Of a DNA stretch of 64,000 nt, positions 1 through 64,000 are shown in pieces. A program made the translations under genes and the position numbers. Numbering within the stretch: the first letter of the stretch is position 1; each line of letters starts with the position of its first letter. The stretch is from Agarivorans litoreus (GTDB lineage Bacteria; Pseudomonadota; Gammaproteobacteria; Enterobacterales; Celerinatantimonadaceae). A model generated the notes under the pieces. The model was not told the origin of the DNA and ran no database searches. It saw only the letters and a list, made by a program, of their open reading frames with translations. The stretch is taken from contig NZ_BLPI01000001.1 of NCBI RefSeq assembly GCF_019649015.1, positions 1,259,501 through 1,323,500 on the forward strand, given 5' to 3'.

Positions 1-1769
1 TGTTCATCCAATTCTGGGTGGGACACGCTAAAGCTAAAGTTTAGGTTAGCTTGCTCCACTTTTTCGGCATTCAGCTTCACCGCGACAAAATCGAGGAACA
101 TTCCGGTTGGCGTATTGGCAATTACGTCGGCAGATGCAGGCTTGATTGAAGGCTGGATTGCTCCAGTACGCAGCTCAACAGCCCCCTGTAAGTAAGAGTT
201 ACGCCAAGCCATGGTTTCTGATTGATAACCTTGCTGCTCAAAACTGTCTGCGAGGGCAAAACGGTAATCTCTATTGTCTGGGTCACACTGTACCAAATCG
301 TTGAACAACTGAGCCGCGTGCTGGTAGTCCCCCTTCTCAAAGTGTCCCTTACCAGCTTGGAATAACACATCTGCTCCTGCTGCTTCCACATATACACAAG
401 ACTTATCTTTAGTTTTCAGTGGATTAGTATTTACTGGATTCAGGTCATGGTAACCCAAATATAGGTTTACCACCGCTCGAGCATTATGACTATAAGAACC
501 ATGGTAGCCATTAGTATGCCAAGTATCTTTTTGTGCTTGCGGTACAATTTTCTCAATTTCACGGCCAACATCATGAATGGTGACACCGTGATTAGCTAAA
601 CGCATTGACTGGTTGTGAATAAAGCCATAGTTATCTCTTTGTAAAGTCATGTACTCAGAGATTTCGTTTTGCTCGGTATTAGCCTCATTCCACACAGGTG
701 CAGAGTGGGCCGCATGAATGTTATCCACTAAACCACTATCAACAAAACGTAGCTTCAATTCGGTCAGATACTTAGTCCAAATCAGCGAGTCGCGTACTTT
801 TGCACCGCGGAAGGTGTAGATATTATGCATGCCGTCATAGGTTAATTCAGCGGTGTTCAATGAGCGGTACTTAGGAACATAAAGCACCATTTCTGCAGGC
901 GCTTCTGCTCCAGGCATATTAATGGCAAGGAAAGAAAGGCCATCAATTACTAACTCTTTTTCACGAGATTGAATTTCATGAGTAGGTGCCACTAAGGTCA
1001 CCTCGCCACGAGAAACCCCTAGGCCAAGGGCGTTATCTACAATGCCCTTGGTATTGTTATCTAAGGTAGTACCGTATTGATAATTGGCTCGACGCCCCAT
1101 TGCTGTTCCAGCAATTACATTTTCGTCGGCAAGTTCTTTGATGAAGTCTTTAGGTGCGTAAATGGGGGCATTTTCAAGCATATCCCCTGAATCCAAAATA
1201 CCACGTGAGCCGCCAAAATGATCAGCATGCATATGTGAGTAAATCATCCCTGTAATGGTATGAGTACCATTTATTTTGGGTAGATGTAGTTTGGCAAATT
1301 CCCAGGATGCAGCCGCTGCTTCACGCGACAACAATGGGTCGTGAATAACATAGCCGTTATCACTACGATAAATGGTCATATTAGAGAGATCGGCACCACG
1401 GATCTGATATACACCATCAGTCACCTGATACAAACCACCAGCGGCATAGTTAAGCATGCCTTGGCGCCAAATAGAGGGATTGACCGTTTCTGGTATTTGC
1501 TCAGGGCTCATGCTCTGCATATAACTAAAACGTTGCTTCAGTTCACCGGCCTGATGGTTGCCAAATTCTGCAATAAGACCCCGTTGGGTGCGTAAAAATG
1601 CGCTGTTGTCTATCCACGGTAATTGCTTAGCAAGCTCAGCATTAGCGCGTTTTGTATGTTCTGAGGCAGGTTTACCTTGGTAGTTTTCTAAGCTGGCATA
1701 ATCTGCAGATACACCAAAGGAAATCATTAAAGCCAGACTTAAGGTCGAAGCTACAAAACGAATATTCAT
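1..1769 (-). CDS. alkyl/aryl-sulfatase, metallo-beta-lactamase fold (3' end cut by window edge)
   Basis: The reading frame is open from ATG at 1769 to the window edge, giving at least 589 residues without a stop, so only the C-terminal end is missing. An N-terminal signal peptide (MNIRFVASTLSLALMISFGVSA) points to export. The zinc-binding motif HMHADH lies in IYSHMHADHFGG near residue 180. The region after it, with GLGVSRGEVTLVAPTHEI and an NMPGAEAPAEMVLYVP stretch, matches the long-chain alkyl sulfatase (SdsA1/BDS1) family. These hydrolyse primary alkyl sulfates such as SDS to alcohol and sulfate. The family's C-terminal SCP2-like domain would lie beyond the edge. It is divergent from a LysR-type gene, its likely regulator. 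Family assignment is firm; the substrate is inferred. Confidence 0.9.
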   Translation of the reverse strand, partial: MNIRFVASTLSLALMISFGVSADYASLENYQGKPASEHTKRANAELAKQLPWIDNSAFLRTQRGLIAEFGNHQAGELKQRFSYMQSMSPEQIPETVNPSIWRQGMLNYAAGGLYQVTDGVYQIRGADLSNMTIYRSDNGYVIHDPLLSREAAAASWEFAKLHLPKINGTHTITGMIYSHMHADHFGGSRGILDSGDMLENAPIYAPKDFIKELADENVIAGTAMGRRANYQYGTTLDNNTKGIVDNALGLGVSRGEVTLVAPTHEIQSREKELVIDGLSFLAINMPGAEAPAEMVLYVPKYRSLNTAELTYDGMHNIYTFRGAKVRDSLIWTKYLTELKLRFVDSGLVDNIHAAHSAPVWNEANTEQNEISEYMTLQRDNYGFIHNQSMRLANHGVTIHDVGREIEKIVPQAQKDTWHTNGYHGSYSHNARAVVNLYLGYHDLNPVNTNPLKTKDKSCVYVEAAGADVLFQAGKGHFEKGDYQHAAQLFNDLVQCDPDNRDYRFALADSFEQQGYQSETMAWRNSYLQGAVELRTGAIQPSIKPASADVIANTPTGMFLDFVAVKLNAEKVEQANLNFSFSVSHPELDE

Positions 1770-1893
1770 GAGCTATTTCTCTATCTATTGTCTTTATATG
1801 CCCTAAATTTAAATGATTGACACATACCAATACATAGATGAGTATTTATTTAATACATAACATTTCATTATGTTTAGTCGAGAACACAACACT

Positions 1894-2787
1894 ATGGACA
1901 AAGAGATCGACCTAAACCTGCTAAAAGTATTTATGGCGGTATATCGCCACCGCTCAATTACACTTGCAGCCGAGGCCATGCAGCTAACCCAACCCGGCGT
2001 GAGTGGCATTCTTAAAAGGCTTCAAGAGCAACTTGGTGTGAAGCTGTTTACTCGAGATGGCAGAGGGATAGCGCCCACCCACCACGCGCGCGAGCTAGCC
2101 AGAAAAATTGAACCCGCGCTCAATCAGATCCACAATGCAATAGAAAGCCTAGAAGCATTTAATACGCAAACTTACCGCAAGTTCGTGGTGCATACACCAG
2201 AGCCTTTAATGCTAACTCTGCTGCCTAAATTAGAACAAGACGACACTCTTGGTAACATCGAGGTGGAGCTGCATCCAACCCTTTATAACATCGAACAGCA
2301 GCTTAACCTTTTAAACCAACAACAAGCTGATCTGGTGATTGAATTCACCCACCATTCTGCTGCATCCTTCTTTTCGGAAACACTATTCAGTGACCAAATC
2401 TGCGTTATTGCGCGTAAAATGCACCCCCGCATTAAGGGCTCGTTAAGTGTTGACAACTATTACCAAGAGAAGCACATCACCCTAAAACTAAGACGGGAAG
2501 ATGCCTACCTTGCAGACTACTTCACCGAAGAACTTCTTGCAGAGCGAAAAGTCGCCGCAGAATGTGACTCAATGATGGTACAAATGTCTATGGTAGCCAA
2601 CTCCGATTGCCTTGCTGTAGTCTCCAAAGCGCTGGCCGAACAGTTTGCCAAGAGCTTAGGCCTACAAGTCCTTTCTTCCCCTTTTACAACCATTCCAATC
2701 AGCTATCGCATAATGGTACATATCCGAGAGAAAAACAGTCCAGCCAATCAGTGGTTAAGGGAGAAGTTAAAACAGTATTTTCAATAA
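1894..2787 (+). CDS. LysR-family transcriptional regulator
   Basis: A 297-residue LysR-type regulator. The N-terminal winged helix-turn-helix is clear (DLNLLKVFMAVYRHRSITLAAEAMQ, then QPGVSGILKRLQEQLGVKLFTRDGRG), followed by an effector-binding domain to the C-terminus. I start it at the ATG at 1894 (MDKEIDLNLL), which gives the usual family N-terminus; an in-frame ATG at 1870 adds eight residues and neither start has a good ribosome binding site. It is divergent from the sulfatase gene with about 125 bases between starts, the usual arrangement for a LysR regulator and its target. The inducer is unknown; a sulfate ester or its alcohol product is only a guess. Confidence 0.88.
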   Translation: MDKEIDLNLLKVFMAVYRHRSITLAAEAMQLTQPGVSGILKRLQEQLGVKLFTRDGRGIAPTHHARELARKIEPALNQIHNAIESLEAFNTQTYRKFVVHTPEPLMLTLLPKLEQDDTLGNIEVELHPTLYNIEQQLNLLNQQQADLVIEFTHHSAASFFSETLFSDQICVIARKMHPRIKGSLSVDNYYQEKHITLKLRREDAYLADYFTEELLAERKVAAECDSMMVQMSMVANSDCLAVVSKALAEQFAKSLGLQVLSSPFTTIPISYRIMVHIREKNSPANQWLREKLKQYFQ

Positions 2788-2949
2788 GCGAGCGGTTCAT
2801 TCGGCGGTGTTTTTCTCGTCAGCTTTCTTTACAAACAGCATTTAATATCAATTAAATCAATAAAAAAGGTCAGGCTAGCTATAGAGTTGCGAGTTTGGTA
2901 CAGTAATTGCCTGTGACTGGTCGAACCATTTATATCAAGGAAGATTGTT

Positions 2950-3651
2950 TTGAACCGCAAGCATGTATTAATCGCCGTTGTAGGCTTACTCACCACTTTT
3001 GTTAGCCAAGCTAGTGTGATTACTTTTGATGAACTGGCCAATGGTGAAATTGTTAATGGTCAATACCAGTTAAGTCATGGCGTTAGCATAGATGGTACCA
3101 ATGTACGTTTAGGTCAAAACAACTTAGCCGTCGCTTTTGATACCAGCCTTATCAATACTCAAGACCCAGATTTAGAGTCGCCTTTTAGCAATATTAACCA
3201 ACCCAATTTAGGTATTGCTAACCCTGGCAATGTACTGATTATTCATGAGAACCCTAACTCGTGTAATGGCCTTATTTGTAACAACCCAGATGACGAAGGG
3301 CGTCGTCCTGCAGGTTACTTCACCATTAACTTCTCAACTTCGGTATACCTAGAAAGTATCGACTTTTTTGACATTGAGCTGGCAGAGAATGGCTACACAG
3401 CACAAAATGCCATTCACTTGTTTGATGCGCAAAACAATGAAATTTTCCCAACTAATTTCTACACTCCGCATACCGGCGGCGACAATACTTGGGATCGCTT
3501 GGATTTTGCAGTAGCCGAGGTAGCCTCAATGCGTATTCACTTAAACGGCTCTGGCGCTATCGATAACATTCGCTTCTCGGTTCCCGAGCCTGGCAGCATT
3601 GCCCTATTTGCACTAGCCTGTTTTGGCTTGGTGGCAAGACGCTTTAAATAA
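2950..3651 (+). CDS. PEP-CTERM sorting-domain protein of unknown function
   Basis: A 233-residue exported protein. The TTG start at 2950 follows a ribosome binding site (AAGGA) and gives a signal peptide ending near SQAS. The C-terminus, VPEPGSIALFALACFGLVARRFK, is a textbook PEP-CTERM tail: VPEP motif, hydrophobic helix, basic end. Such tails are processed by an exosortase, and the protein is usually delivered to the surface or exopolysaccharide matrix. The central region (residues about 20-205) is rich in Asn and Asp and holds one cysteine pair (SCNGLIC); I do not recognise its fold, though it resembles the beta-sandwich bodies common in these proteins. No exosortase is in the window. A strong terminator follows directly. 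Confidence 0.8.
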   Translation: MNRKHVLIAVVGLLTTFVSQASVITFDELANGEIVNGQYQLSHGVSIDGTNVRLGQNNLAVAFDTSLINTQDPDLESPFSNINQPNLGIANPGNVLIIHENPNSCNGLICNNPDDEGRRPAGYFTINFSTSVYLESIDFFDIELAENGYTAQNAIHLFDAQNNEIFPTNFYTPHTGGDNTWDRLDFAVAEVASMRIHLNGSGAIDNIRFSVPEPGSIALFALACFGLVARRFK

Positions 3652-3656
3652 AATCA

Positions 3657-3690
3657 AAAACGCCGCTTACTCTAAGCGGCGTTTTGTTTT
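3657..3690. terminator. bidirectional intrinsic terminator
   Basis: The arms CGCCGCTTA and TAAGCGGCG, loop CTC, are flanked by an A-rich run on the left and a T-rich run on the right. It can end the PEP-CTERM transcript on + and the LysR remnant on -, whose stop codon is at 3690-3692. Confidence 0.85.
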
Positions 3691-4121
3691 TAGTCAGTAT
3701 CTGGCCACTCATCGGCTTCAACGATCCCAGTCTCAATTAAACAACTTCGTAGCTGCTTAACCTTGAGTTTGAGCTCGTCTCGAATCAGCCGAATTGCAGG
3801 AGATATAAGTTGGCGGCTAGGAAGTGCTAGCCACATTTCAGTCAAGGGTATTGAATAATTCGGCATTATTCGCTGCAGACGTTTTGCTAAAAGATCCTCA
3901 GCAACATCAATCGCTGATTTTTTTGCAATTCCCACCCCATCAATACACCAACGCCGCACAATGTCTCCATCATTAACAGCTCGATTGCCAAGCATCTTAA
4001 CCTTATGTTTATTTGCGCCTTCAAATAGCTCCCATCCATCATGAACGGTCTCGTAAAGCTTGTAGAGCAGCGCATTGTGATTATGCTCTGTTTGTAGCTT
4101 TGGATAGTTTGCCCTGCTTAG
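3690..4121 (-). pseudogene. C-terminal remnant of a LysR-family regulator
   Basis: The frame is open from 4121 to the stop at 3690 and reads LSRANYPKLQTEHNHNALLYKLYETVHDG, then VNDGDIVRRWCIDGVGIAKKSAIDVAEDLL and TEMWLALPSRQLISPAIRLIRDEL. This is the second half of a LysR effector-binding domain. The helix-turn-helix and roughly the first half of the protein, about 150-160 residues, are absent: the frame meets a stop at 4122-4124, inside the end of the neighbouring DUF2955 gene. The only in-frame ATG lies deep in the domain (3995), giving a 101-residue piece with no DNA-binding part. It is most simply the product of a deletion that joined the DUF2955 3' end to a LysR gene. Confidence 0.8.
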
Positions 4122-5173
4122 TTATAGCCAGAATTTTGCCTTGAAGGCCCCTGTAGCCAAGCCAACTTATGCACTAAGTAAAAGCTGCCCACCACATACA
4201 AACCCACCATGCTTAACTGGAAGATACGTGCATAAAACTTAGTGGTAGCTAAGCCGCCATCACTGCCAATAGTACTGCCCAGTATGATGATATAAGCAGA
4301 TAGACCAGCTGCTACTATCGCGCCTTTAGGGTGCAGGTAAATAGCTTGGGCGATCAGCATAAAACTTAGGGTAATTAGCAGCGCCATAAAACTAAACTGC
4401 GGCGCTGCAACCAATAGATTAAATACCAGCACAGCAATTAACCCACCTACAATGTTGGTGAAAATAATTCCTATACTGGCTTTTGCGCCTTTAGATAACT
4501 CGGGGTTTTGCGCCAAAATCGCCACAAAAATAACCACCAGCAAATCACTAAGTTTATCAAAAGCAAAGAAGTAGATAATAAGTGGCAGTATAACTATGGT
4601 GCTAACCATTGCCTGTCGACTAGCATCTTGATGGTTTAATTTTGGCGCCTGCGTTTTTTCTGCAGCTTGATGGAAGTCGTCTTTCACTGGTATCAGCCAA
4701 TGCACAAAGGCCACTATCAACAAGGACATGACAAAGGCCAGCATAAAGTCGACAACAAAAACAGACGCTGCGGCTCTGCTAGCACTGGCCAACATCGGCA
4801 AGGCGATCAGCGCCACCAACAAAAATAGCACCACTAACTCATTTAAACCGGTACTGGCTCGGTAAAATACAAAAAACAAACACCAAGCAAGAATAACAAA
4901 CAGCAGTAAGGGATAGGGCTGGGCAATAAGCACAACCCCAAGTCCCACTAAAAAGCAACTTAATACCGCCAGTGCTACGGTTTTAACTAAGGCCAAATTT
5001 AATGGTGGCTTGCCTGGCAATAACAGCTGAGCGGTAAAAATGGCGGTAACAAAAGACATGCTCCACTCTAAAGTCACTGCCAAAACTAATACCAAGGCAC
5101 TCACTAAACTAAAGCGCAACATGTGCGTTTTTAAAGGATTAGCATGCCGCAAACTTAATGCCTTAGTAGACAT
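4118..5173 (-). CDS. DUF2955 / FUSC-like inner-membrane protein
   Basis: A 351-residue, very hydrophobic protein with about ten predicted transmembrane segments in two blocks. These are separated near residues 160-190 by a short polar stretch (PVKDDFHQAAEKTQAPKLNHQDASRQ). This layout and its pairing with an HlyD-type adaptor match the DUF2955 family, related to aromatic-acid exporters of the AaeB/FUSC group. Its ATG overlaps the end of the adaptor gene by 11 bases, implying translational coupling. The pair probably forms an inner-membrane efflux unit; the substrate cannot be read from sequence. The stop codon sits at the edge of a LysR remnant, but the length looks normal for the family, so I consider it intact. 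Confidence 0.8.
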   Translation of the reverse strand: MSTKALSLRHANPLKTHMLRFSLVSALVLVLAVTLEWSMSFVTAIFTAQLLLPGKPPLNLALVKTVALAVLSCFLVGLGVVLIAQPYPLLLFVILAWCLFFVFYRASTGLNELVVLFLLVALIALPMLASASRAAASVFVVDFMLAFVMSLLIVAFVHWLIPVKDDFHQAAEKTQAPKLNHQDASRQAMVSTIVILPLIIYFFAFDKLSDLLVVIFVAILAQNPELSKGAKASIGIIFTNIVGGLIAVLVFNLLVAAPQFSFMALLITLSFMLIAQAIYLHPKGAIVAAGLSAYIIILGSTIGSDGGLATTKFYARIFQLSMVGLYVVGSFYLVHKLAWLQGPSRQNSGYN

Positions 5174-6257
5174 AAGATAACCAACTTTTAACCCTTAAGG
5201 CCAGCTTAGCCAACGCTTTCATAATGAAGGTGCCTTCGGTATATACCGTTACATCTGCTTGTGCACCAATTCGCCGTAAACCTTGGGCAGTATCATCAGA
5301 GAATTTGATGATTACCGGAAAGCGCTGCGGATCCCGCAACCAACCAGTGGTTTGCGGGATAGTAGGTAGCACACCTAAGTTGTTAGATTGACCATAGTTA
5401 ACCGCAAAACCAATAGAAATAACTTCCCCTTTAAAAATTTTGCCCGGTGCAATATCTAAGGCAATTTCCACTGGGTCGCCCGCTTTAATATTAGCGATGT
5501 TATTTTCTCGCATGTAGGCTTCAACCCACACTTCTTTAGTGGTAACAAAAGTCATCAGGGGCTGGCCTTTATTGGCGTAATAACCCGCTTCTAGCTGCAA
5601 GTTCGTCACCCCACCGTCGGTGGGGGCAACAATCACTGTTCTAGATAAATCTAAACGAGCTTTACCCAACTTGGCTAGAGCCGATTGCAGTTTAGGGTTA
5701 TCTTCACCGCTCACTCCAAGGCTGTGTTTAGCTTGCTCTAACTCTGCGGTGGCTTTTGCCACCAAAGCTTTAGCTTTAGCTACGTCGCTGCGTGCTCTAT
5801 CGATGTTTTGCTGCGGCACTACGTTTTGATCTTCTACTGCAAATAAACGATTGGCATCGGTAAGAATAGCTTGATAAGAAGTCGAAGCTTCAAGTAAACG
5901 AGCTTGCGCTGCCGACACACCAGCAGTTCCAGCGCCAATTTCTTGCCCCGCTAACTCCAGTGCAGCTTCTGCTTGAGTGACCGCTAGCTGATATTCTTCT
6001 TCAGCAATTTTGGCCAAGGGCTGACCTTTTTCAACCAGCTGATTGTTGGTGACATTTATCGCTACTAACTTGCCAGATACCGAGGCGGCAATAGGCACCA
6101 CAAAGCCAAATACCCGAGCATTGTCGGTATTTGGGGTAATCCTATCGCCGACTACATAGATAATAAAAACCAAAATACACAGGGCAAATACCAACAACGA
6201 ACTTTTACGTAAGGGGTTGCTTGGCATAGCTTCTGAGGCTTCAATTTGTTCAGACAT
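5163..6257 (-). CDS. HlyD/EmrA-type membrane fusion protein
   Basis: A 364-residue periplasmic adaptor. One N-terminal transmembrane helix (SSLLVFALCILVFIIYVVGD, residues about 19-38) is followed by a biotinyl/lipoyl-like half motif (VAINVTNNQLVEKGQPLAKI). Next come an alpha-helical hairpin rich in Ala, Glu and Lys (residues about 80-190), the returning half motif (RTVIVAPTDGGVTNLQL) and a beta-barrel region. These proteins bridge an inner-membrane transporter to the outer membrane, so it should partner the DUF2955 protein encoded next. It is the middle gene of a three-gene operon, 50 bases after the AI-2E-family gene. The family is certain; YibH-like membership is likely. Confidence 0.9.
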   Translation of the reverse strand: MSEQIEASEAMPSNPLRKSSLLVFALCILVFIIYVVGDRITPNTDNARVFGFVVPIAASVSGKLVAINVTNNQLVEKGQPLAKIAEEEYQLAVTQAEAALELAGQEIGAGTAGVSAAQARLLEASTSYQAILTDANRLFAVEDQNVVPQQNIDRARSDVAKAKALVAKATAELEQAKHSLGVSGEDNPKLQSALAKLGKARLDLSRTVIVAPTDGGVTNLQLEAGYYANKGQPLMTFVTTKEVWVEAYMRENNIANIKAGDPVEIALDIAPGKIFKGEVISIGFAVNYGQSNNLGVLPTIPQTTGWLRDPQRFPVIIKFSDDTAQGLRRIGAQADVTVYTEGTFIMKALAKLALRVKSWLSYVY

Positions 6258-6307
6258 TTTGTTTCTCTTACTTCCGTGTTTATTAAAAGTTAATTTCGTT
6301 TTGCGAC

Positions 6308-7387
6308 TTACTCGTTTGCAACTTCTTGTTCACTGGCGGTTAGTTCTAACCATGCCACCAACAAACGATATCCTACAGCTAGCACCACCGCCCCCAAGAA
6401 CAAACCCACAAAACCAGAGAGTAACATCCCGCCTAAAGAACCTAACAAAATCACCAGCATCGGCACATCCACACCACGCCCAAGCAATAAGGGTTTAAGT
6501 ACATTTTCACTAAAACCAGCCAAAACGCTCCATACAGCAAAAAGTCCAGCTACCATAGTAGACTCGTGGTTGAATACATAAATGACTACAGGTAATACCA
6601 CCAAAAATGGTGGCAGTTGCGCAATGGCTAAAACCAGTACCAATACCGACCAAACAGCCGCCCCAGGAACACCTACCGCAAAAAATCCGATTGACAGTAA
6701 AGAGGCTTGAATAACTGCAACCCCCAACACTCCCTTTGCTACGCTCTGAATAGTACTACTGGATAGATGGATTAAATAACTACCGTGTTTACCAACCAAC
6801 GCATTAGCTAAAGATTGAGCTGCTAAAACCGCTTTTTCACCGTTAGCCATAAACACACCAGCAATAATGACCGAGAAGCAAAACATCAATAACCCGCCTA
6901 TCAGGCCAACAGCAAATCCAATAACCTTACTAGCAACATCACCAACTTGGCCTGCATAATTGCCCAAAAAACGCTGGATATCGCTGGCAGCTAACGACCA
7001 CTGCGCATGCACTTTTTCGCCAATTAAAGGCCATGACTTTATTGCAATAGACGGAGAGGGGATCTCAAGAGTACCCTGCTGAACTTGCTTACCCACAACA
7101 GCCAAGCTATCAATAGCGGCAGAAGTTACTTTCACCCCAGGCACCAATATAATGGCTAAAAACACCAGCACGATTAAACTGGCAGCAACAGCACCTTTAC
7201 CCACCACATTTTTGAGCTTTAAATACAGTGGGTTTAGTGCCACAGCCAAGATCATTGCCCAAATAATCAAGGTGATAAAAGGCCGAATAATCTCAATACA
7301 CCATGCAACTAACAAGAAGAGCAAACCTATTTTTATGGCGGCTTCCATTGCACCGCGCTCAAAGTTTTTTTGATTAAACATATCCAT
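6308..7387 (-). CDS. AI-2E family transporter (YdiK-like permease)
   Basis: A 359-residue polytopic membrane protein of the AI-2 exporter superfamily. Paired N-terminal helices (IGLLFLLVAWCIEIIRPFITLIIWAMILAVALNPLY) are followed by a soluble amphipathic stretch (residues about 80-150) and C-terminal helices with the family's GVPGAAVWSVLVLVLAIAQLPP and PLLLGRGVDVPMLVILLGSLGGML blocks. Members export autoinducer-2 or other small solutes or act as Na+/H+ antiporters; nothing here selects one role. It is the first gene of the operon with the HlyD and DUF2955 genes, suggesting a shared export function. The start at 7387 could be two codons later, MFNQKNFERG. Confidence 0.85.
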   Translation of the reverse strand: MDMFNQKNFERGAMEAAIKIGLLFLLVAWCIEIIRPFITLIIWAMILAVALNPLYLKLKNVVGKGAVAASLIVLVFLAIILVPGVKVTSAAIDSLAVVGKQVQQGTLEIPSPSIAIKSWPLIGEKVHAQWSLAASDIQRFLGNYAGQVGDVASKVIGFAVGLIGGLLMFCFSVIIAGVFMANGEKAVLAAQSLANALVGKHGSYLIHLSSSTIQSVAKGVLGVAVIQASLLSIGFFAVGVPGAAVWSVLVLVLAIAQLPPFLVVLPVVIYVFNHESTMVAGLFAVWSVLAGFSENVLKPLLLGRGVDVPMLVILLGSLGGMLLSGFVGLFLGAVVLAVGYRLLVAWLELTASEQEVANE

Positions 7388-7523
7388 GTTCTCTACGCTG
7401 TTAAGATGAGCTGAATTTGCCAGCCTGTCACTTTAATTGTGCTTAATAGTATATAGAATAAGCCAAGTAATTGTTTAGTTTATTAAAACCAAGTTATAGA
7501 TAGTTTTGCGAATTTAGCCCCTC

Positions 7524-7543
7524 CTGGATTACAACTAATCCAG
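7524..7543 (-). terminator. stem-loop after the GH31 gene, weak terminator
   Basis: A perfect 8-bp stem (CTGGATTA/TAATCCAG, loop CAAC) begins about 13 bases past the GH31 stop. On the transcript it is followed by GAGGGG rather than a U tract, so termination is uncertain. It could instead protect the 3' end. Confidence 0.4.
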
Positions 7544-7555
7544 CATGTCCTTTAT

Positions 7556-10273
7556 TTAAAACAGCAAGCTTTGCTCCTCTCCCACATAAACTAGGGTTTG
7601 TCGCTGAATATCATTAGCGCTAATTAAATGAATAATAAAAGTGCGCTGCTGCAACATACCCGCAAAACTGCCGCTGCGTTTGGCAATATGTAAACAGCGT
7701 TTACTGTTATCCCATTCAAACACAATTTCGCTATAGGCCCCTTGCTCATAGCGATAACTGTCCCCCTCATCTTCATACAAGCAAAAGCGGCCATCCTCAC
7801 CCGCGTATACTTCAATGGTAAGCGGGTCACTGGGTAATTCATCGTGATACTGCACCTCAGGGCCATGTGGAATAATGGCTCCGGCTTTCACCAATAAGGG
7901 CATAATGTCGATAGGCGTGCCCATCGCAATAGTTTGCCCACCTTGATAACAATGTTTGTTCCAATAGTTATACCAAGCAAGGCCAGCAGGCAACACCACC
8001 TCTCGCTCAGCTGGGTATAACTGCGTTTGCTGATGAGCGATGCCAGCATGCGCCCAACTTAAGCTACATTTAGACGAACCTTGCCAATGCGCATATTCAA
8101 CCACCAGTTGATATTGTTGATTTGCCTTTAAATGACAACTGGCTTTATGGTTAAGCTGCGCTTGGGTTTGCCAACTATCAATCAACAGCTTACCGTCTAA
8201 ATAGAAACGCACCCCATCGTTAGCATGAATCAGCCAGTTGTACTCGCCATCGACCGGCGCGGTGAGCAGCCCTTGCCAACGTACGCTATAACCACTTAAT
8301 GGCAAACCCGCTGGCGGGCCACCTGCCCAGTTGCCATCGATGCTTTCAACCACTTGCGTAGCAACCAGCTGTTTGAATTGATCATCAGAAAAGTGTTGCT
8401 CGCTCATGCCTTGCAAGCCTTCCGCTGTGTGCAAATGCTCTGGAGCAATCAACTGTTGCTGCAAACTTTGTTGATGGAACATAGCTTGGGTAACTGGGCA
8501 CACCATCAAGCTGTCGCCAAACATAAATTGATCGCTAATGTTATGCAGCTGTGCTTGCTGTCTAAAATCAAAGGCCAACAAACGCATCATGGTGCCGCCA
8601 TGCTCAGTAATATTCCAAGCTTGTGAATAAATATAAGGCAATAGGCGATAACGTAAGTGGTCAAATTTAAGTAGGGCATCAAAGGCCCAATCACCGGGCT
8701 CTCCAAACTGATAGATTTCGCGCGGTGTATTGGCGCCGTGAGAGCGAAATAGCGGACAAAAAGCCCCATATTGGAACCAGCGAACATACAGCTCTTTATA
8801 GGCATCATCGTCTACACCTTCTGGGAAATTCGCACCAAAACCACTGGTAAAAAAACCACCAATGTCGGTAGTCCAATAAGGTAAACCCGCGGCACACAAG
8901 TTTAAGCCTGCTGGAATTTGCTGACGCAATACTTGCCAAGTGGCGCTAATGTCTCCCGACCAACAAGCTGCAGCGTAACGTTGCTGACCTAAATAGCTGG
9001 AGCGGCTAAGAGTGAAAACACGCTTGTCTTCTGCACCTTGCAAAATTTGCTGGCGCTGCGCTTCATAAACCCCACGCGTAGTCATTAAGGAATAACCATT
9101 TAGCACCAGCTTCCAAGAGCCTAACTCGGTATCACGTTGCTGATGGCAAAACTCCACACCATCTTTTGGATTTTGAGTTGAGATAAACTCTGGCTCGGTG
9201 CCATCCATCCACAACGCATCGACTCCCAGATCCATTAATCCGGCTTTAACGTGTTGCCAATAAATATCACGTGCGCCTTGGCTATAAGCATCGTAAATAT
9301 GGCCATCGGCCCAATGTTCGGTTTCAAATAAATAGCCATTTTCTAACAAGGCCTTAAACACTGGGCTGCCCTTGCCAACAATTGGCCAAATCGACACCAT
9401 AAGTTTGAAGTGCATATCATGAAGTTGCGCAATAGTAGTGGCAGCATCACCAAACACTTGCTGGTCGAACTGCATTGCGCTCCAGCCCAAATCTCCCCAG
9501 TATTTCCAATCTTGCACGATGTTATCGATGGGAATTTTTTTATCGCGATAGGTTTTGGCTGTGGCTAGCAACTCGGCAGCATTTACGTAACGCTCTTTGC
9601 TTTGCCAGTAGCCATAAGCCCACCGGCCAAATAGCGGCGCAGCGCCAGTAAGCTTTCGATAATGTTGAATAATTTGGTCAAACTCGGGGCCATAAATAAC
9701 GTAAAACTCTATGCACTCTCCAGCCACTGAGCTAAAACTAAAGCCCTCACCTTGGCTAGTAAACTGGGTAAACGCAAGTTGGTTCCATAACACTGCATAA
9801 CCTTTGGTGGATAGCAGCAAAGGGGCTGCTATACCTTTGTTAGATTGGCAAATCTCGCGGCTTTGCTCTTGGTAATTAAAGATCCCATCGGGATATTGGC
9901 CTAAGCCATAAAAAGCTTGTTCACCAGCGCTAACAAAGTGCTGACTAAGCGCACTATCATCACCTTGTTGCTTAAAAGTAGTTTGCGCTACGCGTAGTAG
10001 CTCACCTTCGGCAGTGCTAATGCTCAAGCCGTTTTCGCTAAACGCTATATTCAAGTGCTCGCTGCGCATTTGCTCGGCAGAGCTATACAGCGGGTCAACC
10101 GTTGATTGCGGCAATACCACCAACTCACTTAGCATTTGCTGTTTGCTTAAACTCTCGGTATCAGGGGCAATCTTCACTCTAAGCGTATTTGAGTTAAGCA
10201 AGCTCAGTTCGGCAAGCCCGTTACTTGGTTTGCCATCTTGAAGAATAGAGAAGGGAAACACTTGGCGTGACAT
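7556..10273 (-). CDS. GH31 family alpha-glycosidase with inserted PA14 domain
   Basis: A 905-residue glycoside hydrolase of family 31. The (beta/alpha)8 core shows the conserved DNIVQDWKYWGDLGWS region, nucleophile block LWMDGTEPE (Asp near residue 356) and acid/base region WSGDISATW (Asp near 438). GGFFTSGFG and PLFRSHGAN follow. A PA14 domain is inserted after the core, roughly residues 640-745 (GEYNWLIHANDGVRFYLDGKLLIDSW), and the C-terminal beta-sandwich ends the protein. There is no signal peptide, suggesting cytoplasmic action on imported oligosaccharides. Alpha-glucosidase and alpha-xylosidase are both possible; PA14 insertions are known in xyloglucan-active alpha-xylosidases, but position and specificity are not established here. 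It has its own transcription unit. Confidence 0.9.
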   Translation of the reverse strand: MSRQVFPFSILQDGKPSNGLAELSLLNSNTLRVKIAPDTESLSKQQMLSELVVLPQSTVDPLYSSAEQMRSEHLNIAFSENGLSISTAEGELLRVAQTTFKQQGDDSALSQHFVSAGEQAFYGLGQYPDGIFNYQEQSREICQSNKGIAAPLLLSTKGYAVLWNQLAFTQFTSQGEGFSFSSVAGECIEFYVIYGPEFDQIIQHYRKLTGAAPLFGRWAYGYWQSKERYVNAAELLATAKTYRDKKIPIDNIVQDWKYWGDLGWSAMQFDQQVFGDAATTIAQLHDMHFKLMVSIWPIVGKGSPVFKALLENGYLFETEHWADGHIYDAYSQGARDIYWQHVKAGLMDLGVDALWMDGTEPEFISTQNPKDGVEFCHQQRDTELGSWKLVLNGYSLMTTRGVYEAQRQQILQGAEDKRVFTLSRSSYLGQQRYAAACWSGDISATWQVLRQQIPAGLNLCAAGLPYWTTDIGGFFTSGFGANFPEGVDDDAYKELYVRWFQYGAFCPLFRSHGANTPREIYQFGEPGDWAFDALLKFDHLRYRLLPYIYSQAWNITEHGGTMMRLLAFDFRQQAQLHNISDQFMFGDSLMVCPVTQAMFHQQSLQQQLIAPEHLHTAEGLQGMSEQHFSDDQFKQLVATQVVESIDGNWAGGPPAGLPLSGYSVRWQGLLTAPVDGEYNWLIHANDGVRFYLDGKLLIDSWQTQAQLNHKASCHLKANQQYQLVVEYAHWQGSSKCSLSWAHAGIAHQQTQLYPAEREVVLPAGLAWYNYWNKHCYQGGQTIAMGTPIDIMPLLVKAGAIIPHGPEVQYHDELPSDPLTIEVYAGEDGRFCLYEDEGDSYRYEQGAYSEIVFEWDNSKRCLHIAKRSGSFAGMLQQRTFIIHLISANDIQRQTLVYVGEEQSLLF

Positions 10274-10418
10274 ACAATAAACCTAATGCATACAAAGATA
10301 CGCTAAGTGTAAATCACTCGATAACATTTAGCGGTTTAGTAAAGCAGCAAACAAACTCAAATTAATCAATTTGGAGCACATAGCACAAAAGTGTTCTAAG
10401 CTGGCTTAGCTAAAAATA

Positions 10419-11318
10419 CTACGCTAACCATTCGCGCGCCGACTCGGTAATGGCCACTACCGCTGGATTGGCGATTCTGCGCTCGGCAGTAATCGCAAAA
10501 AACTGTTCTCGCACATCTTGGATGCTGCCAATTAATTCAACCCCATATTGATTCACCACTTCATCGGCAATGGCGGTCGGCACAATAAACGCTCCCACGC
10601 CAGCTTGGCCAAAGGTTTTCATCAATGCACTGTCATCAAACTCACCCATAATTTGCGGGTGAATATTCTGCTTATCAAACCATTGCAATAGTCGCACATG
10701 CATAAGATTTATTTCACTTGGAATCAACAATGGCGCACCATCTAAGCAAGCCGGAAAGTTAGCGTGTAGTGACTTAGCAATGTTTGGGCTGGCTACAAAA
10801 CTCACGCCACTTTCCCCTAACGCATGATTAAAGCCACGCACGCCTAAACCAGGAGGCACAGGGCCATCGGCCAACACTAAATCCAAACGGTTTAGAGCCA
10901 GCTCTGCCAACAAATTCTCTAGGGTGTTTTCTTTGCACAACATACGTAAAGGCTCACCCATGTTGTAGGCCGGCTCTAACAGACGGTATGCAATGGTTTT
11001 GGGAACCACTTCGGCGATGCCCACTTTTAGCAACTGCGGACGTTCTGCTGACCCTTGCCTTAGGCTATCTTCCAGTTCATCACCTAAAGTGAATATTTCG
11101 TCGGCGTAACTAAGAGCCAAACGGCCGGTTTCGGTTAATTCTAAGTTTCGACCCACTTTGCTAAATAAGGCGCTGCCAAAATGCTGCTCTAACAAGCTTA
11201 TCTGGCCGCTAATAGTTTGTGGGGTGATATGCAGCAATTCACTGGCTCGAGCAATACCGCCTTGCTTGGCAGCCACCCAAAAATAATGCAGATGTTTATA
11301 ATTTATCACAGCAAACAC
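10419..11318 (-). CDS. nhaR: LysR-family regulator NhaR
   Basis: A 299-residue LysR protein whose N-terminus (INYKHLHYFWVAAKQGGIARASELLHITPQTISGQISLLEQHFG) is diagnostic for NhaR. In E. coli NhaR activates the Na+/H+ antiporter gene nhaA in response to sodium and also pgaABCD. The effector domain follows, with FDDSALMKTFGQAGVGAFIVP. No nhaA lies nearby, as is common when nhaR stands alone. It is divergent from the HPF-like operon. Residues from INYKHL on fit the family; the start at 11318 adds only MFAV and is reasonable. Confidence 0.88.
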   Translation of the reverse strand: MFAVINYKHLHYFWVAAKQGGIARASELLHITPQTISGQISLLEQHFGSALFSKVGRNLELTETGRLALSYADEIFTLGDELEDSLRQGSAERPQLLKVGIAEVVPKTIAYRLLEPAYNMGEPLRMLCKENTLENLLAELALNRLDLVLADGPVPPGLGVRGFNHALGESGVSFVASPNIAKSLHANFPACLDGAPLLIPSEINLMHVRLLQWFDKQNIHPQIMGEFDDSALMKTFGQAGVGAFIVPTAIADEVVNQYGVELIGSIQDVREQFFAITAERRIANPAVVAITESAREWLA

Positions 11319-11428
11319 TTCGTATTTTTCGAACTATAAGGAAAGTATATTCGAGTATACCAAAGTATAAAAGCCCATTAAGGTAGAGACTCGTGATTCA
11401 AAGTATTGATTCAGCTTAGGAGCAGACC

Positions 11429-11884
11429 ATGCCAGGTAGTATGAAAATTGATATGCATTCACAACACTTTCCACTGAGTGAACCGTTGCAAGCATACATA
11501 ACAAGACGGATTAACTTTGCACTTGGGTCGCAGTACAACAACATTATGCGCATTGCGGTCAAGCTGTCAGATAGCAAAGAGAGCAACGGTGCCAGCGGCA
11601 AACGTTGCCAAATTCTGGTGAAGTTAGCTGGCCAAGCCGATGTGGTGATAGAAGATATTCAAGCTCAAATATATGTTGCCATAGACCGCGCAGCTAGCCG
11701 CGCCAGTCGCTCGGTAACCCGACGCATAGCTCGCGTACGCAACAAGGCGCTGCGTGCTCCCGACATTAGTGTTGCCGACTATTACGGTTTAACTGATGAA
11801 GACGATAACGATCCACTCAATAGCGAATTTGTAGAGTTCACTGAATACCCAACAAAACCAGCTGAGGAAGGAGTGACAAGATGA
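11429..11884 (+). CDS. HPF/RaiA-like ribosome-associated protein
   Basis: A 151-residue protein. Its first 100 residues show the small alpha/beta fold of ribosome hibernation factors: MKIDMHSQHFPLSEPLQAYITRRINFALG, then IMRIAVKLSD, CQILVKLAGQADVVIEDIQAQIYVAIDRAASRASRSVTRRIARVR. The basic RRIARVRNKALR helix would suit rRNA binding. The acidic C-terminal tail (about 115-151) is not part of the classical fold. The start at 11429 follows a good ribosome binding site (TAGGAG). The stop overlaps the ATG of the yccA-like gene (ATGA), so the two are translationally coupled. A role in ribosome inactivation under stress is inferred from the family. Confidence 0.8.
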   Translation: MPGSMKIDMHSQHFPLSEPLQAYITRRINFALGSQYNNIMRIAVKLSDSKESNGASGKRCQILVKLAGQADVVIEDIQAQIYVAIDRAASRASRSVTRRIARVRNKALRAPDISVADYYGLTDEDDNDPLNSEFVEFTEYPTKPAEEGVTR

Positions 11885-12555
11885 ACAATCACCCTATTAG
11901 CAATACCCCTAGCCATGTTAACGAGAGCGTATTAGCCACTAATAAAGTTATTCGCAATACTTATGCCCTGCTCTCTATGACGCTTATGTTTAGTGGCGCT
12001 AGCGCAGCATTTTCAATGGCAATGAACCTCCCCCATCCCGGTATCATTATCACCTTGGTGGGCTACTTCGGCTTGCTGTTTGCCACTATGAAACTGCGCA
12101 ATAGTGCTTGGGGCATAGTTTGCATTTTTGCCTTAACTGGCTTTATGGGCTTAACCCTAGGGCCGATACTTACCGCTTACTTAAGCCTGCCAAATGGCGG
12201 CATGATTGTGAGCCAAGCCATGGTAGCTACCGCGGTGATCTTCCTATCGCTATCTGCCTATGCCATTACCAGTAAAAAAGACTTTAGCTTTATGGGCGGC
12301 TTTTTAATGGTAGGCATTATTGTGGCTTTCCTTGCCGGTTTAGGCGCAATTTTCTTTGCTATCCCAGCACTGTCTTTAGGCGTATCGGCCATGTTTGTTT
12401 TGCTAATGTCGGGGCTAATTTTGTATGAAACCAGCAACATCATTCATGGCGGAGAAACCAACTACATTATGGCTACAACCTCATTGTTTGTTGCTATTTT
12501 CAACCTATTCACCAGCTTGTTGCATATTCTTGGTTTTCTTAACGGAGAAGACTAA
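11881..12555 (+). CDS. Bax inhibitor-1/YccA family membrane protein
   Basis: A 224-residue inner-membrane protein with seven hydrophobic segments between residues about 25 and 220, matching the BI-1/YccA fold (VIRNTYALLSMTLMFSGASAAFSMA at the start, LFVAIFNLFTSLLHILGFLNGED at the end). The C-terminal L-N-x-L-LxILG pattern is typical. In E. coli YccA is a substrate and modulator of the FtsH protease and protects the translocon when jammed. The gene overlaps the HPF-like gene by four bases and lies 22 bases before the DUF533 gene, placing it in a stress-related operon. Family assignment is firm; the exact function is inferred. Confidence 0.88.
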   Translation: MNNHPISNTPSHVNESVLATNKVIRNTYALLSMTLMFSGASAAFSMAMNLPHPGIIITLVGYFGLLFATMKLRNSAWGIVCIFALTGFMGLTLGPILTAYLSLPNGGMIVSQAMVATAVIFLSLSAYAITSKKDFSFMGGFLMVGIIVAFLAGLGAIFFAIPALSLGVSAMFVLLMSGLILYETSNIIHGGETNYIMATTSLFVAIFNLFTSLLHILGFLNGED

Positions 12556-12577
12556 CTAGGCAAGAGGAGGCTTTATC

Positions 12578-13270
12578 ATGATTAACAATTTACTTAACCA
12601 GTTTTTAGGTGCTTCTGGCGATGCTCCCAAAACCGCTGTTCGAGGAGCCGGTGTGTTAGGTGCAATGCCAAGTGGTTTAGCCGGAGGCGCTGCTGCGGGT
12701 GGCATAATGGCCTTATTAGTAAGTAACAAATCCGCACGAAAATTTGCTGGCAAAGCCGCTACCTATGGCGGTGCGGCGGTGCTAGGAGGCTTAGCTTACA
12801 GCGCCTTTAGCAATTGGAAAAAACAGTCTAATGGCGCTAACACCCACCATAACAGCCAAAAATTGGAACAAATCAATGAGTCTAGCTTTACTGCTGCTGT
12901 CGACAACAACAACTTCCAACTAAAGCTACTCCAAGCAATGATTGCTTCGGCCAAAGCAGATGGCCACATCGATCAGCAAGAACAACAACGCATTTTTGAA
13001 GCGCTAGAACAAATGCAATTAAGCGAGTCTACAAAAGCGACCCTATATGAGTTGATGCGCCAGCCTATTTCCATCGGTGATCTAGCCAATGGAGTAGACA
13101 CCATCGAGCAAAAATCTGAGCTTTATTTGGCCTCTTGCTTTGCAATAAACCTAGACAACGCTACCGAGCAAGCGCATTTAGATGGCCTAGCCTACGCACT
13201 GCGCCTGCCCTTCGATTTAGCCGAACAGCTACAAAAACAAGCCCATCAAGCCATACATGAGGCAGCATAA
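12578..13270 (+). CDS. DUF533 (YebE-like) membrane protein with TerB-like C-terminal domain
   Basis: A 230-residue protein. A glycine- and alanine-rich N-terminal region (residues about 20-80, with hydrophobic stretches GVLGAMPSGLAGGAAAGGIMALLV and ATYGGAAVLGGLAYSAFSNW) leads into an alpha-helical C-terminal domain. That domain contains LLQAMIASAKADGHIDQQEQQRIFEAL, a TerB/YebE signature. In E. coli yebE belongs to the Cpx envelope-stress regulon, but no molecular function is known. A ribosome binding site (AAGAGGAGG) precedes the ATG. It is the third gene after the HPF-like and yccA-like genes, supporting a common stress response. Confidence 0.85.
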   Translation: MINNLLNQFLGASGDAPKTAVRGAGVLGAMPSGLAGGAAAGGIMALLVSNKSARKFAGKAATYGGAAVLGGLAYSAFSNWKKQSNGANTHHNSQKLEQINESSFTAAVDNNNFQLKLLQAMIASAKADGHIDQQEQQRIFEALEQMQLSESTKATLYELMRQPISIGDLANGVDTIEQKSELYLASCFAINLDNATEQAHLDGLAYALRLPFDLAEQLQKQAHQAIHEAA

Positions 13271-13391
13271 GCATTGAGTTTAGCAAACCGGCATGGATGC
13301 TGGTGCTAACTTATTCCTCAGGTATAAGCTAAAGAACTTATTGCTACAATTTGTTAAACTTGCGCCATTCATTTACTACAGGCACAAGCTC

Positions 13392-13577
13392 GTGAACCGC
13401 AAAAAGAAAATCAACGAAACGCTGAAGAAAAAGGCCAAAAAAGCCAACGCTAAAAAGCAAAATAGCAACAAGCCGCGCTATATTTCAAAAGCTGAGCGCG
13501 CCGCTTTAGAAGCTGAGCAAGCAAATGGTGAACAGGCGACAACTCCCCCAACGGAAGAAAACAACACCAAGCCTTAG
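13392..13577 (+). CDS. DUF2986-type small basic protein
   Basis: A 61-residue lysine-rich protein starting at the GTG at 13392 (NRKKKINETLKKKAKKANAK, then SNKPRYISKAERAALEAE). The N-terminal two thirds match the DUF2986 family, known to me from Vibrio and Shewanella and without known function; the C-terminus is Thr/Glu-rich and low in complexity. The frame is open upstream to 13293, but the extra 33 residues do not resemble the family, so the GTG is preferred. The strong positive charge suggests nucleic-acid or ribosome binding; this is inference. Confidence 0.65.
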   Translation: MNRKKKINETLKKKAKKANAKKQNSNKPRYISKAERAALEAEQANGEQATTPPTEENNTKP

Positions 13578-13801
13578 CTCAATCTAAATATCGTTACTAA
13601 ACAAGCAAATAGTGATGACTGCGCAGAACAAACACTGGCAAGTTTCATCTACAACTGAGACATTCATTAATTATCATACAAGCATGAGAGAGCTCACATT
13701 AGTGATTTTTCGCAACGAAATTATCAAGTTTCGCAGTGCTCCCGAGATAAAAGGAAAGCTAAGGTAGCCTTAAGCTAAGAACGGTTTAAGGAGTAACGAC
13801 C

Positions 13802-16039
13802 ATGCGTCAGCATGCTATAAAGACAGGAATTTTTAAGCTAGCCGCGGTAGCAGCGGCCTTTTGTACCTTGCAATTAAGCGCAGCCCCACTGCGTGATGTT
13901 GTAAAAGATCAAGATGTATTTATTGGCGCGGCCCTAGAGACTCGCCACCTCCAAGATAAACAGTTTGCCGAAACGCTAGTTCGCGAATTTAATCAGTTAA
14001 CCCCTGAAAACCAAATGAAGTGGAGCTACCTACAGCCTGAACGAGGTAAGTTTACCTTTGACAAAGCAGACCAACTGGTTGAGTTTGCGCAAAAGAACAA
14101 CATGACCGTGCGTGGCCACGCACTGGTATGGCACATCCAAAACCCGGATTGGTTAGAAAATGGCGACTTCTCAAAAGAAGAAATGCTAAAAATCATGGAA
14201 GAGCATATCACCGCTGTGGTGAGCCACTACAAAGGTAAGGTGAAATACTGGGATGTGGTAAACGAAGCTTTAGATGATAATGGTGGCTGGCGCCCAACTA
14301 TTTGGTATGAAGCCTTAGGTGAAGACTACATAGCAAAAGCCTTTGAGTTTGCCCACAAAGCTGACCCTGATGCGATTTTGGTTTACAACGATTACTCTAC
14401 CGAAGGTAAAAGCCCTAAAGCAAATGCTGCCTACCGCTTAGCCAAAAAGCTAAAAGAGCAAGGTGTACCTATTCACGGCATAGGAACGCAGGCTCACTTA
14501 GTGGTAGGCGTGCAACCTCGAGTAGCAGACATTGCGGCTAATATTGAGCGGATAAAAGAGCTTGGCCTAGAATTCCACTTCACTGAAATAGACATGCGCA
14601 TTCAAGGTGAAGCAACAGACCGCGCGTTGCAGCAACAAGCTAACATGTATGAAGAGCTAGCTAAACTTACCGCTTACTATGACAACGTGAATTTTTTGAC
14701 CACTTGGGGGATTACTGACAAGTACAGTTGGATCCCATCTTGGTTTAAAGGTTACGACCACGGCTTAATGTTTGATAAACAATACAAGCCTAAACCAGCA
14801 TACCTAGCGGTAAACAAAGTATTCACCGACAAAGCCCAAGGTAATTTTGATTGGGAGCCACCAGCACCATTAGCTGATACCGGACGTCGTTTCGAAGCTT
14901 TTATTAGTAACGAAGCCAAACGCCCTATGCCGCTAGACGGTGACCCAGCAAAATGGATCAATGCAGTGTTCTACCCATTTGCTTACAACCAGTTAGGCGG
15001 TAAAGACTTAACCCTGCCAGCTGAGAGCAATATCTCTGGTCGCTTTGCACTGTTGTACGATGACAACACGCTATATGGGCGCGTTGAGCGCAGAGACGAC
15101 AAAACCGTAACCGGCAACAAAGCACAAGTTTGGGAAAATGACTCGGTTGAAGTATTCCTCGGCTTTGGTGAAGAGTTTGCGCAAATTCGTGCCTTAGTTG
15201 GCGAAAAGTTTGCTCCAACAGCCTTCCAAGCGGATATTGAAAACTACTGGAGCGAAGACGGCACTGTTCTAGAATTCTCTATAACACCGAAGAAAACCGA
15301 TACCTTATCAGGTACTACTTTAGGCTTTAACATTGCTTTAGCCGATAATGACGCAGGCCCAGATGCGGGGCGTCACGCGCAATTGTACCCTGTACCAGGT
15401 ACTAACAACGGCTGGCAAGGCCACGACTTCGGGGAAGTATTCTTTACTGCTCAAAACACCGAGATTAGTGACAAGCTGAAAGGTCAGGTAGTGAGCTTTA
15501 AAGCTGAGCCTGTAGAAGGTTTAGATATCAATACTGCATTTGATGCATCACAGTGGGCCAATGCTTACCATTACCCGTTTGCATTTAACCAACTAAACCC
15601 TGCAGACCAAACGCCACCAAGCCAAGACATTATTAGTGGAAGTTGGCGTGTAGCCTACTCTGGTAATACTTTGTATGGTGTGGTTCACCGTCATGATAAC
15701 AAAACTGTAACCACCGGTGATGATTGGCAAACCGATAACATTGAGATTTTCATCAGAGTTGGCGAAGAGTTTGTGCAACTCCGTAGCATTGTGGGTCAAG
15801 ACTTCCAGAAAAACACTTTCCCCGGTAAGCGTGTTGCTAAATGGAATGAAGACGGCACCATCATGCAATTTTCCATCGAACTGCCTGTAGACAGCTTAAA
15901 AGGCAAAACCATCGATTGGAACATTGCCCTCGCAGATAACGATGATGGCAGTAGCCGCAGTTCTCAGTTGTACCCTGTACCGGGAAACAACACAGCCTAT
16001 TTAGGTGAGCAACTTACTATTCTAGAATTTGTTAAATAG
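13802..16039 (+). CDS. GH10 endo-beta-1,4-xylanase with two C-terminal CBM9-like domains
   Basis: A 745-residue secreted enzyme. A signal peptide (about residues 1-28) precedes a complete GH10 barrel (35-345). The acid/base Glu155 lies in YWDVVNEALDD and the nucleophile Glu262 in HFTEIDMRI; NQMKWSYLQPERGKF and GHALVWH are also family blocks. Two homologous modules follow at about 360-555 and 563-745. They share YPFAYNQL/YPFAFNQL, NTLYGRVERRDDKTV/NTLYGVVHRHDNKTV and QLYPVPG, the pattern of CBM9/DOMON-like binding domains. It should cleave internal bonds in xylan outside the cytoplasm while the CBMs hold substrate. The ATG follows AAGGAG; the gene stands alone with its own terminator. Confidence 0.95.
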   Translation: MRQHAIKTGIFKLAAVAAAFCTLQLSAAPLRDVVKDQDVFIGAALETRHLQDKQFAETLVREFNQLTPENQMKWSYLQPERGKFTFDKADQLVEFAQKNNMTVRGHALVWHIQNPDWLENGDFSKEEMLKIMEEHITAVVSHYKGKVKYWDVVNEALDDNGGWRPTIWYEALGEDYIAKAFEFAHKADPDAILVYNDYSTEGKSPKANAAYRLAKKLKEQGVPIHGIGTQAHLVVGVQPRVADIAANIERIKELGLEFHFTEIDMRIQGEATDRALQQQANMYEELAKLTAYYDNVNFLTTWGITDKYSWIPSWFKGYDHGLMFDKQYKPKPAYLAVNKVFTDKAQGNFDWEPPAPLADTGRRFEAFISNEAKRPMPLDGDPAKWINAVFYPFAYNQLGGKDLTLPAESNISGRFALLYDDNTLYGRVERRDDKTVTGNKAQVWENDSVEVFLGFGEEFAQIRALVGEKFAPTAFQADIENYWSEDGTVLEFSITPKKTDTLSGTTLGFNIALADNDAGPDAGRHAQLYPVPGTNNGWQGHDFGEVFFTAQNTEISDKLKGQVVSFKAEPVEGLDINTAFDASQWANAYHYPFAFNQLNPADQTPPSQDIISGSWRVAYSGNTLYGVVHRHDNKTVTTGDDWQTDNIEIFIRVGEEFVQLRSIVGQDFQKNTFPGKRVAKWNEDGTIMQFSIELPVDSLKGKTIDWNIALADNDDGSSRSSQLYPVPGNNTAYLGEQLTILEFVK

Positions 16040-16057
16040 CTAAGCTCTCCTACAAAT

Positions 16058-16084
16058 AGCCTCGCACTCGCGAGGCTTTTTTTT
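16058..16084 (+). terminator. terminator of the xylanase gene
   Basis: The stem AGCCTCGC/GCGAGGCT with loop ACTC is followed by eight T, 19 bases after the xylanase stop. Confidence 0.9.
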
Positions 16085-16209
16085 AAGCAAACCTTCCAAG
16101 CTAACCCTAGCTTGATTTATCAACAAACTAAAGCTTACTATTATTGAGCCGATAGCTAACTAAGTGCTTTTATAAACAAATGCTTAGTTATTTAACCAAG
16201 GGGCAAGCA

Positions 16210-16782
16210 ATGAGCTTTGAGCTATTCAAAAAAGTCTTCTTTACTTTGGTATTGATAGCCTTAGGTGGTGCAGCTCTTAGTTACATTTTTATCTACCATG
16301 TTCATGGCCGCGGGGTGAGCGCTAAAGACGGCTGGCTGTTTGATATTCAGGGCTACCACCAAGGCATTAGAGAATCAAAACTCACTGAAAAACCGTTATT
16401 TTTATATTTACGCAGAGAGGCCTGCCAACGCTGTATCGCATTTGAGTATGACTATCTAAACAATCCACATATAAAGCGTATACTTGAAGACTATGTGAAG
16501 GTTCAAGTAAACATTGATACCGACCGTACCCACGAACGCTTTGCCGATCAATTCAACCTTAATACCTACCCCTCACTGTTCGTTATGTTTGATCCCGAGC
16601 ACCCTATTTCCAGCTATTTGGTATTAGAAATGAATCAAATTTGGGTGGCGCAAGACACCCTACAAAAAGGGAACTTTATGCCGCTATCTGAAGCTAGCTT
16701 TAGTTTATCTGTGACCCGTGCCACAATATTGGCCCGTCAAGCAGCCAATGTAGATAAACAAACTAGTGAAGCACCACCTTAA
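16210..16782 (+). CDS. membrane-anchored thioredoxin-like protein
   Basis: A 190-residue protein. One N-terminal membrane helix (VFFTLVLIALGGAALSYIFIYHV, residues about 8-30) leads into a thioredoxin-fold domain. This has the redox motif CQRC (Cys72, Cys75) in LYLRREACQRCIAFEYDYL and the cis-Pro region LNTYPSLFVMFD. The domain lies on the periplasmic side if topology is N-in. The start at 16210 is preceded by AAGGGG; an upstream ATG at 16180 has none. The DUF255/thioredoxin_7 type (KPLFLYL, NPHIKRILEDYVKVQVNID) suggests thiol reduction or oxidation of envelope proteins. Its end overlaps the next gene by 17 bases, so the two may act together. Confidence 0.75.
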   Translation: MSFELFKKVFFTLVLIALGGAALSYIFIYHVHGRGVSAKDGWLFDIQGYHQGIRESKLTEKPLFLYLRREACQRCIAFEYDYLNNPHIKRILEDYVKVQVNIDTDRTHERFADQFNLNTYPSLFVMFDPEHPISSYLVLEMNQIWVAQDTLQKGNFMPLSEASFSLSVTRATILARQAANVDKQTSEAPP

Positions 16783-18082
16783 CCTCTTATTTTCAAATTA
16801 CCTCGTTGTGTTTTCATGCTGTTTCAGCTTAGCTAGCCATGCTAGCGATATGGTTGACAGCCTCATCGATAATGATTGGGGCATAGCCTTTGGCCTTAGA
16901 CATGCCTCGATTGCTTTTCGCTCAGAAACCAGCACCGTAGCAGATGTGGTCCCACTGCTTTTTTATAAAGGTGACCACGCATACTTAGACGGCTTAGAAG
17001 CCGGTTATAAGTTTTGGAAAGAAGACGAATTTGATATCGCGGTTATGGGCCGCTACCGTTTCTTTGACATCCCTTCAGACTATCAAAACCAAATTCGAGG
17101 TGACGGCATTGATTATGGTATTCGTAGCCAATGGCGCTTCAAACCCAATTATTCTTTTAACACCGAGTTATTAAGTGATGATTCGGGCAATTTTCACGGC
17201 AATTTAGGCCTTACTTGGCAGAAGCACTACAATCGCTGGTATCTAGCGCCCTATGCCACCGCTCACCTTAAAAGCAGCGAGTACAATACCCGCTACTACG
17301 GCCTAGAGCTTTTTAAAACCCAAGCCGATGTGGATTTAAAAGCCGGTATTGATCTGCGCTACCACGTATGGCGAGACTTCTATCTAGTGGGTCGCTTAGG
17401 GGGTACTTATTACGGTAAAGAAGTACAAAACGTAGATATCATCGACAAAGATTTTCAATTCGAAAGCTTTTTGGGTATTAGCTTTTTCAATCAGCAATAT
17501 CAAACCACCTCCGGTGATTGGCCAAAAGGTTACTTAAGGGTATCCCATGCTTGGGCAACCCCTTCTAACTTAGGCGATATCATCCACTTTAAAGCCAAAA
17601 AAGATCAGTATAACAACCAGTTAAGCTCGGTGTTTTATGGTCACTTACTCAGTGAAACCTTGCTAGGCTTTCCGATAGACGTTTACCTAACGCCAGGCTT
17701 GGCTTATCACCACAGCTCAGAAGTGCAGGATCCGATCCTAGAGTATGTAATTGCCTTTAAGGCTTATTACACCTTCACTTGGCCAATTCGTTGGCGCTTT
17801 GGCGTAGCAGAAGGCCTGTCTTACGTTTCCAATATTACTTATATAGAATACGTTGATTTAGCTGAAGATGGTAAAGGCTATAAACCCAGTAAACTACTTA
17901 ATTATTTAGACTTTTCTTTAGATGTAAACTTAGGTGATTTATTCAAAAAACCAGCAATGGAAAAAATGTGGCTGGGCTATAACATCCATCACCGCTCGGG
18001 TATTTTCGAGAACTCATCAATGTTTGGCAGAATTAAAGGTGGTAGTAATTATCAGGGTATTCACTTTCAATGGCATTGGTAA
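16766..18082 (+). CDS. outer-membrane beta-barrel protein: MipA/OmpV-like half plus PagL-like half
   Basis: A 438-residue exported protein starting at a GTG at 16766, inside the end of the thioredoxin-like gene. A signal peptide runs to about SLASHA. Residues about 27-255 (GIAFGLRHASIAFRSE, then LFYKGDHAYLDGLEAGYKFWK, ending ESFLGISFFN) resemble MipA/OmpV, a barrel linked to murein hydrolase scaffolding. Residues about 265-438 form a second series of alternating aromatic strands ending in NIHHRSGIFENSS, GRIKGGSNYQGI and FQWHW. The HRS pattern (His409, Ser411) recalls the His-x-Ser of PagL lipid A deacylases, but I cannot place the third catalytic residue. MipA of E. coli is only about 250 residues, so this is about twice that. 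Confidence 0.65.
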   Translation: MKHHLNLLFSNYLVVFSCCFSLASHASDMVDSLIDNDWGIAFGLRHASIAFRSETSTVADVVPLLFYKGDHAYLDGLEAGYKFWKEDEFDIAVMGRYRFFDIPSDYQNQIRGDGIDYGIRSQWRFKPNYSFNTELLSDDSGNFHGNLGLTWQKHYNRWYLAPYATAHLKSSEYNTRYYGLELFKTQADVDLKAGIDLRYHVWRDFYLVGRLGGTYYGKEVQNVDIIDKDFQFESFLGISFFNQQYQTTSGDWPKGYLRVSHAWATPSNLGDIIHFKAKKDQYNNQLSSVFYGHLLSETLLGFPIDVYLTPGLAYHHSSEVQDPILEYVIAFKAYYTFTWPIRWRFGVAEGLSYVSNITYIEYVDLAEDGKGYKPSKLLNYLDFSLDVNLGDLFKKPAMEKMWLGYNIHHRSGIFENSSMFGRIKGGSNYQGIHFQWHW

Positions 18083-18120
18083 TGAAGAGAGCCGTAACAT
18101 CCGTTAGGGCTAAATAAAGC

Positions 18121-18579
18121 CTAACAAAAACGTTGCATAATAAGGGCGTCTTCACGCCCATTTTTATCGCAGGGGTAATAGCCCTTGCGGCGATCTATTT
18201 GCTCAAACTCAAAACGCAGATAGAGCTTTTGAGCACTCACGTTGCTTTCTCTAACTTCCAGCAAAATCTGTTGCCATTGCTGCTCGTCTGCCATTTCTAA
18301 CATTGCCCGCATAAGCTGGGTGCCTAAGCCCTTACCTTGCTGCTCTGGAGCTACCGCGATATTAATAAGCTCGGCTTCTCCAGCTACCACTCGCAAAATA
18401 ATATAAGCCAATAAGCTGTTTCCTTGCCAAAGGCCAAGGTTACGATACAAACCACCAAAGTTACTGGTGAGTAAAGCGCGGCTCCATGGGTGCGAATGTG
18501 CTTGTTGCTCTATGTTTAGCATCATCGGCACATCCATCACCGATAGAGGGCTTAAGCTTGTTTTAAGATCTGAGCACAT
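18121..18579 (-). CDS. rimI: ribosomal protein bS18 alanine N-acetyltransferase RimI
   Basis: A GNAT acetyltransferase of about 152 residues. The acetyl-CoA loop EQQGKGLGTQLMRAML and the C-terminal ESNVSAQKLYLRFEFEQIDRRKGYY block match RimI, which acetylates the N-terminal alanine of ribosomal protein S18. The start at 18579 (MCSDLKTSLSPL) aligns with E. coli RimI; the frame is open to an ATG at 18591. It overlaps holD, the same holD-rimI order as in E. coli. Identification is firm. Confidence 0.92.
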   Translation of the reverse strand: MCSDLKTSLSPLSVMDVPMMLNIEQQAHSHPWSRALLTSNFGGLYRNLGLWQGNSLLAYIILRVVAGEAELINIAVAPEQQGKGLGTQLMRAMLEMADEQQWQQILLEVRESNVSAQKLYLRFEFEQIDRRKGYYPCDKNGREDALIMQRFC

Positions 18580-18938
18580 ATCTGCTGCCATAAAATACGC
18601 TTTGCTTGCTTATCGCTAGCTAACTGCTGTGGATCGCAAAACAAGATACTGGAATGCTTAGGTGCGGTGCTCGAAGGATCTGCCCATAACACCCAAGTAT
18701 CGATAGCTTCTGGAAAATGTGCAGCGCTGCAAATATGAATATCGGCCCACTCTAACTTCATCGCCGCAACAATGCCTTTAAACAGCGCTAAATGCTGCTC
18801 TAAAACTGCAGGCTCTATAATTAGCACTAGCGGCCACGACGGCGACGCTCGCAGAGTTTTGCTTACCGGAGTGGCCCGCTTGAGCCACACATCGATATCC
18901 ATCTCTTGCAGGTATTGCCGCGCTTGTTTATCTATCAT
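18552..18938 (-). CDS. holD: DNA polymerase III psi subunit HolD
   Basis: A 128-residue protein. The N-terminus (KQARQYLQEMDIDVWLKR) and the position directly upstream of, and overlapping, rimI identify the psi subunit of the DNA polymerase III clamp loader. Psi binds chi (holC, also in this window at 29624) and links the clamp loader to single-stranded DNA binding protein. The sequence is poorly conserved across bacteria, so gene order carries much of the evidence. Psi is restricted to gammaproteobacteria, which supports the taxonomic call. Confidence 0.85.
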   Translation of the reverse strand: MIDKQARQYLQEMDIDVWLKRATPVSKTLRASPSWPLVLIIEPAVLEQHLALFKGIVAAMKLEWADIHICSAAHFPEAIDTWVLWADPSSTAPKHSSILFCDPQQLASDKQAKRILWQQICAQILKQA

Positions 18939-18977
18939 AATAAGCTTCTAAGTTGCTGAATATTCATCCGCTTAAGA

Positions 18978-19844
18978 TTACTTTTTCTTTAGGCTTAAGG
19001 TAGCTTTATTCGCCCCTTGGCTACGCGCTTTTTTAAACTTATCACGCGCCTTATTGCTTGCTGCTTTATTCACAAACACCTTTTTCTCGGTGGCTGGTGA
19101 GGTTTCTGGTGCAGTTTTACTTGAATGGGCTACCGCTTGATTAATCTCGGCCATTTCCGCATCAGTTAAGTTGCGCCATTGACCAGGGCGAAGTTTATCT
19201 AGGTGCACATTCATAATACGGGTGCGCTTAAGCTTGGTAACTTCATATCCCAAGTACTCACACATGCGGCGAATTTGGCGGTTTAGCCCTTGAGTCAGCA
19301 CAATGGTAAAGACAAACTTGCTGTTTACCTTCACCTTACAGGGCTTAGTCACAGTATCTAAAATAGGCACGCCACGCTGCATCCGCTCAACAAAACGCTC
19401 ACTTAGGGGTTTATCTACCGTCACTACGTATTCTTTATCGTGGGCATTCTCGGCACGCAAAATTTTATTCACGATGTCGCCGTCACTAGTTAGAAAAATA
19501 AGCCCCTCGGAAGGCTTATCTAAACGGCCGATAGGGAAAATGCGCTGCTTGTGACCAATGGCATCAATAATGTTGCCTTTAACATGACGCTCTGTGGTAC
19601 TGGTGATGCCAATGGGCTTGTTGTAGGCAATGTAAACACGATCAGATTTATTGCTAGCGATAGCTTTTATCAGTTTACCGTCTACTGCAACTTTATCGCC
19701 CGGTTGAACTTTAGTCCCTAACTCAGGCTTTTGACCATTAATGGTTACTCGCTGCTGTTCAATCAATTTATCGGCTTCACGTCGGGAACAAAATCCCGAG
19801 TCACTGATAAATTTATTTAGACGTTTTTCGTTTGATGCGCTCAC
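18978..19844 (-). CDS. rluF: 23S rRNA pseudouridine(2604) synthase RluF
   Basis: A 288-residue RsuA-family pseudouridine synthase. An S4 RNA-binding domain ([30 protein letters not shown], residues about 8-60) is followed by the catalytic domain with [16 protein letters not shown], where the Asp is the nucleophile. The [18 protein letters not shown] segment follows. These details fit RluF, which modifies U2604 of 23S rRNA. The C-terminus (about 235-288) is a Lys/Ala-rich tail typical of the subfamily. It forms a single-gene unit. Confidence 0.92.
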
Positions 19845-19916
19845 TACAAGGACCCACTAGCTAATTAACGCGCCTATTAAACCATAGAATAGCTAGCTCA
19901 ATAAGCGCTTTTAGAA

Positions 19917-20744
19917 CTAGCTCGCCATTTGCAGCGCCATTTCTCGGCCTTGGCCGCGGATTTTGTCGATAGACACATAAAAAGAGGATGGCAATACCAG
20001 TGCGCCAGAATTTGCATGGCTGGCAAAGTAATCAATTTTGGCAGCTTTGCTTTCCAAATGATCCCAATCTTGATGCAAGCGACAAGCAAAGTTAAGCACC
20101 AAGGCACGCAACGGTTCAATTTTTGCGGCATCGGGATTTACATGAAACTCGATGGTATCGACCAAGCGCGGGGCAAACTTCCAAGCTCGCGCAAGCTCGG
20201 CACCCAGTTTTGCGGTGGTAGTGCCGAGAAGCTCTTGCTGTACAGTTTGTCGGTCTTCACCTTCTGCCACTCGAGCAACCACCTGTTCGGCAATATCAGG
20301 GGCCAAAGTAAACATCATCAAATCACCAATATTATGCAAAATACCGGCAGTGAACATTTCGTTGGCATCGATGCGTACTTTTTCAGCTATTTTGCTGGCG
20401 ATACTGGCAATTTCAAAGGTATCGCTCCAGTAGCTTTGCATATCTAGCTTAGGCACTCGGGGAAAAGCACTAGTAAGCCACGACACCACTACCATGGTTT
20501 TAAGTGGCGCAATGCCTAAACGGATCACTGCTTCATTAATCGAGGCAATGGTGCGGCTGCGGCCAAAGTGAGCAGAGTTAGATAAACGCAACACTCGCGC
20601 ACTAATAACCTGATCCATGGATATTTTTTTGGCCAGCATGGCAAAATCACAATCAGGATCATTAAGCATACTAACAAGCTCTTGAACCACACTGGAAACT
20701 TTAGGCAATTCATTTACACGGGATAGTAATTCTTGTTCGGTCAT
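19917..20744 (-). CDS. HDOD domain signalling protein
   Basis: A 275-residue protein covering one HDOD domain (residues about 10-215). Recognisable blocks are ELPKVSSVVQELVSMLNDPDCDFAMLAKKISMDQVISARVLRLSNSAHFG, EAVIRLGIAPLKTMVV and FTAGILHNIGDLMM. HDOD proteins are HD-superfamily relatives lacking a full metal site; several help control virulence, motility or stress genes, so a regulatory role is likely but unassigned. A very strong ribosome binding site (AGGAGGGT) precedes the ATG. It stands alone. Confidence 0.88.
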   Translation of the reverse strand: MTEQELLSRVNELPKVSSVVQELVSMLNDPDCDFAMLAKKISMDQVISARVLRLSNSAHFGRSRTIASINEAVIRLGIAPLKTMVVVSWLTSAFPRVPKLDMQSYWSDTFEIASIASKIAEKVRIDANEMFTAGILHNIGDLMMFTLAPDIAEQVVARVAEGEDRQTVQQELLGTTTAKLGAELARAWKFAPRLVDTIEFHVNPDAAKIEPLRALVLNFACRLHQDWDHLESKAAKIDYFASHANSGALVLPSSFYVSIDKIRGQGREMALQMAS

Positions 20745-21347
20745 CCAACCCTCCTGCTAGAAAATACCACATCAAAGCAATGCCATTTTCTCGTGTACAC
20801 GCTTAGTTAAGTCAAGCTTAATACATAGTTCAAGCGAAACAAATAAATAACAACACTATCAGTATGATTTAGACCGGTAAAGAGGCGAATGGTCAGCGAA
20901 GCTTTTGAGAAAAGAAACAGAACCAACTGGCGCTTTACTCAAATTATACCGAGAGTTGGTATCACGCAAGCGTTAAACACATTTACATGCTTAACGCAGG
21001 CATTCACAGCCATGGCATTGCCGAGCTACAGCTAAGCTTAGCCACTTGGTGCGCGGCCAAAATACTTAACCACGCTAGTGGCCAAAACCTCTACTATATC
21101 AAGCCCGCAGAGGCAGTAATTGACTGGAGATTAAATCCGCTTGAACAAACCGACCAAGGTTTAGCGGCATTAGATTCATAATTCTTGATGACGACTTTGG
21201 CTGCTTTACCTCCCCCAACAAGCGCCTCCCCTAGTAACTGTTCGAATGCTTCCATCCTGCAGTGATACAAATGGAATATCGATTATTCCAATTTAAGCCT
21301 TTGGCTTAAGTACACTAATGCTACTTTATTTACCTAGGCAGTTAACA
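20745..21347. other. 603-base stretch without a confident gene
   Basis: This holds the upstream region of the HDOD gene, then weakly coding sequence, then the leader of the YiaW-like gene. The longest open frame is on + from about 20909 to 21181; its ATG at 20987 would give 64 residues (MLNAGIHSHGIAELQLSLATW at the start). It has no good ribosome binding site and no family I recognise. A second short frame (MVSEAFEKRN, 20890 on) overlaps it. I regard neither as proven. Confidence 0.4.
21272..21290. promoter_or_regulatory. inverted repeat upstream of the YiaW/YiaV-like pair
   Basis: TGGAATA and TATTCCA, perfect 7-base arms around TCGAT, lie 58 bases before the ATG at 21348. The size and symmetry suit a dimeric repressor or LysR-type operator. 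The nearby LysR gene at 22931 is a candidate regulator, but no link is shown. Confidence 0.45.
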
Positions 21348-21860
21348 ATGGCAATAAACAAACCAAGCCGTATTACTTCCAAAGGATTGAGCAGCAACAC
21401 CCGAGGGACAGTTAAACGCATACTTAGCAAAACCCTAAAACTAACAATCGGCTTAGCTTGTCTTGTACTAGCTTCGCTAGGCTTATCTAAGCTTGGCACG
21501 GTACACGGCAAAGAACTCCCCGAAAGCTACTTTGCTGACGGATACCCGACTATCCTTGCTCTGCTTGACTCAGAAGTATTTATGGGATTTGTATTTTTTG
21601 TCACCATTGCCATTATCATCTACATGCTTTATTTACTTTGGCAACTGCACGAAATTGCTGTTCATAAGGCCTCGCAAATGTCGAGTGCTCACACTCAAAT
21701 TGTTTTTGCCCTGTCTCTTTGTGGCTTATTCATCGATAAAACCTGGTGGGTAATAGCTATAATTATTGCCTTTGCTCGCTGGGACGTATTGTCTGATGCC
21801 TTGTCAGAAATTATTAGAAAAGGCCGCTCAACATTGCAAGCTAAAGGAGAGCAATCATGA
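21348..21860 (+). CDS. small inner-membrane protein (YiaW-like position)
   Basis: A 170-residue membrane protein starting at MAINKPSRITSK. A basic N-terminus is followed by hydrophobic segments at about residues 31-50, 77-98 and 117-140. It lies directly upstream of, and overlaps by four bases (ATGA), an HlyD-family gene. E. coli yiaW-yiaV has the same layout, a small membrane protein plus an HlyD-type protein, but I do not see a strong DUF3302 match here, so the analogy rests on context. It likely forms a complex with the adaptor. Function unknown. Confidence 0.6.
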   Translation: MAINKPSRITSKGLSSNTRGTVKRILSKTLKLTIGLACLVLASLGLSKLGTVHGKELPESYFADGYPTILALLDSEVFMGFVFFVTIAIIIYMLYLLWQLHEIAVHKASQMSSAHTQIVFALSLCGLFIDKTWWVIAIIIAFARWDVLSDALSEIIRKGRSTLQAKGEQS

Positions 21861-22888
21861 AAGAGGTAATGCTGCCTTACATTTTGATCTGCTGGTTATT
21901 GGTTAAGATGGGAGTGGTGCAATGGACGCTGCGAAACGCCACCATCATTGTTGCCTTAGGTTTTTTATTAGCCTTTGCCTTATTTACCGCCCATCGTTTT
22001 TGGTCTCCAGCCGACTTAACCGACAGCACCACGGTTAAGGCACCACACGCTGTGCTTAGCCCACTATTGGGCCAAGAAGTTGAACAAGTGTTCGTTGAAC
22101 ACAACCAAAAAGTCAAGCAAGGCGATTTAATTTACACCTTAAAGTCGGTAGATTCGCAGGCGCAAATGCAAAGTTTACATGCCCAAAAACTTGCGGCACA
22201 AGCCGAAATTGTAGCCTTAACTCATCAAATTGATAATGACAACAAAACCCTATATCGGCTGGAGTCACTGAATCAGTTCTCCAACGAGGCAGAGCGTGAT
22301 GAAGTAAAAACTCGCTTACAAACCAGCCATGCTAAAGTCGCTGCGGCTAACGCCCAAGTACTGAATATAGAAGCGCAATTAAAAACCGCAGCTTGGCAAA
22401 ATGAGCGCCGTGAAGTGCGCGCCCCCTTCGACGGACAATTATCAATTTCTAACATCGTAAATGGCACTCGCATTGGTAACATGCACCTTTACAACAATGA
22501 TAAAAAGTTTGTTGAAATGCGCATTGCTGACCAAACCTACGGGCACATTAAAGTAGGACAATTTGCCGAATTTTATGTCAATGCCTACCCCGGGGAGATA
22601 TTTAGAGGCCGAGTGCATAGCATCTCCACTGGAACCGGCGAAGCACGCGTACCTGTAATCAACGGTTCGCAACATGTGCGTCAACACGTAGGCAATAATG
22701 CAGGTAGCCATGGCCGTACCGTTATTATCGAATTTGATGAGCCAGAGGGTTATAGCATTCCGATAGGTGCAACAGGCTCTGGTTGGATATCTGCCACCAA
22801 ACCGCACCCAGCACTGGGCTTTATGGACATTATTGGTGGCGCAACCGTAAGATTAAAAGCTTACAAAGCCTACTTATCGGCTATTTAA
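21857..22888 (+). CDS. HlyD-family membrane fusion protein (YiaV-like)
   Basis: A 343-residue adaptor. Two N-terminal hydrophobic segments (about 4-20 and 27-48) precede a lipoyl-like half (VLSPLLGQEVEQVFVEHNQKVKQGDLIYTL) and a coiled-coil hairpin of about 75-170. The second half (REVRAPFDGQLSISNIVNGTRIG) and a barrel region with GQFAEFYVNAYPGEIFRGRVHSIS follow. The double N-terminal segment distinguishes it from the adaptor at 5163. Its only coupled partner is the small membrane protein upstream; no transporter gene follows. YiaV is the closest E. coli type I can name. Confidence 0.82.
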   Translation: MKEVMLPYILICWLLVKMGVVQWTLRNATIIVALGFLLAFALFTAHRFWSPADLTDSTTVKAPHAVLSPLLGQEVEQVFVEHNQKVKQGDLIYTLKSVDSQAQMQSLHAQKLAAQAEIVALTHQIDNDNKTLYRLESLNQFSNEAERDEVKTRLQTSHAKVAAANAQVLNIEAQLKTAAWQNERREVRAPFDGQLSISNIVNGTRIGNMHLYNNDKKFVEMRIADQTYGHIKVGQFAEFYVNAYPGEIFRGRVHSISTGTGEARVPVINGSQHVRQHVGNNAGSHGRTVIIEFDEPEGYSIPIGATGSGWISATKPHPALGFMDIIGGATVRLKAYKAYLSAI

Positions 22889-22909
22889 AGCCAAGCAATA
22901 TACCTCTAG

Positions 22910-22928
22910 CTGGGAGCATGTCTCCCAG
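22910..22928. terminator. stem-loop between convergent genes
   Basis: CTGGGAG and CTCCCAG, loop CATGT, lie between the HlyD gene and the convergent LysR gene. The following T content is modest, so it is a possible rather than certain terminator. Confidence 0.4.
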
Positions 22929-22930
22929 TA

Positions 22931-23728
22931 CTATTTCACACCTTTATTGATAATCGGCGCAACCAGCTCCATCAACCATAGAGTTTTATTGGAATATCGC
23001 TTAGATGCCTTCATGATTAAAGCGACATCGAAGTTAAGTTTTGGCAAGGCATCTTTAGCGTTGTAAGGCGCATAACGCAAGGTAAAGCACTCGTCCAACA
23101 GTTGAGACATAAGTTGGTAATTATCAACACAAATAGAAGCTTTAATCTTGGGATCTAATACTTCAAAGTGGTTGGTATATTGATTGACTCCAGACACGAT
23201 AAACTTTACATACTCGCCTTGCTGATTACCCTCAAAATACCCAGAGCCACTGTGTAAACGCTTTTGATACAAAGATTGCGGCTTATCACTAATTACATGC
23301 AGGCCGATATCCACCTCACCCTGTAAAATTAACGACTCGCTATGCTCACTCCATACCCGCATTTCGATGACAGCATTAGTTTGCTGCCGAATTGCTTGAA
23401 TTAAGGCTTTACCTTTTTCCACCAAATAAGGTTCAGCAATGTGCAAGCAAACTCGCTCTAATGACTTAGGGTCAAAGCTTTCAGCTTCTAACGACAAACT
23501 TACTTGTTCAAAAGCAAGCTTAAGTTTGGGCTCAATAGCATTAGCGTAGTCCGTAGCGGTTAGTCCCTCAGCTTCCCGAACAAATAAAGGGTCATCAAGT
23601 TCTTCTCTCAGCTGCGCTAACACCTTAGATACATAAGACTGCGAGCGCCCTAATTTTTTAGCCGCCTTGCTGGTAGATCTCGATTGCATTAGCTCTAAAA
23701 ACACCGTTAGCGCGTTATAGTCGGTCAT
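22931..23728 (-). CDS. LysR-family transcriptional regulator
   Basis: A 265-residue LysR-type protein, somewhat short for the family (about 300). The helix-turn-helix is plain: ALTVFLELMQSRSTSKAAKKLGRSQSYVSKVLAQLREELDDPLFVREAEGLTAT. The effector domain begins near residue 88 (ERVCLHIAEPYLVEKGKALIQAIRQQ) and appears complete enough for function. It is convergent with the YiaV-like gene, and the region upstream holds only an element scar, so its present target is unclear. It may have controlled the broken ABC permease beyond 23,962. Confidence 0.85.
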   Translation of the reverse strand: MTDYNALTVFLELMQSRSTSKAAKKLGRSQSYVSKVLAQLREELDDPLFVREAEGLTATDYANAIEPKLKLAFEQVSLSLEAESFDPKSLERVCLHIAEPYLVEKGKALIQAIRQQTNAVIEMRVWSEHSESLILQGEVDIGLHVISDKPQSLYQKRLHSGSGYFEGNQQGEYVKFIVSGVNQYTNHFEVLDPKIKASICVDNYQLMSQLLDECFTLRYAPYNAKDALPKLNFDVALIMKASKRYSNKTLWLMELVAPIINKGVK

Positions 23729-23961
23729 TGTTTATCAAACCCTTGTTTCATCAATTGAAGGGCTGCCTTCCCCCCTTTCTTCTCATATTATGGACTATAA
23801 CATTTAGCTCGGGCTTAAACTGACAAGCCTCCAAAATAATATGGAGGCTGCGAGTTAGACACTAGAACGGGTTGATTTCAAGAAGCATCTCTGCGTAGGA
23901 GCTAAGCGGATCTTACGTCCAACGACCATGCCATTAATTAGATTCATGGGAGAGTAGTGAT
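23729..23961. other. intergenic region with an isolated hairpin
   Basis: I see no gene here. The clearest structure is a perfect 8-bp stem at 23826-23849 (AGCCTCCA/TGGAGGCT, 8-base loop) with no T run on either side. The right-hand part is the leader of the broken permease, with a plausible ribosome binding site (GGGAGAG) before the ATG at 23962. Confidence 0.4.
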
Positions 23962-24317
23962 ATGAAAAATCTCAACTTCCTAGCCAATTAGCTACCACTC
24001 GCCAGCATGATATTAGCCATTATTGGCATTTGGTATATCGCCGCCTTGCTGATGAATGGTAACCAGCTAATCAACCAGCTAGAACGGAAAAAACAACAGT
24101 GGACATACAGCCAAGTTATTAGCCAAGCCTATCAAGTAAAACGGCCAATACTGCCAGCTCCGCATCAAGTAGCCTTGGAGTTAAAAAAGTCGGTTTTTGA
24201 TACTGCAATTAGCTCTAAGCACTTCTTAGTTCACCATAGCTTAATCACCTTAAACTCGACCATGCTTGGTTTCTTTTTGGGCTCTGTTGTAGGGATTGTG
24301 ATTGCCATTGGTATCGT
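23962..24317 (+). pseudogene. broken ABC transporter permease (N-terminal fragment)
   Basis: From the ATG at 23962 the frame reads MKNLNFLAN, then an in-frame TAG at codon 10, then LPLASMILAIIGIWYIAALLMNG and, further on, RPILPAPHQVALELKKSVFD and HHSLITLNSTMLGFFLGSVVGIVIAIGIVH. This is the first third of an SsuC/TauC-type importer permease, up to the start of the transmembrane domain. It is damaged twice: by the amber stop and by abrupt loss of homology at about 24317, where integrase sequence on the other strand begins. Partner ATPase and binding-protein genes are absent. Confidence 0.82.
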
Positions 24318-24686
24318 TCATATTTGCTGCTTCCAACGTTCAAACCAGTGTTTAGCTACCACTTGAAGAGTTTGGCTATATTCCTGTTCTGCCTTTTTTC
24401 TCATTTGCTGACTATGAACTTTAGGATCTACCCCTGCCGCCACCAATGCTCTTGCTTCCACTCTTTTTCGGCGGGCATCTGCAAGTGAAACTTCAGGATA
24501 CTGACCAAAACTGATTTTAAAGCGTTTGCCACTGACTGGTACAACGTAATTAAAAAACCACGATTTACTACCATTGGGGCGTATTCTCAGCGACAACCCA
24601 TCTCCATCAGCTAGAGAATATTCAGCTTGTTTAGCTTTAGCTTGTTTAATTTGAGTGTTAGTAAGCGGTACCGCTGTTCTGGCCAT
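24318..24686 (-). pseudogene. truncated tyrosine integrase (N-terminal DUF4102 arm-binding domain)
   Basis: Starting at ATG 24686 (MARTAVPLTNTQIKQAKAKQ), the product has the arm-type DNA-binding domain of phage and island integrases: YSLADGDGLSLRIRPNGSKSWFFNYV and FGQYPEVSLADARRKRVEARALVAAGVDP. It then begins the core-binding domain (LQVVAKHWFERWKQQI) and ends at a stop made by the junction. About 122 of the usual 400 or so residues remain, without any catalytic R, H or Y. It reads away from tRNA-Leu, whose 3' end is about 177 bases upstream, the usual place for an island integrase. Confidence 0.88.
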
Positions 24687-24824
24687 TCGTTCAAGTCTCC
24701 ATTGACATGGGGTTACTTGGAATTTATCTGGGGTTACATTCAGGGTTACATAAAGATCTGGATTTAACAAGACGACAAAAAACGTCTCAAGACTAAAAGC
24801 GGAGGTAAACGTTGATTTTAAAAC

Positions 24825-24852
24825 GAAAAAAGGATGTCCTAGGACATCCTCA
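24825..24852 (-). terminator. terminator of tRNA-Leu
   Basis: A perfect palindrome of arms AGGATGTCCT and AGGACATCCT is followed on the minus strand by TTTTTTT. It lies just past the 3' end of the tRNA. Confidence 0.85.
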
Positions 24853-24862
24853 ATTCTTAATT

Positions 24863-24950
24863 TGGTACCAGAGGCCGGACTTGAACCGGCACGCTATCAC
24901 TAGCGGGGGATTTTGAATCCCCTATGTCTACCAATTTCATCACTCTGGCA
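24863..24950 (-). tRNA. tRNA-Leu (anticodon CAA)
   Basis: An 88-base tRNA including encoded CCA. The anticodon loop TTCAAAA (anticodon CAA at 24913-24915, reading UUG) sits between GGGGA and TCCCC. The T arm CCGGTTCAAGTCCGG, a long class II variable arm, and a 7-bp acceptor stem (TGCCAGA/TCTGGTA, one wobble) support the call. It is the likely attachment site of the element that left the integrase remnant downstream. Confidence 0.95.
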
Positions 24951-24980
24951 TTTGTTTACCCGCCTTGGCGAGTGATTGGC

Positions 24981-25008
24981 ATTATAAGCTGCGTTTTTAG
25001 ATTGGCAA
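24981..25008 (-). promoter_or_regulatory. sigma-70 promoter of tRNA-Leu
   Basis: On the minus strand TTGCCA and TATAAT are separated by 16 bases, with the -10 box about 30 bases before the mature tRNA 5' end. The boxes are near consensus. Confidence 0.7.
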
Positions 25009-25157
25009 GTGCTTTTTAGTTTAAAGCACACTAAGTGTTTAAGAATTGTGCTAGCAGCGGGTTAGTTAAAGAAAGTCGAAGATTTTGCTGCTCAGATTAA
25101 TTCTCAGCCAGCGCAGATTTGCTACCATACAAGAAATTTCTTAGAGGCAACAAAACC

Positions 25158-25628
25158 ATGGCTAACGCTAGCGCTACCACTTCACTGCCAACCGCAGGTT
25201 TCTTTCGTCGTTTAGGGGCTTATATTTACGATGCTTTAATGGCCATTGCTATTGGCATGGTAGCCACCATGCTTGGTTTAGCTGCAGTAGCCATAGGTAC
25301 CAGCATAGGGCTTATTACGCTCCCCGAAGGGGTTGAACACTCTACTTACCTAGTTGGTCAAATTTGGTTTCAGGGCTTAATTTGGGGCAGCATAATCATG
25401 TTTTATATTTGGTTTTGGCATAACCATGGCCAAACCATTGGAATGCGAGCTTGGCGTTTACGGGTGCAAAATAAAGACGGCTCGAACATTTCTTACACCC
25501 AAGCACTTATTCGTTTATTTACTTCGGCACTTGGGGTAGGAAATTTGATGGTAATCGTCACCAAAGACAACACTGCTTTCCAAGATATTTGGGGCAGATG
25601 CCAAGTGGTGACCTTGCCTAAAAAGTAA
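25158..25628 (+). CDS. RDD family membrane protein
   Basis: A 156-residue protein with the RDD signature: AGFFRRLGAYIYDALMAIAIGM near the start (Arg and Asp in the first helix), a second helix pair at about 70-95, and WHNHGQTIGMRAWRLRVQNKDG followed by a third segment. RDD proteins are small inner-membrane proteins of mostly unknown role, some linked to ion transport. The start at 25158 (MANASATT) follows AGAGG; the open frame extends upstream to 25119 without family resemblance. It converges tail-to-tail on lptG with only two bases between stops. Confidence 0.85.
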   Translation: MANASATTSLPTAGFFRRLGAYIYDALMAIAIGMVATMLGLAAVAIGTSIGLITLPEGVEHSTYLVGQIWFQGLIWGSIIMFYIWFWHNHGQTIGMRAWRLRVQNKDGSNISYTQALIRLFTSALGVGNLMVIVTKDNTAFQDIWGRCQVVTLPKK

Positions 25629-25630
25629 CG

Positions 25631-26698
25631 CTAGGTTCTACGATTAATCAAAAAGAACGCAATACCTAGTACGAGTACACTAGGTATTGAAGCACTAATG
25701 TAAGGGTGTACTCCGTAAACTAGACTCATTGAACCAAGCACCTGATCTAAGATGTAATAGCTAAAGCCAGCCACCACACCCAACATGATTTTTGCTCCCA
25801 TACTCGAGCTACGCAGCGGGCCAAATACAAACGACAAAGCCAAAAGCATCATAATACCGGTAAGTATCGGCATCATTAACTTACGCGCCAATGCTAGCTC
25901 GTAACGGGCTGGGTCTTGGCGGTTTTGCTTTAAGTAGCCAATGTAAGAGTACATGCCAGAGATAGACAGATCGTGAGGTTTAACGGTTACTACACTCAAT
26001 TTATCGGGAGTTAAGGTACTGCTCCAAGGGTAATCTTCGTAGTAAGTCTCAACAACTCCATCATCACTAAAGTCGATAACTTTGGCGTCTTTAATCAACC
26101 AACGGTTGCTATCATAAACCGCCTGATCACCCTCAACTTGCTGGTACAATTCTGCGTCATCATTAAAGCGATAAATAGTGATATTGAATAGCTGTTTACT
26201 CTCTTGTACTTCGCCAATATTTACAAAACTTTCACCGTCCTTTGCCCACACACCACGCTGCACTGCAACCATGGCTCCGCCCGACATTTTACTTGAGCGC
26301 AATTCTTTAGCGGCCATATCTGCGCGAGGCGCGACGTACTCACCCAGCAACATCATCACGATCATCATTGGCACCGCTGTTTTTAACACTGCGACTGAAA
26401 TATTAAACCGTGATAAACCAGAGCTTTGCATCACTACCAGTTCACTGGTGCTAGCTAAAGAGCCTAAACCAATCAGTGAGCCAAGCAGCGCGGCCATAGG
26501 AAAAAAGATTTCAAGTTCGCGAGGCACACTAAGCAAAACATACCAAAGGGCGTCGATAATTTGATAATCGCCTTGTCCTACGCTGCCTAGTTGCTCAACA
26601 AATTTTACGATCATGCTTAAGCTTTGCAAGGTAACCAGTACCAACAAGCTCGACATGATGATGGTGCGGCCTATATACCAATCAAGAATTCGAAACAC
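25631..26698 (-). CDS. lptG: LPS export ABC transporter permease LptG
   Basis: A 355-residue permease of the YjgP/YjgQ family. An N-terminal membrane segment (RTIIMSSLLVLVTLQSLSMIVKF) and the ELEIFFPMAALLGSLIGLGSLASTSELVVMQSSG block come first. A periplasmic beta-jellyroll (about 130-260) and three C-terminal helices follow. With LptF and the ATPase LptB it extracts lipopolysaccharide from the inner membrane and passes it to the LptC-A-D bridge. Its start overlaps the lptF end by 17 bases, a normal operon. The lptB gene is elsewhere. Confidence 0.96.
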   Translation of the reverse strand: MFRILDWYIGRTIIMSSLLVLVTLQSLSMIVKFVEQLGSVGQGDYQIIDALWYVLLSVPRELEIFFPMAALLGSLIGLGSLASTSELVVMQSSGLSRFNISVAVLKTAVPMMIVMMLLGEYVAPRADMAAKELRSSKMSGGAMVAVQRGVWAKDGESFVNIGEVQESKQLFNITIYRFNDDAELYQQVEGDQAVYDSNRWLIKDAKVIDFSDDGVVETYYEDYPWSSTLTPDKLSVVTVKPHDLSISGMYSYIGYLKQNRQDPARYELALARKLMMPILTGIMMLLALSFVFGPLRSSSMGAKIMLGVVAGFSYYILDQVLGSMSLVYGVHPYISASIPSVLVLGIAFFLINRRT

Positions 26699-27797
26699 AG
26701 GCCTTTCCTTTCACTTTTCCGCGAATTTTCAGATAATACTCGCTACGTAAAAACAAATAGCTGAGCGAAATAAACAGCATTAAGGCATGCACTGACCACA
26801 AGCCCACTTCTGGTGGTATTTTACCTTCTTCTAACGCACTTCTTGCAGCACTCAACATCAAGTAATAACTTAGGTACAACAAAATAGCCGGCAGCAATTT
26901 GGCGTAACGGCCTTGGCGTGGATTAACTGCCGCTAAGGGCACCACCATTAAAGTTAAAATAGGAATAGTAAGCGGCAAAGAAATACGCCATTGCAACTCG
27001 GCAATTTGGGTTAGATCCTCAGAGCCAATTAACTGTTTTGTGGGTAAAGACCACAAACGGCGTTGCGACTGGTTGCCTTGTTGCTCGCGCAAATACACCC
27101 GATATCGCTCAAAGTGTAGAATGCTGTAATCAAGCTCCTCTGGCGCTTGCTCATAACGCTTACCATTACTTAGCACCATCCATTGCGAGCCATCGGTGCG
27201 ACGTTCAATACCACCTTTTTCCGCCATAACAACAGAAGGGCGAGTATCGCTGCCTTCATCAGGTGTATGCGCTACAAATACTTTTTCAAGATGTTGGCCT
27301 TTGTTTTCAATTTGCTCCACAAAGGTCACCACCCCGCCGCCCAAGGACTCAAAGCGCCCCTGCACCAATACCGATATGCCGGCTTCTGCATCCATTTGGT
27401 CAAATAGCTGTTGCTCTAACTCATTGGTATACGGGCTTAAATACAAGGTGTTAAAACCTGCAGCCGCGGTAGACAGTAAACCCAGCACCATCGTATCGCG
27501 CAGCAATTGGGCGGTGCTATAACCACACGCTTGCAACACCACCATTTCACTGTCTGCGTATAAACGGCCATGAGCCACCAAAACGCCGATAAACATACTT
27601 ATTGGTAGGATAAGAATCAAAAAGGCAGGCATGTTCAATAACATAACCTTAGCGATAATTTCACCTGCAACGTTGCCTTCGGCAGCTTGAGATAAGACTC
27701 GAACAAACTTTTGCGAGGTAAAAATCAATAATAAAACAGCCAACACCGCCAGTTGGGTTTTTGCTGTTTCTCTAAATAAGTAACGGAATATTAGCAC
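26682..27797 (-). CDS. lptF: LPS export ABC transporter permease LptF
   Basis: A 371-residue partner of LptG. It starts LIFRYLFRETAKTQLAVLAVLLLIFTSQKFVRVL and has the coupling region LILPISMFIGVLVAHGRLYADSEMVVLQACGYS. A periplasmic jellyroll (about 130-265) and C-terminal helices complete it. The two permeases share topology and form the LptB2FG exporter. The gene is divergent from pepA, the arrangement seen in E. coli and many relatives. Confidence 0.96.
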   Translation of the reverse strand: MLIFRYLFRETAKTQLAVLAVLLLIFTSQKFVRVLSQAAEGNVAGEIIAKVMLLNMPAFLILILPISMFIGVLVAHGRLYADSEMVVLQACGYSTAQLLRDTMVLGLLSTAAAGFNTLYLSPYTNELEQQLFDQMDAEAGISVLVQGRFESLGGGVVTFVEQIENKGQHLEKVFVAHTPDEGSDTRPSVVMAEKGGIERRTDGSQWMVLSNGKRYEQAPEELDYSILHFERYRVYLREQQGNQSQRRLWSLPTKQLIGSEDLTQIAELQWRISLPLTIPILTLMVVPLAAVNPRQGRYAKLLPAILLYLSYYLMLSAARSALEEGKIPPEVGLWSVHALMLFISLSYLFLRSEYYLKIRGKVKGKACVSNS

Positions 27798-27989
27798 TCA
27801 GTCATTCACTTCAAACATAGAACTTTGCTGGTAATAGCAAAAAATTCAGATAAACTTTCTATTTTTTACAGTTTCACATAGCAATATGTGCCTGTATAGC
27901 TCATATTTATTTAAACAGTAGATAGAATCGGCCACCCGTTCTAGCAGGTAAGCTATCTTAACCCAGTTTTGGAGATTGTAGGAGTATTC

Positions 27990-29498
27990 ATGGAGTTTAG
28001 CGTAAAAAGCGGTAGCCCGGAGAAGCAACGTAGTGCGTGTATAGTTGTAGGTGTGTACGAACCACGTCGTTTATCGCCCGTTGCCGAACAACTCGACAAA
28101 ATTAGCGATGGCTATATTAGCGCCTTATTACGTCGCGGTGATTTAGAAGGTAAAGCTGGCCAAGTACTGTTGTTACATCATGTACCTAACGTATTAAGCG
28201 AGCGCGTATTATTAGTTGGTTGTGGTAAAGAGCGCGAACTAAACGAGCGTCAGTACCGCCAAATCATTACTAAAACCATTAATACCCTAAACGAAACGGG
28301 TTCTATGGAGGCGGTATGTTTCTTACCAGAGTTGCATGTTAAGTCTCGCAATACCTACTGGAAAGTTCGCCAAGCAGTAGAAACCACTCAAGAAACGCTC
28401 TACAGCTTTGATATGCTAAAAAGCAATCGCGAAGAAACCCGTCGCCCACTGCGCAAAATTGTATTTAACGTGCCTACTCGCCGCGAGCTCACCGTTGGTG
28501 AAAGCGCGGTTCAACACGGTTTAGCAGTCGCTCAAGGGGTTAAACACGCTAAAGATCTAGCCAACTTACCACCTAACATTTGTAACCCTGCTTATTTAGC
28601 CGAACAAGCTAAAGAGTTACAAAGCAACTACGACAACGTAAAAGTAACCACCTTAGGTGAAGCGCAAATGGCGGCACTTAAAATGGACTCATACTTGGCT
28701 GTGGGTCGTGGTTCAGATAACGAATCAATTATGAGTGTGATCGAGTACTGTGCACCAGGCTGCGAAGACCAAAAACCAATTGTATTAGTAGGTAAAGGGC
28801 TTACTTTTGACTCTGGCGGTATTTCACTAAAACCCGGCGCAGGCATGGATGAAATGAAATACGACATGGGCGGTGCTGCAGGTGTTTATGGCACCATGAA
28901 AGCACTGGCCGAATTACAGTTACCGCTTAAAGTGACCGGCATTCTTGCAGGCTGTGAAAACATGCCTGGCGGCAACGCCTATCGCCCTGGTGATGTTATC
29001 ACCACGATGTCGGGCATTACTGTAGAAGTACTAAATACCGACGCCGAAGGGCGCATGGTATTGTGTGACGTGCTCACCTATGTAGAGCGTTACGAGCCTG
29101 AGTTAGTGATTGATGTAGCCACCCTAACCGGTGCCTGTGTCATTGCGCTAGGCCACCACACCACCGGTTTAATGACGCCGCACAACCCCCTTGCACACGA
29201 CTTACTTAACTGTGCTGAGCAAAGTGGTGATAAAACCTGGCGACTACCGTTAGGTGAAGAGTATCAAGAGCAACTAAACAGTAACTTTGCCGACATGGCC
29301 AATATTGGAGGTAAAACCGCAGGCTCTATCACTGCAGCTTGTTTCTTGTCGCGCTTTACTAAAAAGTACAACTGGGCTCACCTAGATATTGCCGGTACAG
29401 CTTGGAAGACTGGCGGCGAAAAAGGCGCAACCGGTCGCCCAGTGCCATTGCTGACTCAATTCTTAATTAGCAAAACTGATCAAGAAATAGAAGAATAA
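27990..29498 (+). CDS. pepA: leucyl aminopeptidase PepA
   Basis: A 502-residue M17 aminopeptidase. The N-terminal regulatory domain begins [25 protein letters not shown]. The C-terminal dizinc catalytic domain has [29 protein letters not shown] and the signature [14 protein letters not shown]. It removes N-terminal residues from peptides; in E. coli it also binds DNA for carAB control and cer recombination. The start at 27990 follows TAGGAG; the frame is open upstream to 27969. The order pepA-holC-valS is conserved in gammaproteobacteria. Confidence 0.97.
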
Positions 29499-29520
29499 GC
29501 CAATACGCTTATTCACTAAA

Positions 29521-29548
29521 AGGGAGCATTTGCTCCCTCTTTTCTTTT
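29521..29548 (+). terminator. terminator of pepA
   Basis: The stem AGGGAGCA/TGCTCCCT, loop TT, is followed by CTTTTCTTTT, about 22 bases after the pepA stop. Confidence 0.88.
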
Positions 29549-29623
29549 CAGGGCAAAATTTCTTGCTCAAAGGCCTAAAACTAAGCATTGCCGTGCATAT
29601 TTCAAACAAGTAGTCTCTAGCGT

Positions 29624-30070
29624 ATGAAAGCGAAATTTTATATCATGCCCGATTCTGTCATCACTGACAGCGAAGCGTTCGATAAAATAGTGTGTGATGT
29701 GCTTGCACAATACTATCGAAACGGGGAGCGCATACAGGTGTATACCTCTTCCAAGCAGCATGCAGAGCGGATTGACGAAGTGCTTTGGCAATTTGAAGCC
29801 GAGCAATTTGTGCCGCACAACCTCAGTGGTGAAGGCCCCAAAGGAGGGGCGCCTGTCGAAATATCATGGCAGGCACCTAGGCAACGTCGTCAGTGTTTAG
29901 TGAATCTCACAGATACGGCACCAGATTTTGCCAGAAATTTTCAACATATTATCGATTTTGTGCCAGCAGATGAAACCGGCAAGGCTGCGGCTAGAGAACG
30001 TTATCGAGTGTATCGCCAACAGGGTCTACAATTAGACACCGCAGCGTACACAAACCCAGAAATTACATAG
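29624..30070 (+). CDS. holC: DNA polymerase III chi subunit HolC
   Basis: A 148-residue protein. [21 protein letters not shown] and the later [25 protein letters not shown] block are hallmarks of HolC. Chi binds psi (holD, 18552) and the C-terminal tail of SSB, joining the clamp loader to the lagging strand. It lies between pepA and valS, 14 bases before valS, as in E. coli. Confidence 0.96.
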
Positions 30071-30084
30071 AGTCAGTACATCCA

Positions 30085-32958
30085 ATGGAAAAGACCTACA
30101 ACCCAAGCGCAATTGAACAAGCGCTATATCAAGAATGGGAACAACAAGGCCACTTTAAGCCGCATGGCGATACCACTAAAGACGCCTACAGCATTATGAT
30201 CCCACCGCCAAACGTCACTGGCAGCTTGCATATGGGACATGCGTTTCAAGACACCATTATGGATACCTTGATCCGCTACCAACGCATGCAAGGTAAAAAC
30301 ACCTTGTGGCAAGTAGGTACTGACCACGCCGGCATTGCAACCCAAATGGTGGTAGAGCGTAAAATTGCCGCTGAAGAAGACAAAACCAAACACGACTATG
30401 GTCGTGAGGCTTTTATCAACAAAATTTGGGATTGGAAAGCAGAATCTGGCGGCACAATTACTAAGCAGCTACGCCGTTTAGGCGCCTCGGTCGACTGGGA
30501 GCGCGAGCGCTTCACCATGGACGACGGCATGTCTAAAGCCGTAGAAGAAGCCTTTGTACGCCTTTACGAAGACGATCTTATCTACCGCGGTAAACGCCTA
30601 GTTAACTGGGATCCAAAACTGCACACTGCTATTTCTGATCTTGAAGTTGAAAACAAAGAAAAGAAAGGCCACATGTGGCACCTGCGCTACCCGCTAGCCG
30701 ATGGTGAAACCACCAGTGAAGGTAAAGATTATTTGGTGGTTGCCACTACCCGTCCAGAAACCATGCTAGGTGATACTGGTGTTGCGGTTAACCCAGAAGA
30801 TCCTCGCTACAACGCCCTAATAGGCAAGTTCATCGAGCTACCATTAGTTGGTCGCCGCATTCCTATCGTAGGTGACGAACACGCCGATATGGAGAAAGGT
30901 ACTGGTTGTGTAAAAATCACTCCCGCTCACGACTTTAATGACTGTGAAGTTGGCAAGCGCCACAAACTTCCGATGATCAACATTCTTACCTTGAATGCAG
31001 ACATTCGTGATGCAGCCGAAGTATTCACTAGCAATGGTGAGCCATCAGAGGTTTATTCAACGGATATTCCGGAAGAGTTCCAAGGTTTAGAGCGCTTTGC
31101 AGCACGTAAAGCCATTGTGGCCAAGTTTGACGAGTTAGGCCTGTTACAAGAAGTAGCCGACCACAACAACACTGTACCTTACGGTGACCGAGGCGGCGTA
31201 GTAATTGAGCCAATGCTAACCGACCAATGGTATGTACGTGCCGCGCCGCTAGCCAAAACTGCTACCGAAGCGGTAGAAAATGGCGACATCAAATTTGTAC
31301 CACAGCAATACGAGAACATGTACTTCTCATGGATGCGCGACATTCAAGATTGGTGTATTTCACGCCAACTTTGGTGGGGCCACCGCATTCCCGCTTGGTA
31401 CGATGAAAGCGGCAAAGTGTATGTTGGTCGTAACGAAGCAGAAGTACGTAGCAAACACGGCTTAGGTGACGAAGTAAGCCTACGCCAAGACGACGACGTA
31501 CTAGATACATGGTTCTCTTCAGGTTTATGGACATTTGCGACTCAAGGCTGGCCAGAGAAAACGCCAAACCTTGCTACCTTCCACCCAAGCGATGTATTGG
31601 TAACTGGTTTTGACATCATCTTCTTCTGGGTAGCCAGAATGATCATGATGACCATGTACTTCATCAAAGACGAAAATAACAAGCCTCAAGTACCTTTTAA
31701 AACGGTATACGTAACGGGGCTTATTCGTGATGAAAATGGCGACAAAATGTCGAAGTCTAAGGGCAACGTACTTGACCCATTAGACATGATCGACGGTATC
31801 GATTTAGAAAGCTTAGTAACTAAACGTTGTGGCAACATGATGCAGCCACAACTTGCTAAGAAAATCGAAAAAGATACCCGTAAAACTTTCGAAAACGGCA
31901 TTGAAGCTCACGGTACCGACGCCTTACGTTTCACCCTAGCCGCTATGGCGACCACTGGTCGTGATATTAACTGGGACATGAACCGCCTTGAAGGTTACCG
32001 AAACTTCTGTAACAAGTTATGGAATGCCAGCCGCTACGTATTAATGAATACCGAAGAGCAAGACTGCGGCCTCTCTTCACAAGAGCAGGGCGGTGAAATG
32101 GAATTTTCTCTAGCAGACCGCTGGATCGAAGGCCAATATCAGCAAACCATCAAAGCTTACCGTGAAGCATTAGATACTTACCGCTTCGACATTGCTGCCC
32201 AGCTAATCTACGAATTCACCTGGAACCAGTTCTGTGGTTGGTACTTAGAATTAACTAAGCCAGTTCTGTTTAAAGGCAACGAGGTGCAGCAACGTGGTAC
32301 TCGCTATACCCTGCTAAACATTTTAGAAAGCTTACTGCGTTTAATGCACCCAATCACGCCTTACATTACCGAAACCATTTGGCGTCAAGTTGCGCCATTA
32401 GCCGGTAAAGCGCAGGCCAGTGATAGCATTATGCTGCAAAGCATTCCAGAGTTTGATGCCTCACGTATAGATGAAGCCGCTGTGGCCGATTTAGAATGGC
32501 TTAAGCAGTTTATTTTGGCGATTCGAAATATTCGCGGTGAGATGGACATTAGCCCGAACAAACCGCTTAACGTCCTATTGAAAAACGCCTCAAGCGAAGA
32601 CTTACGCCGCTTAAACGATAACGCACCGTTCTTGGCTTCTCTAGCTAAACTAGAAAGCACCACCCCATTGGCAGAAGGCGAAGCGGCTCCAGCCTCAGCA
32701 ACTGCTATTTTAGGCAACATGGAGATACTTATCCCTATGGCTGGCCTAATTGATAAAGATGCAGAGCTAGCACGTATCGGCAAGCAACTTGAAAAACTAG
32801 AAAAAGAGCTAGCAAAAGTGTCTGGCAAGCTATCAAATCAAAAGTTTGTCGCCAATGCACCTGAGCAAGTTATTGCTAAAGAACGTGCCAAACTAGACGA
32901 AATGGAAAGTGCTAAGGCTAAGTTGGTTGCTCAGCAAGAGACCATCGCCGCCCTTTAG
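30085..32958 (+). CDS. valS: valyl-tRNA synthetase
   Basis: A 957-residue class I aminoacyl-tRNA synthetase. The HIGH motif appears as HMGH in [17 protein letters not shown]. The editing domain includes [11 protein letters not shown], and the KMSKS loop is in [17 protein letters not shown]. The C-terminal coiled-coil arm ([36 protein letters not shown]) is typical of ValS. It charges tRNA-Val and hydrolyses mischarged threonine. Length and all motifs are normal. Confidence 0.98.
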
Positions 32959-32974
32959 TTTGCAACTTATGACT

Positions 32975-33000
32975 AAGTCCTCCAGTGGAGGACTTTTTTA
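32975..33000 (+). terminator. terminator of holC-valS
   Basis: The stem AAGTCCTCC/GGAGGACTT with loop AGT runs into TTTTT, 17 bases past the valS stop. Confidence 0.9.
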
Positions 33001-33018
33001 TTTGTGAAAGGATAAACA

Positions 33019-33720
33019 ATGAACAAGAGTTTACTCACTAACTTAGCCACTTTGCTACTGGTAGCTGTAGGCTATTTTACTGCCAATGACTTAATCTTCT
33101 CGATTGGTTTGTTTGCTCTATCCGGCGCATTTACCAACTGGATAGCGGTGCATATGTTGTTTGAAAAAGTGCCCGGTTTATATGGCTCTGGGGTTATTCC
33201 GGCGCGCTTTGACGACTTTAAAGCAGGCATTAAACAGTTAATGTTGACCCAATTTTTTACTGCAGAAAACATCGACCGTTTTCTTTCTGATGCGAGTGGA
33301 AAAGCGGTGCAATTAAATCTGCGCCCAGTGATTGATAAAACTGACTTTAGCCCCGCTTATCATGCCTTAGTAGATACTATCGAAAACTCATCTTTTGGCG
33401 GAATGCTAGCGATGGTTGGTGGCAAAGAAGCACTCACTCCGCTTGAGCAGCCTTTTGTAGAAAAGCTCAAAGATGCAGTGATTGAAATTAGCCAAGATGA
33501 GCAATTTAGCGAAGCACTCAGAGAAGAATTAGAGCAACCTGAACACTTAGGCGATGTGCAACAAAAAATCACCTTAATTATCGAACAGCGGCTTGCTGAG
33601 CTTACCCCACAATTAGTTAAACAAATCATCCAAGAGATGATTCGTAAGCACCTAGGCTGGCTGGTCGTTTGGGGCGGTGTTTTTGGTGGAGTATTTGGCC
33701 TAATACACGGCCTAGTGTAA
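33019..33720 (+). CDS. DUF445 family membrane protein
   Basis: A 233-residue protein with N-terminal membrane segments (LATLLLVAVGYFTANDLIFSIGLFALSGAFTNWIAVHMLFEKVPGLYGSGVIPARFDDFK), a helical middle, and one C-terminal helix (WLVVWGGVFGGVFGLIHGL). The TNWIAVHMLFEKVPGLYGSGVIP stretch is the DUF445 signature. The function is unknown; the family is common in gammaproteobacteria. A ribosome binding site (AAAGGA) precedes the ATG. The gene ends at a 162-bp repeat. Confidence 0.85.
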   Translation: MNKSLLTNLATLLLVAVGYFTANDLIFSIGLFALSGAFTNWIAVHMLFEKVPGLYGSGVIPARFDDFKAGIKQLMLTQFFTAENIDRFLSDASGKAVQLNLRPVIDKTDFSPAYHALVDTIENSSFGGMLAMVGGKEALTPLEQPFVEKLKDAVIEISQDEQFSEALREELEQPEHLGDVQQKITLIIEQRLAELTPQLVKQIIQEMIRKHLGWLVVWGGVFGGVFGLIHGLV

Positions 33721-33726
33721 GTTGTA

Positions 33727-33888
33727 ATACCAATCACACTAAGTAAGTGGTCAGAAATAACGCCAGAAAAATACTCGAGAACCAGCCAGGATTTTTCGAT
33801 AAGTAGTTATTCTACAATTAAAAATTCTAACGCAGTTATCGAGTATTTTAACCAAATAGAATGAACTAGTACTTATTACAATTGGTAT
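33727..33888. repeat. 162-bp dispersed repeat with inverted ends, copy 1
   Basis: This fills the gap between two convergent genes. It begins ATACCAATCACACTAAGT and ends ATTGGTAT. Inside, AAAATACTCGA is mirrored later as TCGAGTATTTT, so the ends can pair into a long imperfect hairpin. A second copy of the same length lies at 58306-58467 in the same orientation, with the shared core TTTTTCGATAAGTAGTTAT. No ORF is inside. It looks like a MITE-like or other non-autonomous repeat. Confidence 0.82.
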
Positions 33889-33897
33889 AACATCCAG

Positions 33898-34644
33898 CTA
33901 GTTGCTGTCAGCTAGCTGTTTTCCTGCTATCAAGGCGTCTATCTCTCCGCTATCTAACATCGCTTGTAGTAAGTTAGAGATCTCTTGCTGACGCTTAACT
34001 AACGGTGACAACTTTGAGATAGCCAAATAAACAGGACGCTGTGTTTGCTGGCGATAATCAGCATGTTTAAACCAAGAAGCCATTCCCTGCTCTTTTAAGA
34101 AGTAATCTCCTTCCACACAAGACATTACTACGGCATCAACTCGCTGACCTTTGAGTAAACGAAACGCCGACAGGTCATCAATGACTTCATGTTTGCTTAG
34201 CCCTTGGTCTTGGTCGAAACGCTCAAAGTAAGCCACCTTAATTTGCACAGCAATAGTTAATGAGTACAAGTCTTGATAGCTATCAACGTCAAGTGAGCTA
34301 TCGCGTTTCAAGTAAAAACAATTACTTTGCAAGCTTCGATAAGCAGGCTCCACAAACGTCATATACTGTTCGCGCTCAGCGTTTCTATAGAGTCCCGTCA
34401 TTACATCGCTTTCGCCCATCAGCATGTGCTTTAGGCAACGCCTCCAGCCACACCCTTTGGTATGTAATTGTAAATCTAGGCGCGCACTTAAAACCTTAAG
34501 CAGCTCTATTTCTATCCCAGTTAAGCTACCGTCGGATTCAATGGTTCGCCATGGCGGCCAATGCGCATTTGCGGTAGTAAGGGTTTGTTGTGCCCAAGCT
34601 GGGTAGCTAAGCAGCAAACACAGAAAAATGCGCAACAGATTCAC
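33898..34644 (-). CDS. periplasmic solute-binding protein (family 3, amino-acid type)
   Basis: A 248-residue protein with a signal peptide (MNLLRIFLCLLLSYPAWA) and the bilobed type II binding fold. Recognisable blocks are WPPWRTIESDGSLTGIEIELLKVLSARL, a GCGWRRCLKHMLMGESDVMTGLYRNAEREQYMTFVEP hinge region and DLSAFRLLKGQRVDAVVMSC. No permease or ATPase is adjacent, so it is either an orphan component or a stand-alone sensor-type protein, as common in Vibrio and Shewanella. The cysteines (CGWRRC, and later SNC and SC) could form disulfides. Ligand unknown. Confidence 0.82.
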   Translation of the reverse strand: MNLLRIFLCLLLSYPAWAQQTLTTANAHWPPWRTIESDGSLTGIEIELLKVLSARLDLQLHTKGCGWRRCLKHMLMGESDVMTGLYRNAEREQYMTFVEPAYRSLQSNCFYLKRDSSLDVDSYQDLYSLTIAVQIKVAYFERFDQDQGLSKHEVIDDLSAFRLLKGQRVDAVVMSCVEGDYFLKEQGMASWFKHADYRQQTQRPVYLAISKLSPLVKRQQEISNLLQAMLDSGEIDALIAGKQLADSN

Positions 34645-34682
34645 AGTTAGTCCTTTAGGCTTATGTTGTTAATAGTGTAGTC

Positions 34683-34710
34683 AAAAAAAAAGGCGCTAAA
34701 TGCGCCTTTT
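34683..34710 (-). terminator. terminator of plsC-rraB
   Basis: On the minus strand AAAAGGCGC and GCGCCTTTT around ATTTA are followed by further T, about 20 bases past the rraB stop. Confidence 0.88.
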
Positions 34711-34729
34711 AATAATGAATAGCTAAAGC

Positions 34730-35101
34730 TTATTGCTCGTCTTCTTCGCCAGATTCAAAGTAGGTACCCCAACCGTCATAAATCACTTTATGTTTGTCAG
34801 CAATTTTGGCTAGAGTTTCAATATCTTCTTTAATCCCATCAGCCTCAAGTGAGGCTTCAACAATCACGTCAAAACACCACACTTTACCGCCGTCTTCAAG
34901 TTCGGCCTCTTCGGCATCACTTACTTCAAAACCTGCTTTAAAAACGTCTACGGCGGCTTTCTCTAGCACTTTAAAGTCTTTGCTGGCGATGTGATGCTCG
35001 ATAGTGTACTCAGCGTCAGGATCACTGCCATCGGCTAACAACTCTTGGATAATCAGATCGGTCTCTTCTTGCCAGTCATTAATTACTTGTTGCATGCTCA
35101 T
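34730..35101 (-). CDS. rraB: ribonuclease E inhibitor RraB
   Basis: A 123-residue acidic protein. The N-terminus DWQEETDLIIQELLADGSDPDAEYTIEHHIAS and the GWGTYFE C-terminal block are diagnostic for RraB (YjgD). It binds RNase E and lowers its activity, reshaping the degradosome. It lies two bases after the plsC-like gene and so is cotranscribed. Confidence 0.94.
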   Translation of the reverse strand: MSMQQVINDWQEETDLIIQELLADGSDPDAEYTIEHHIASKDFKVLEKAAVDVFKAGFEVSDAEEAELEDGGKVWCFDVIVEASLEADGIKEDIETLAKIADKHKVIYDGWGTYFESGEEDEQ

Positions 35102-35103
35102 GT

Positions 35104-35880
35104 TTATTCTCCCACCGCGTCTTTATTAGCTTCAACCTGCTTATTATGAATCTTTTGATAATCGGCAGCTTCACCACGGGCTTCCATGGTTAGCTCATAG
35201 ATACGTTGTTCCATCGTGTCATGTAACTGACTAATTTCTGCTCGTAAATTGCCCTTCCATTGACTCACATCGATCGCTTTACCAACTTCTACAATCACCT
35301 TTCCGTTGTTCCAACGATTTAACTTTACTTGACCATGGGTAGATGAACAGCAAATAGGTAACATCGGCACTTTAGCTTGCATGGCCAAATGAAAGGCTCC
35401 AGTTTTAAAGGCTTGCAAACCACGACCATAGCTACGGGTTCCTTCTGGGAACATCCATACCGAAAGGTGGCGTTTATCAATCGCTTCAGCGGCTTGTTTT
35501 ATCGTATCAGCAGCTTTGCTACGGCGATCTCGGTCAATAAGAATGTTGCCGGTAATCCAGTAGATTTGACCGAAAAATGGTATTTTGGCCAGGCTTTTTT
35601 TACCAATCGACACCACTCCTTTGCGCAAAGCAAAGGGTAAAGTAAACATATCGTAGCTGTTTTGATGATTAGCGATCCACACTGCTTTGTCAGGGATATC
35701 TTGGCTTAAGTGACGAAGCTCAACATCGATACCCACAAAGCGACCACATTTAGCGATAAGTACACCAATTTGATGCACTAAATCAGGATGACGAGGTCGG
35801 GTTAAGCAATACAAAATCACAAACGGAAATGCCGACAGCATTACCAAGGCTATAAACAAAATTCGAATTACGGCTAACAT
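35104..35880 (-). CDS. plsC: 1-acyl-sn-glycerol-3-phosphate acyltransferase PlsC
   Basis: A 258-residue acyltransferase with an N-terminal membrane anchor (about 1-28). The catalytic NHxxxxD motif appears as NHQNSYD, and the substrate motif as FPEGTRSYGRG. It adds the second acyl chain to make phosphatidic acid at the inner membrane. Placement next to parC matches E. coli, where plsC lies beside parC. Identification is firm; paralogues exist in some relatives. Confidence 0.93.
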   Translation of the reverse strand: MLAVIRILFIALVMLSAFPFVILYCLTRPRHPDLVHQIGVLIAKCGRFVGIDVELRHLSQDIPDKAVWIANHQNSYDMFTLPFALRKGVVSIGKKSLAKIPFFGQIYWITGNILIDRDRRSKAADTIKQAAEAIDKRHLSVWMFPEGTRSYGRGLQAFKTGAFHLAMQAKVPMLPICCSSTHGQVKLNRWNNGKVIVEVGKAIDVSQWKGNLRAEISQLHDTMEQRIYELTMEARGEAADYQKIHNKQVEANKDAVGE

Positions 35881-35954
35881 GACACCCCCATTAAAACAGC
35901 CCGCAGTATACGCGCAGTCATTTAGGTGAACAAGTGTAAGCTGAAAAACTTAAT

Positions 35955-38246
35955 CTAAGCGTCATCTGTTGTAAGCTCATCATTTTCTGTAGCAGTGGCC
36001 TCAATTTCAATGCCATCAACACGTTGCAAACCACGCGGCAGTTTATTACCACGGCGACCTCGCTCTCCACGGTAATGATCTAAATCACTAGGCTTCAGGG
36101 TAAGTTTACGCTTACCGGCAAACAAGGTGACGGAAGCTTCTGCCGGAACCACATTAAGAATGGTGACATACTCTTCTCTATTCTTAACCCGCGCCGTTGG
36201 AATGCTTATTAATTTATTCCCTTTACCTTTTGCCAACTCAGGTAAGCTGGTTAACGGAAATACCAGCATTCGCCCTTCATTAGAAATAGCCAAGCAACTG
36301 TCGGTATCGTAATTACTCACTTCTATTGGCGCTAATACTTTGCTGCCAGCGGGAAGATTAAGGTAAGCCTTCCCGTTTTTATTCTTACTAAGCATATCGG
36401 CATATTTACCGATAAAGCCATAACCAGCATCAGAGGCAATTAAATAGCGTTGTTCGTCATCGGCCATAACCACATGGCTAAACAATTCTCCAGGCGCTAG
36501 GTTAAAGCGACCTGTTAAAGGTTCGCCTTGACTCCGCGCCGAAGGTAAGGTGTGTGAATCAAGCGCATAACTCCGTCCTGCAGTATCAAAAAATACCGTT
36601 TGTTGGTTACTCCGCCCACAGGCACTGCCTAAGAAGTGGTCTCCCGCTTTGTAGCTTAAGCTTTGAGCATCTACATCGTGGCCTTTGGCAGCTCGCGCCC
36701 AGCCTTTATCAGATAACACAACGGTAATGGCTTCGTTAGGCATTAGCTCTTTTTCACTAAGCGCTTTTGCTTCTGAGCGCTCGACTAAGGGTGAGCGACG
36801 CGCATCTCCGTATGCTTCTGCATCAGCCAACAGCTCTTTTTTAAGCAAGGTGCTCATACGGCGCTCACTGCCTAATAGCTTTTCAAGCTTATCGCGCTCT
36901 TCGGCTAGTTCGGCTTGTTCGCCCCGAATTTTGATTTCTTCAAGTTTGGCAAGTTGGCGTAACTTGATTTCTAGAATCGCTTCAGCTTGTTTATTAGATA
37001 AACCAAAGCGTTCCATTAAGGCGGCTTTAGGCTCATCTTCGCTACGAATTATTTCAATCACCTCATCAATATTAAGGAAGGCAATTAACAAGCCATCCAA
37101 AATATGTAAGCGTGCCAGCACTTTATCTAAACGATACTGGAGGCGGCGGCGCACTACATCACGGCGGTAGCGTAGCCATTCACTTAATATTTGTACTAAG
37201 CCTTTCACTTGTGGACGATTATCTAAGCCCAACATGTTGAGGTTAACTCGGTAATTGCGCTCCAGATCTGTTGAAGCAAACAGGTGATTCATCAGCTGAT
37301 CAACGTCTACTCTGTTTGAGCGAGGAACAACGACGATGCGGGTGGGGTTTTCGTGATCTGACTCATCACGTAAGTCCACCACCATTGGTAGCTTTTTAGC
37401 CTGCATTTGCGCGGCGACTTGCTCCAAGACTTTGGCTCCCGACACTTGGTGTGGCAGTGCCGTAATCACTACTTCACCATCTTCAGTATGAAATACCGCG
37501 CGCATTTTCACCGAGCCTCGACCAGTTTCATAAATTTTACGTATGTCTTTGGCTGGCGTGATAATCTCAGCTTCGGTAGGGTAATCAGGTGCTTGAACGT
37601 GCTCTAATAAATCTTCTAATTGAGCCTTTGGGTTATCCAACAAATGCACACATGCGTTGGCGACTTCTTTCACATTATGTGGCGGGATATCGGTAGCCAT
37701 GCCCACCGCAATGCCAGTAACACCATTTAATAGAATGTGTGGTAAACGCGCAGGCAGTACCTTCGGCTCATTCATGGTGCCGTCAAAGTTAGGGATCCAA
37801 TCACAGGTCCCTTGGCCTAACTCACTCAGCAATACTTCCGAGAACTTAGATAGCTTAGCTTCGGTATAACGCATAGCGGCAAAAGACTTAGGGTCATCGG
37901 GCGCGCCCCAGTTACCTTGTCCATCAACTAAAGGGTGACGGTAAGAAAAGGGCTGAGCCATTAACACCATGGCTTCGTAACAAGCCGAATCACCATGAGG
38001 GTGATACTTACCTAACACATCACCTACTGTACGTGCCGATTTTTTGTATTTTGCATTGGCCGATAAACCTAGTTCGGACATGGCGTAAATAATACGTCGT
38101 TGTACTGGTTTTAAACCGTCACCAATATGCGGTAAGGCGCGGTCCATGATCACGTACATGGAATAATTTAAATACGCCTGCTCAGTAAAGCTGCTCATTG
38201 ATAGGCGTTCTACGCCCTCTAAACTGAGTTCATTAGCATCACTCAT
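35955..38246 (-). CDS. parC: DNA topoisomerase IV subunit A
   Basis: A 763-residue type IIA topoisomerase subunit. The catalytic tyrosine (Tyr127) lies in [11 protein letters not shown]. The quinolone-determining region [15 protein letters not shown] has Ser87 and Glu91, the wild-type susceptible residues matching Ser80 and Glu84 of E. coli. The C-terminal blades follow from about residue 490. With ParE it decatenates daughter chromosomes. A GGDEF/EAL gene separates it from parE, all on one strand. Confidence 0.98.
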
Positions 38247-38259
38247 GCTTTAATAACCT

Positions 38260-40668
38260 TTATGTTCCTTGCAAAGCTAGCACTGCTGATGCTTTGTCAA
38301 ATTGCCAGAAATAGCGTGCGCTAGCTGGTTTACCGATGTAATAGCCTTGCGAGTAATCGACTCCCAAGTTGATAAGTTCGTTGTTTAATGCTTCTGACTC
38401 TACAAACTCAGCTACGGTTTTATGGCCAAGCTGATTGGCAATATCTACCAAGGCCTGAATAAAGACTTTATCTTCATTTTGATTAAGAATTTCGCGGACA
38501 AATGAGCCATCAATTTTGAGGTAGTCAAAAGGCAAATGTTTCAACGAATGGAAAGATGAGTAGCCTACACCAAAATCGTCTAGCGCGATGGCGCAGCCTA
38601 AGGCTTTAAGACGACGAATATGCTCTTCTGCTTGTTTCATGTTTGGCAATGCAGCAGTTTCGGTAATTTCAAAGATAATCATATCACCAGCGATATTGCG
38701 GCTAACAAATTCGCGGGCAATGCGTGCGATGACTTTTTCACTACAGAAAGAGCGTGCCGACAAATTTATCGCAAGTTTATCGGTAAAGCCGTTACGCAGG
38801 TTAGTTTCCATTTGTTGCAGAGCTTGTTGCACCACCCACAAATCAATTTTATCAATTTGGCCATTTTTCTCTGCGGCCAAGATTAATTGATAAGGTGAAT
38901 GCAGCTGTTCCTTTTCATCACGCACTCGTAATAGCACTTCGTAGTGCTCAACCTTGTTGAGTTTGTTATTCATGATCGGCTGATAATGCAACTCTAAGCG
39001 ATCACGCTCAATAGCGTTTTGGGCTAAGTCTAACCAGTAATGTTTTTTAGCTAGTTCTGTATCACTGTTTTCCGCTTGAAAGGTAACCACACAGTTTTTA
39101 CCTAACTCTTTTGCTTGGTTGTTACAAATATCTGCCTTGGCCATTAAATCTTCAAAGCCGTTACCGTGCTCAGGGAAGGCAACAATGCCCACACAGGCAG
39201 ACGCCGTATGAATAATCTTATGTCCTGGCACACTCACCTGCGCCAACATGCTAATGATTCGTTGAGCCACTACTTCGGAATAGGCAAGGCTAGTGCCCTC
39301 CAAATAAATAGCAAATTCATCACCGCTAATACGCGCCAATAAAGTATCATTTGGCAGTAAGCGCTCCAACCTGGAAGATACCTGCCGCAGCATTTCATCA
39401 CCCGCGCCGTGACCACTGATATCGTTTACATATTTGAAATTATCAAGATCCACCATCAGCAAACAGCCGTAGCGCTTCTCTTTCACCATTTGAGTAATGA
39501 CTCGCTCAAACTTACGACGGTTAGGTAAATCGGTTAAGTTATCGTAGTTAGCTACCCACTCTAGTTCTTCGGCGCGGCTTTTAAGCTGTTGCTCCAAGGC
39601 TTCTAGCTGATAAGAAAGACGTATAAGGGTGTGGTTTAACTCATCTGACTCATCTTGTAAAAAACGTTTACCATTACTTTCTAAATTTCGACGAAATAGA
39701 TTGTGAGAAGAACGAGCCAGCAGTGGCAAGTTATCGATGGTTCGGCGGATCCGTCTCAAGGAAGGACTTAGTGCAACAATCACAATGGCACCAGCAAAAA
39801 GTAACGCCCCAATGCCAAATAGCAAGTTATTGTAGTCGGCGCGCTTAAGCTGATTTAGCTGAGTATTTATGTCGTTAACAATGGCGTAGTAAACAGGCTT
39901 TTGTTGGCTAGTATTGTTCACTTTAAAGGCATGTAGCTCAGTCAGCCCCATCTCGGTATTAAACTGTTCAATTCCATTGACTATATCTTCGGCATTTAAG
40001 CCAACTAACAGGTCTTGAACCATGTCGCGAAAAGCTGATTCTGCGTACAGTAAATTGAGGGTACTATCGTCGTTAAGCTCTACTAAAAAGTGGTGGCTAC
40101 CTTGGCTTGCAGGGAAAAGCTCTAGCAGGCGTAAAGAGTCGATACTGTAGAAAATTCTGTAGCTGCCCTGCTCCTCCATTTTATCTAAATTAGTAGCAAT
40201 GATAATGCGACAGCTTAGTGGACAGTCTAGTATCCACTTGGCTTGGACATCATCAGGGTCTTTTAGCATCCATTCAAGGGCTTTTTCACTATGGGCAATA
40301 TAGCCAAACTGATACTTTAAGCCCTCTAAAGGGTCGACCACCGCAATACTGCGCACTGGTAGCTCAGTATTGGCTCGCAAGTCTTGCCAAAAGGAGTCAA
40401 ATATCGAAGCAAGGTTTTCTTTTTGATACGAGTCAAAACGGTAAGATTGACTAGAGGTTACGCCTTGCAAACGAGTAAACACATCACGATAGTACTTTTG
40501 TAACTGGTATTGTTGGTTATCAATAATTTGCGCTCGGCCAAGTCCAAAAAAACTCTTCAAATTGTCGTGGTTAAAGCTAATTAAGCCAACCAAGGTCACC
40601 AATAAAACACCGCATAACAGTAGCAGTGCCTTACTCGCTAAACCTAATCGCAAATCGCGCATGCTCAA
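38260..40668 (-). CDS. membrane GGDEF/EAL cyclic-di-GMP protein
   Basis: An 802-residue sensor. Helices at about 11-31 and 276-298 flank a periplasmic domain of unknown type. A linker and coiled coil lead to a GGDEF domain (about 372-530) with the variant motif SGDEF near 447. An EAL domain (about 545-790) follows with EVLLR for EALLR, INLSARSF, FEITETAAL, ALDDFGVGYSS, LKIDGSF and VAEFVES. Metal-binding residues of EAL look present, so phosphodiesterase activity is plausible; SGDEF leaves cyclase activity open. TTG at 40668 sits six bases after AGGGA; an ATG two codons later is the alternative. It lies between parE and parC. Confidence 0.93.
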   Translation of the reverse strand: MSMRDLRLGLASKALLLLCGVLLVTLVGLISFNHDNLKSFFGLGRAQIIDNQQYQLQKYYRDVFTRLQGVTSSQSYRFDSYQKENLASIFDSFWQDLRANTELPVRSIAVVDPLEGLKYQFGYIAHSEKALEWMLKDPDDVQAKWILDCPLSCRIIIATNLDKMEEQGSYRIFYSIDSLRLLELFPASQGSHHFLVELNDDSTLNLLYAESAFRDMVQDLLVGLNAEDIVNGIEQFNTEMGLTELHAFKVNNTSQQKPVYYAIVNDINTQLNQLKRADYNNLLFGIGALLFAGAIVIVALSPSLRRIRRTIDNLPLLARSSHNLFRRNLESNGKRFLQDESDELNHTLIRLSYQLEALEQQLKSRAEELEWVANYDNLTDLPNRRKFERVITQMVKEKRYGCLLMVDLDNFKYVNDISGHGAGDEMLRQVSSRLERLLPNDTLLARISGDEFAIYLEGTSLAYSEVVAQRIISMLAQVSVPGHKIIHTASACVGIVAFPEHGNGFEDLMAKADICNNQAKELGKNCVVTFQAENSDTELAKKHYWLDLAQNAIERDRLELHYQPIMNNKLNKVEHYEVLLRVRDEKEQLHSPYQLILAAEKNGQIDKIDLWVVQQALQQMETNLRNGFTDKLAINLSARSFCSEKVIARIAREFVSRNIAGDMIIFEITETAALPNMKQAEEHIRRLKALGCAIALDDFGVGYSSFHSLKHLPFDYLKIDGSFVREILNQNEDKVFIQALVDIANQLGHKTVAEFVESEALNNELINLGVDYSQGYYIGKPASARYFWQFDKASAVLALQGT

Positions 40669-40676
40669 TCTATTCC

Positions 40677-42569
40677 CTATACCAAATCAGAGGCCATATC
40701 GCCCTTAGTCTCCAGCCACTGTTTACGGTCGCCAGAGCGCTTCTTAGCCAATAACATGTCCATTAGCTGCACAGTGGCCTCTTCCTCTTCAACGGTAAGT
40801 TGAACTAGGCGGCGTGTATTTGGATCCATAGTGGTTTCACGCAATTGCAGAGGGTTCATTTCACCCAAACCTTTAAAGCGCTGTACATTAACTTTTCCGC
40901 GTTTTTTCTCGGCTTCTATGCGATCTAAAATACCTTGCTTCTCATCTTCATCGAGTGCATAAAAAACTTCCTTACCCACATCAATTCGGTATAAGGGCGG
41001 CATAGCGACGTAAATATGCCCCTGCTCGACCAATGGACGGAAGTGCATCATAAATAAGGCGCACAACAGCGTGGCAATGTGTAAGCCATCAGAATCCGCA
41101 TCAGCCAAAATACAGATTTTGCCGTAGCGTAATCCACTTAAGTCATTACTGTCTGGGTCAATACCAATAGCAACTGAGATATCGTGAACTTCTTGTGAAC
41201 CCAATACTTCTGTCGCATCCACTTCCCAGGTATTTAAAATTTTTCCGCGCAGTGGCATCACAGCCTGAAACTCACGTTCTCGAGCCTGCTTAGCACTCCC
41301 CCCCGCCGAGTCTCCTTCCACTAAAAATAACTCACCGGTAAGTGGATCTTGGCTAGTACAGTCGGTGAGCTTGCCGGGTAATGCCGGGCCAGAAGTGACC
41401 TTTTTACGGGCAATTTTTTTGCTTGAGCGAAGTCGGCGTTGGGCGTTACTAATAAATACTTCGGCTAACAACTCAGCTTGGTCGGTATGGGTGTTGAGCC
41501 ACAAGCTAAAAGCATCTTTAACAATCCCTGAGACAAAGGCTGCTGATTGGCGCGAGGATAAGCGTTCCTTAGTTTGTCCGGCAAATTGTGGATCTTGCAT
41601 TTTTACCGATAAAACATAACAACAGCGATCCCATATATCATCAGGGGTTAGTTTTAAGCCACGCGGCAGGATATTGCGAAATTCACAAAACTCACGCATG
41701 GCATCAAGTAAACCTTGGCGTAAGCCATTTACATGCGTACCGCCTTGCGCGGTAGGAATAAGGTTTACATAGCTTTCGGTAATGCTTTCGCCACCTTCAG
41801 GCAACCAACTTACTGCCCAATCCACTGCTTCGTCTTTACTCGAAAATGCACCAGTAAAAGGATCTTCGGGCAAGCTTATGTAATCTTTAAATGATTGGCT
41901 TAAGTAATCTTTTAGGCCGTCTTCAAAAAACCACTCGTCGTTTTGTTTGTTAACTTTGTCGACAAACTTAATGTTTAGGCCAGGACAAAGTACCGCTTTA
42001 GCCCGCAATAAATGACGTAAACGAGAGACTGAAAATTTAGGGCTATCAAAGTAGCTGGCAGTTGGCCAAAAGCGCACGCGAGTTCCGGTATTGCGCTTGC
42101 CAACCGTACCCGTGACGGTTAGCTCTTGAACCTTATCGCCGTTTTCAAAAGCCATTTCAAATAGCTGGCTATCGCGGCGCACTTGTACTTCGACTCGTGA
42201 AGACAGGGCATTCACTACGGAAATACCTACACCATGCAAACCACCAGAGAACTGGTAATTATCGTTAGTAAACTTACCACCAGCATGTAATCGGGTAAAA
42301 ATAAGCTCTACTCCGCTTACCTTCTCTTCAGGATGAACATCGGTAGGCATACCACGGCCATCATCAATAACTTCGATGGACTGATCTTCAAACAAGGTAA
42401 CGGTAATAGCACGCGCATGGCCAGCTAAGGCTTCATCGACACTGTTGTCGATAACTTCTTGGGCTAAGTGGTTGGGGCGAGTGGTATCGGTATACATGCC
42501 AGGGCGGCGTTTAACCGGGTCTAAACCACTTAATACTTCAATAGAGTCTGAATTATATTGATCAGCCAT
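40677..42569 (-). CDS. parE: DNA topoisomerase IV subunit B
   Basis: A 630-residue ATPase subunit. The GHKL ATP site includes VIDNSVDEALAGHA and DDGRGMPTDVHPEE. The transducer domain follows, then the Toprim domain with LVEGDSAGGSAKQARERE and ILADADSDGLHI. It pairs with ParC to form topoisomerase IV. The gene is 11 bases after yqiA, last in the nudF-yqiB-cpdA-yqiA-parE run known in E. coli. Confidence 0.98.
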   Translation of the reverse strand: MADQYNSDSIEVLSGLDPVKRRPGMYTDTTRPNHLAQEVIDNSVDEALAGHARAITVTLFEDQSIEVIDDGRGMPTDVHPEEKVSGVELIFTRLHAGGKFTNDNYQFSGGLHGVGISVVNALSSRVEVQVRRDSQLFEMAFENGDKVQELTVTGTVGKRNTGTRVRFWPTASYFDSPKFSVSRLRHLLRAKAVLCPGLNIKFVDKVNKQNDEWFFEDGLKDYLSQSFKDYISLPEDPFTGAFSSKDEAVDWAVSWLPEGGESITESYVNLIPTAQGGTHVNGLRQGLLDAMREFCEFRNILPRGLKLTPDDIWDRCCYVLSVKMQDPQFAGQTKERLSSRQSAAFVSGIVKDAFSLWLNTHTDQAELLAEVFISNAQRRLRSSKKIARKKVTSGPALPGKLTDCTSQDPLTGELFLVEGDSAGGSAKQAREREFQAVMPLRGKILNTWEVDATEVLGSQEVHDISVAIGIDPDSNDLSGLRYGKICILADADSDGLHIATLLCALFMMHFRPLVEQGHIYVAMPPLYRIDVGKEVFYALDEDEKQGILDRIEAEKKRGKVNVQRFKGLGEMNPLQLRETTMDPNTRRLVQLTVEEEEATVQLMDMLLAKKRSGDRKQWLETKGDMASDLV

Positions 42570-42580
42570 GATAGAAATTG

Positions 42581-43165
42581 TTACCTAAGTGCCAAAAAGT
42601 CGAGAATGGCCGCACAGTGTTTTTCAAATCCCTGAAAACTGTGGTCGCCGCCTTCTTCGATGGTGAAAGTTGCTCCCCTATACTCTGTGACCGCTAAGTT
42701 AAAGTCCAGCACTTCGTCTGCCGTTTGTAACATCACCCAAAGTCGTTGTTGACAACTTAAGTGTGTTACTTCTAACTGCTTTAATTGTTCTATGTGCTGT
42801 TGTTCGAGCCGGTAGTGTTGCAGAGTATACGGGTTTTGTTGCTCGCCTAAGTAGTCTTTTAGCAGTTGATAGGGTTTAACTGCTGGATTAACCAACACTG
42901 CCTTAGCTGTAGTTTGCTGAGCCACTCGGGTCGCTAAAAAGCCACCCAAAGAACTGCCCACTACACCGAGTTTTTTACCACGGTGTAAAGCAAGAATATC
43001 TTCAATTTGTTGCCACGCATCATTAGGGTGGCAAGCTAGCTGCGGGCACACCCACTGGATGTGAGTTTGATAAGGTTCAAGGTACTCAGCCATTGCTTGC
43101 GCTTTAGCCGAATTAGGAGAGCTATTAAATCCATGTAAGTACAATAATACTGAAGGTGGCTCCAC
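42581..43165 (-). CDS. yqiA: alpha/beta hydrolase YqiA
   Basis: A 194-residue small esterase starting at a GTG that directly abuts the cpdA stop. LLYLHGFNSSPNSAKAQA near the start, the nucleophile elbow GSSLGGFLAT and the C-terminal EGGDHSFQGFE histidine region form the catalytic set. E. coli YqiA is an esterase on short acyl chains, cellular role unclear. It sits between cpdA and parE, as in E. coli. Confidence 0.93.
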   Translation of the reverse strand: MEPPSVLLYLHGFNSSPNSAKAQAMAEYLEPYQTHIQWVCPQLACHPNDAWQQIEDILALHRGKKLGVVGSSLGGFLATRVAQQTTAKAVLVNPAVKPYQLLKDYLGEQQNPYTLQHYRLEQQHIEQLKQLEVTHLSCQQRLWVMLQTADEVLDFNLAVTEYRGATFTIEEGGDHSFQGFEKHCAAILDFLALR

Positions 43166-43990
43166 TCAATAACCTTTCGATTTAGGATCTGGGAGAAAAC
43201 TGCGTTCCGATAAACGCCGTAAACGAGTAGCAATGCGTCCTTCAACAGTTAACTGCAAATACCGCCAACCGGGTTGCTGGTGATCTAAAGCAAAATTAGC
43301 CGACAGCGGCAAAAATTGGATGCAAGTACTGGGTGTTGCAATGTAGGCAATACCATCAAATTGGAACTCATAATTTTGATGAACATGGCCAAAGATTACC
43401 CCACGCACATTCGGATAGTTGGCGATAACCGCAAAAAACTGATCGGCATTTTTAAGGTTATGCTGATCTAACCATTTACTGCCCACAGGAATAGCTTGAT
43501 GGTGCATAGCAATCAGCACATGTTTGTCAGGATACTCGGCTAAAGCTTCTGCCAAGTTGTCTAGCTGACGTTGGCTCATTACACCATGAGGTTCACCTTC
43601 TAGCTGGGTATCCAACATAATGATTTGCCAATGCTCACTCACCAGTTGCTTAGCAGCCAGTACCCCGTGTTGCTCAAGAGTAAGCATGTTTTCTTGCATG
43701 TCATGGTTACCTGGTAGCCATACACAGGGACGTTCTAATTCAGCGATCCGTTCGGCAAAGCGCTGGTAAGATCGTTTAGTGTGATCTTGAGATAAGTCAC
43801 CCGTTGCCAGAATATAGTCGAAGGGGGTATTGTCACTTTTAATGTTTTCTATGACTGCACTGAAACTGTCGTTGGTATTAACCCCCAACAAACCTGTTTG
43901 CTCATCGGCAAACAAGTGCGTATCGGTGACCTGCAATAAATGCACACTTCCGTCTGCTGCTGTGTTTATGTTTAATTTAGTAAATGCCAC
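43166..43990 (-). CDS. cpdA: 3',5'-cyclic-AMP phosphodiesterase CpdA
   Basis: A 274-residue metallophosphoesterase. Metal ligands appear in order: VTDTHLFAD, ATGDLSQD, WLPGNHD, and the later MHHQAIP and GHVHQNYE. CpdA hydrolyses cAMP and so tunes catabolite control through CRP. It lies between yqiB and yqiA in the nudF-to-parE operon. Confidence 0.95.
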   Translation of the reverse strand: MAFTKLNINTAADGSVHLLQVTDTHLFADEQTGLLGVNTNDSFSAVIENIKSDNTPFDYILATGDLSQDHTKRSYQRFAERIAELERPCVWLPGNHDMQENMLTLEQHGVLAAKQLVSEHWQIIMLDTQLEGEPHGVMSQRQLDNLAEALAEYPDKHVLIAMHHQAIPVGSKWLDQHNLKNADQFFAVIANYPNVRGVIFGHVHQNYEFQFDGIAYIATPSTCIQFLPLSANFALDHQQPGWRYLQLTVEGRIATRLRRLSERSFLPDPKSKGY

Positions 43991-44010
43991 AATGTTTTCT
44001 TGTAGTTTGC

Positions 44011-44466
44011 TTAAGCAAACTCAACTTTAATCCGCTGTTTTAAACAAAATACTAACCAGTCATTAAGAAACTGATTTGTCTGATGCTTTTCATCTTGATG
44101 ATGCATCTTTTTATTGGGGTAATCATACCTTGGTTTAAGCTTATAAATCTGCTGACTAGCACACACTTCCGCCAACCGTGCATCGTGATACAAACGCACT
44201 AGCAACTGAGGCTGTAGGTAATTAAATACTTGGTCGCTGGCTTGCCTAATCTCATAAAGCGAGGTATAGCGAGTCAGCTCTTTACTTTCAAGCAAATAAT
44301 CTTCACCAAGTTTGGGTACCAAACGTAATATCGTTCCCGCCTCCAGCGGCCCCGGAAACAAACGCGTCATCAAGCTATAATTAGCAGCATAGAGCTGCAT
44401 CAACTGGTTTAAGTTAACTCGATAACGAGCAGAGCCAGTGTTATGAGGCATCACCGTCGCCATCAT
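44011..44466 (-). CDS. yqiB: DUF1249 protein YqiB
   Basis: A 151-residue cytoplasmic protein. YRVNLNQLMQLYAANYSLMTRLFP and LVRLYHDARLAEVCASQQIYKLKPRYDYPNKKMHHQDEKHQTNQFLNDWLVFCL are DUF1249 blocks. No function is known. It overlaps the nudF end by 26 bases if started at 44466; an ATG five codons later (MPHNTG) would shorten the overlap. Position in the nudF-cpdA operon confirms identity. Confidence 0.9.
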   Translation of the reverse strand: MMATVMPHNTGSARYRVNLNQLMQLYAANYSLMTRLFPGPLEAGTILRLVPKLGEDYLLESKELTRYTSLYEIRQASDQVFNYLQPQLLVRLYHDARLAEVCASQQIYKLKPRYDYPNKKMHHQDEKHQTNQFLNDWLVFCLKQRIKVEFA

Positions 44467-45091
44467 TTTGCCACTGCTGGCGCACCTTCTGCAAATTCAA
44501 CTGCAGCCACTGAATCGCAATAACCGCTGCAGCATTATCAATTACCCCTTGTTGCACCCATTCAAAAGCAAGCTCGCGGCTTAGAACTTTGACCAATATG
44601 TCTTCATTTTCTTTATCTAGGCCATGAACACCGCCTGCTTGGCTAGCATCCACTTCACCAATGTACAAATGGATACGCTCGCTTAAACCACCAGCTCCAG
44701 GCAAAAAACTATTACAAGACAGTACGCGATTAACACTAAGACCAGCTTCTTCTTCCGCTTCACGAACCGCAACATCCAAAGGAGGCTGATCACTATCGAG
44801 CATGCCGGCTACAATTTCTAATAGCCAAGGGCTTGCGCCAGTTTCCACTGCACCAATTCTAAACTGCTCTACCAGCACCACTTGGTCTAATTTTGGATCA
44901 AACAATAATATGCCAGCAGCATGGCCGCGATCCATCATTTCCCGCTGCATCCAATCGCTCCAGCCACCTTGGTATAAACGGTGGCGCAGAGTATAACGTT
45001 GCAATTTAAAGAAACCTTGATACAAATCTTCTACATTTTTAATTTCAACATCCTGATGTGAAAATTGATGATTATTTTGCAACTTTGTCAT
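44441..45091 (-). CDS. nudF: ADP-ribose pyrophosphatase NudF
   Basis: A 216-residue Nudix hydrolase. The Nudix box is GMLDSDQPPLDVAVREAEEEAGL, preceded by VEQFRIGA and followed by SCNSFLPGAGGLSERIHLYIGEVD, as in E. coli NudF. It cleaves ADP-ribose to AMP and ribose 5-phosphate. It is first in the operon toward parE and divergent from tolC. Confidence 0.95.
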   Translation of the reverse strand: MTKLQNNHQFSHQDVEIKNVEDLYQGFFKLQRYTLRHRLYQGGWSDWMQREMMDRGHAAGILLFDPKLDQVVLVEQFRIGAVETGASPWLLEIVAGMLDSDQPPLDVAVREAEEEAGLSVNRVLSCNSFLPGAGGLSERIHLYIGEVDASQAGGVHGLDKENEDILVKVLSRELAFEWVQQGVIDNAAAVIAIQWLQLNLQKVRQQWQNDGDGDAS

Positions 45092-45219
45092 ACTGACAAG
45101 GACTCCTTTTTTGTAACGATTGGTATGAAAATTGTCAGAACTTATTGATCCAACACCAGATTGACCGTAAATTTTTGCTTTTTCTTTGTTATCTAGGTCT
45201 TACTCTACAAATAAAGCTG

Positions 45220-45278
45220 GTATAGACTAGCATTAATCAAACTGTGGTAGTTTTATACTATCAAGATTTAGTCTATAC
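45220..45278. promoter_or_regulatory. long inverted repeat in the tolC upstream region
   Basis: GTATAGACTA at 45220-45229 is exactly mirrored by TAGTCTATAC at 45269-45278, separated by 39 bases. The inner part holds a smaller repeat TAGT/ACTA. It ends 60 bases before the tolC ATG, so it could be an operator pair or a hairpin in the leader. Confidence 0.5.
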
Positions 45279-45338
45279 AAAGTAGATATCAGTTCCCGAA
45301 ATAACCTCGCTAAACACGGCGACCAAAGGAAAGGCGTA

Positions 45339-46664
45339 ATGAAGCTGAAAATCAAATCGTTAATATTAGCTTGTGGAATTAGCTCTTTAGCTTTCCAAGC
45401 TCAAGCTGATGATTTATTGCAAATTTATCAACTAGCTCAAGAAAAAGACCCTGTGATTTTGCAAAGTAAAGCTCAGCGTGACATCGCCTTTGAGCAAATC
45501 ACTACATCTCGTGCATCATTGCTTCCCCAAATTGGTTTTGGTGCCGGTGCTAAATACACCACCACCAATAACGACACTATCGACAGTATTACTAACACCA
45601 ATGCATCTATTGGTCTTAGTCAGTCATTGTACTCAAAATCCAATTGGACCAGCTTAAGTATTTCAGAAAAGAACGCGACACGTTCAGAAGCCTTATATGG
45701 CAATGACATACAAAGTCTAATTATCCGCGTAAGTAATGCTTATTTTAACGTATTACGAGCCATGGACAACGTAACCTTTGTTGAAGCAAACAAAACAGCA
45801 GTTGGTCGCCAATTAGAGCAAACTAAACAACGCTTTAATGTTGGTCTTACAGCGATAACCGACGTACACGAAGCCCAAGCAGAATATGACCGTACTCTTG
45901 CCCAAGAAATTCAAGCGCGTAACGACTTGTCTAACAGCTACGAAGACTTACGTGAACTTACTGGTTTAGAACACCGCGAATTAAATATTCTAAATACTCA
46001 ACGTTTTGAACCTAATCCACTTAAACAAGGCTCAGACTTTTGGTTAGCCACGGCTAACGATAGAAACCTACAGTTAAATGCACAACGTATCAGTAAAGAA
46101 ATTGCCCAAGAACAAATTGAGTTAGCACAGAGTGGTCACTTACCCACCCTAGATTTAACTGCAGGTATAGGCTACGAAAACAATAAGTACGGCAACGATA
46201 CCTATGACTCACTGCAAGGTGGTAGCTCAAATGCTGGAAATATTGGTCTTGAATTCAACTGGCCCATCTACCTAGGCGGCAGCATCGATTCGCAAGTAAG
46301 ACAAGCCCAGTTTAGTTACATCGCATCCTCGGAAGCGCTAGAGCAAACCTTCCGCACGGTGCAAAGCACGGTAAACTCCGTCGTCAACAATGTGACAGCC
46401 AGCATTGGTTCGGTTAAAGCCTTCGAGCAGACGGTAGTGTCTTCACAAAGTGCACTTGAAGCCACCGAAGCAGGCTTTGAAGTGGGTACTCGTACCATTG
46501 TTGACGTACAAGACGCCACACGTAACTTGTACTCTGCAAAAAGCGATTTAGCCAACGCCCGTTATGATTACATTCTTAACATGCTAGCGCTTAAACAAGC
46601 AGCCGGTACTTTAACCGAAGAAGACCTAGCACTGGTTAACTCAGGTTTAATGCCTCCCCAGTAA
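45339..46664 (+). CDS. tolC: outer-membrane channel protein TolC
   Basis: A 441-residue outer-membrane factor. A signal peptide (about 1-23) precedes two repeated OEP domains: DLLQIYQLAQEKDPVILQSKAQRDIAFEQI begins the first, and FWLATANDRNLQLNAQRISKEIAQEQIELAQSGHLPTLDL the second. The first also holds KQRFNVGLTAITDVHEAQAEYD, the second GFEVGTRTIVDVQDATRNLYSAKSDLANARYDYI. It forms the trimeric outer-membrane exit for RND, MFS and type I exporters, and could serve the HlyD-type systems in this window. A good ribosome binding site (AAAGGAAAGG) precedes the ATG. It is divergent from nudF, as in E. coli. Confidence 0.96.
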   Translation: MKLKIKSLILACGISSLAFQAQADDLLQIYQLAQEKDPVILQSKAQRDIAFEQITTSRASLLPQIGFGAGAKYTTTNNDTIDSITNTNASIGLSQSLYSKSNWTSLSISEKNATRSEALYGNDIQSLIIRVSNAYFNVLRAMDNVTFVEANKTAVGRQLEQTKQRFNVGLTAITDVHEAQAEYDRTLAQEIQARNDLSNSYEDLRELTGLEHRELNILNTQRFEPNPLKQGSDFWLATANDRNLQLNAQRISKEIAQEQIELAQSGHLPTLDLTAGIGYENNKYGNDTYDSLQGGSSNAGNIGLEFNWPIYLGGSIDSQVRQAQFSYIASSEALEQTFRTVQSTVNSVVNNVTASIGSVKAFEQTVVSSQSALEATEAGFEVGTRTIVDVQDATRNLYSAKSDLANARYDYILNMLALKQAAGTLTEEDLALVNSGLMPPQ

Positions 46665-46688
46665 TATCTTTAGTCAAAGTTTTGCAAT

Positions 46689-46716
46689 AAAAAAGGCGCC
46701 GATTGGCGCCTTTTTT
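46689..46716. terminator. bidirectional terminator between tolC and hldE
   Basis: AAAAAAGGCGCC and GGCGCCTTTTTT around GATT are perfectly symmetrical and serve both convergent genes. Confidence 0.93.
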
Positions 46717-46731
46717 GAATCAACGACAAAA

Positions 46732-48165
46732 CTAGTCGATTTGATTTTGACGAATAGACTTGATGATTTCCGAAGTTGAACAACCATCTTCGAAGTTAAG
46801 CACTCGCACTTCACCGCCATTGGCAATCACTTCTTGCCCACCAGCAATCTCTTCTGGCTTGTAATCGCCGCCTTTCACCAATAAGTCTGGCAATAAGTTA
46901 GCAATTAAACGCTGTGGCGTATCTTCACTAAAATCAACCACCCAATCTACCGCACCCAAACCGGCTAACACAGCCATGCGTCGATCAACACTATTTACCG
47001 GGCGACCTTCGCCTTTTAAACGTTTAACAGAGTCATCACTGTTTACCGCAACAATTAAACGATCACCTAAAGTGCGCGCGTGATTTAGGTAAGACACATG
47101 ACCGGCATGTAAAATGTCGAAGCAGCCATTGGTCATAACCACTTTCTCGCCGCGGCGTTTAGCCGCTTCTAAAGCAAACTTAAGCTGCTGCTCACTTAAC
47201 ACACCAAAGCCAGTTTCCTGCGAACCATACACGGCATTGGCAAGCTCAATGGTAGACACCGTAGACGTACCCAATTTACCCACCACAATGCCTGCAGCAG
47301 CGTTAGCTAAGGCACAAGCATCATCTAAGCTCGAGCCAGCCGCTAGTGAGCTAGCTAAAGTAGAAATCACTGTATCGCCAGCACCAGTTACGTCATAGAC
47401 CTCTTGCGCCAAAGCTGCCAAATGTAACTCTGGTTGGCCCTTACGAATTAGTGTCATACCGTGCTCACTACGTGTCACTAGCAATGCTTCTAGGTCTAAC
47501 TGCTCGATGAGTGCTTCGCCTTTGCTAATAATTTCGTCTTCATCTTTACAGTGACCAACCACCGCTTCAAACTCAGAGAAGTTAGGCGTGAGCAAAGTTG
47601 CACCGCGATATTTATCAAAGGCACTGCCTTTTGGGTCAACCAATACCGGAACACCGGCTTCACGCGCCAGGGCAATTAAATCGCCAACTTGGTTTAATGC
47701 GCCTTTGTTGTAGTCAGATAAAATAACCACTTGATGCTGTTTAACTTGCTCAGCAAAATTAGCGGTTAACTCTTTGCTATCAACCTCATGAAAATTTTCT
47801 TCAAAATCTAAACGAATTAACTGCTGGTGACGGCTAAGTACCCGTAGCTTAGTAATAGTTGGGTAATCAGCAAACTTAGTAAATTGGCACTCTACACCAA
47901 CCGCTGCCAACTTGTTTTCTAAGGCTATGCCAGCTTCGTCTTCGCCGCTCATACCTAATAACGTTGAGCCAGCGCCTAAGGCTACGGCGTTTAAGGCTAC
48001 GTTAGCCGCGCCGCCAGGACGTTCTTCAATTTGTTCAACTTTAACCACTGGAACCGGGGCTTCAGGCGAGATGCGTCCGGTAGGTCCATGCCAATAGCGG
48101 TCTAACATTACATCGCCAACTACTAACACCTTAGCTTGGGCAAACTCAGGGAGGGTTATTCTCAT
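46732..48165 (-). CDS. hldE: bifunctional heptose 7-phosphate kinase / heptose 1-phosphate adenylyltransferase
   Basis: A 477-residue two-domain enzyme of the LPS core heptose pathway. The N-terminal PfkB-type kinase (about 1-320) shows [16 protein letters not shown] and the catalytic [13 protein letters not shown]. The C-terminal nucleotidyltransferase (about 340-477) has [21 protein letters not shown]. Together they make ADP-D-glycero-manno-heptose before epimerisation. In E. coli hldE lies beside glnE; here an lpxL gene is between them. Confidence 0.97.
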
Positions 48166-48283
48166 TGTTCACTCTCATCGAAAAATAATTATTAACAGTT
48201 TATCATAGTTAAACTTATGGTCTGCGGCATAATCTCTTGATATCCAGTAGACTTTACACATTATTACAGCGACAAAGTAAAAT

Positions 48284-49210
48284 ATGGCGAAAATTTCATC
48301 CCCCAAGCTTAACGCACAATCTTTTCACCCAAAGAACTGGGGGGCCTGGGTATTAATTGGCTTTATGTTCAGTATTAGCTTACTGCCTTATCGCGTTCAG
48401 CATTACTTGGGTTTAGGCATTGGCCGCTTAGGCCGAGCATTGATGAAATCACGCGTACATATTACTCGCCGCAACTTAGAAATATGCTTTCCAGACAAAA
48501 GTGAAGACGAGCGAGAGCAACTGGTTGAAGGCTGTTTTCGTCATTTAGGGCATTCGGTGGTGGATACCGCCAACGCGTGGTTTTGGCCACAATGGCGCTT
48601 TGCAAAACACTTCAAAGTAGAAGGCCTTGAACACCTAGAAAAAGCACGTGAGCAACAAGGTGGGATTTTATTAGTAAGTGCCCACTTTTGGACCTTAGAA
48701 AGCCATGCTCGCGCTTATGGCACTTTGGATCCCGGTGTTGGGATTTACCGCCCTAACAAAAATGCAGTTTATGAGTATTTTCAATATCACGGTCGCACTA
48801 AGTCCAATAAATACTTAGTAGATCGCACCGATGTGCGCGGTATGATTAAAGCTCTGCGCCAAGACAATGCTGTGTGGTACGCGCCTGACCATGATTACGG
48901 AACCCATGCTGCAGTGTTTGTACCGTTTTTTGCGCAAGATAAAGCCGCTACTATTATCGGTACCGCCACCTTAGCCAAAGTGAAAAACGTGCAAGTATTG
49001 CCAACTTATGCACTACGTAATGAAGATGGCTCAGGCTTTACTTTGGTGATTGAACCAGCCCTAGAAAACTACCCGCAAGGTGATGATGAACAAGATGCCC
49101 ACACCATCAACCAAGTGGTAGAAAAAGCCATACTACGCGCGCCCGAGCAATATATGTGGATCCACCGCCGCTTTAAATCTCGCCCAGAAGGTGAAAAAGG
49201 CGTTTACTAA
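48284..49210 (+). CDS. lpxL: lipid A biosynthesis late acyltransferase (LpxL-type)
   Basis: A 308-residue protein with one N-terminal membrane segment (WGAWVLIGFMFSISLLPYRVQHYLG) and the HxxxxE catalytic motif in SAHFWTLESHA. Acyltransferase block VGIYRPNKNAVYEYFQYHGR follows, and YMWIHRRFKSRPEGE ends the protein. It adds a secondary acyl chain to Kdo2-lipid IVA. The family includes LpxL, LpxM and LpxP; LpxL is the most likely. It is divergent from hldE, so two LPS genes share one upstream region. Confidence 0.9.
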   Translation: MAKISSPKLNAQSFHPKNWGAWVLIGFMFSISLLPYRVQHYLGLGIGRLGRALMKSRVHITRRNLEICFPDKSEDEREQLVEGCFRHLGHSVVDTANAWFWPQWRFAKHFKVEGLEHLEKAREQQGGILLVSAHFWTLESHARAYGTLDPGVGIYRPNKNAVYEYFQYHGRTKSNKYLVDRTDVRGMIKALRQDNAVWYAPDHDYGTHAAVFVPFFAQDKAATIIGTATLAKVKNVQVLPTYALRNEDGSGFTLVIEPALENYPQGDDEQDAHTINQVVEKAILRAPEQYMWIHRRFKSRPEGEKGVY

Positions 49211-49211
49211 T

Positions 49212-49251
49212 AAAAAGGCGCTGACTTTAACTAAAAAGCAGCACCTTTTTT
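49212..49251. terminator. bidirectional terminator between lpxL and glnE
   Basis: AAAAAGGCGCTG and CAGCACCTTTTT pair with one mismatch around a 15-base loop. It starts one base after the lpxL stop and ends 25 bases before the glnE stop. Confidence 0.8.
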
Positions 49252-49275
49252 AAACCTTGAAACAGTTGTTTAGTA

Positions 49276-52137
49276 CTAAGTAAATAGCTGTTGCCAAGTA
49301 TTGGTGACGACACTTAGATCTTGCTTAAACTCGGCCTTTTTGGCCAAACGCGGCACACCTTGCAGGCCACAGCGGTGACATTCGTCGCGAATATCCAAGT
49401 AGCTTTGGGTAAGCCCTTGCGCCTGTTCAGGTTTGAGCAAACCTAGTTCGGCGCAGCTTTCAAATATTCTTACGTTATCCGTCCATTTACTTAATTCTGG
49501 ATAGTGCTGAGTATGTAATAACACCAAGTATTGGGCGATAAATTCAATGTCTACCATGCCGCCAGGAGATTGTTTGAGATCCAGAACGTCTTCAGTTTCT
49601 CGGCTTAAATGTCCCTGCATTTTACTGCGCATCTCTTGCACTTGCTTTGCTAGCTCTGCAGCTTCGCGTGGCTGAGCTAAAATTTTATGGCGAACTTGGG
49701 CGAAACTCTCAGCGAGTTCTGCATCGCCATAAATTACTCTGGCGCGCACTAGCGCTTGGTGCTCCCAAGTCCACGCTTCCTTCACTTGATATTGCTCAAA
49801 AGCTTCGATGGCGGACACCAATAAACCAGAAGCACCTGAAGGACGTAAGCGCATATCTAGTTCATAAAGCACACCTGAAGCGGTGCGAGTATTAAACAAG
49901 TGCATAATGCGTTGCGCCAGTTTTAAATAAAACTGCTTACTGTCGATTTGTTTTGGCCCATTGGTATAGGTGCTGCTATCGCTGTTATGTAAAAACACCA
50001 AATCTAAATCGGAGCTATAGCCAGTTTCAATACCACCAATTTTTCCGTAACCCACTACCGCGAAACCGCGTTGTTGCTCAGCTAAATGCTCTGGGTAACC
50101 ATGGCGCTCAACCATCTGGCTCCAGGCTTGCTCAACCACCGCGTTTACTATTACTTCGGCTACTGCAGTTAAGTGATCGCTCACTTTCATTAGCGGCAGT
50201 GCACCGGCAATATCGGCGGCAGTAATACGCAGCTGCTGAATTTGCTTAAACTGACGTAGCGCCTCCATTTGCTGTTCCATGTCATCGGGCGGAATACGCA
50301 ACATAAACTCTCGGAGCTGCTGGGCGTAACTGTCTTCGCTAGCGGGGTTGTACAGTAGCTTAGGATCGAGTAATTCATCCAAAAGAATAGGAAAACTCGC
50401 CAGCTTTTGCGCCAACATAGCACTGCCTGCGCAGAGCCTTAATAGCTGCTGCAACGAAGCTGGGTTTTCGGCTAACAGCTCTAGGTAAGCGGTTCTTGAT
50501 AGAATTCGCTCAAGCAATACCATGACCCGTGGCAATACCAAACTGGTTTGAGGATGCTCGAACAGCTGCTGCAACAAACTTGGCATCATCCGCTCTAGGG
50601 TTTGGCGACCGCGCTGACCAATTTGGCGTTTCTCAACAGCGTGCATAAAGTGGTACATGGTTTCTACGCGGGCTTTTTGCTCTTCCTCGCTACAAACATG
50701 TTTGTTCATCAAGCTTGCAAGCGCTTGTCTATCTGCGCCGCAATGCCATAGATCATCGTACTCTTGACCGGCTTGATGCTCTTCATGCTCTTCTTCGCCA
50801 ATGGCAGACTGGAAGCAGTTATTCACTTGTGCAAGGCGTTGCTGGAGCTGCAGATAAAACCCCTCCCAATCACTAAATCCCATAACCCTAGCAATACGTT
50901 GTTGGTCATGCTCAGTATCTGGCAAGGTTTGGGTTTGTTGGTCATCTATTTGCTGCAAAATATTTTCTACCTGACGGAGATACAGGTAATGCTCACGCAG
51001 CATGTCAATTTGAGCTTCACTCAACTCGCCGTGCTCTGCAAGCTGAGCCATCGCTTGCAGTAATGAGCGAGTTTGCAGTACCGGCTCACGCCCACCACGA
51101 ATAAGCTGAAAAGTTTGTACAATAAACTCAATTTCACGAATCCCGCCCGAGCCTAGTTTAATATTGTCGCGCAAGCCTTTGCGGCGGATTTCGGAGTTAA
51201 TCATTGCCTTCATCGAGCGCAGTGCTTGAATAGCACTAAAATCGATGTAGCGACGATAAACATAAGGCTTAAGCATGGCTTGAATATCTTGGTCGAAGCG
51301 CAGGTCTTGGTTAATCACTCGCGCCTTAACCATGGCATAGCGCTCCCAATCTCGGCCATGATGTTGATAATAATCTTCAAAGGCTGCGTAACTCACCGCC
51401 AAGGGACCAGATTCTCCAAAAGGCCGTAAGCGCATATCTACCCGAAATACAAAGCCATCTACAGTGGTTTGATCAATCAGTTGAATAAGCCGCTGCCCCA
51501 TGCGAATAAAGAACTGCTGATTGGCAATACTACGCCGGCCACCTTGGGTTTCTCCGTTCTCGGGAAAACAAAAAATCAAATCGATATCAGATGAAAAATT
51601 AAGCTCTCGCCCGCCCAACTTACCCATACCAATTACCACTAATGGCTGCGCATTGCCCTCGGCATCGCTTGGTGTACCTGACTCACTGCAACAGCGTTTG
51701 TATAACCATTGATTAGCACAATCTACGCAGCTATCAGCCACAGCCGATACTTGGGCAAAACTGTCGGTTACAGCCTGCTCAAGAAGTAAGTCGCGCCAAG
51801 CAATAAGCACCATTTGCATACGGCGGAACTTACGCAGTACCTTTTTAGCGCCATCGTCGGTAATTTGCTCAGCCAACTCGGCACCTAGCTGCTCGCGCAT
51901 TTGCTGTTCATTTAAGGGGTGATCTAATAATTGTTGTTGCCAAATATCGGCTAGTAGGGTTGGCTGGCTAATGCAGCTTCGGGCGATAAAATCACTCAAA
52001 GCAAAAGCTGTTTTACTCTGCAACTGTTGTTGGAGGTCTAGTTGCTCTAATAAATTTGGCGCTAACTCGATAAGGCGCTCCCAAGATTGTTCAGCAATAG
52101 TAGATAGCTTGCTAGGGACAGGAAGAGTACTTGGCAT
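49276..52137 (-). CDS. glnE: bifunctional glutamine synthetase adenylyltransferase/deadenylase
   Basis: A 953-residue protein with two nucleotidyltransferase domains. The N-terminal one (VIGMGKLGGRELNFSSDIDLIFCF) removes AMP, and the C-terminal one (VVGYGKIGGIETGYSSDLDLVFL) adds AMP to glutamine synthetase. Both keep the DxD pair. PII-binding helical regions lie between and after. It adjusts nitrogen assimilation in response to PII and glutamine. Length matches E. coli GlnE. Confidence 0.97.
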   Translation of the reverse strand: MPSTLPVPSKLSTIAEQSWERLIELAPNLLEQLDLQQQLQSKTAFALSDFIARSCISQPTLLADIWQQQLLDHPLNEQQMREQLGAELAEQITDDGAKKVLRKFRRMQMVLIAWRDLLLEQAVTDSFAQVSAVADSCVDCANQWLYKRCCSESGTPSDAEGNAQPLVVIGMGKLGGRELNFSSDIDLIFCFPENGETQGGRRSIANQQFFIRMGQRLIQLIDQTTVDGFVFRVDMRLRPFGESGPLAVSYAAFEDYYQHHGRDWERYAMVKARVINQDLRFDQDIQAMLKPYVYRRYIDFSAIQALRSMKAMINSEIRRKGLRDNIKLGSGGIREIEFIVQTFQLIRGGREPVLQTRSLLQAMAQLAEHGELSEAQIDMLREHYLYLRQVENILQQIDDQQTQTLPDTEHDQQRIARVMGFSDWEGFYLQLQQRLAQVNNCFQSAIGEEEHEEHQAGQEYDDLWHCGADRQALASLMNKHVCSEEEQKARVETMYHFMHAVEKRQIGQRGRQTLERMMPSLLQQLFEHPQTSLVLPRVMVLLERILSRTAYLELLAENPASLQQLLRLCAGSAMLAQKLASFPILLDELLDPKLLYNPASEDSYAQQLREFMLRIPPDDMEQQMEALRQFKQIQQLRITAADIAGALPLMKVSDHLTAVAEVIVNAVVEQAWSQMVERHGYPEHLAEQQRGFAVVGYGKIGGIETGYSSDLDLVFLHNSDSSTYTNGPKQIDSKQFYLKLAQRIMHLFNTRTASGVLYELDMRLRPSGASGLLVSAIEAFEQYQVKEAWTWEHQALVRARVIYGDAELAESFAQVRHKILAQPREAAELAKQVQEMRSKMQGHLSRETEDVLDLKQSPGGMVDIEFIAQYLVLLHTQHYPELSKWTDNVRIFESCAELGLLKPEQAQGLTQSYLDIRDECHRCGLQGVPRLAKKAEFKQDLSVVTNTWQQLFT

Positions 52138-52363
52138 GATGAAGAAAACCCGAATCCAAAATTTAGTTTAATATCATCATGATTCATGCTTGAGTACAAG
52201 CCAGATCGCAGGGAGTGTAAGCCATATCAAACTGCCGCATAGGCTATGCCACAAAACTGAGCAAAAATGGACTTCACCTAACAATTGTGAGCAGGAAGAA
52301 ACTGTTGCTTGATAGAATTGGCGTATATTAAAATTAGCGCCTCTCATCCTGCGGAATCGATAC

Positions 52364-53110
52364 ATGAAAACGCGAATCAATGCCTTTGACCTAGTAATGC
52401 TTTTACTGTCACTAATAGCTATTGTAATTGTTAGTAGCTTGCTCTTTTACCCTGCAGATTCTCAACTTAAAGTCTTACTGATCAATCTAGATACACTTAT
52501 TTGCGTAGTATTTATTTTGCATTTTGTAGTGAGTGCTGCTCGCAGCCAATCTCCACTGGGTTATTGCAAACACCATTGGATAGATCTAGTAGCAAGCATT
52601 CCCATGGTTGAGAGTCTGCGCTTGTTGCGTTTTTTCCATGCACTAAGGCTAATTAAAGCCTTGAGCGCAGAGCGTCACCTGCTGGCAAACTTAAAGCACC
52701 GCCGAGTGGAGTCAACTGCAGCCACTATCTTGTTCACCCTATTGATGATTATTTTAGTAGGCTCTATTAGTATTTTACTCACTGAACAAGACGAAACGGG
52801 TAGCCAAATAAGCAGTGCTGGCGAAGCGCTATGGTGGGCAATTGTAACTATATCTACGGTTGGTTATGGAGATTTTGTACCGGTCACCGATGCTGGTCGC
52901 ATTATCGCTGGTGTGATGATCTTAACTGGTGTCGGCTTTTTTGGGGCAATATCGGGTTTAATTTCTACTATTTTGCTTCGTGGTAAATCTCACTCTGAGA
53001 GTCAAGTTGAACAATTATTATTAGAGCAACAAAAAGAATACCAGCAACTAAAACAACAGTTGAGTAATATTCAGCAGCAGTTAAATGAGCTACAACAGAA
53101 GCCTCATTAA
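52364..53110 (+). CDS. voltage-gated-like potassium channel
   Basis: A 248-residue six-helix channel subunit. The S1-S4 region spans about 8-100, with a reduced S4 (ESLRLLRFFHALRLIKAL) bearing few spaced arginines. S5, the selectivity filter TVGYGDFVPVT (filter near residue 168) and S6 (AGVMILTGVGFFGAISGLIST) follow. The C-terminus (about 215-248) is a glutamine-rich coiled coil that could hold the tetramer. It probably conducts K+ with weak voltage dependence. A single gene between glnE and elyC, not part of the conserved order there. Confidence 0.88.
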   Translation: MKTRINAFDLVMLLLSLIAIVIVSSLLFYPADSQLKVLLINLDTLICVVFILHFVVSAARSQSPLGYCKHHWIDLVASIPMVESLRLLRFFHALRLIKALSAERHLLANLKHRRVESTAATILFTLLMIILVGSISILLTEQDETGSQISSAGEALWWAIVTISTVGYGDFVPVTDAGRIIAGVMILTGVGFFGAISGLISTILLRGKSHSESQVEQLLLEQQKEYQQLKQQLSNIQQQLNELQQKPH

Positions 53111-53122
53111 GCGCAGGCTTAA

Positions 53123-53887
53123 TTAACTACCTCTCAGCTCTAGCCAAGCATGGGCTAGCGCTTCGTATGCGGCGGTATCAGCCTTACTTATATGGCTAAG
53201 CCGCGGAATAAAACTTTGCCAGGTAAACCCAGCGTGCCAGTTCTTTACCTGATAGTAAGTAGGTGCTGCAGTAGGATAGAGCCCCTGCATGGCAAATAAG
53301 CGCATCGCCCTTGGCATATGCGAAGCTTGAGTAACTAAGGTTAATTGAGTATTCGGGTAAAGCCTGGCAATGTTGGCGGCTTCTTCAGCAGTATCTTTAA
53401 GCTGATAGCTACGAATTAACCGAGATTCGGGCACCCCCAAAGACAAGGCCAGTTTGGCAAGCATATCGGCATGCTGCACCCCACTGCCTTCGTTATCACC
53501 ACCCGATAATAAGATTTTTACTTGCGGTTGTTGGCGCCATAAACGAACAGCCTCAAGCACTTTAACTGCGCCACAAGGCAACACCTGACTAGATAGCGGC
53601 TGATTGTCATCTTGATAATGTAAACAGCCCAATACCACGATTATTTGCGTATCTGGTGGCAGAGAATGTAAGCCGTTGTATTGCTTTTCCCAGTGATAAA
53701 GAAGCGCGCCACTTATCGGATATAAGCTTAAACAAAACATCAATAACAAGCTAATTACGGCGCAGCTGCGGGCTAGTAGCTTATGGCCGCGTAGTCCGAG
53801 AAAAATGGCCAACAACAATAGCAGCCAAAGAGAGGTACTGGGCATCGCCAATACGGTGAGTAGTTTCTTTAATACAAAACCGTCCAC
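53123..53887 (-). CDS. elyC: ElyC/YdcF-type DUF218 envelope protein
   Basis: A 254-residue protein with two N-terminal membrane segments (about 15-35 and 37-58) and a DUF218 domain. Family blocks are QIIVVLGC, AVRLWRQQPQVKILLSGGDNEG, ADMLAKLALSLGVPESRLI, LVTQASHMPRAMRLFAMQG. E. coli ElyC maintains peptidoglycan synthesis at low temperature and affects lipid carrier use. It is three bases after the ygiF-like gene, so they form an operon. The gene name follows best overall resemblance. Confidence 0.82.
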   Translation of the reverse strand: MDGFVLKKLLTVLAMPSTSLWLLLLLAIFLGLRGHKLLARSCAVISLLLMFCLSLYPISGALLYHWEKQYNGLHSLPPDTQIIVVLGCLHYQDDNQPLSSQVLPCGAVKVLEAVRLWRQQPQVKILLSGGDNEGSGVQHADMLAKLALSLGVPESRLIRSYQLKDTAEEAANIARLYPNTQLTLVTQASHMPRAMRLFAMQGLYPTAAPTYYQVKNWHAGFTWQSFIPRLSHISKADTAAYEALAHAWLELRGS

Positions 53888-53890
53888 AGC

Positions 53891-55378
53891 TTACCAATAC
53901 ACCGCTTGTTGTAGCGCTTGCTGGCGAGAAAACTCTAAGGCATCCAGTAAGGACTGCTCTTTACGCTGCACCCATTTTTCAATGGCTTGCTGTAACTCAG
54001 CATCCAGCTCTGGCAATAGTTCTCGCATCGGTTTAAACAAACTCAGTTCTTCAATGCCCGATAGAATATCTACCCAAGGCAAGCGGAATTCTTGGCGCAG
54101 CTCTTGGTCAAATAATTCACCCACACACATGCCCACCAGCAGGTTACGTCGCAGCTTAGTGGCTTGTTTCATATAAGCATTACAATCAAGCTGGGGCTCA
54201 GCTAAAGGCGACTGTTGCAAGTAATCCCAACTGGTTTGTAACATTGCTTTGGCTAAATTATGAATATTCTCTTGTTGTAGAGCTTGGCTGTGCTGCCATT
54301 TAGCTTGATAAAGCCAGCGGGTTATTTTTAACATTAAACTACAGTAACGAGCACTATGCATGAGTTGATAAACATCATCGGGTTGCGGCAATTCATGCTG
54401 ACGCTGTTGCAGGGTTTTCAATAAAGAGCGTTGCTGAGGCAACTTCTTAATCAATGCGCCCCGTTCGGCAGTCAGTTTATTTAAACTGGCGGCTTGCGTT
54501 AACCACGTAAACTGTTGGCGCAGCCAACGTAATTCATTAAGCCAAGCGCATTCTACTAAATCGCGCTCACTAAACATTTTGCAGGCTTGAAACAACATTT
54601 GCACCGCTAGAGAGACTTGCTCTAAAGCGGCAAAACTTCGCTGCTCCACAAATAGCTGTTCGTGGTATTGCCAATGCTCGAGAGCACCAGCAAAAATCCG
54701 ACTTAAGCATTCACTCGTATTATCTGCATCACTTAGTTTAATCGCAGTTAGGGATTTAACTTGTTGCAGATGTGTCGTCGCCAGCATATACCCGCGCTGA
54801 GCTTTGCTAATGTTTGCTAAACGTAAACCTTCTATCGAGGCAATGTCGCTGGCAAGTTCAAAAAGCTGGCTAATATCGCCTTTCACAAACTCTAGTTCAA
54901 TTTCACATATAGCTTCATGCTCGCTACCAGCGGTAAGCGAACCTTGGTCGAAAGCGACCTCGATTAAAGTATCGTTAGGCAGGTCAACCAACCAAGTTTG
55001 TCTATCAAAGGTGGTGGTGAACAAAGGGCTTAATTGCTTATTAAGACTAGAAAGATCGGCACCGGCAGGCCATTCAACCTCTTCAAACAAGGTTAATTGC
55101 GGTTGATTAGACTGAACCACACAATTGTATTCGGGACGCTGATGTAAACCACCAACACTTAAACCATCGGTTTTAATGGTTTGAACATTGTCGCCATCGC
55201 CACTGCGAATACGTAAGCCCATGCCCCAACGCATCAGTTGACGATCATCAGTATCAAAATAAACACTGGTGAGGGTTTTCACTTCGGTTTGCAGCACACT
55301 ATACTGATTTAGCCGACCAAGTAACACAGAGGCACATTGAGGTGTAGCTAAGAGCTTGATTTCAATTTCATTGTTCAT
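53891..55378 (-). CDS. ygiF: CYTH/CHAD triphosphatase YgiF
   Basis: A 495-residue protein. The N-terminal CYTH domain (about 1-205) starts with the EIEIKLLA motif and contains LTSVYFDTDDRQLMRWGMGLRIRSGD and LIEVAFDQGSL. The C-terminal CHAD domain (about 220-480) is helical, with conserved basic helices. E. coli YgiF hydrolyses inorganic triphosphate. Its position upstream of glnE in E. coli fits, although here elyC and a channel gene intervene. Confidence 0.9.
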   Translation of the reverse strand: MNNEIEIKLLATPQCASVLLGRLNQYSVLQTEVKTLTSVYFDTDDRQLMRWGMGLRIRSGDGDNVQTIKTDGLSVGGLHQRPEYNCVVQSNQPQLTLFEEVEWPAGADLSSLNKQLSPLFTTTFDRQTWLVDLPNDTLIEVAFDQGSLTAGSEHEAICEIELEFVKGDISQLFELASDIASIEGLRLANISKAQRGYMLATTHLQQVKSLTAIKLSDADNTSECLSRIFAGALEHWQYHEQLFVEQRSFAALEQVSLAVQMLFQACKMFSERDLVECAWLNELRWLRQQFTWLTQAASLNKLTAERGALIKKLPQQRSLLKTLQQRQHELPQPDDVYQLMHSARYCSLMLKITRWLYQAKWQHSQALQQENIHNLAKAMLQTSWDYLQQSPLAEPQLDCNAYMKQATKLRRNLLVGMCVGELFDQELRQEFRLPWVDILSGIEELSLFKPMRELLPELDAELQQAIEKWVQRKEQSLLDALEFSRQQALQQAVYW

Positions 55379-55561
55379 GGTTTATCCATGTGGGCTGATG
55401 CAACAACCGGCTCCCTGTGGTTAGTTTTCATACAAAACATTTGATGCAGCTCAAGTTAAAAGCAAGAATTTGTAAGATAAATGCTTGCAACTAAACTCGG
55501 CTACGTTACCATGCGCCTCGCAAAAAATATATCCTTTGCATAGCTAATTGGAACTGAGATT

Positions 55562-56239
55562 ATGTCCGGAAATACAATTCTAGGTTTGTTTGCAAAATCG
55601 CCAATTAAACCTCTAGAAGAGCATATCAATGTAGTACACGAATGTTGTGAAGGCTTAGTACCTTTCTTCGATGCAGTACTGAATAAAGACTGGAAAACCG
55701 CGGCTAAGCGTCGCAGAGATATTTCAAATTTAGAGAAAGAAGCAGATCGCATGAAGCGTGAGATTCGCTTGAACCTACCTGGTGGTATTTTCATGCCAGT
55801 AGAACGTTCAGACGTACTCGAGCTACTTACTCACCAAGATAGAATTGCCAATAACGCAAAAGATATTTCGGGCAGAATGCTAGGCCGAAAAATGGAATTA
55901 CCGCCAAAACTTGCGGAAATGTTCATGACTTACTTAGCACGTTGCTTAGATGCGACCGGTAAAGCTAAAGAAGTGATCAACGAACTAGAAGACCTACTAG
56001 AGACCGGCTTTAAAGGCCGTGAAGTAGAACTAGTGAAAAAAATGGTACACGAACTCGATATTATCGAAGACGATACCGACGCACAGCAAATCAAAATTCG
56101 TCGAAAATTACAAAAGCTAGAAAAGAAACTAGATCCTATCGACGCAATGTTCCTATATTTCATCATTGAAGCTATCGGCGAATTAGCCGACCAAGCGCAG
56201 CGCGTTGGTGCTCGCTTAGAACTGATGATCTATCGCTAA
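55562..56239 (+). CDS. TIGR00153/DUF47 PhoU-like protein
   Basis: A 225-residue all-helical protein starting MSGNTILGLFAKSPIKPLEEHINVVHECCEGLVPFF, the TIGR00153 family N-terminus. LEKEADRMKREIRLNLPGGIFMPVERSDVLELLTHQDRIANNAKDISG and DPIDAMFLYFIIEAIGELADQAQRVGARLELM follow. These PhoU-like proteins are nearly always paired with a Pit permease and are thought to regulate it. Here pit begins 26 bases downstream, so the pair is an operon. Confidence 0.93.
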   Translation: MSGNTILGLFAKSPIKPLEEHINVVHECCEGLVPFFDAVLNKDWKTAAKRRRDISNLEKEADRMKREIRLNLPGGIFMPVERSDVLELLTHQDRIANNAKDISGRMLGRKMELPPKLAEMFMTYLARCLDATGKAKEVINELEDLLETGFKGREVELVKKMVHELDIIEDDTDAQQIKIRRKLQKLEKKLDPIDAMFLYFIIEAIGELADQAQRVGARLELMIYR

Positions 56240-56265
56240 ACAAAGAAAATACTTAGGTAACTCCA

Positions 56266-57531
56266 ATGGAAATTCTTGCAACTTACGGCACTACGCTGAT
56301 TATTATTGCGGCCGTTTTTGGCTTTGTTATGGCGTGGGGTATTGGTGCCAACGATGTAGCCAACGCTATGGGTACATCGGTAGGCTCTAACGCTATTACC
56401 ATTAAACAAGCGATTATTATCGCGATGATCTTTGAGTTTGCCGGCGCTTATTTGGCGGGTGGTGCGGTAACCAATACCGTGCGTAAAGGCATCATTGATT
56501 CTGGCGCATTTGTTAATACCCCTGAACTACTAGTATTCGGTATGATTGCCGCATTGCTTGCAGCGGGTACATGGCTATTAATTGCTTCTTACAACGGCTG
56601 GCCAGTATCAACCACGCACTCTATTATTGGCGCCATCGTTGGTTTTGCCGCAGTAGGTGTAGGCACTGAGGCTGTAGAATGGGCCAAAGTGGGCGGCATT
56701 GTAGGTAGCTGGATTATTACTCCGGCTATTTCAGGTGTATTTGCTTACTTAATTTTTGTAAGCGCCCAGAAGCTGATCTTTGAACATGAAAACCCACTAG
56801 ATGCTGCTAAACGCTACGTGCCAGGTTACATGTTCCTAGCTGGCTTTATGATGGCGCTAGTAACCATTAAAAAGGGCCTTAAACACATTGGTTTAGAACT
56901 AAGCAGTGTTGAAGGTTACGTTTGGGCAGTAGCCGTTGGCGTATTGGTTGCTATTGTAGGTAAGGTGATTATTAGCCGCCTAAAAATCGATCCTAAAGCC
57001 GATCGTCAAATGCACTACACCAACGTAGAAAAAGTATTTGCGGTACTAATGGTAATTACCGCTTGTTGTATGGCTTTTGCTCACGGTTCAAACGACGTAG
57101 CCAATGCTATTGGTCCTTTAGCCGCAGTTGTTAGCGTAGTAAACAACAACGGTGAAATTGCCGCAAAAGCCGCACTAGCTTGGTGGATATTACCACTAGG
57201 TGGTTTAGGTATTGTGGCCGGTTTAGCCCTGTTTGGTCACCGCGTAATTGCCACTATTGGTAAAGGTATTACCCACCTTACACCTAGCCGTGGTTTTGCT
57301 GCAGAACTCGCTGCTGCAACAACAGTAGTAGTTGCCTCAGGTACTGGCTTGCCAATCTCTACCACTCAAACCCTAGTAGGTGCGGTGTTAGGTGTGGGTA
57401 TGGCACGTGGTATTGCCGCGCTTAATCTCGGTGTAGTACGTAGTATTGTAATATCTTGGGTAGTAACGCTGCCTGCCGGTGCTGCACTATCTATCGTGTT
57501 TTACTACATTATGTTGGCTATTTTTAACTAG
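56266..57531 (+). CDS. pit: Pit-family inorganic phosphate transporter
   Basis: A 421-residue permease with about ten membrane helices in two related halves. The PHO4 signature appears twice as GANDVANAMGTSVGS and GSNDVANAIGPLAAV. Matching SYNGWPVSTTHSIIGAIVG and ASGTGLPISTTQTLVGAVLG blocks occur in the two halves. It takes up phosphate as a metal-phosphate complex with protons (or sodium in some relatives). It follows the DUF47 gene and is probably controlled by it. Confidence 0.95.
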   Translation: MEILATYGTTLIIIAAVFGFVMAWGIGANDVANAMGTSVGSNAITIKQAIIIAMIFEFAGAYLAGGAVTNTVRKGIIDSGAFVNTPELLVFGMIAALLAAGTWLLIASYNGWPVSTTHSIIGAIVGFAAVGVGTEAVEWAKVGGIVGSWIITPAISGVFAYLIFVSAQKLIFEHENPLDAAKRYVPGYMFLAGFMMALVTIKKGLKHIGLELSSVEGYVWAVAVGVLVAIVGKVIISRLKIDPKADRQMHYTNVEKVFAVLMVITACCMAFAHGSNDVANAIGPLAAVVSVVNNNGEIAAKAALAWWILPLGGLGIVAGLALFGHRVIATIGKGITHLTPSRGFAAELAAATTVVVASGTGLPISTTQTLVGAVLGVGMARGIAALNLGVVRSIVISWVVTLPAGAALSIVFYYIMLAIFN

Positions 57532-57641
57532 TTACCCCCTAAACTAGTTAACTTTACTCACATTAACAACGTTGCTGGTTGAGACTAGTAACGTTGTTTC
57601 GTACACTAACGGCGAAACTATTCTAAATAAAGAGATTCGCC

Positions 57642-58253
57642 GTGATCGTCAGAACCTTATCTGCTGCTATTTTATCGCTTGCCCTCGCCCTCCCAGCTTT
57701 TGCTCAAACTCGTTACATCTCTGATGACTTGTATGTCTTCATGCATTCTGGCCCTAGCAACCAATTTCGTATAGTAGGTAGCGTAAATGCGGGTACTAAA
57801 ATTAATCAGGTTGAATTCAACCAAGAAAATAATTACGCCAAAATTGTCTTAGAAAGTGGTCGAGAAGGCTGGGTAGAAGCTAAATACCTTAATCGCTCTC
57901 CAGGCTTAGCCACACAACTAGAGCAAGTTAAAAGCCAGCTAGAAAAAAGCCAAACGGCACTGAAGCAACAACAGCAAGACAGCGGTGCAGCATCGGCAGA
58001 ACAAGCTGCCCAAATTGAGGCACAGCAACAGCAAATTGAACAACTGCAGCTTACTAACGATCAGTTAAACGAGCAGCTTGCTCAAATAAGCCAGCAAAAT
58101 AACGCCATTCAACATGAGTTAGACACCAAAGATGAAGCGGTGCAAATGCAATGGTTTATGCGTGGTGCAGGCGTAGCGGGTATTGGTTTAATTCTAGGCA
58201 TATTGCTGCCAATGATCCCACGTCGTAAAAAACGCGATAATCAGTGGATGTAA
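57642..58253 (+). CDS. ygiM: SH3 domain protein YgiM
   Basis: A 203-residue protein starting at a GTG. A signal peptide (about 1-22) precedes an SH3 domain (TRYISDDLYVFMHSGPSNQFRIVGSVNAGTKINQVEF to WVEAKYL, about 24-90). A glutamine-rich coiled coil (about 93-165) and a C-terminal membrane helix (GAGVAGIGLILGILLPMIP) with a basic tail follow. This matches YgiM/TIGR04211, found beside cca and uppP in many gammaproteobacteria. The likely place is the inner membrane facing the periplasm; function unknown. Confidence 0.92.
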   Translation: MIVRTLSAAILSLALALPAFAQTRYISDDLYVFMHSGPSNQFRIVGSVNAGTKINQVEFNQENNYAKIVLESGREGWVEAKYLNRSPGLATQLEQVKSQLEKSQTALKQQQQDSGAASAEQAAQIEAQQQQIEQLQLTNDQLNEQLAQISQQNNAIQHELDTKDEAVQMQWFMRGAGVAGIGLILGILLPMIPRRKKRDNQWM

Positions 58254-58274
58254 TCACTGTTGCTTTTCCCCAAC

Positions 58275-58302
58275 AAAAAAGGCGCTTAGTGCGCCTTTTT
58301 TT
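58275..58302 (+). terminator. terminator of ygiM
   Basis: AAAAAAGGCGC and GCGCCTTTTTTT around TTAGT, 22 bases past the stop and directly before repeat copy 2. Confidence 0.9.
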
Positions 58303-58305
58303 ATT

Positions 58306-58467
58306 ATACCAATCACACTAAGTCAGTGAGCAGAAATAACGCAAGAAAAACACTCGAGAATAAGCCAGGATTTTTCGATAAGTAGTTATTATATAAACAA
58401 AAATCCTAAGGCAGTTATCGAGCATCTTAACCAGATAGAATGAGCTGTTACTTAGTTCGATTGATAT
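58306..58467. repeat. 162-bp dispersed repeat with inverted ends, copy 2
   Basis: This is co-linear with copy 1 (33727-33888): same length, same orientation and, by eye, only substitutions. It starts ATACCAATCACACTAAGT and ends ATTGATAT, a degenerate inverted copy of the start. It lies between convergent ygiM and gspB, and its last base is the first base of the gspB stop codon complement. Confidence 0.82.
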
Positions 58468-59279
58468 TAGCCCCAATCTGATAAGGCATTAAGCCGGCAC
58501 AGATTGCCTGCCACCCGCAATACAATATCATCCAAGCGAATAGCCACCAACTCAATGTTCTTATTGACAAAATCCCCCTCTACCAACTCTTTATCATTAA
58601 GAGTGACATAACGGCGAGCAGGATCTGAGGAAAACACATGTGAATTAAAAGTTATCGCTGGAACCAGTTTTTGCACTTCAGGGTCGAGAGCACCTAGCAT
58701 TGGTACATCATCATAATTACTGGGATCAAGTTCTTCAGCCCAACTTAAGGTATTGGTTGCTTGCACAGCCGCGGCAAAACGTTGCTCTAAGCCCTTTTCT
58801 TCTGCCGAGTTAGGTTTAGCAGGCGCTGACTGCTGCACTGGTGCAGACTTACTGGCAACCACATTAGAGCTGGAGTTTAGCGTAGCCATTGGCTCTGGCG
58901 CTTGGTACTGCGGAATAGGTGCATTTAATAAGGTTTCAAACTGTTTTTGGCGTAGTGCCAGCAAATCAACCTTTTCTAGCCCTTCTAAGAGAGGCAAAGG
59001 CAACAGCTCAATCTCTAACTTAGGCTCAACCACCCGAGAGACCCGCATTATTGGTTTGGTTTCTAGCTCTTTAGTTACAGGCTGAACCGCAGCTTCAACC
59101 TTAGTCGCTGCAGTATCTGTATTTGATTGCTGCCACAACCAAAAACCGCCAGCGCCTAAAGATAAGGTGAGTACCGAACTTAGCACTGCGGTTAATACTG
59201 GATTAACTGACGAGGGTGCAACTAAAGCAACCGCTTCGCTTGGCTGACTGCGGCGCTGTGCGTCTAAAATACTGGACAT
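58467..59279 (-). CDS. gspB: type II secretion assembly protein GspB
   Basis: A 270-residue protein. One membrane helix (VLTAVLSSVLTLSLGAGGFWLWQQ, about 28-50) is followed by a long Pro/Ala/Ser-rich linker. The C-terminal GspB domain (about 205-270) has VPAITFNSHVFSSDPARRYVTLNDKELVEGD and IRLDDIVLRVAGNLCRL. GspA and GspB help place the secretin through the cell wall. Its ATG overlaps the gspA stop by one base. The main gsp operon is not in the window. Confidence 0.88.
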   Translation of the reverse strand: MSSILDAQRRSQPSEAVALVAPSSVNPVLTAVLSSVLTLSLGAGGFWLWQQSNTDTAATKVEAAVQPVTKELETKPIMRVSRVVEPKLEIELLPLPLLEGLEKVDLLALRQKQFETLLNAPIPQYQAPEPMATLNSSSNVVASKSAPVQQSAPAKPNSAEEKGLEQRFAAAVQATNTLSWAEELDPSNYDDVPMLGALDPEVQKLVPAITFNSHVFSSDPARRYVTLNDKELVEGDFVNKNIELVAIRLDDIVLRVAGNLCRLNALSDWG

Positions 59280-60901
59280 TAGTTCAACTCCTGCAAGCGC
59301 GGTTGGTCAACGTAAATCTGTTGGTTAAGACGTAATAAAGTAAATACACCAGCTATACCGTCAGCACTCAAGCGATTTTGCTGCTGGAACTGCTGCACCT
59401 GGCGGCTTAACTGAGCATCAAAGTTAAAGATTTTGCGTGGACGCTGTCCTTGAATTAACGACAAGCTTTGCTCCAACCAATAAACTGCTTCGCCTTGGTT
59501 GCCCTGTTTAAGCACCCCAGTAAAGCCTGGGGGTTGCTTCCAAAGAACCTGAAACTCGCCGTTCCAACGTTGGTTAAACCAAGAGCTGCTAACCATAATT
59601 GCGCGGTCACCCACCCATAGTTCTAATTTAGGCCCCCAATGGCGCACCACCGCATAAAAGTAATGACCGTCTTCTTCTAGTTCAACCACCGCAGGAAGGT
59701 TCACTTCTCGCAGTGCCCGCTCGCCGCCTGTAAGGTTTAAACAATATAGATCTAAGCTTGTTACTAGGTTGCAGTTTGCTTGCGCATTCGCCACATCGTA
59801 ACCCCAAGTACGCAACAATAATTGCCATGAGCGCGCTGGCAAACTGTTATTCGCTCGTAGTTGCTGCCACTCTTGTTTAATTGCTTGAATGTCATCTTGG
59901 TTTTGTTCAAGCTCTGGAGCAGGCTCTACAGCAACAATCTCGGCTGGGCGCTCAACAACTGGCGCAGCTATCGGCTGGTTTTCGATTTCAACTACTGGCG
60001 TTTGCTGCAAGATAAACCAAGCCGCCACAATCAAGCAGCCTAATAAAGCGCCACTCAATACATAGTTAAGGTTAAAACTTTGAGGCTTAGGCTCGCCTAA
60101 GGCCACCTCTTCAATCGCTTGGTTAAGCGCTTTTTTGTCTACCTGCATTTGGTCGCGGCCGTAGGCAGCTAACAGCGCACGGTCGCATAGTAAGTTAATC
60201 ACTCGCGGAATACCGTCGGCAGCCTTAAACAGCTGCTTAATCACCGAGGGGGCAAATAGAGGACGTTCACACCCCGCCACCATTAAGCGATGGCGCACGT
60301 AGGCTTCTACTTCATTTACGGTTAATGGCAGCAAATGGTAACGAGCGGTAATACGCTGAGCCAATTGGCGTAAAACAGGTTGCTTAAGCTTTTGTTGCAG
60401 TTCGGGTTGACCAATTAATACCACCCGCAATAACTTGCGCGTATCGGTTTCAAAGTTGGTTAATAGCCGTAACTGTTCGAGGACTTCTACCGACAAGTGC
60501 TGCGCTTCATCAATCAGCAGCATAGTATTACCACCTTGGAAGTGGTTCTCTAACAAGCGCTGGCGGATCGCATCACCAAAATCTTTTACGCTAAAAGAGT
60601 CACGGTCATATTCTATGCTCAGCTCGTCACACACCGTGGCTAACAACTCTAGTTCGGTAAGGCTTGGGTTTAACACCAAGGCCACTTGGGTATTATCGGG
60701 CACTTGTTTAAGCAAGGCGCGCGATACCGTGGTTTTGCCGGTACCTACTTCACCAGTAAGCAATACAAAGCCACCAGTCTCGCCCAAACCAAAAGTAAGG
60801 TGCGCCAAGGCTTCTTTATGACGTTCGCTCATAAACAAGAAATCAGGGTTTGGCGCTATCGAAAAGGGACTTTCCTTTAAGCCAAAGTAATCCAAATACA
60901 T
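59279..60901 (-). CDS. gspA: type II secretion AAA+ ATPase GspA (ExeA)
   Basis: A 540-residue protein beginning MYLDYFGLKESPFSIAPNPDFLFMS, the ExeA hallmark. Walker A is TGEVGTGKTTVS and Walker B MLLIDEAQHL. A membrane helix lies at about 275-297. A periplasmic part follows, with a cysteine-peptidase-like region and a peptidoglycan-binding domain at the end (LKQGNQGEAVYWLEQSL, VQQFQQQNRLSADGIAGVFTLLRL). It binds peptidoglycan and, with GspB, supports secretin assembly. Such secretion is the likely exit route for extracellular enzymes such as the xylanase; this is inference. Confidence 0.94.
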   Translation of the reverse strand: MYLDYFGLKESPFSIAPNPDFLFMSERHKEALAHLTFGLGETGGFVLLTGEVGTGKTTVSRALLKQVPDNTQVALVLNPSLTELELLATVCDELSIEYDRDSFSVKDFGDAIRQRLLENHFQGGNTMLLIDEAQHLSVEVLEQLRLLTNFETDTRKLLRVVLIGQPELQQKLKQPVLRQLAQRITARYHLLPLTVNEVEAYVRHRLMVAGCERPLFAPSVIKQLFKAADGIPRVINLLCDRALLAAYGRDQMQVDKKALNQAIEEVALGEPKPQSFNLNYVLSGALLGCLIVAAWFILQQTPVVEIENQPIAAPVVERPAEIVAVEPAPELEQNQDDIQAIKQEWQQLRANNSLPARSWQLLLRTWGYDVANAQANCNLVTSLDLYCLNLTGGERALREVNLPAVVELEEDGHYFYAVVRHWGPKLELWVGDRAIMVSSSWFNQRWNGEFQVLWKQPPGFTGVLKQGNQGEAVYWLEQSLSLIQGQRPRKIFNFDAQLSRQVQQFQQQNRLSADGIAGVFTLLRLNQQIYVDQPRLQELN

Positions 60902-61035
60902 TAAACCGCTATCCTTTCACCGATTATGGCTGCCACTTATATGACAAGTCGCAATCCAAGCCCTATTGAGCATTGATAGGTGTATAATACCCCCACGCGA
61001 GGCGTTTGTGGATATTAGTTAACGAGGAGTGATAA

Positions 61036-62277
61036 GTGGAAACCTATTTAGTCGGCGGAGCAGTAAGAGATCAACTACTAGGTTTACAGGTAAAAGACCG
61101 CGATCACGTTGTGGTTGGCGCCACTCCCGAACAAATGCTGAAACTTGGCTACAGCCAAGTAGGTAAAGATTTCCCGGTATTTTTGCATCCTCACAGCCAA
61201 GAAGAATATGCATTGGCGCGCACCGAGCGTAAACAAGGCACAGGTTACACTGGCTTTAGTTGTGATTTTTCCGATGATATTCGCTTAGAAGACGATCTCT
61301 TACGCCGCGACCTTACCGTAAATGCCATTGCCCGAGCAGAAAATGGTGAGCTAATTGACCCTTACGGTGGCCAACGCGACTTAGACGCAAAGCTACTACG
61401 CCATGTATCGCCCGCCTTTGTAGAAGATCCACTGCGAGTATTACGAGTGGCCCGCTTTGCCGCGCGTTTCCATCACCTAGGATTTAAAGTTGCCGATGAA
61501 ACCATCGAGTTAATGCAAGAAATTGCTCACTCGGGCGAATTAGCCAGCTTAACCCCAGAGCGTATTTGGCGAGAACTAGAAAAGGCGCTTGGCAGCCAAT
61601 CACCACAAGTATTTTTTGCAGTATTGCGAGAAGCGAACGCACTGGCGGCCTTAATACCAGAATTGGATGACTTATTTGGAGTACCAGCCAGTCCCAAATG
61701 GCACCCAGAAATAGACACCGGTATTCACACTTTAATGGTAATAGAGCAAAGTGCTAAACATGGCTATAGCGACCTAGTGCGCTTTGCAGCCTTGTGCCAC
61801 GACTTTGGCAAAGCCTTAACCCCTGAAGAAAAGCTGCCCTCTCATCCAGGCCACGGGCCTAAGGGGGTAAAGTTAATTAAAGCCTTTTGCCAACGCATTA
61901 AAGTACCTAACGAGTACCGAGATTTAGCGCTACTTGTCGCTGAGCACCACATTACCATTCACAGCGCTTTGGAACTTCGTCCCGAAACTATATTAAAGCT
62001 GTTTAACCGCTGCGATGCTTGGCGCAAGCCAGAGCGTTTTACCCAAATATTAGAAGCTGGCGTGGCCGATATTCGTGGTCGTTTAGGCTTTGAACAAAAC
62101 GATTACCCTGCTTACAACTATTTGCTATCGCAACTCGAGGTAGCCAACAGCGTGAATATTCAAGCCATTGTGCAACAAGGTTATAAAGGTGAGGCAATTC
62201 GTGAACAGGTGCACCTAGCGCGGCTTAAGCTGATTAAGCAAGAAAAACAGCGTTATTTACAGCATCTTGAGCAATAA
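61036..62277 (+). CDS. cca: multifunctional CCA tRNA nucleotidyltransferase
   Basis: A 413-residue class II CCA-adding enzyme. It starts at GTG 61036 after [34 protein letters not shown] and [23 protein letters not shown] give the head and metal site. The [11 protein letters not shown] neck follows, then an HD domain with [10 protein letters not shown] and VAEHH. It repairs and completes the 3' CCA of tRNAs; the HD part has phosphatase and phosphodiesterase activity. Length matches E. coli Cca. Confidence 0.96.
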
Positions 62278-62317
62278 GCTAATCAAACAGTAACCAAGCC
62301 AAGCAGTTCATTACAAT

Positions 62318-62347
62318 AAAAAAGCACGCCGATTGACGTGCTTTTTT
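62318..62347. terminator. bidirectional terminator between cca and uppP
   Basis: AAAAAAGCACG and CGTGCTTTTTT around an 8-base loop serve both convergent genes. Confidence 0.9.
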
Positions 62348-62366
62348 GGTTCGAACTAAAGGTCGT

Positions 62367-63167
62367 TTAACTTAAGGCTAAAAAGGCAAACAAAGTAATA
62401 CCCAGTAGCATGCGGTAGATAACAAACGGCTTCATACCCACCTTGTTAACCCACTTAATAAATAAGTGAATACAAGAATAGGCACTGATAAACGACACCA
62501 ATATACCCAGCGACATAGCCGACCAATCAATATCCACCGGATTATCAGCCATGTCTTTGCCCATAAGAACACAAGCGCCAACAATTACCGGAATAGACAT
62601 TAAAAATGAAAAGCGCGCCGCGGCTTCACGGGTTAAACCCAACATTAAGCCAGCAGTAATTGTTATACCACTACGCGAAGTACCTGGAATAATCGCTATC
62701 GCTTGTGCAACACCCACAAACAGGGCCTGTTTCCAACCAATTTTATACTCATCGTGCACGAGCTTCGCTTGCGAATCGGCCCACCATAACAAAGCACCAA
62801 ATACGATGGTGGTAGTTGCAATCACATACGCAGAGCGCAAGTACTCTTCAATCAACGATTTAAACAAGCCGCCAAACAGTACCGCAGGAATAGTGGCTAA
62901 GATAATTAACCAAGCAAGCACAGCTTCGGGGCTGCGGTTACCAGTAAACGAGCTTAACCACGCCTTAAGCATGGCCCATACTTCTTTTCTAAAGTAACCC
63001 AATACGGCAAACAAACTACCTACGTGCACCGCTACATCAAAGGCAATCCCCTGATCATCCCAACCAAAAATCTGCGAGGGCAAAATTAAATGGGCAGAAC
63101 TGGAAATAGGTAAAAACTCGGTCAAGCCTTGGATCATAGCCAAAAAAATGGTCTCAAATGTACTCAT
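62367..63167 (-). CDS. uppP: undecaprenyl-diphosphate phosphatase UppP (BacA)
   Basis: A 266-residue membrane enzyme. The two conserved blocks are [16 protein letters not shown] near the N-terminus and [36 protein letters not shown] in the middle. It recycles undecaprenyl diphosphate to the monophosphate carrier needed for peptidoglycan and O-antigen and confers bacitracin tolerance. It lies 24 bases after folK. Confidence 0.97.
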
Positions 63168-63191
63168 TCTTGGTTCCTTGCTGCTAAAAAA

Positions 63192-63680
63192 TTAAAAGTT
63201 GAAACTCTCTACAAGAGTGAGCACTTGGCTACTATGATCAAAATCTTGCCATAGTTGCGTGTAAGTTTGATGAAGTGTTGGATGTACCAACTCGCCAGCA
63301 ATATCTGCCAGCGGCTTTAATACAAAAGCACTTTTACTTATCTCGGCTCTGGGTAATACACAGGGTGAATCTACCACTAAGTGGTTATATAAAAGAATAT
63401 CGATATCTAAGGTGCGTGACGAGTACTTTTGCGCATCCATTGCCCGCCCGTGTTCAAATTCAATCCGTTTAATCGCTTCAAACACTGCTTGTAAGGATAA
63501 AGGGCTAGTAAATTTAGCCACCAAATTGTAGAACTCGGGCCCATCAAAACCCAAGGCTGGGCTTTCATAAACTGGGCTTAAAGTTAACTCGCCAAATTGT
63601 GCGCGTAATGCAGCCACACCTTGTTGGATGTATTGCTCACGTTCTATATTACTGCCAATGCCTACAAAAATATCGGCCAT
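63192..63680 (-). CDS. folK: 6-hydroxymethyl-7,8-dihydropterin pyrophosphokinase FolK
   Basis: A 162-residue enzyme. FVGIGSNIEREQYI at the start and SSRTLDIDILLYNHLVV and LPRAEISKSAFVLKPLADIAGELVHP later are HPPK motifs. It transfers diphosphate from ATP to the pterin in folate synthesis. Its ATG overlaps the folB stop by one base (TAATG). An alternative FolK copy elsewhere with panC is common in relatives. Confidence 0.94.
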   Translation of the reverse strand: MADIFVGIGSNIEREQYIQQGVAALRAQFGELTLSPVYESPALGFDGPEFYNLVAKFTSPLSLQAVFEAIKRIEFEHGRAMDAQKYSSRTLDIDILLYNHLVVDSPCVLPRAEISKSAFVLKPLADIAGELVHPTLHQTYTQLWQDFDHSSQVLTLVESFNF

Positions 63681-64000
63681 TACGAAGCGTAATCCTTTTG
63701 CTCACGTTCAATCTGCACACCCACGTTGCTAGCAAATGGAACGGCTCCGGGTTTATTGATAGTGACCTTAAGCCACGGCACAGAAAACTGCTGAATCACT
63801 AAGCTCGCCACTTTTTCGGCCACGGTTTCAACTAACTCGTGGGCTTGCCCGGTAACAAGATCACTTACCGCTTGACTCACCGAGGCGTAGTCGAGCGCTA
63901 GCGATAAATCATCATTTTGGGCGGCAGGTTTGTTATCCCACGCCATTTCTAAATCGATAAGCAACTTTTGCTTAATCTCTTTTTCCCACTCGTAAGCACC
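63680..64000 (-). CDS. folB: dihydroneopterin aldolase FolB (5' end cut by window edge)
   Basis: The frame is open to the window edge, giving at least 106 residues and reading AYEWEKEIKQKLLIDLEMAWDNKPAAQNDDL, then LDYASVSQAVSDLV and HELVETVAEKVASLVIQQF. PGAVPFASNVGVQIER comes near the end. All are FolB blocks; about 15-17 N-terminal residues lie outside. The ATG at 63964 is internal and not the start. It cleaves dihydroneopterin to the substrate of FolK, encoded next. Confidence 0.94.
   Translation of the reverse strand, partial: GAYEWEKEIKQKLLIDLEMAWDNKPAAQNDDLSLALDYASVSQAVSDLVTGQAHELVETVAEKVASLVIQQFSVPWLKVTINKPGAVPFASNVGVQIEREQKDYAS

Follow-up and report, generated by a model that had tools for sequence, protein, structure and literature searches.

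A 160-bp MITE family in Agarivorans litoreus with a conserved hairpin core and a probable IS630-family partner in other genera

Two short non-coding repeats of the Agarivorans litoreus genome belong to a MITE family that inserts at TNA, that would have been moved in trans by an IS630-family transposase with the same ends, and that is now ageing in this genome, while the structure formed by one of its strands appears to be selected in lineages still transposing. We give this combined reading a probability of roughly 80%. The MITE family itself is true, old in its own genome, and has a recognisable kind of partner elsewhere; its unusual traits are a one-strand structure conserved class-wide and the change of ends around the core. 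In the proposed mechanism, a 160-bp non-coding element with ends TACCAATC/GATTGGTA would insert at TNA (mostly TAA or TTA) to generate a 3-bp duplication, with mobilisation in trans by a transposase from an IS of the IS630 family whose ends and duplication it shares. One strand folds into a hairpin of 160 nt, the internal loops of which are conserved; most likely this structure aids spread, or tolerance at places where neighbouring genes are transcribed in the same sense.

The window, i.e., the whole stretch of 64,000 nucleotides analysed, corresponds to positions 1259501-1323500 of contig C1 of the A. litoreus genome (G000). Counted from its first letter, it contains the following features.

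33728..33887, + strand: MITE copy A, 160 bp, TACCAATC ... AATTGGTA (sequence read, own-copy alignment, covariance model R1)
33725..33727, no strand: left target-site duplication TAA of copy A (own-copy alignment)
33888..33890, no strand: right target-site duplication TAA of copy A (own-copy alignment)
58307..58466, + strand: MITE copy B, 160 bp, TACCAATC ... GATTGATA (sequence read, own-copy alignment, covariance model R1)
58304..58306, no strand: left target-site duplication TTA of copy B, whose left end sits inside the T-tail of an intrinsic-terminator-like hairpin
58467..58469, no strand: right target-site duplication TTA of copy B, identical with the minus-strand stop codon TAA of ORF 58467-59279
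~33777..33852, + strand: conserved core hairpin of copy A, with internal loops and a terminal GTAG..CTAC hairpin (order- and class-level alignment; limits approximate)
~58356..58431, + strand: conserved core hairpin of copy B (order- and class-level alignment as for copy A; limits approximate)

A preliminary description had recognised two copies of equal length and orientation, which we confirm at 86% identity; its limits (33727-33888 and 58306-58467) each took in one base of each duplication, and the element proper measures 160 bp. A covariance model built from 35 family elements, R1, scores 150.6 and 136.6 bits at the two copies, matching the corrected limits, and gave no match beyond them in a scan of 435 kb comprising the window and 80 IS loci. 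The mirrored ends that had been noticed are the inverted ends of the family, and the long hairpin potential is reflected in consensus RNA folds of -50.5 kcal/mol for the top and -48.8 kcal/mol for the bottom strand. By simple ORF calls, both copies lie between convergent ORFs, as described. Contact with a stop codon, reported for one copy, applies to copy B, the right TTA of which is the stop, and not to copy A, which starts 7 bp past the stop of ORF 33019-33720.

The same description had called for a genome-wide search, with a total of only two copies as the outcome speaking against its proposal. This search returned 34 match rows representing 31 copies, which are ~10% diverged from the query and mostly full length; L030, L033, and L034 have a right end that is cut off or interrupted by other insertions, and L037 and L039 carry internal deletions. 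Aligning the copies yielded a 160-bp consensus, TACCAATC...GATTGGTA, with inverted ends that extend imperfectly to ~26 bp. A TWA duplication (TAA or TTA) agrees between left and right in 24 of the 28 copies with both ends, a count that excludes the three without a right end in place; the 3-bp flanks of L003, L008, L013, and L036 differ by one base. Since the middle base of the flanks covaries, the duplication is TWA and not TA. Across four congeners, 93 element loci were placed (31, 26, 21, and 15), with identical flanks in at least 68, shared sites included, which is a lower bound because, where BLAST matches were incomplete, certain ends had to be extrapolated. Site B is clean and empty in G006, with a single TTA. 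Site A is occupied in G000 and G002, bears a relic of 28 bp in G004, and is devoid of the element in G001, G003, G005, and G006. No elements at all were found in G003, G005, and G006. Terminal inverted repeats, a target duplication, and 31 dispersed short copies without a transposase gene thus identify a MITE, and the initial label of MITE-like is borne out further by the empty sites in relatives and by a matching IS elsewhere.

What is left of the family in this genome is ageing, with copies and flanks decaying at similar rates. Nineteen of the 31 sites are common to at least one of G001, G002, and G004 on both flanks, and three more on one flank. Together with the failure to find a matching IS in the genome or its congeners, this sharing indicates that the copies are mostly old, and with the ~10% divergence it contradicts the recent spread that had been suggested. 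Orthologous copies of G000 and G002 have a mean identity of 0.933, compared to 0.924 for their 450-bp flanks (15 pairs, with exceptions both ways). Copy A falls below its flanks (0.861 vs 0.929); L004 (0.994 vs 0.872) and L245/L261 (0.988 vs 0.872) lie above theirs.

Some copies have a more complex history. An ISAs1-family IS (NF033564) occupies L030 214-1501 (G000:C1:1035653-1036940); having inserted into the MITE, it was rejected as a candidate partner. The end of that IS also breaks L033, at another point. The ~200-bp insertion in L038 has mirrored ends (CCTGAGCTCGGGATAA / TTATCCCAAGCTCAGG) and is probably another MITE, unrelated to the one that harbours it. Internally deleted forms of 96 bp occur among L015/L243 v L237 and L039/L259, and as the L015 site is full length in G000 and G001 and short in G002, this deletion arose in place. 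In G004, the copy at site B (L273, G004:C4:264085-264276) is decayed and tandemly duplicated together with its flank.

Elements of the same architecture, 157-160 bp long, share 0.84-0.89 identity with the consensus in G031 and 0.77 in G017, and further ones share 0.66-0.72 in G009/G011 and 0.50-0.57 in G007. A pair in G007 located 1.65 kb apart, considered as a single IS, represents two separate MITEs. Element length stays constant at 157-161 across relatives that differ by up to 50%. Within the order, R1 matched in 102 of 394 genomes and 18 of 115 genera, with no more than seven matches scored per genome; fuller scoring of 19 chosen positive genomes gave 1 to 62 elements each. In G286 and G296, identical copies occupy distinct sites, which points to recent movement there, and both genomes also carry the TACCAATC-ended IS630-family IS. 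The family is further present on four plasmid records of Vibrio and Photobacterium, where the match covers 80% of the query; named carriers are replicons of Vibrio sp. THAF190c, Vibrio pelagius, and Photobacterium sp. GJ3. The 976 other plasmid records (Klebsiella etc.) were left out, as most show no more than a ~39-bp match to the Vibrio-type element (query 105-143, ~92%), which falls under terB among the matches listed. The Vibrio-type element was found in none of the phage records, and viral contigs gave 0 matches to one exact core pattern.

At class level, R1 matched in 26 of 369 genomes, 24 outside the order and two (G000, G017) inside it. We took 34 loci and analysed 33, leaving out the partial match L437. 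Their ends, mostly with 4-bp duplications, are of the types GGA[AG]CCTCTGATTAAT and GGG[CT]ACCTCTATTAAT, for which IS5-like may be a suitable label; other loci end in GAGACCTTTGCACG or in TAC... at CTAG, and one in TACCAATTCG with TCA. A 3-4 bp duplication at the outer ends is present in 19 of the 33 loci; the duplications of 6 bp called for L412 and L428 are artefacts that arise because the ends are palindromic. Consensus columns agree at 51 of 62 positions in the core and at 10 of 19 in each end. The motifs CAAGGC, GCAG, AATAG-N-CTATT, CAAG, and AACGCAG recur in the core, and a strict core motif occurs on the top strand of 21 of the 33 loci, on the bottom strand of none, and at 0.00 in shuffles. 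Since long hairpins may score spuriously, as exemplified by a microRNA-family match of L425 at 4e-9 that is far under the threshold of that family, class-level homology rests on the loop motifs and not on E-values alone. No class-level element was found in E. coli genomes, nor in any plasmid. The retention of the core where ends differ hints at an undescribed structured mobile element.

The pairing of the hairpin has been maintained through extensive sequence change. In alignment A1, 93.9% of cells pair, as opposed to 82.9% in shuffled and 30-42% in slid controls, and both sides changed in 22 of 42 pairs, with 169 double-change cells against 53.8 (shuffled) and 14-36 (slid). The class-level alignment A4 shows both sides changed in 55 of 58 pairs and 359 such cells against 98.4 and 60-80, respectively; the compensatory changes that the preliminary description had proposed to look for are thus abundant at both levels. 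G-U is the commonest pair at three positions of A4, and the asymmetric internal loops CAAGGC / AACGCAG are conserved at class level. The strands are unequal: the consensus fold of 76 elements (L379, cut short, was dropped) has -34.5 kcal/mol on the top and -9.0 kcal/mol on the bottom strand. In pairs predicted on both strands, these elements contain 89 G-U and 19 A-C, with 177 vs 63 for the union of pairs and 95 vs 53 for bottom-derived pairs, counts that are not independent events because the alignment rows are related. The excess persists in subfamily consensuses, at 34 vs 11 (34 clusters, 92%), 27 vs 3 (23 clusters, 88%), 21 vs 1 (19 clusters, 84%), and 19 vs 1 (13 clusters, 80%), and in parsimony events, with 46 changes to G-U, 15 to A-C, and 83 double Watson-Crick changes. 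At class level, pairs predicted on both strands gave 52 G-U vs 14 A-C. Alignment A3, which mixes both strands of the same elements, was left out of the counts.

Decaying copies of the genus served as a control. At the same pairs, G-U vs A-C was 32 vs 28 (46 sites) and 20 vs 19 after insertion; for the union of pairs, it was 58 vs 39 (p=0.07) and 26 vs 26 after insertion. Substitutions per site were 0.0596 at paired and 0.0603 at unpaired positions (44 sites), and 0.071 and 0.066, respectively, in orthologues after insertion. At the centre (65-98), change after insertion is slightly reduced (0.052 vs 0.073, p=0.034). Covariation and a G-U excess across lineages, combined with no pairing constraint in genus copies, suggest that the structure is selected during propagation and not at resident sites. 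The idea of selection on structure put forward earlier therefore holds strongly across subfamilies and is not supported for resident copies. We conclude that the single-stranded form of one strand, RNA or single-stranded DNA, is selected in lineages still transposing. In single-stranded DNA, a G-T mismatch is also milder than A-C; RNA is most likely, being favoured by the sense orientation of the insertions and by G-U as the commonest pair at three class-level positions.

This orientation emerged from the gene context, as derived from simple ORF calls. The 31 own copies comprise 14 between tandem co-directional genes, 7 convergent, 6 divergent, and 4 tandem opposed, which lends no support to a previously suggested preference for convergent gaps. 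Of 48 non-redundant genus sites, 16 of which have no ORF within 500 bp on one or both sides, 14 are co-directional with and 2 opposed to tandem genes (p=0.004). A start codon lies within 60 bp of the right end at 16 sites and of the left end at 3 (p=0.004), and 8 sites abut a stop codon exactly. The bias is less marked among 47 elements from other genomes (co-directional 20 vs 10, p=0.10), none of which is located inside an ORF. Such positions, along with sites that are more conserved than their flanks, would fit an RNA element that serves the host as a 3'-end stabiliser, terminator, or leader and is kept because neighbouring genes use it. We consider this explanation improbable: selection on pairing at the host level is not supported, as paired and unpaired positions evolve alike after insertion, orthologues overall diverge like their flanks and copy A even more so, sites are gained and lost between congeners, and the orientation bias weakens in other genomes. 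The better-conserved resident copies and the slower centre may nevertheless reflect host-level use at some sites.

Covariation could also be a by-product of the DNA palindrome, with no role for RNA or a single strand. Arm-to-arm template-switch correction of palindromes is known in general, the whole element is palindromic, and cruciform recognition might act similarly. A by-product of this kind should be strand-symmetric, however, whereas G-U exceeds A-C at 89:19 and 52:14 and approaches 1:1 only in decaying copies. The conserved asymmetric internal loops and the G-U predominance at three class-level pairs also argue against a palindrome effect, which we judge unlikely as the source of the signal.

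Selection on a single-stranded form in transposing lineages leads to a further, tentative proposal that we hold as a possibility at somewhat long odds: the core may be a structured, probably RNA, selfish single-strand module older than its transposon ends. It is found on at least four end kinds across Gammaproteobacteria (TACCAATC with TNA; GGAGCCTCTGATTAAT and GGGCACCTCTATTAAT with ~4 bp; GAGACCTTTGCACG; TAC... at CTAG), with ~160 bp and the internal loops kept. RNA made in sense within operons might make insertions tolerable or aid spread, for instance through an effect on transcription or processing, and hence be selected in the course of propagation whatever the transposase.

As for mobilisation, end patterns of the relatives pointed to G031, in which a ~1.11-kb element with TACCAATC ends contains a decayed IS630-family transposase. 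IS630-family IS of ~1.11 kb with the ends of the MITE and a TNA duplication (family assignment by NF033545 and PF13358) occur in Vibrio, Shewanella, and related genera. In a scan of named genomes, the best 80 of 118 related loci came from Vibrio, Shewanella, Photobacterium, Alteromonas, Colwellia, and others; 60 of these 80 were examined, and 40 had both ends in range, 28 of them with identical 3-bp duplications. All 13 chosen multi-copy IS from three Vibrio records show TNA, TGA and TCA included, while L105 of the same IS group, as well as L108 and L109, have no identical TNA duplication. The TACCAATC-ended IS and the MITE end match at 23 of 27 bases (G009 subfamily vs L094 right end). Given an IS elsewhere with the same ends and TNA duplication, the repeat qualifies as a MITE, for which mobilisation in trans is most likely. 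TA is the standard target of the IS630 family; MITE and partner IS both have a 3-bp TNA duplication and not the duplicated TA of RUP-like elements. The TWA duplication had suggested IS5/Tourist-like ends, an assignment that was dropped as the IS with these ends is of the IS630 family. In many copies of the partner IS (e.g., L087, L094, L104), the transposase is encoded in two overlapping frames, suggesting programmed frameshifting.

Neither G000 nor the six congeners yielded a transposase of the TACCAATC-ended IS (1e-20 or 1e-35), and G001, G002, and G004 had no IS630 model match at 1e-5; trans-mobilisation in this genome would therefore lie in the past. The matching transposase that the preliminary description had sought thus exists in other genera and was not found in the own genome. 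Among the 394 genomes, 31 contain element and IS, 13 the IS only, 71 the element only, and 279 neither, corresponding to a Fisher OR of 9.4 with genomes counted without regard to phylogeny; of the 102 genomes with the element, 71 lack an IS match at E<=1e-35. The IS630 matches of G000 (L067, L070, L073, L074) stem from another, apparently recently active IS that has TACCC ends, a frame of 355 aa, and four nearly identical copies. That such a resident transposase, and not that of the TACCAATC-ended IS, moved the own copies is conceivable from these copies and from ends that begin TACCCAATC / TACCCG, yet there is no match to the MITE beyond the first bases, whereas the TACCAATC-ended IS matches over most of the MITE end and agrees in duplication, making the resident IS a rather unlikely source. 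Remnants of a protein-coding duplication, an alternative named at the outset for which we found no supporting point, can practically be dismissed in view of 31 copies with sharp ends, target duplications, empty sites, and a length fixed at 157-161.

Several described repeats resemble the family in part. RUP of Streptococcus pneumoniae, linked to IS630-Spn1, is likewise a short non-coding repeat with IS630-family-like ends and proposed trans mobilisation; in its published description, it has 107 bp and a TA target instead of 160 bp and a 3-bp TNA duplication (PMC2229807), and the MITE is further distinguished by strong covariation and a core common to elements of other end types. Correia/NEMIS elements of Neisseria measure ~107 or 155 bp, carry inverted repeats, give rise to hairpin transcripts, and have reported transcript effects; they are set apart, by published description, by TA at their termini and other ends (PMC2229807; PMC10969869). 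The enterobacterial ERIC/RU-1 and YPAL/RU-2, MITE-like palindromes located between genes, differ in length, with 127 and 168 bp; the printed RU-2 letters start and end otherwise, and YPAL duplications span 3-26 bp (PMC2759123; PMC2229807). By published length and duplication, and by printed letters for RU-2, the family is thus distinct from ERIC, Correia, and YPAL. QMITE2 of Coxiella burnetii, a gammaproteobacterial MITE of 150-190 bp with a strong hairpin, is often located near gene 3' ends and can become an sRNA; compared by description only, it differs by 7-11-nt direct repeats and a GTAG REP targeted by IS1111 (PMC5896051). MITEAba12 of Acinetobacter was similarly assigned to an IS, ISAba12, via shared ends and duplication length, and is described with 113 bp, a 9-bp duplication, and other ends (PMC6382973). 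Rfam 15 gave 0 matches at gathering score in the window and, at the element loci, neighbouring tRNAs and sub-threshold matches only. No description of the element was found among open-licence papers.

The partner adds an IS630-like group whose target duplication, TNA, is 3 bp long. Bacterial MITEs are usually viewed as deletion derivatives with an interior that may drift freely. In this family, individual pairs of the interior hairpin covary across many genera, and the hairpin persists through end changes. Lineages that propagate differ from decaying copies in G-U and A-C, a contrast by which selection on spreading can be told apart from host selection. The family offers a case, open to testing, in which a structure of a single strand, probably RNA, would matter for how well a passenger of DNA transposons succeeds.
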